From NCBI GenBank assembly GCA_020283715.1, contig JAIQCW010000302.1:1-17185 (forward strand): DNA of 17,185 nucleotides, written 5' to 3'. The notes beneath the pieces are model-generated. The model saw nothing but the letters and a program-made list of their open reading frames with translations. It ran no database searches and was not told the DNA's origin. The DNA is from Cytauxzoon felis. Lineage: Eukaryota; Apicomplexa; Aconoidasida; Piroplasmida; Theileriidae. A program made the position numbers and the translations under genes. The stretch's first letter is position 1; every line of letters starts with the position of its first letter. Of this stretch, positions 1 to 17,185 are shown in pieces.

Positions 1-205
1 ACTACCTTCCTGTTCCTCCGGGTATAATTCCTGTTCTTAGGGGTTGATTATCTACGTTCTTCCGGGTAGACATCGCCACGATCTCTGGGAGTGGCTATAC
101 CGTTTACGGGGAACTAAATAAAAGAGCTCTCTGCAAGAGAATGCGAGGATGTAACCTCAGGTGGAGACCTAACGGTCATCGGATGGACCTCAGGTGTAGT
201 AGATA
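1..205. repeat. Left-end copy of the modular repeat family
   Basis: This stretch carries several modules that recur elsewhere in the window. A 21-bp module at 75-95 has GCCAC/GTGGC arms, and exact copies lie at 13773-13793, 15311-15331 and 16059-16079. A CCG-TTTA-CGG mini-hairpin lies just after it, as in the copy near 15335. CCTCAGGTGG-type ends occur around 155-170 and 185-196. The DNA is visibly richer in G+C than the coding sequence beside it. It is cut by the window edge, so I cannot tell whether it lies in an intron of the minus-strand ORF starting at 332 or between genes. Confidence 0.7.
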
Positions 206-332
206 TCATTTCATATTGTTGATATAGATTTCGACGGAATAGTTCACGTTGCATTTGAGGAGTGTTGTTTGGATGGTACGATATTATTGATAACGGGTTC
301 TGCGTATATAATGAGAGAGGCGATGTTATCAT
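114..332 (-). CDS. Possible first exon of a gene downstream of UTP20, product unknown
   Basis: An ATG at 332-330 opens a 72-codon minus-strand frame. The first ~42 residues, down to about position 205, are ordinary low-complexity-free sequence rich in N, Q, P and Y. The rest is a translation of the repeat element, so the true exon probably ends before the repeat. I could not choose a donor with confidence; GT sites at the GTACCATC and GTCGAAAT positions upstream of the repeat are candidates. The ATG shares its A with the last base of the UTP20 stop codon (TAATG), so if real the gene follows UTP20 with no spacer. No family is recognised. It may also be a chance ORF. Confidence 0.3.
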   Translation of the reverse strand: MITSPLSLYTQNPLSIISYHPNNTPQMQRELFRRNLYQQYEMISTTPEVHPMTVRSPPEVTSSHSLAESSFI

Positions 333-3300
333 TATTTCTTTTTTGATTGATGTTTTTTTAATTTTCTTTTAATAGAGTATTTTGTATTTGTAACTAGTTG
401 TAGATTTAAATGTTTTTTATTGATTAATCTTGATTTTAATATAAAATTTCTAGCGAAGCTAAGTAATTGTAGATAATTTATTGATTGATTTAATTTAATA
501 AAATATTGTTCAATTTTATGTAATAATATTTGTGATTTATCTTTAAATGTATAATTTATATATTTATATCTTCTACTACTTTTAGAATTTCCATCATCTG
601 AATCTTTAGCATGTGCAATTCTATATAAACCAATTATAATCTTTAATATTATATGACGATTCTTTTCATAAAATAAGAAATCACAATTAATAATAAATTC
701 AATAACATCAAGTAAATAATAAATACGTTGTTGACATTCATTACGTTTACTTAAATTACAACGTAATAAATAACATAATTTAGATATTATTTTATTAAAT
801 AATTTATAATTATTATAATTTATAGATATTATTAATGTATTTTTTATAACATCTACTGTAGCATCACCAACTTTTTTATGATTTTCTATAATATTTATAC
901 CAAGTGATAAATTTTTTATACAAGGTTGTATAAATGTATATAAATTTATATTTATATCCATATTTATTAATATTAATGATATTACACGTAATGATGCAGC
1001 TTTTATCCATGGATGTTTATTATTTATACCAATTTCTATTATATAATTCTTAATCTCTATTAATACATTTATATTATTATCTAATTGTAATAAATATTCT
1101 AATATCCTTATCCAATAATATATATTTTGCCATTCATCTAAATCATTTATAAAATCTTTATATAATTTAAATATATTATATCTATTTATATCATGTATAG
1201 TATACTCATTTCTTATACATATATAAACAAAATATGCAAATGTAGATTTATATCTACTACATAATGTAAAATGAGATATACAATCCAATAACTCATTCCT
1301 ATTCTCTACAGTACCCATATTCCATATCGTACATACCAATTTTATCATACTCCCCTTACAACGATGGTCATCCTCCAATAATAAACGAGATGATATCGCC
1401 AAACCTATCATACACCCATACATCCTCCATGATAATCCCAATGATAAATCAATCTGAAATATAAAATTATTTTTTATAATATATAGTGAGTTGAGGCTAC
1501 CTCCACCTGAGGTCCAATCCAACTTTCTTCTCCAACTCTCCTTCCACTGGCCGTGGAGGCTTCATCTATTTATTCATCTCTAAAGAGTAGAGCCACTCCC
1601 GGAGATCGTGGTGAAGTTAGTGATGCATCATCCATCATGGGAATGATGGAAGATGGTTCTAAGGATGTGTTGGATGTAACCTCAAGTGGAAGTGGAATAC
1701 CTGGAAGCGATCTACGGGAGCTGGAAGGGGAAGTAAATAGAGGAAGCTGACGGCAGGACGAAGAAAGTTGGAGAAGGAATAGGAGTGGAATGAAAGGTAG
1801 TACTGGACCTCGAGTGGAACCTGGAAGCGATCTACGGGAGCTGGAAGGGAGGTAAATAGAGAAGGCCACCACGGCGAGTGGAATGAAAGTTGGAGAAGGA
1901 ATAGGAGTGGAATGAAAGGTAGTACTGGACCTCGAGTGGAACCTGGAAGCGATCTACGGGAGCTGGAAGGGAGGTAAATAGAGAAGGCCACCACGGCGAG
2001 TGGAATATAATATTTCAACATACTAATAGTGTATTGAGAGTGTGTACAGAGTTGAATCGTACATTATTATTATTGGAGTTGAGGTGTTTAACGAGTAGTT
2101 GTACATGTGTGATGATATTTTTATTATTATTTATGATGGTGATGGAGTGTGTAATGGCTTTGGGAATGATTTTTTGTGATGAGACATTTACATTATCTTT
2201 AAAGATTAGTGTGAGTAGTGTATTGATGATGTTGTTTATATATTTATGGCTGGTTGGTTGAAGGTCATGGTATTGTAGTAATGTTAATAATAATTTGACT
2301 AGTGGTGTTTGTATAGTATTTTGACTAAGGTTTGTATCAATTTGAATCAAGAGCGTATCAATTAAGTCGTCATGTCCTTTGCCTTTATCCCAAGCATCTA
2401 TTAATAATTGTATATAATTATTCTTTATAAATAGACATAGTAATTTTATATGACTCTTTATCAAATCTTGACTATTCAATTGCTTCAATAATATTATACG
2501 CTCTATTAAATAATCCGATAATATTGCCCCATATTTTTGAATAATATGGGGTTTTTTTTAATTAATTTGATGAATGAGATGGATGAGATATTTTGTAGTT
2601 TGGTATCTTCTGATATGAAAGAGAGTAGTAGTATTAATTCGCATGATGGGATAAATGGCTGTTGATTATTATTGTCATAATTATTGGTATCCATTGTACA
2701 ATATACTTCATGGAAGATCCTTAATGAGCCATTAATTAGTACAGATGCGATTATATGTTTATCATAACCGAATTTTTTAACGTTCCTTTTAGCAATGTCA
2801 ATTTTTAAATTCTCATGCCTCAAAGATGTAATGGTATTTGATGTTCGTGAGGATTCATTTGAAGGTCGAGAAGTTTCATTTGAAGTTCGTGAAGTTTCAG
2901 TTGAAGGTCGTGAAGTTTCATTTGAAGTTCGTGAGGATTCATTTGAAGGTCGAGATGTTTCATTTGAAATATCTTGAAGAACCTTCACCTTCTCACCACT
3001 ATGTTCGATGATTTCGGGTATTTTCTTCAATTCATTTCCAACAACGTGAAATAATAGCTCTTTAGTTTGAAATTCCTCAAGTAGAACATTTGCATCGAAT
3101 CCAAGTGATAACCGGAGGAACGGGAATAGAGAAAAGATGGTAGAGTGTATAAATTGTATAGTATTAATATTTTTATTACCAGAAAAACCATTAGTAGATG
3201 ATAAGATTAAATCTTCAATCCTCCTTAGATATTTTACAGAATAATCAAAAGTAGTTTCTTTAGGTTTAATATTACCACATAATAAATTATAAAAAAATGA

Positions 3301-6300
3301 CCAGATATTAATTGATAGATTTAAATCTGAATATTTTGATAATAATAAAATCAAATTACAACCTCTAGGATGTCTAGCTTCATCAATTTTAGATAATGAA
3401 TCATCTTTATCTTGTAATCTACCAAGTTCATCTACAATCATCTTGAAGATACCATAATCTGATGTAATTACATCACCATCTTTTAATATAGATATTAATA
3501 TAGTATGTGTAGTGAATATCAATACAGAACATTGATAACCTTTGGTTAAATAATTATTAAGTTCATTGATTATACAATTGAGATATTTTATACCTAAAGG
3601 TCTAATTAAATTCAATATAGATATCCTAGATAATCTTCTAACATCTCTGTTCTTACTTGATAATAATTTCGATAATATTCTACTATACTTAATCAATTCC
3701 CTAGTTTTAACACCTTCATCACAATGATAAAATAATAATGAACCAATACATTTAAATACTTCTGGTATAGGTAATTCATGTTTCTTATTCTTATTAATAT
3801 ACATATGTTTCAAACGATTTAATAATATATCCAATACATCACCAATACCATCACGTAAAGAATCCGAAAAGATATTTAATAATACTATAAATCTATAACG
3901 TTCATATAAATCAACCAGCTGTATTAATAATTTTATTAAACTAGGTACACTAATATTATAAGATATAACAATCAACAGATCCTTAGATACATCAGATATA
4001 CTCTTGAATTTCTCACCATTATATTTAATTAAATATTGTATACATAATGGAATAAATAACTTTGTCAATGTTAAATTACTAAATGAACCACCTTCAATAA
4101 TCGTCTTCAATTGTTTCAAACCTTTGCTACGCTTATGTAAATGTAAATGACGTATATTCCTTAAGCAATCAATTAACAAATCATTACATAATATATCATC
4201 ATAACGATGCTGAAAATTAAACCTCAAATGTTCAGGGCTAAATATAGTTATAAATGACTCCAATAACTCTATAGAAAATAAAACTAAAGATTCATCAACC
4301 CTCCTACTACAAAATACACGCCTTATAAACGCTATTATACACTTTATTATAAAGTCCATTGCAACAGTAATGTCATCATAATTTGATATACATGTCATTA
4401 TAGATGTTGTCATGTTCAATACAATACGACGTATCGATGGATCATTATTATACGTCCATACCACATAAAATGAATGACATTGTATAGTATATAGACAATC
4501 CAATGAATATTCACCGTCTTTAACCTTCACCATCAACTCCGATAATAATTCTATATTTATATCAACCACGTCCTTATCAACGACATTCATACGAACCATA
4601 TAATCCGATAGAGACGGCAATGATGCATCTGTAAATATTGTTGTGAAAATAAAGTGGTAATGCCTTAGCTTCAACTATATTTAGGATAAACATACCGTTT
4701 AAATCCTTGAGCAGCATGGATAATATTCTTCTAGTCTGTAAATCTTCAACAACTAAAAAACAGTGATTGATAAAGTTCCATACAAGTTTAATGTGCTCAT
4801 TCTTTTTGATGAATGGAGTGCAAAATTGCAGCGATTCGAGTAAATGTACGAGTTCGTCATTTCTTTTAGACTTGTTATATTTCGGTAAATAATACAAGAG
4901 TATTTCAAGTGTTTTTGATTTAATTTCATCGACGGGTAACTGTACAATACCTTTGATAATAATAAAGTCGCATTTTGAGGTTCCATTAATTAAGCCTTCG
5001 AGTAATACATGAGCGGATTTAATCATGATGGACATCATATCATCAGTAACATCTACATTCGATAACATGAGGTCGTGATAGATATTATGAGCAAGTTTGG
5101 ATGATAGAGGAGATAAACTACCCTTGAAGATGTCTGGGAATATTGTAGGTATAACCGTTGTACAGAATTTGGAGATATAATCCATTTTACTCGTCCATGA
5201 TAGGATAAATGTCAATGCCATTGTATTTTTAGCAAATAATGCAGACAAAATACTGGAATTTTTAGACAGGAGATCGATAAATTCATCTCTCAATCCATCA
5301 AAGATCTCTACAAGCTCAATCATTACCTTGAAGATACGATCAATTAATGGAGGGGAATAAAATAAATCCAATGGTTTAGATGTGACAGTGACATCTTGAG
5401 GGTAGTCGGTATCAAAAGAATCTTCATTATTCAAACCAGAATCTCCATCACTAAATGTCAACTCATCATTGCTCCTCTTTGCCACAACTTCATCCCGAGC
5501 TTCAAAATGAATCTTCAATAACATTTCAATTAGAATCGTCATTATATAAAGACCTTGTGGTTCTAAATGCTTCCTTAAACGTTTAACAAGAATTAGTAGT
5601 GTTAAAAGTATCCTGGATAACGATACTTTTGTCCTGGGTGCATCGTACCTCATGATAGAAAACCAAGTAGCCGCATGACCATCTTTCAATACCTCATTAA
5701 TGAAAAGCTTGCAATAATCATTAGAAAGCAACTCAATAAAAATTAAATTTACATGCTTGGATTCAAAGGTTGAAAAGTAGTCGATGATTCCAATAGCATG
5801 TGGTACGTTACCATGTTGAATAATCCTCGGTACAAGTAATCTCAACTCAATAGCAAGTGATAATTCATCTATAGATTCTAATGGTTCTTTAATAACGTCT
5901 AAAATTTGTTGATTATTTCCAGATGCCATTACAATCAATCGTTTGGCATTGATTTTATACCTCGTAGAACATAGTATAACACAACATTCTCTAATTTGAA
6001 CATCCATAGATGTTAATCCATCCACTATACAATAGTCGAATAATTGGTCATTATCCAATACCCTATTATAATGCTTTAGTACTTTGGAAGTAGTTACAAT
6101 TGGTCCACGCTGTAATTCTGTATTACATTTCCTACATGTATAATCCACAAGCTCATTAATCTTATTGGTTCTATTCTTAATATTACCAAGCAATTCTTCA
6201 ATCAAAGATAGTACTTGAGTCTGTATTGTATTTAAATCACTTCTAGTAGGATGCTCAGTATCATCCTCCAATAAAGAAAAACTACACCTCCATATCATCT

Positions 6301-8448
6301 CTAAAACCTTAGATTCTCCTTTAACTCTTGAAATCAACTGACGAAATGAATCCATAGCCAACTTCCATAATGGAGAAAATTTAATTAAAAATTGAGACAA
6401 CAATATACCAACAATTAAAATCATAATCAATTCATCCTTAAATAATAATGGATCCAATTCACCAATAGCCTTTGAAAACAATAAAGCCTTCTTCCTTTCA
6501 TTCTCTAAAGTATTTTCCAATCGCTCAGATTCCATTAAATGTAATAAAAACTTTACATCATTACCACGAACTTCATAATTCAAATGTATAAATTTAATAA
6601 TTTTACAGCGTAATTCTGATAAATGAGTCGGTAACTGATCCAATACATCATTGATTAAACATTTTGATTCATTAATATTTTTACATAAATAATCAATCAA
6701 TAGCCAATCCTTTAATAAACTCTTCCTTCTATTCACAATTTCAATAACTCTATTTGAATCCACATAATCATCACGAATTGAACAACAAATGTTAAATAAC
6801 CTCATTGCCACATGAGTATTTTCATTAAATTCTAATCCATTTAAACATTTTTCATATGCTTCATCCAACAATACTCCCAACTCATCAGTCTCCATCTTCA
6901 GACTCTTACGTACCCTCAATAGTATCAAATATGATCCCAAACACTCGCATAAATTTTCAAAATCCAATGTCAATCCTAACTTTATAAAATATTTTATACG
7001 GTCTATAACCTTTGGATTAACAACAAAAGAATGAAATGTAGTACGATCCTTGAAAATCTTAGATACCATTGATAATATCCTTGAACCACGAATAGCATCA
7101 TCATTCTCCATTAAATTCCATTCTAATATCGATATCCATGGATTAACTACATTATAACCATCAACAGATGATAAAACATCATCTAAATATTGATTTAATA
7201 CCTTAGTAGCATCCGAAGAAGATCGAACCACTCTTAACAATACATTACAAATTTCCTCGAAAATAGATTCTTTAATCTGTTTAAAATTGCGATTAGACTT
7301 GAAATTTTTAATAAAATCCAGAAGAGGAATTATAAAGTTGTACAAAAAACTATAAAATTGATCTCCATCAGTTACAAGTGGTAACGATTTGAATACAATT
7401 CCAACATTAAATGATAATAATATCTCTATAGATAATTCTAAAGAAATCTGTATTGACTTCATATTATCTTTAAGATCTTTCAGCATTTGACTATATAAAT
7501 CCTTCAACCAAGTCAAGTTTATATCGTTTCCACCATGATGATTAATCATTAATTTGACACAATTTCTTACAGAACGAACAACAAGAGGTATATTATCAGA
7601 CTCTTTAGGTATCAATTCAGTTAGAATATACAGAAAAATCGTCTCCAATTTAGATGTAAATGTACCAGAAACATTCTTTATGCCAGAGAAAATCAACAAT
7701 TCGGAGCCATTTCTGAAGGAATAAATTTAAATTGAATAAAAACATACATTATTATGCAATTTTCAATCAAGTCATATAATGTTGGTACAGGCGTTCTTTT
7801 AATTAATATACCAAAGGATTCCATAGATAAACGTTGAATCAATGCATTGCTATGTTTTAGCCAGGGCATAAAATCAGAAAGCAACGAGGGTACATCATGT
7901 AATATCTCGCTTGAATTCAACCTATAATACGTATAATTAGTAATAAATTGATTTCAATTTACTTGAAATTTGTACATATAAATGCAAATATTGCCTTGGC
8001 ATTTAATTCCGGGTTTATTTCCAATATATCCAATAAATTACCATAAGGTACGGGTGTATCTTTAAAGTCCTGATAAAATTAATGACTAAAAGAATCATCT
8101 ATATACCTTGTAATAAAATGCCATCAGTCTAAGTAAATGCTCTGATTCAGTAGGAGATGCTTCCTTTAAACATGTTAAAATTTTCGATGTTATACTCGTG
8201 TAATCTTGTAAATCTGTACCTTCAATTGTCTTCAAGTCTGCAGTAAACCTCCTGAGGTCTTTAGACCTCAGCATATTCCTTAAATTTATTGAAAAATGAT
8301 CAACAGGCTCATCTATATGAATATAGATTGAATTAAACTTCAACAAACTTTTAATGTTTAATTTAATGACATCGTCAAACGGTGTTGCGCTGACAGATTT
8401 AGACAGTTTTGTAGCTGAACAGAATCTAAACCTCTTTTTATCCCTCAT
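332..8448 (-). CDS. UTP20: UTP20 (DRIM-type) HEAT-repeat protein of the SSU processome, six exons, one frame disruption
   Basis: UTP20 is a large nucleolar component of the U3 small-subunit processome, needed for 18S rRNA maturation. My model is exons 8448-8107, 8069-7963, 7921-7748, 7712-4696, 4628-2024 (with a -1 frame shift at 2551) and 1453-332. Introns are 37, 41, 35, 67 and 570 nt, all GT..AG with matching phases. The product is about 2455 aa, close to yeast (about 2500) and human (about 2790) UTP20. Family signs recalled from known UTP20 proteins are the N-terminal KKRFRF motif (residues 4-9), a W-LKH...QRLSMESFGILIKR helix pair near the N terminus, a FILSWTS segment mid-protein, a HPWIKAASL motif near residue 2229 matching the conserved HPHNWVR-type helix, and a lysine-rich C-terminal tail. 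A six-copy heptapeptide repeat sits at residues ~1767-1809. The last intron contains repeat DNA. The identity is firm; the exact exon borders are inferred. Confidence 0.88.
1497..2005. repeat. Repeat-family copy inside the UTP20 intron
   Basis: The left end carries CCACCTGAGGTCCAATC (1503-1519), the family end sequence. A near copy of the 21-bp arm module lies inverted at 1592-1612. A CTGGAAGCGATCTACGGGAG-type module occurs three times (about 1701, 1821 and 1943), and the CTGACGGCAGG module lies at 1747-1757. The right half is a tandem duplication. Repeat modules here are much richer in G+C than the exons on either side. Open frames across this region on both strands are translations of the repeat and not genes. 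Confidence 0.85.
1763..2005. repeat. 122-bp tandem duplication (two copies)
   Basis: Landmarks recur with a 122-nt offset: AAAGTTGGAGAAGGAATAGG near 1764 and 1886, TACTGGACCTCGAG at 1801 and 1923, and the CTGGAAGCG module at 1821 and 1943. The two units are nearly identical by eye, which suggests a recent duplication inside the intronic repeat. Confidence 0.85.
2527..2559 (-). promoter_or_regulatory. Candidate -1 frameshift site: A-AAA-AAC heptamer plus hairpin in UTP20
   Basis: On the coding (minus) strand, eight A residues (2559-2552) are followed by CCCC. In the upstream UTP20 frame the codons are AAA AAA AAC, which places a textbook X-XXY-YYZ heptamer (2557-2551) in phase. Directly after it lies a perfect 9-bp stem: CCCCATATT at 2551-2543, a 7-nt loop, and AATATGGGG at 2535-2527. 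A -1 slip moves the ribosome from the frame that stops at 2506 into the frame that carries the rest of UTP20. A missing A in the homopolymer would have the same effect. The stem starts without the usual 5-9-nt spacer, which weakens the programmed-frameshift reading. Confidence 0.45.
2844..2969 (-). repeat. In-frame 21-bp minisatellite in UTP20 (six heptapeptides)
   Basis: The coding strand reads six consecutive seven-residue units of the form (N/T)E(T/S)SR(P/T)S. Units ending RPS and RTS strictly alternate, so the higher-order period is 42 bp. The tract falls in a Ser/Thr/Arg-rich, probably disordered linker between HEAT blocks (about residues 1767-1809). Being a multiple of 3 nt, copy-number change would keep the frame. 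Confidence 0.85.
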
Positions 8449-8500
8449 TATGAATTAGAAAATGCGATTAGAAATAACAGATTTATATAATGCGATTAAA
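8449..8500. other. 52-bp spacer between uL29 and UTP20
   Basis: AT-rich sequence lying between the uL29 stop (8501-8503) and the UTP20 ATG (8448), with both genes on the minus strand. It must hold the 3' end signals of uL29 and the UTP20 5' leader. No clear motif is visible. Confidence 0.6.
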
Positions 8501-8943
8501 TTATGATTCTTTTTTGTTTTCATCTTTTAACTTTTGACGTAAGGAATTGAGATGATGTTCATGTCTCAAAAATAACAGCTGAGCAAGGGTTCTTTTAGCA
8601 TTTCTTAGTGAGTTTGGCCGTAGATCTGGGTTTCTGACCTTGCGATACTGTTCAATTTTGGCCAGAACCTTTCTAACTCTACGAATCTCCTGTGTTAATT
8701 TTATAACAGAGTGAAAATTCGAATTACCTCTTCTAATTCTGGTATAGACTTCTCACGCCAATATTTAGCTTTACGATATTGTACAGAATTAACGTCATAA
8801 TCTTCAGAATCTCCTGTATGAATAACAGTTTCTATAGAAGTACGACTGTATAATAGATTATTTAGGCTAGTATTATTTTTAATTACAAAACCATTTAAAA
8901 CATGTATTGATATTATTATTAATGTGAAGATTCTAAAATACAT
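8501..8943 (-). CDS. Ribosomal protein uL29, apicoplast-targeted, two exons
   Basis: Bacterial-type large-subunit ribosomal protein L29, predicted to serve the plastid ribosome. Exons are 8943-8728 and 8689-8501, with a 38-nt GT..AG intron between phase-0 codons; the product is 134 aa. Residues 1-19 form a hydrophobic signal peptide (MYFRIFTLIIISIHVLNGFV region), followed by an Asn/Ser-rich transit-like segment. The uL29 core reads REKSIPELEE before the intron and EIRRVRKVLAKIEQ after it, then a helix with SLRNAKRTLAQLLFLRHE. That matches the conserved R-x-K-S/T-x-x-E-L start and the R(R/N)A/I-A-R(V/L)-T/L helix of the family. The tail is Lys/Glu-rich. Plastid location is inferred from the bipartite leader. 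Confidence 0.82.
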
Positions 8944-8977
8944 TTATATTTTATATGCATATCCATAGTGTATTTTA
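8944..8977. promoter_or_regulatory. 34-bp gap between divergent starts
   Basis: If the small plus-strand ORF at 8978 is real, this gap separates it from uL29 on the minus strand and would have to hold both start regions. No motif was recognised. If the small ORF is not real, the uL29 promoter lies further out toward 9304. Confidence 0.25.
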
Positions 8978-9123
8978 ATGTCTAGTATTCTCACCACATT
9001 CGGTCTTGTTTATCATCAAGAATAAACATGGGAGAAATTGGATCTCTTGCATTTATAATTATTGGATTATTTTGGAATATACTTTGTCCTCATAAATTAG
9101 AGCAGATTTCAATTTACATTTGA
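8978..9123 (+). CDS. Possible tiny single-pass membrane protein, two exons
   Basis: An ATG at 8978 gives 25 nt. A 32-nt GT..AG intron (9003-9034) then joins an exon to the TGA at 9121-9123, for a product of 37 aa. Without splicing, an ATG at 9030 gives a 31-aa frame with the same C-terminal half. The core reads GSLAFIIIGLFWNILCPHK, a clear membrane-spanning helix followed by a Pro-His-Lys turn. Tiny ER membrane subunits (OST4-like or V-ATPase subunit e-like) have this look, but neither match is convincing. It may be a chance ORF. Confidence 0.3.
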
Positions 9124-9304
9124 AGTTGAAACATGGATGAGATCAACTATAATTGTTTGAGCAAATTGTATACTAAAGCAACTATAATCATTGTAGTATA
9201 TTCAAATATGATGTAATATTTCATATTTAACATCTAGTTAATCTTTTAAACTTTAGGGGATGATATTATATGTATGTTAAGGGGATTAAAAAAGGGTATA
9301 CCGC
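9124..9304. other. AT-rich stretch upstream of the RAP gene
   Basis: No convincing gene. A 27-codon plus-strand frame starts at an ATG near 9133 and ends in a short hydrophobic segment, but I could not join it to a neighbour. The stretch probably holds the leader or promoter of the RAP-domain gene. Confidence 0.4.
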
Positions 9305-10302
9305 ATGGGATTTATAAAGAGATACATGTCTAGTATATGTAAATTGACCTTGGAAAATGTGTACAATAGTCGTTTACAGCGTAAAAGGATTGATTGTTTA
9401 CCAATATTAAGTAATCTGAATTCTATAATTAATAACATTTCAATGAAAGATTTGAACGTTGTAGTAGAGGTATTAATGATGAATAGAGTAAATTTGTCAT
9501 GTGATAGCATGATTTTGAAATTTATAAATGATAAAGTTGATGATGATAGATTGATATCATTAAATATATTAAGTAATCTATTGTTAATGAATAAAGATTG
9601 TAATGACGAATATTATCTGAGTATTATTGATAGATTTAGGACAACAGGTGATATTAATGAACAATTGATGTTGTTGGATATATTTTATACGATATCATAT
9701 CATCATCCTAGGTTAATAAAGTTATATAGCAAGGAGCTGGAAAATTATCAAAATTATTTAAAATTAACATCACCTAATATTAAATTTCAATCTTATTACT
9801 TGAAAGATTTTCATGGTGATGAAATTATTAAAGACGTTTTAATGAGATTAAAAATTGAGTTTACAAGTGGTATTATAGGTTTGTACTCTTCAATCTTACT
9901 TTGAACATCATTCATATAGGACATTTGTTTAATCATATAATAATAAATAGTACCAATTTGATAATTTTTCTAGTTGATAATAGGTAAGGATCATTTTTTT
10001 TATTTTAATTTATACACTTAGTAAACTTTATTATGAGAGCATCGATTATATCCCAAGAATACAATTGTAAGTTGGACATGGAAGAATATAAACTGTATAT
10101 AAAATCTTTTATACTCATTATATCAAAAAATACTTACAGGTATATAAAAATCTTATCTGAATTTGGTTGGCATGTTAGTTTATGTAATTTAGATGAGTTT
10201 AATATAAAGAATAAACAAGATAGATTCGATTTCATATCAAAACTTATAGCTACTTATTATGTGGGTATACAATTTAGAAAAAAAATCAATGTGTTATCAT
10301 AA
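9305..10302 (+). CDS. RAP-domain protein, probably organellar RNA-binding, four exons
   Basis: My model is exons 9305-9878, 9920-9983, 10022-10066 and 10140-10302, with GT..AG introns of 41, 38 and 73 nt whose phases all match; the product is 281 aa. Residues 1-190 are predicted alpha-helical repeats of the type found before RAP domains. The C-terminal part, assembled only after splicing, reads LIIFLVDNSKLYY ... YIKILSEFGWHVSLCNLDEF. This matches the RAP pattern of a hydrophobic strand ending in (V)D, a basic/aromatic helix, then L-x-x-x-GW-x-V and an acidic/hydrophobic end. RAP proteins in apicomplexans are numerous and act on mitochondrial or plastid RNA, often fragmented rRNA. No signal peptide is seen, so mitochondrion is the better guess. 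The start codon is the first ATG in frame. Confidence 0.72.
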
Positions 10303-10391
10303 TGTAGTGTATAAACAACATCACCATATACAATATGGATGATGTGTATGGAAAAAATTTAATATATAAATTCTATACACATTTTAATTTA
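10303..10391. other. Short spacer with an imperfect inverted repeat
   Basis: An 89-bp AT-rich gap between two plus-strand genes. Around 10317-10347 a CATCACCATAT arm faces an ATATGGATGATG arm, giving a small imperfect hairpin that could influence 3' end formation of the RAP gene. This is weak evidence. Confidence 0.3.
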
Positions 10392-12344
10392 ATGTCAATG
10401 TTTATAATAATTTATTTATTCTTGATACTAAATTTTATTAAAAATGTTAGTCGTGTCTATTCTTGAATGAAATTAATTATACATAGGGGAGTTGTAATTG
10501 GAATAAACAATTTGTAAGTAATTCAAAAACTATACCATCAATAGAAATCAAATTATCACCACCAGAAAATGTATATTTTAATTTTACTTTATATACAAGA
10601 TTTTAATTAATCTATAGCCATTACCTCAAGTTGAAGATGAAGTGAAATCACTAGAGACCAAGAGGATACAATTAGAAGAGGTATTTTAAAATTTGAAATT
10701 TCCTAATAATATATAAAGGGTATGATGGCTAAAGTTGAAGAAAAGTTTAATGACGCCATAATCGCATCAAAAGATAAAATCAAATCACTAATAGAAGATG
10801 TCAGTATTTATTAATCAATTCACTTACACATTTCAATAGAACCTTAAAATTTTCGATAACAAAGAACTTATAGCCAATATAATCTCCAGAAATAATAATA
10901 CATCTTTCGTTCAAGTACAAGAAAATCTCATACCATCTTCAGTACGAGTCATGGTATATTCAACCATTTCAATCAACATTATCAACACAGATGAGTGATA
11001 TACAACTACCAGATCCTGTTATCAAAGAAAAAATGGTTTGTATAAAATGATATAGCATTGCGAACTCAAAGGAATTTAACTACTCCAACATCTGAGTTCA
11101 TGTCCACCTTCCCTTGACTTCCACCTGAGGTCTTTCCACTCGCCGTGGTGCCCTTCTATTTACTTCCCCCTCCGCTTCCCTGAGATCAGCTGCGGGTGTT
11201 CCACTTGATGTCTGCTTAATATAACAAATATCAGATTTGTAACCGTCCTTTAGGCAGTTATCTTTTTCATAACTACAGCATTCACACACTACGTGACGTA
11301 TGTGTGTTAATGACGCTAACGCCATTTCATATCCCGTAGTTTTATTGCCAATTTTTAAAACTGAAAGGCCTTGAAACAGTGATGCCTTTATTGTTATGCC
11401 GCCATTGTCTGCTCCAACCGATGTACACTTACATTCTTTAGTCACCTTCAACTCCTTCGTATACACCTCAACGAGTCTGATAAACTCTAACAGCCTGGAA
11501 GCGATCTACGGGAGCTGGAAGGGGAAGTAAATAGAGGAAGCTGACGGCAGGATGTAGAGAGGTGGATTGGACCTCGAGTGGAGTAGGCAGCATATGATGT
11601 ATATAAATATAATTATAGGAGCAGATAGAGCAGCTTAGGACAGAGGAGGAGATTCAGGTAAGATTTTGTATTATTGTGATGACATTTATAGAATTTTTAT
11701 CAAGTATCGGACGAGTTTGATAAATTGGTGGATGTAACATTGATAGGTACCTTTGATGAGTCTAAATTTAAAATTTTGAATTATAGAGTTGGAGAGGGCA
11801 TTAAAGATTCAATTAAATCCGTATTTATTGGAAACTTCTGTATGTTTAATATTGGATAGTGTATGAAATTATAGGAATTCAGAGGTTTAATGGATAGAAA
11901 GCATAGTGTAGTTAATAATAATAAGCAGCCAGTATCATTTTTACAAATGGGTCAGATACCTTTGCAAAATTTACAACAACTCAATGTAAAGATAGGACAA
12001 TCAGATACACCGTGAGTTGAAATATTAATATATAATGATATAATTATAAAATAGATATCCAACTGTTGATGATTATGTAATGAATATGGAGAAGAAGAGG
12101 GATGAAGCAGAACGTGTAGTAAGTTGATGTTAATAGATAGTAGTTAATTATATTAATAGGAACGTAATAAGATATTAAATTTATATATGAAATTAATAAA
12201 GGTTAAATTTTATAGATTATATATAATTTAAATTAATTATAGGCTCAACATGAAATGATAAAGGATGAATTACATGTGGGTATTAGTAAAATCATATCAC
12301 AATATAGTGGTTTCATTGAAGAATATCATAAAAATAAGAAATGA
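10392..12344 (+). CDS. Unknown secreted or plastid protein with coiled coil, 13 small exons
   Basis: My model is exons 10392-10452, 10545-10570, 10618-10680, 10719-10799, 10840-10953, 10991-11035, 11619-11657, 11692-11746, 11787-11839, 11875-12011, 12055-12118, 12160-12201 and 12243-12344. Every junction is GT..AG and every phase fits; the product is 293 aa. The protein starts with a hydrophobic signal peptide (MSMFIIIYLFLILNFI). Three charged, heptad-like segments follow: ~VEDEVKSLETKRIQLEE, ~KMEQIEQLRTEEEIQ, and a C-terminal one from EKKRDEAERVERNK to the end. No family is recognised. Eleven introns are 34-92 nt; the sixth (11036-11618, 583 nt) contains repeat DNA and a Cys-rich ORF. The join between exons 1 and 2 is the least certain. 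Its stop codon overlaps the miaA start. Plastid targeting is possible but not shown. Confidence 0.68.
11095..11600. repeat. Repeat-family copy with Cys-rich ORF, in the intron of the 13-exon gene
   Basis: The left part has CCACCTGAGGTC, the CCACTCGCCGTGG module and a CTTCTATTTACTTCCCCCTC module followed by an AGATCAGCTGCGGGTG variant. The right part (11495-11580) has the CTGGAAGCGATCTACGGGAG module, CTGACGGCAGG, and an end of GGATTGGACCTCGAGTGGAG. The sequence between them (about 11210-11490) is a minus-strand Cys-rich ORF. The order is the same as in the miaA copy: repeat arm, Cys-rich segment, repeat arm. Confidence 0.8.
11098..11466 (-). CDS. Cys-rich ORF carried by the intronic repeat (gene fragment?)
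   Basis: A minus-strand open frame whose conserved part runs from about 11490 to 11212; its C-terminal end is repeat translation. It starts without ATG (GTG at 11466, frame open further upstream). Visible signature: C-K-C near the start, ~45 residues, then VCECCSYEKDNCLKDGYK. The ORF at 13268 has the same C-x-C-C-x6-C-L-K-D-G-Y-K spacing, so the two are homologous. There is no signal peptide or stop near the domain edge, which suggests an excised domain or a degraded gene fragment inside the mobile repeat. Function unknown. Confidence 0.45.
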   Translation of the reverse strand: MYTKELKVTKECKCTSVGADNGGITIKASLFQGLSVLKIGNKTTGYEMALASLTHIRHVVCECCSYEKDNCLKDGYKSDICYIKQTSSGTPAADLREAEGEVNRRAPRRVERPQVEVKGRWT

Positions 12345-14549
12345 AATTATATTTAATTTTTAATTTTACAATTTATACATGTGCATATAAATTAAATTTT
12401 ATACATAATATGAATTTTATCGCAAATCGTAATCTTATTATCATAATTGGTCCTACAGCATCTGGTAAAACTAAATTTAGTATAGATCTTTGTCTAATGT
12501 TATCTAAAAATAATATCAATGTAGAAATTATAAATTGTGATGCTATGCAGGTATGAATATCTTACATATTCAATAGAATCTCCATCTTATCCAGGTCTAT
12601 AAAGGTTTCGATATAGGAACTGCTAAACCTATTGATGAAATGTCTATAATCCCTCATCATTTATTTAGCATAATTGATCCTAGAAATGAATTTAATGTAT
12701 CCAATTATAATCGTAAATGTAATGAAAAGGTTATTCTTGTATATTTTTAATTCTAAATTACTAATCCAGATTACAGAATTGTATGAGAGAAATGTATTAC
12801 CAGTAATGGTAGGAGGTACAAATTTATACATTGAAAGAGTTCTTGATCCATCAATAATAAATATGACAATGTCACCTTTACGTGACCTGGAAGAAAAGTA
12901 TAAAGGTCTGTAGAGATATTTTATAATTTGTATCATTTCAGATTATAAAAATGAAACTTTATATGAAATGTTATTAGAATTAGATCAAGAACGAGTATTT
13001 TCTTATCTACATGATAATTTAATCATCTATCCAGGCCAAAGAAATACATCCTAATGATCGCAAACGTATACTCAGAAGTATAGATGTATGTCATTAAATG
13101 ACAAAGAATATACTGTGATATTGAATAGTCCACTCGAGGTCCAATCCCTAACTTCACTTCCACCTCTTCCTTCGTCCTGCCGTCAGCACTCCACCTGAGG
13201 TTGTTCCACTCGCCGTGGATGCCTCTTCTATTTACTTCCCCCTCCGCTTCCCCGAGATCAGCTACGGGTGTTGAAGACAGCAGGGTGTCATTGTAAACCA
13301 GAAGTATCACCTATTTCAGGTTATTATGACATAATAATACCAAGAAATATAACACAAAATACGTGTAGATTCCCATACATTAGATGTACACCGTGCCCTT
13401 GTTGTGAATATGATTATCTAAATTGTTTGAAAGATGGTTACAAGTGCGGTATAAGTCATGTAATGAAATATTTCTTCGCCGCCTCTAACTGTAACTGTGT
13501 TGGTATATCAGTAACAAACGGAAATAGACATCATAGTATCATAATACAAGACACGGATAAATTATGTCATTAACATACCCGAAAGAGATTTACAGATCTG
13601 GAGGGATTAGTATACGTCCACTATATATTCCACCTAAGGTTGTTCCACTAGGCGTGGCGCCTCTTCTATTTACCTCCCCCTCCACTTCCCTGAGATCAGC
13701 TACGGGTAGTCCACTTGAGGTTACATCCTTAATTCCACTTTCATCACTACCTTCTACTCCACCCTCTTCACTGCCACGATCTCTGGGAGTGGCATTACCC
13801 TTCAGGGATAGGTAATTAAAAGAGCTGACGGCAGGACGAATCAAGGTGGATTGTAACCTCAGGTGGAGTGGACAGATATAAGTATATTATTTTCGTATAG
13901 GTATGTAAGACGTATAATAAAAATTTAGTGATTTGGTGAGTGATGTGAATGATGGGACATTGGAAGAATTAAAGTAAGTATGATGATCTTAATATATAAT
14001 GATGTAGATATAAACCATTGATATTTATATTGGAGTCTGATCCAAAGATTCATAGAGAGAGGATTAGGGATCGTATAAAGGAGATGATGAAGGTATATAA
14101 AATTTTAATTTGATATTTATTAAATTAGAATGGTATACTTAATGAATGTAAAGATGCTTATGAATTATCGAGTATGCTGGATATATAAATCGTTAATAAA
14201 ATCTATACAGAGCAATATCCTAATATAAAGGGTATAATACAATCTATAGGATATAAAGAAATGATACCATTATTATTAGAAGATGGTAAAGTGAATTTAA
14301 ATCCATCACAACATGTATTGAATGAATGCATGAAAATATTAGAAAATAAAACATGGCGTTATTCACAACGACAAAAGACATGGATACGTAATCGTATAAT
14401 CAATAATAAAAAATTAACTGTACATTTAATTAATACTAATGGTAAGTTTTTATATATAAAATCTATCTCATTATCCATCAATAGATTTAAATAAATGGGA
14501 TGATCTTATATTAAATTCTTATAATATTATTTTAAATTATTTTAAATGA
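12341..14549 (+). CDS. miaA: tRNA dimethylallyltransferase MiaA, apicoplast-targeted, ten exons, one frame disruption
   Basis: MiaA transfers a dimethylallyl group to A37 of tRNAs reading UNN codons. My model is exons 12341-12550, 12595-12729, 12770-12905, 12942-12994, 13035-13085, 13901-13973, 14008-14092, 14129-14171, 14211-14441 and 14485-14549, about 360 aa. Residues 1-16 are a signal peptide followed by an Asn/Lys-rich leader, so apicoplast import is likely. Family motifs are the P-loop GPTASGKT (37-44), the catalytic-loop Asp in CDAMQVYKGFDIGTAKP, HHLFSIIDP, LPVMVGGTNLYIE, AKEIHPNDRKRILRSID and IKGIIQSIGYKE. Many of these cross my splice junctions, which supports the model. Exon 6 needs one extra base near 13920-13928 to keep the expected V-C-K-T-Y-N-K-N-(L/F)-S-D-L run. 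Intron 5 (815 nt) holds repeat DNA; the others are 34-44 nt. Confidence 0.85.
13120..13880. repeat. Largest repeat-family copy, with Cys-rich ORF, in the miaA intron
   Basis: The left arm (13127-13267) has CCACTCGAGGTCCAATC, CGTCCTGCCGTCAGC, CCACCTGAGG, CCACTCGCCGTGG and the CTTCTATTTACTTCCCCCTC / AGATCAGCTACGGGTG modules. The right arm (13625-13872) repeats CTTCTATTTAC-TCCCCCTC and AGATCAGCTACGGGT, then has the 21-bp arm module (13773-13793), CTGACGGCAGG, and ends in GGATTGTAACCTCAGGTGG. The outermost ends are inverted relative to each other. The centre is the plus-strand Cys-rich ORF. Confidence 0.82.
13268..13573 (+). CDS. Cys-rich ORF in the miaA-intron repeat (1.5 domains)
   Basis: A 101-codon plus-strand frame with an apparent ATG-less natural start (the frame stays open into the left repeat arm; its first in-frame codon is taken as a start). 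It contains one whole domain, C-H-C ... ~45 residues ... CTPCPCCEYDYLNCLKDGYK, then the beginning of a second (NCNCVGISVTNGN...). This indicates tandem domains of roughly 60-75 residues in the parent protein. It shares C-x-C-C-x6-C-L-K-D-G-Y-K with the minus-strand ORF at 11098-11466. The base composition differs from the flanking repeat arms. No known family is recognised, and it may be a captured exon of a multigene surface or secreted family. Confidence 0.45.
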   Translation: MLKTAGCHCKPEVSPISGYYDIIIPRNITQNTCRFPYIRCTPCPCCEYDYLNCLKDGYKCGISHVMKYFFAASNCNCVGISVTNGNRHHSIIIQDTDKLCH

Positions 14550-15552
14550 TCAATTATCAATATCAATAAATGTAAACTTATTATAATCATCTACTTCTAC
14601 ATCAATCTTCTTAGGTCTTGGACCATGTAATTTTTTTATAATCCTTTGTGCTGCTTGTAATATAGATGGCATATTCTTCTTATTATATAAATCTGTTAAT
14701 ACCTCTGATAATATAATCTGACGATTACCCAATTTCGATCCATTCAATGTTAATAATACTCTAGTTGCGATTTCCTCCGTTGAAAACCTAATATAACCAT
14801 AACCTTTATGACGTCCTAGTTATTATATATAATCATCTATATATATATAACATACGTGTATATTTATCCTTAACCAATTTCGTCTGACTAGTAAGTGGAC
14901 CATGTATATAATGAATCAAATAATCTAGAGCATCTTGAGTAATCTCAGGATCAACATTAGAAACAAATAACATCTTTGCACTCTTAATAACCTTACCATC
15001 CTTAGCCAATCTACAACGCTCATTCGTCAATTCACGAACATGACTATCACCAACCTTCCTCAATGAACTAGTACCATGAGGCCTCTTACCATACTGAGTC
15101 CTAAATTGTATATACAAACGATTGTTATTATAAGACTATAATAAAGAGTAAATGAAATTTAATGTGAAAATATAATAAAAATGTGAGAGTTCCACTCGAT
15201 GTCCAATACTATCATCACTTCATCCTGCCGTCAGCTCTTTTATTTACCTCCCCTTCCAGCTCCCGTAGATCGCTTCCAGGTATTCCACTTGAGGTCCAAT
15301 CATTATCATCGCCACGATCTCTGGGAGTGGCTTTACCGTTTACGGGGAAATAAATGAAGGAAGCTGACGGCAGGATGAAGTGATGATAGTATTGGACCTC
15401 TGGTAGAGGTAACCTCGAGTGGAGAGTCGTTGCATTCCTTGGTTGACTTGTTCGTTCATTTCTAAGTGTAAAATAAATGAGCATACCTTATGTTTTTGTA
15501 TAATCCAAGATTTTGCGAGTATAATACTTGAAAGTATTAGAAGAATATCCAT
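14550..15552 (-). CDS. RRM RNA-binding protein with signal peptide, three exons
   Basis: My model is exons 15552-15487, 15135-14856 and 14815-14550, with introns of 351 and 40 nt, both GT..AG with matching phase; the product is 203 aa. Exon 1 (22 residues, [16 protein letters not shown] region) is a signal peptide, and exon 2 begins with an Asn/Arg/Ser-rich leader typical of plastid transit peptides. The single RRM runs over about residues 75-150, with RNP2 as MLFVSNV (from residue 77) and RNP1 as KGYGYIRF (119-126) followed by [15 protein letters not shown]. The C terminus is basic, then acidic. Apicoplast RNA binding is the likeliest role, by inference. The long first intron contains repeat DNA. 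The stop codon abuts that of miaA on the other strand. Confidence 0.82.
15136..15486 (-). other. Expanded 351-nt first intron of the RRM gene
   Basis: On the minus strand, donor GTATGC follows CAT AAG (15487). Acceptor TATTATAG ends at 15136 before TCT TAT AAT. It separates the signal-peptide exon from the rest of the protein. The AT-rich last ~50 nt are unique; the rest is repeat DNA. Confidence 0.75.
15188..15442. repeat. Repeat-family copy with a 36-bp perfect inverted repeat
   Basis: Arms at 15201-15236 and 15362-15397 are exact reverse complements; they start GTCCAATACTATC and end in the CCTGCCGTCAGCT module. Between them lie the inverted CTGGAAGCG-type module (15239-15280), an inner CCACTTGAGGTCCAATC end (15285-15301) and the 21-bp arm module (15311-15331). 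Outer CCACTCGA / TCGAGTGG ends flank the arms. The transcript could fold into a long stem inside the intron. Confidence 0.85.
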
Positions 15553-15645
15553 TCGATATCATTTTTAATAAAGTGAGTGGAATCCTATCCACACATGTGT
15601 CTATAATTTCGGAAAATGTTGTAAAAATTTACTTAATGTATTTAA
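15553..15645. promoter_or_regulatory. 93-bp shared upstream region of divergent genes
   Basis: The RRM gene starts at 15552 on the minus strand and the last gene at 15646 on the plus strand. This gap must therefore hold both promoters or a bidirectional one. It is AT-rich with no recognised motif. Confidence 0.45.
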
Positions 15646-17183
15646 ATGTCGGATATACTAAATAGAATAAAATATGTGCAGAATAGGACGAGATTTTATG
15701 TAATTAGAGATGTAATATCGAGTATAAATGAGAGACCAAAGTTTATAGTTGATGATTACAAGAAAAATAAGCAATTATCTATAAGAAAATCATATTTATC
15801 CAGAAAGGATAGGAAAATTGGTCCATTTAATCATTTGAATGAGCCTCATGCTTATTCTAACATATATGGTGATCCAAATTACTATTCACATGATGAATTG
15901 GTCAACACATGTATCAATGCGGTCAATCATCAACACACTAATCGCATCTTCTGGAAACAGATTTGTACGTTTACAACCCTAAAGAATATACTAAGATGAA
16001 GAAGCGTCACGATATATGTGTTGTCTACTCCACTTGAGGTCCAATCTACTACACCTCTGCCACGATCTCTGGGAGTGGCTTTACTCTTTAGAGATGACTA
16101 AATAGAGGAGCTGACGGCAGGACGAAGAGAGGTGGAGAAGCTCCATGCAATGGGAATGTGATAGGATTGGACCTCAGGTGGAATAGACAACATCTCACTA
16201 CATTTTCCGTCGTCTATATATTTATTACAGGTGAGAAATTGCGTCTTGAGCGAGATGTGATGGATATAAGAGATTTGTTAACGTGTTTATCGTGTATAGT
16301 AAAGGTTGATTATTATGATTATGATTTATTGCGTATATTATCTCGTGAATTTATAGACGATGTCAAAAAGATGGACATTGATAATTTAACGGAGTTGTTG
16401 TATTGTTATTATAAATTCAACGTTTATTCAAGTGGTTTAATTGAAGTTGTGGGTGAGAGTGTGATAGAATTCATGAAGGCATCGTTTATAAAACAATTGG
16501 ATTCAGTTACAGAATATTTGTTGTATTTTAATTTTAATAGAGGGAGGTTAGTTCAAGAATCCTTCAATTCGGCAATGGAATATTCAAATGAATTGAGTGT
16601 ACAACAGTTGTACAAAATATATTTATTGACGGTAGATGATTTAAATGAAGGGGATGTCAAGAAGTTTAATGATGTATTGGAGGTAAGTGATGATAAAAAT
16701 GTTGATGTGAATATATTAATTGAGTATTTATTAAAGAGGTTGTCAATGAATAATGAAATTAGTGTTAGATCAATTGAGAATATGGAATTATTAATTAGAG
16801 ATGTAATGAATCAATATAAGACATATCAATCATTGAATATACCAGAAGATAATCATAATCGTATTCAATACATTAGTAAATTGATCAAGACTATATTTAT
16901 ATTATGGAAATGTGATAAAGATATAAATGATTATATATCAGAGATTATATTGTATAAATGTAATAATCAACATCCAGAAGAATTGGTAATGTTATATGAA
17001 GTCATAAATGATAACAAGAATTTAATGATCAATACAAATGAAAACATCAAGACTATTGTAAATCATGAAATTATAAGACAATTAACATCATTTGATGAAA
17101 GATTATTAAAGAAGATTTCAAATGTACAAGATCCATACCTAAAACACTATTTAAAATTCCCAAAATGTCTACGTATAAAATGA
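15646..17183 (+). CDS. Unknown alpha-helical protein, possibly organellar RNA-related, two exons
   Basis: Exons are 15646-15964 and 16231-17183, joined over a 266-nt GT..AG intron (GTACGT...TTACAG) with matching phase; the product is 423 aa. The join reads ...FWKQI-C-EKLRLERDVMDIRDLLTCL, which makes one continuous helix. The N-terminal ~70 residues are very basic (RKSYLSRKDRKIG region), which suits a mitochondrial or RNA-contacting protein. The rest is made of amphipathic helices of ~35-40 residues, such as LLTCLSCIVKV...DLLRILSREF and NLTELLYCYYKF, resembling the helical repeats of RAP/FASTK-like or mitoribosome-associated proteins of apicomplexans. No RAP domain is visible before the stop at 17181. 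The function call is only a resemblance; the gene model is solid. Confidence 0.7.
15965..16230 (+). other. Expanded 266-nt intron of the last gene
   Basis: The donor GTACGTTT at 15965 and acceptor TTTATTACAG at 16230 restore a TGT codon and keep the second exon open for 317 codons. Unspliced, the first frame stops at 15997-15999. The intron centre is a complete repeat element (16019-16192). Confidence 0.75.
16019..16192. mobile_element. 174-bp MITE-like element with 28-bp terminal inverted repeats
   Basis: The ends 16019-16046 and 16165-16192 are inverted copies with 2 mismatches in 28 bp. They begin TGTTGTCTA and end GAGGTCCAATC on the left arm. Similarity stops just outside these positions. 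The interior holds the 21-bp arm module (16059-16079) and CTGACGGCAGG. This is the simplest copy in the window, so it best defines the ends of the family. No target-site duplication is obvious, and no transposase is encoded. Confidence 0.7.
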
Positions 17184-17185
17184 AG

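Follow-up and report, generated by a model that had tools for sequence, protein, structure and literature searches.

A dispersed palindromic mosaic repeat in introns, intergenic DNA and in-frame exonic sites of the Cytauxzoon felis genome

Repeat arrays and their gene context in the window

The window analysed here is an entire contig of 17,185 nucleotides from the 8.6 Mb, piroplasm-like genome of Cytauxzoon felis. A sequence-only reading had reported six copies of a modular repeat in it, five of them within introns, and all six arrays are confirmed. Gene models were prepared with a gene-finding HMM that was trained on the C. felis genome itself, with the earlier coordinates withheld, and run twice, with elements modelled first as non-coding and then as neutral. 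The features identified are as follows.

32..199, no strand assigned: array 1, at the left end of the contig and placed between genes by the gene model; X core plus terminal repeat
1454..2023, minus strand: intron of a minus-strand gene, with array 2 (1500-2006); donor GTATGT, score 6.76
11036..11618, plus strand: intron with a composite element (11118-11584); arm 11118-11212, cargo, arm 11494-11584
11213..11493, minus strand: cargo, a Cys-rich family fragment between two inward-facing Y arms
13086..13900, plus strand: interruption of an IPP-transferase gene by a composite element (13129-13868); arms 13129-13269 and 13643-13868
13277..13567, plus strand: cargo, a Cys-rich open frame called an exon by the HMM, with weak splice sites
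15136..15486, minus strand: intron with array 5 (about 15191-15424)
15965..16230, plus strand: intron with array 6 (16028-16184)

Both HMM runs place four of the five introns (1454-2023, 11036-11618, 15136-15486 and 15965-16230) at exactly the coordinates first proposed; the left-end copy is modelled as intergenic. The fifth segment, 13086-13900, is split by the HMM into two introns flanking a 289-nt 'exon' (13277-13565). The acceptor and donor of this Cys-rich 'exon' score -0.33 and 1.49 (the donor at 13086 scores 6.76), and these weak sites make it doubtful. A Pfam IPPT profile matches over positions 1-128 before the segment and over positions 147-242 after it, and therefore the segment resides inside a gene, with splice junctions that are candidates only. 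The models also do not bear out the statement that every other intron spans 32-92 nt, since element-free introns of 95, 124, 197 and 226 nt are called as well (some may be gene boundaries). These gene models are imperfect: among those listed, three carry one internal stop each, and another, truncated where the C60 stretch ends, is out of frame (93 stops).

The arms of array 5 (15191-15236 and 15362-15407) are 91% complementary, with a fold z-score of -11, and the terminal repeats of array 6 (16019-16046 and 16165-16192) are 93% complementary, with a fold z-score of -4.35. Within array 2, a 122-nt unit is perfectly duplicated in tandem (1763-2006). The cargo at 11213..11493 shares 85-86% identity over 257-260 nt with a cargo on contig C3, and the Cys-rich frame at 13277..13567 has 47 matches in its own genome, itself counted. 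Searches of the window, L015 and L040 against Rfam yielded no match at E 0.05.

Copy number and modular architecture

The sequence-only reading proposed a genome search with the end sequence, and this search recovers 600 exact copies of the array-end 17-mer (301 forward and 299 reverse), with none for the reversed control. Exact 42-mers number 218, again with none for the control. Genome-scale class counts were taken from a 257 kb sample with 126 arrays. This sample agrees with the genome counts (18 17-mers seen versus 17.9 expected, and 5 42-mers versus 6.5). Arrays cover 10% of its bases, and their number extrapolates to about 4,200 in the genome.

Each array comprises two inverted arms of exchangeable hairpin modules, forming a mosaic of mostly 170-470 nt. 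Within an arm, a terminal repeat (TCCACYTGAGGT) is followed by an H slot, which holds a small hairpin from a set of six or more, and then by a core of type X or Y. In X modules as in Y modules, a single sense frame is open, and it is hydrophilic. Some arrays carry central cargo between inward arms, either a second core of ~230 nt or fragments of the Cys-rich gene family; two Cys-rich cargoes lie in the window. Palindromic or hairpin structure is evident in 42 of the 94 arrays folded (of 138), which have fold z-scores below -3.

Such features could be those of a conventional DNA transposon, MITE or foldback in type, that belongs to a known superfamily and whose autonomous partner was missed. 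MITEs and foldback elements are non-autonomous, have inverted modular arms and can carry cargo, and the arrays resemble them in each of these respects, terminal repeat included. However, the 54 of 138 arrays that have both outer copies of the terminal inverted repeat carry no signal of target site duplication (direct match 3.72 observed versus 3.74 shuffled; one array with a duplication of at least 4 nt, 0.23 expected) and no outer-flank complementarity. If an array were a fixed unit, its two arms would be expected to hold the same hairpin, but this is the case in only 20 of 67 pairs (16.3 when shuffled); each arm has its H-slot module independently of the other, and hence there is no fixed unit. 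Searches for the Y1, DDE_3 and MULE transposase families gave no match in the genome, whereas positive controls matched; a Helitron family search, for which there was no working control, gave none either. One reverse-transcriptase gene only was found. Exonic copies that are open in frame (see below) also set the arrays apart from these elements. We therefore consider a conventional transposon of this kind unlikely.

A second possibility is that the module is useful to its host, with hairpins that aid the splicing of long introns, or with recombination that diversifies proteins or the Cys-rich family. Compensation among S2 stem types (full pairing in 85 of 93), the slightly stronger splice sites of element introns and a cargo family for which a search found no homologue are consistent with this proposal. 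In contrast, fold z-scores do not vary significantly with location, whether in introns, intergenic DNA or exons (p 0.13-1.0), and divergence from the core consensus is alike in introns (0.045) and intergenic DNA (0.047; exons, 0.061). We regard a host function as highly improbable.

Placement in introns, intergenic DNA and exons

The 126 sampled arrays comprise 75 in introns, 31 in intergenic DNA and 20 in exons; the non-element DNA available for comparison is 33 kb of intron, 31 kb of intergenic DNA and 167 kb of exon. Introns hold the majority (60%), but the earlier description of the family as almost exclusively intronic fails beyond the window, where intergenic and exonic copies are found. 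Likewise, its statement that no exon is hit holds for the window and fails for the sampled genome. When copies are tabulated by class against class lengths, as had been suggested, introns exceed intergenic DNA (75 versus 31 arrays, p 8e-5). Restricting the count to introns whose two splice sites are both strong leaves this excess without significance (43 introns versus 31, p 0.30); the comparison is rough, because the 43 were drawn from the full set of 68 element introns in the sample, C1-C3 pieces included. The enrichment of introns over intergenic DNA is therefore not robust. A 40 kb region of C60 (C60:20001-60000) is without any masked element base, a stretch that uniform spread plus selection leaves unexplained.

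The alternative favored by intronic location is an introner, an element that brings or recruits splice sites and so generates a new intron at every genic insertion. Introners include the hairpin introners of Amoebophrya, an alveolate parasite. The available portions of two reports (PMC7789003, PMC9860276) describe repeats in many introns, inverted repeats and hairpin folding, all shared with the arrays; some element introns of C. felis fold as long hairpins, like Amoebophrya introners (PMC7789003). However, splice sites in C. felis are not tied to element ends: the distances from donor to element (24-188 nt) and from element to acceptor (25-141 nt) are variable (5-95% ranges; 60 of 68 element introns). 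No target duplication or direct repeat was detected across the splice sites, where positionwise matches do not exceed those of shuffles and the lone position with |z| > 3 lies below expectation. Given also the many intergenic copies and the in-frame exonic copies seen against homologues, the suggestion of an introner-like element lacks support, and we regard this origin as highly improbable. The splice sites of element introns are no worse than those of plain introns, and element introns remain long after the masked element is subtracted (median 121 nt versus 40 nt).

Exonic arrays demand caution. In the first gene model elements are non-coding by construction, which hides the exonic class, and this model was replaced. 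Because openness is among the criteria by which the HMM calls exons, tests of reading frame carry some circularity, and an open sense frame is also present in 11 of the 42 long intronic arrays. Nevertheless, three observations rule out artefacts of openness for most exonic calls. First, exonic cores are oriented 39 sense versus 5 antisense, compared with 53 versus 75 for intronic cores (p 2e-8). Second, where the non-coding element model forces introns across exonic arrays (16 introns), their donors are inferior to the best ones of randomly chosen exon windows (p 0.012). Third, alignment with piroplasm homologues reveals that four arrays in two genes are in-frame additions in variable linkers.

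Of the 20 exonic arrays, 12 lie wholly within an open exon in sense orientation. The gene model places exonic arrays on C4 at 25465-25572, 25784-25980, 45164-45455, 66112-66499, 90826-91006, 111015-111270 and 111701-111981. One peptide predicted from an exonic frame is PVADLREAEGEVNR. Among the 21 exonic arrays with an orientation, the 3 antisense ones are probably model errors.

A proposed tolerated palindromic element and comparable systems

The reading we prefer, with a probability of roughly three in four, is that the arrays belong to a selfish, non-autonomous, palindromic mosaic element that is kept where it is least harmful and does not create introns. Its distribution would be set mostly by host tolerance. 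Intronic arrays would presumably be removed with an ordinary intron, intergenic arrays would be neutral, and exonic arrays would survive mainly if sense and in frame, to be read as a hydrophilic linker peptide. The earlier proposal that selection leaves mainly intronic insertions is thus supported, and should be widened to take in intergenic copies and exonic copies that preserve the reading frame in sense orientation. Because no target duplication marks the arrays, insertion itself is inferred from homologues; spread may have occurred through hairpins and recombination or through a trans-acting mechanism.

The parasite lineage is regarded as poor in transposons. We tentatively suggest, at somewhat less than even odds, a nuclear mobile palindrome occupying ~10% of the genome that is tolerated in two ways (spliced from introns, or translated as a soluble linker if sense and in frame), freely exchanges hairpin modules, and picks up and re-inserts host gene fragments between its arms. 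It may offer a route for moving fragments of a lineage-specific Cys-rich gene family. A repeat that has spread massively through introns and, in frame, into proteins of a small, gene-dense genome of apicomplexan type would serve as a natural experiment on the positions in introns, exons and linkers at which insertions are tolerated. It is also a caution that C. felis gene models may include repeat-encoded peptides.

Open-access literature on Theileria, Cytauxzoon and piroplasm repeats describes no such family among the matches listed. The REP/BIME sequences of enterobacteria are mosaics of small palindromes, bacterial and extragenic. The arrays likewise combine small palindromes as mosaics, but the Y1 transposase family of REP/BIME has no match here.

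A similar pattern has been described for bacteria (Rickettsia). In the accessible parts of the sources, Rickettsia palindromic elements (RPEs) are 105-146 bp long and intergenic or fused in frame into protein genes, with target duplication marked '?' (PMC2229807; cited in PMC6649704). The arrays resemble RPEs, and bacterial MITEs with open frames, as short palindromes located both intergenically and in frame in protein genes (PMC2229807, as excerpted). By analogy, the element may work as RPEs do, although we do not claim membership. Unlike RPEs, the arrays reside in a nuclear genome with introns, are mosaics mostly of 170-470 nt and mostly intronic, and in some cases carry cargo. Coding palindromes, in the form of long inverted repeats within coding sequence, are also described for the mitochondria of Nematomorpha in the available text of PMC6649704. 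These share with the arrays inverted repeats inside coding sequence, whereas in C. felis one dispersed sequence family is common to all sites and is also intronic.

Distribution of the arrays

The window spans all of contig C153 (17,185 bases). The genome that includes this contig (8.62 Mb, 181 contigs) is placed among the piroplasms by the best matches of two conserved proteins, which are most similar to those of Theileria equi (46% identity over 78% of the query for one, 57% over 54% for the other) and then to proteins of other Theileria and of Babesia. The six repeat copies noted in the window from its sequence alone were confirmed as six arrays (runs of mosaic hairpin modules) at the same positions. 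A genome search with the end motif yielded 600 occurrences (reversed control, 0), and a 42-mer of one core, Y, has 218 exact copies (control, 0).

Placement was assessed in a sample of 257,185 bases comprising C4:1-120000, C60:1-60000 (two other contigs), six 10-kb contig starts and the window. An additional 11.9 kb around matches on contigs C1-C3 was excluded from rates. The sample is not strictly random, in that the window is the finding itself, C4 was chosen via match loci and the other contigs were taken by number; two exact words occur in it 18 and 5 times, with 17.9 and 6.5 expected from the genome. Arrays were defined by 14-mers common to at least five places. Genes were called by a hidden Markov model trained on the long frames of this genome, with splice sites re-estimated (GTATGT being the most frequent donor). 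The model was run with elements either non-coding, a version unable by design to call them exonic, or neutral with respect to the exon, intron and intergenic states.

The sample holds 126 arrays (10.0% of bases), which extrapolates to ~4,200 genome-wide. With elements neutral, 75 are intronic, 31 intergenic and 20 exonic. The sequence-only reading that copies are almost only intronic, with no exon hit, therefore describes the window but not the sample.

Arrays by class (intron/intergenic/exon) in each part of the sample
C4: 36/12/10
C60: 5/2/2
Six 10-kb stretches: 27/16/8
Window: 7/1/0 (8 intervals for six arrays, because the interval method divides two composites)

Non-element DNA in the sample comprises 33 kb of intron, 31 kb of intergenic DNA and 167 kb of exon, and exons, with only 20 arrays, are therefore strongly depleted. 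Introns show an excess over intergenic DNA (p = 8e-5). However, if an intron is counted only when its donor and its acceptor each score above the 75th percentile of the best sites from random exon windows, 43 of the 68 element introns remain, and the comparison of 43 with 31 intergenic arrays is not significant (p = 0.30); it is rough since the 68 include C1-C3 pieces. Therefore, we claim no robust preference for introns over intergenic DNA.

One stretch, C60:20001-60000, has no masked element bases in 40 kb, where ~20 arrays are expected. Its GC content is lower (26-29%), and in three of its four 10-kb blocks short introns outnumber those of every other block. These features suggest either a spared compartment or a chimeric contig.

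Four of the five introns proposed for the window (1454-2023, 11036-11618, 15136-15486 and 15965-16230) were recovered to the base under both treatments of the elements. The fifth segment, 13086-13900, falls within a gene, with uncertain junctions because the model places inside it a Cys-rich 'exon' with weak splice sites. Positions 1-128 of the IPP-transferase (IPPT) Pfam profile match exons before this segment and positions 147-242 match exons after it; the splitting of one domain indicates that a gene is interrupted. A GTATGT motif occurs on either side (13086-13091 and 13901-13928), and the modelled junction requires a 4-nt exon or some other solution. Elsewhere in the window, array 2 contains a perfect 122-nt tandem duplication (1763-2006), a sign of recent local rearrangement, and a large minus-strand gene carries five overlapping copies of a short tandem repeat with 21-nt spacing (2836-2968).

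Anatomy of the element and its introns

Read inward, each arm consists of a terminal repeat (TCCACYTGAGGT), a small hairpin in the H slot (CCTGCCGTCAGC, GTCTTGCAGACAGC, CCACTCGCCGTGG, CCACTAGGCGTGG, CTCTTGCAGAGAG or CCATTGCATGGAG), a spacer and an X or Y core. An X arm is joined with a Y arm in 76 of 93 inward-facing pairs. The 4-bp stem ahead of X is fully paired in 85 of 93 copies, with compensated forms (CTCT-AGAG, 61; CCGT-ACGG, 12; CCCT-AGGG, 8) that reflect few founder types rather than many independent changes. The H types of the two arms are independent (alike in 20 of 67, with 16.3 expected; 7 untyped), and modules therefore seem to recombine freely. Folding surpasses that of shuffled sequence in many copies (median z -3.5 for 62 intronic arrays), with no significant difference between classes among the 94 of 138 arrays folded. 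Both outer repeats are present in 54 of 138 arrays, and these showed neither target duplication nor complementarity of the outer flanks.

An introner-like element that creates introns, as had been suggested, is not supported by the splice sites of 60 element introns (8 of the 68 were set aside because a flanking exon was shorter than 30 nt or the array extended past the intron). Between the 5th and 95th percentiles, distances range over 24-188 nt from donor to element and 25-141 nt from element to acceptor, and the similarity of donor and acceptor contexts does not exceed that of shuffled pairs. After subtraction of masked element, these introns have a median length of 121 nt, compared with 40 for plain introns. 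Decayed modules are visible by eye in many flanks, and old element thus accounts for some of the excess; the element may also prefer longer introns.

Exonic copies

Among oriented arrays, 18 exonic copies are sense and 3 antisense, compared with 34 and 42 in introns (12 of 138 arrays have no assignable direction). For cores, the sense and antisense counts are 39 and 5 in exons and 53 and 75 in introns. Among arrays of at least 180 nt, a sense frame is open in 16 of 18 exonic copies, compared with 11 of 42 in introns and 0 of 17 between genes. X-to-Y spacing is divisible by three in 10 of 10 exonic sense pairs and in 26 of 53 intronic and intergenic pairs, a count that omits 4 pairs whose members fall in different segments and 1 exonic pair in antisense orientation. 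These frame tests are partly circular because the gene model calls exons by openness, and the two independent tests, of splice-site strength and homologues, therefore count for more.

The 16 introns that the non-coding model forces over exonic arrays have a donor median of 1.81, compared with 3.26 for the best in random exon windows (p = 0.012), and lie far below the donors of element introns (p = 4e-6), whose splice sites equal those of plain introns in strength. Two element peptides (e.g. NYLSLKSRATPRDRG...PVADLREAEGE) of a conserved 852-residue protein are missing from 6 of 6 aligned relatives; the four closest have nearly continuous gaps there, and the two Babesia show a few scattered residues. 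Both copies in an ABC1-kinase/beta-lactamase protein (L034) lie within variable linkers; the first aligns opposite unrelated linker sequence, and the second faces a nearly continuous gap in T. equi and unrelated sequence in other Theileria. The element peptide motifs searched for occur in 0 of 136 homologues with one mismatch permitted. A conservative count places 12 of 126 arrays wholly within a sense open exon.

The element is most simply explained as a selfish palindromic mosaic, presumably spread by a hairpin/recombination or trans-acting mechanism, whose placement reflects host tolerance. Intronic copies would be removed by splicing, intergenic copies would be neutral, and exonic copies would be translated as a hydrophilic linker (sense-frame GRAVY of X and Y modules, -1.27 and -0.91). 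In how it works the element resembles Rickettsia palindromic elements, but it resides in a nuclear, intron-bearing genome and carries cargo. One reverse transcriptase gene matches in the genome, possibly telomerase. Searches of the genome for Y1, DDE_3 and MULE transposases gave no match while positive controls were detected, and a Helitron search, run without a control, also gave none.

Cargo

In thirteen inward pairs the cores are separated by 130 nt or more; 11 of these pairs are Y-Y. A 'Z' core of ~230 nt, flanked by Y arms in 8 of the thirteen, occurs at 11 places in the sample, including the query (C4:62121-62350), to which the other ten are 72-87% identical; Rfam gave no match for one locus with this core. 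A Cys-rich frame (window 13277-13567) has 47 genome matches, itself included, and is flanked by element arms in all six best-scoring loci, the ones inspected together with it. A second window copy (11212-11310) and one on C3 also lie between arms, with cargoes 85-86% alike. Locus L041 carries a longer gene of this family (518 residues in the stretch examined), in which the matched segment lies inside a long open frame with no arms beside it; an array lies ~0.1 kb past the 3' end of the gene, whose 5' side falls outside that stretch. When 5.8 billion proteins were searched by a word-based method, no homologue of L041 was returned at E 0.001. The element thus carries fragments of a gene family that seems to be lineage-specific.
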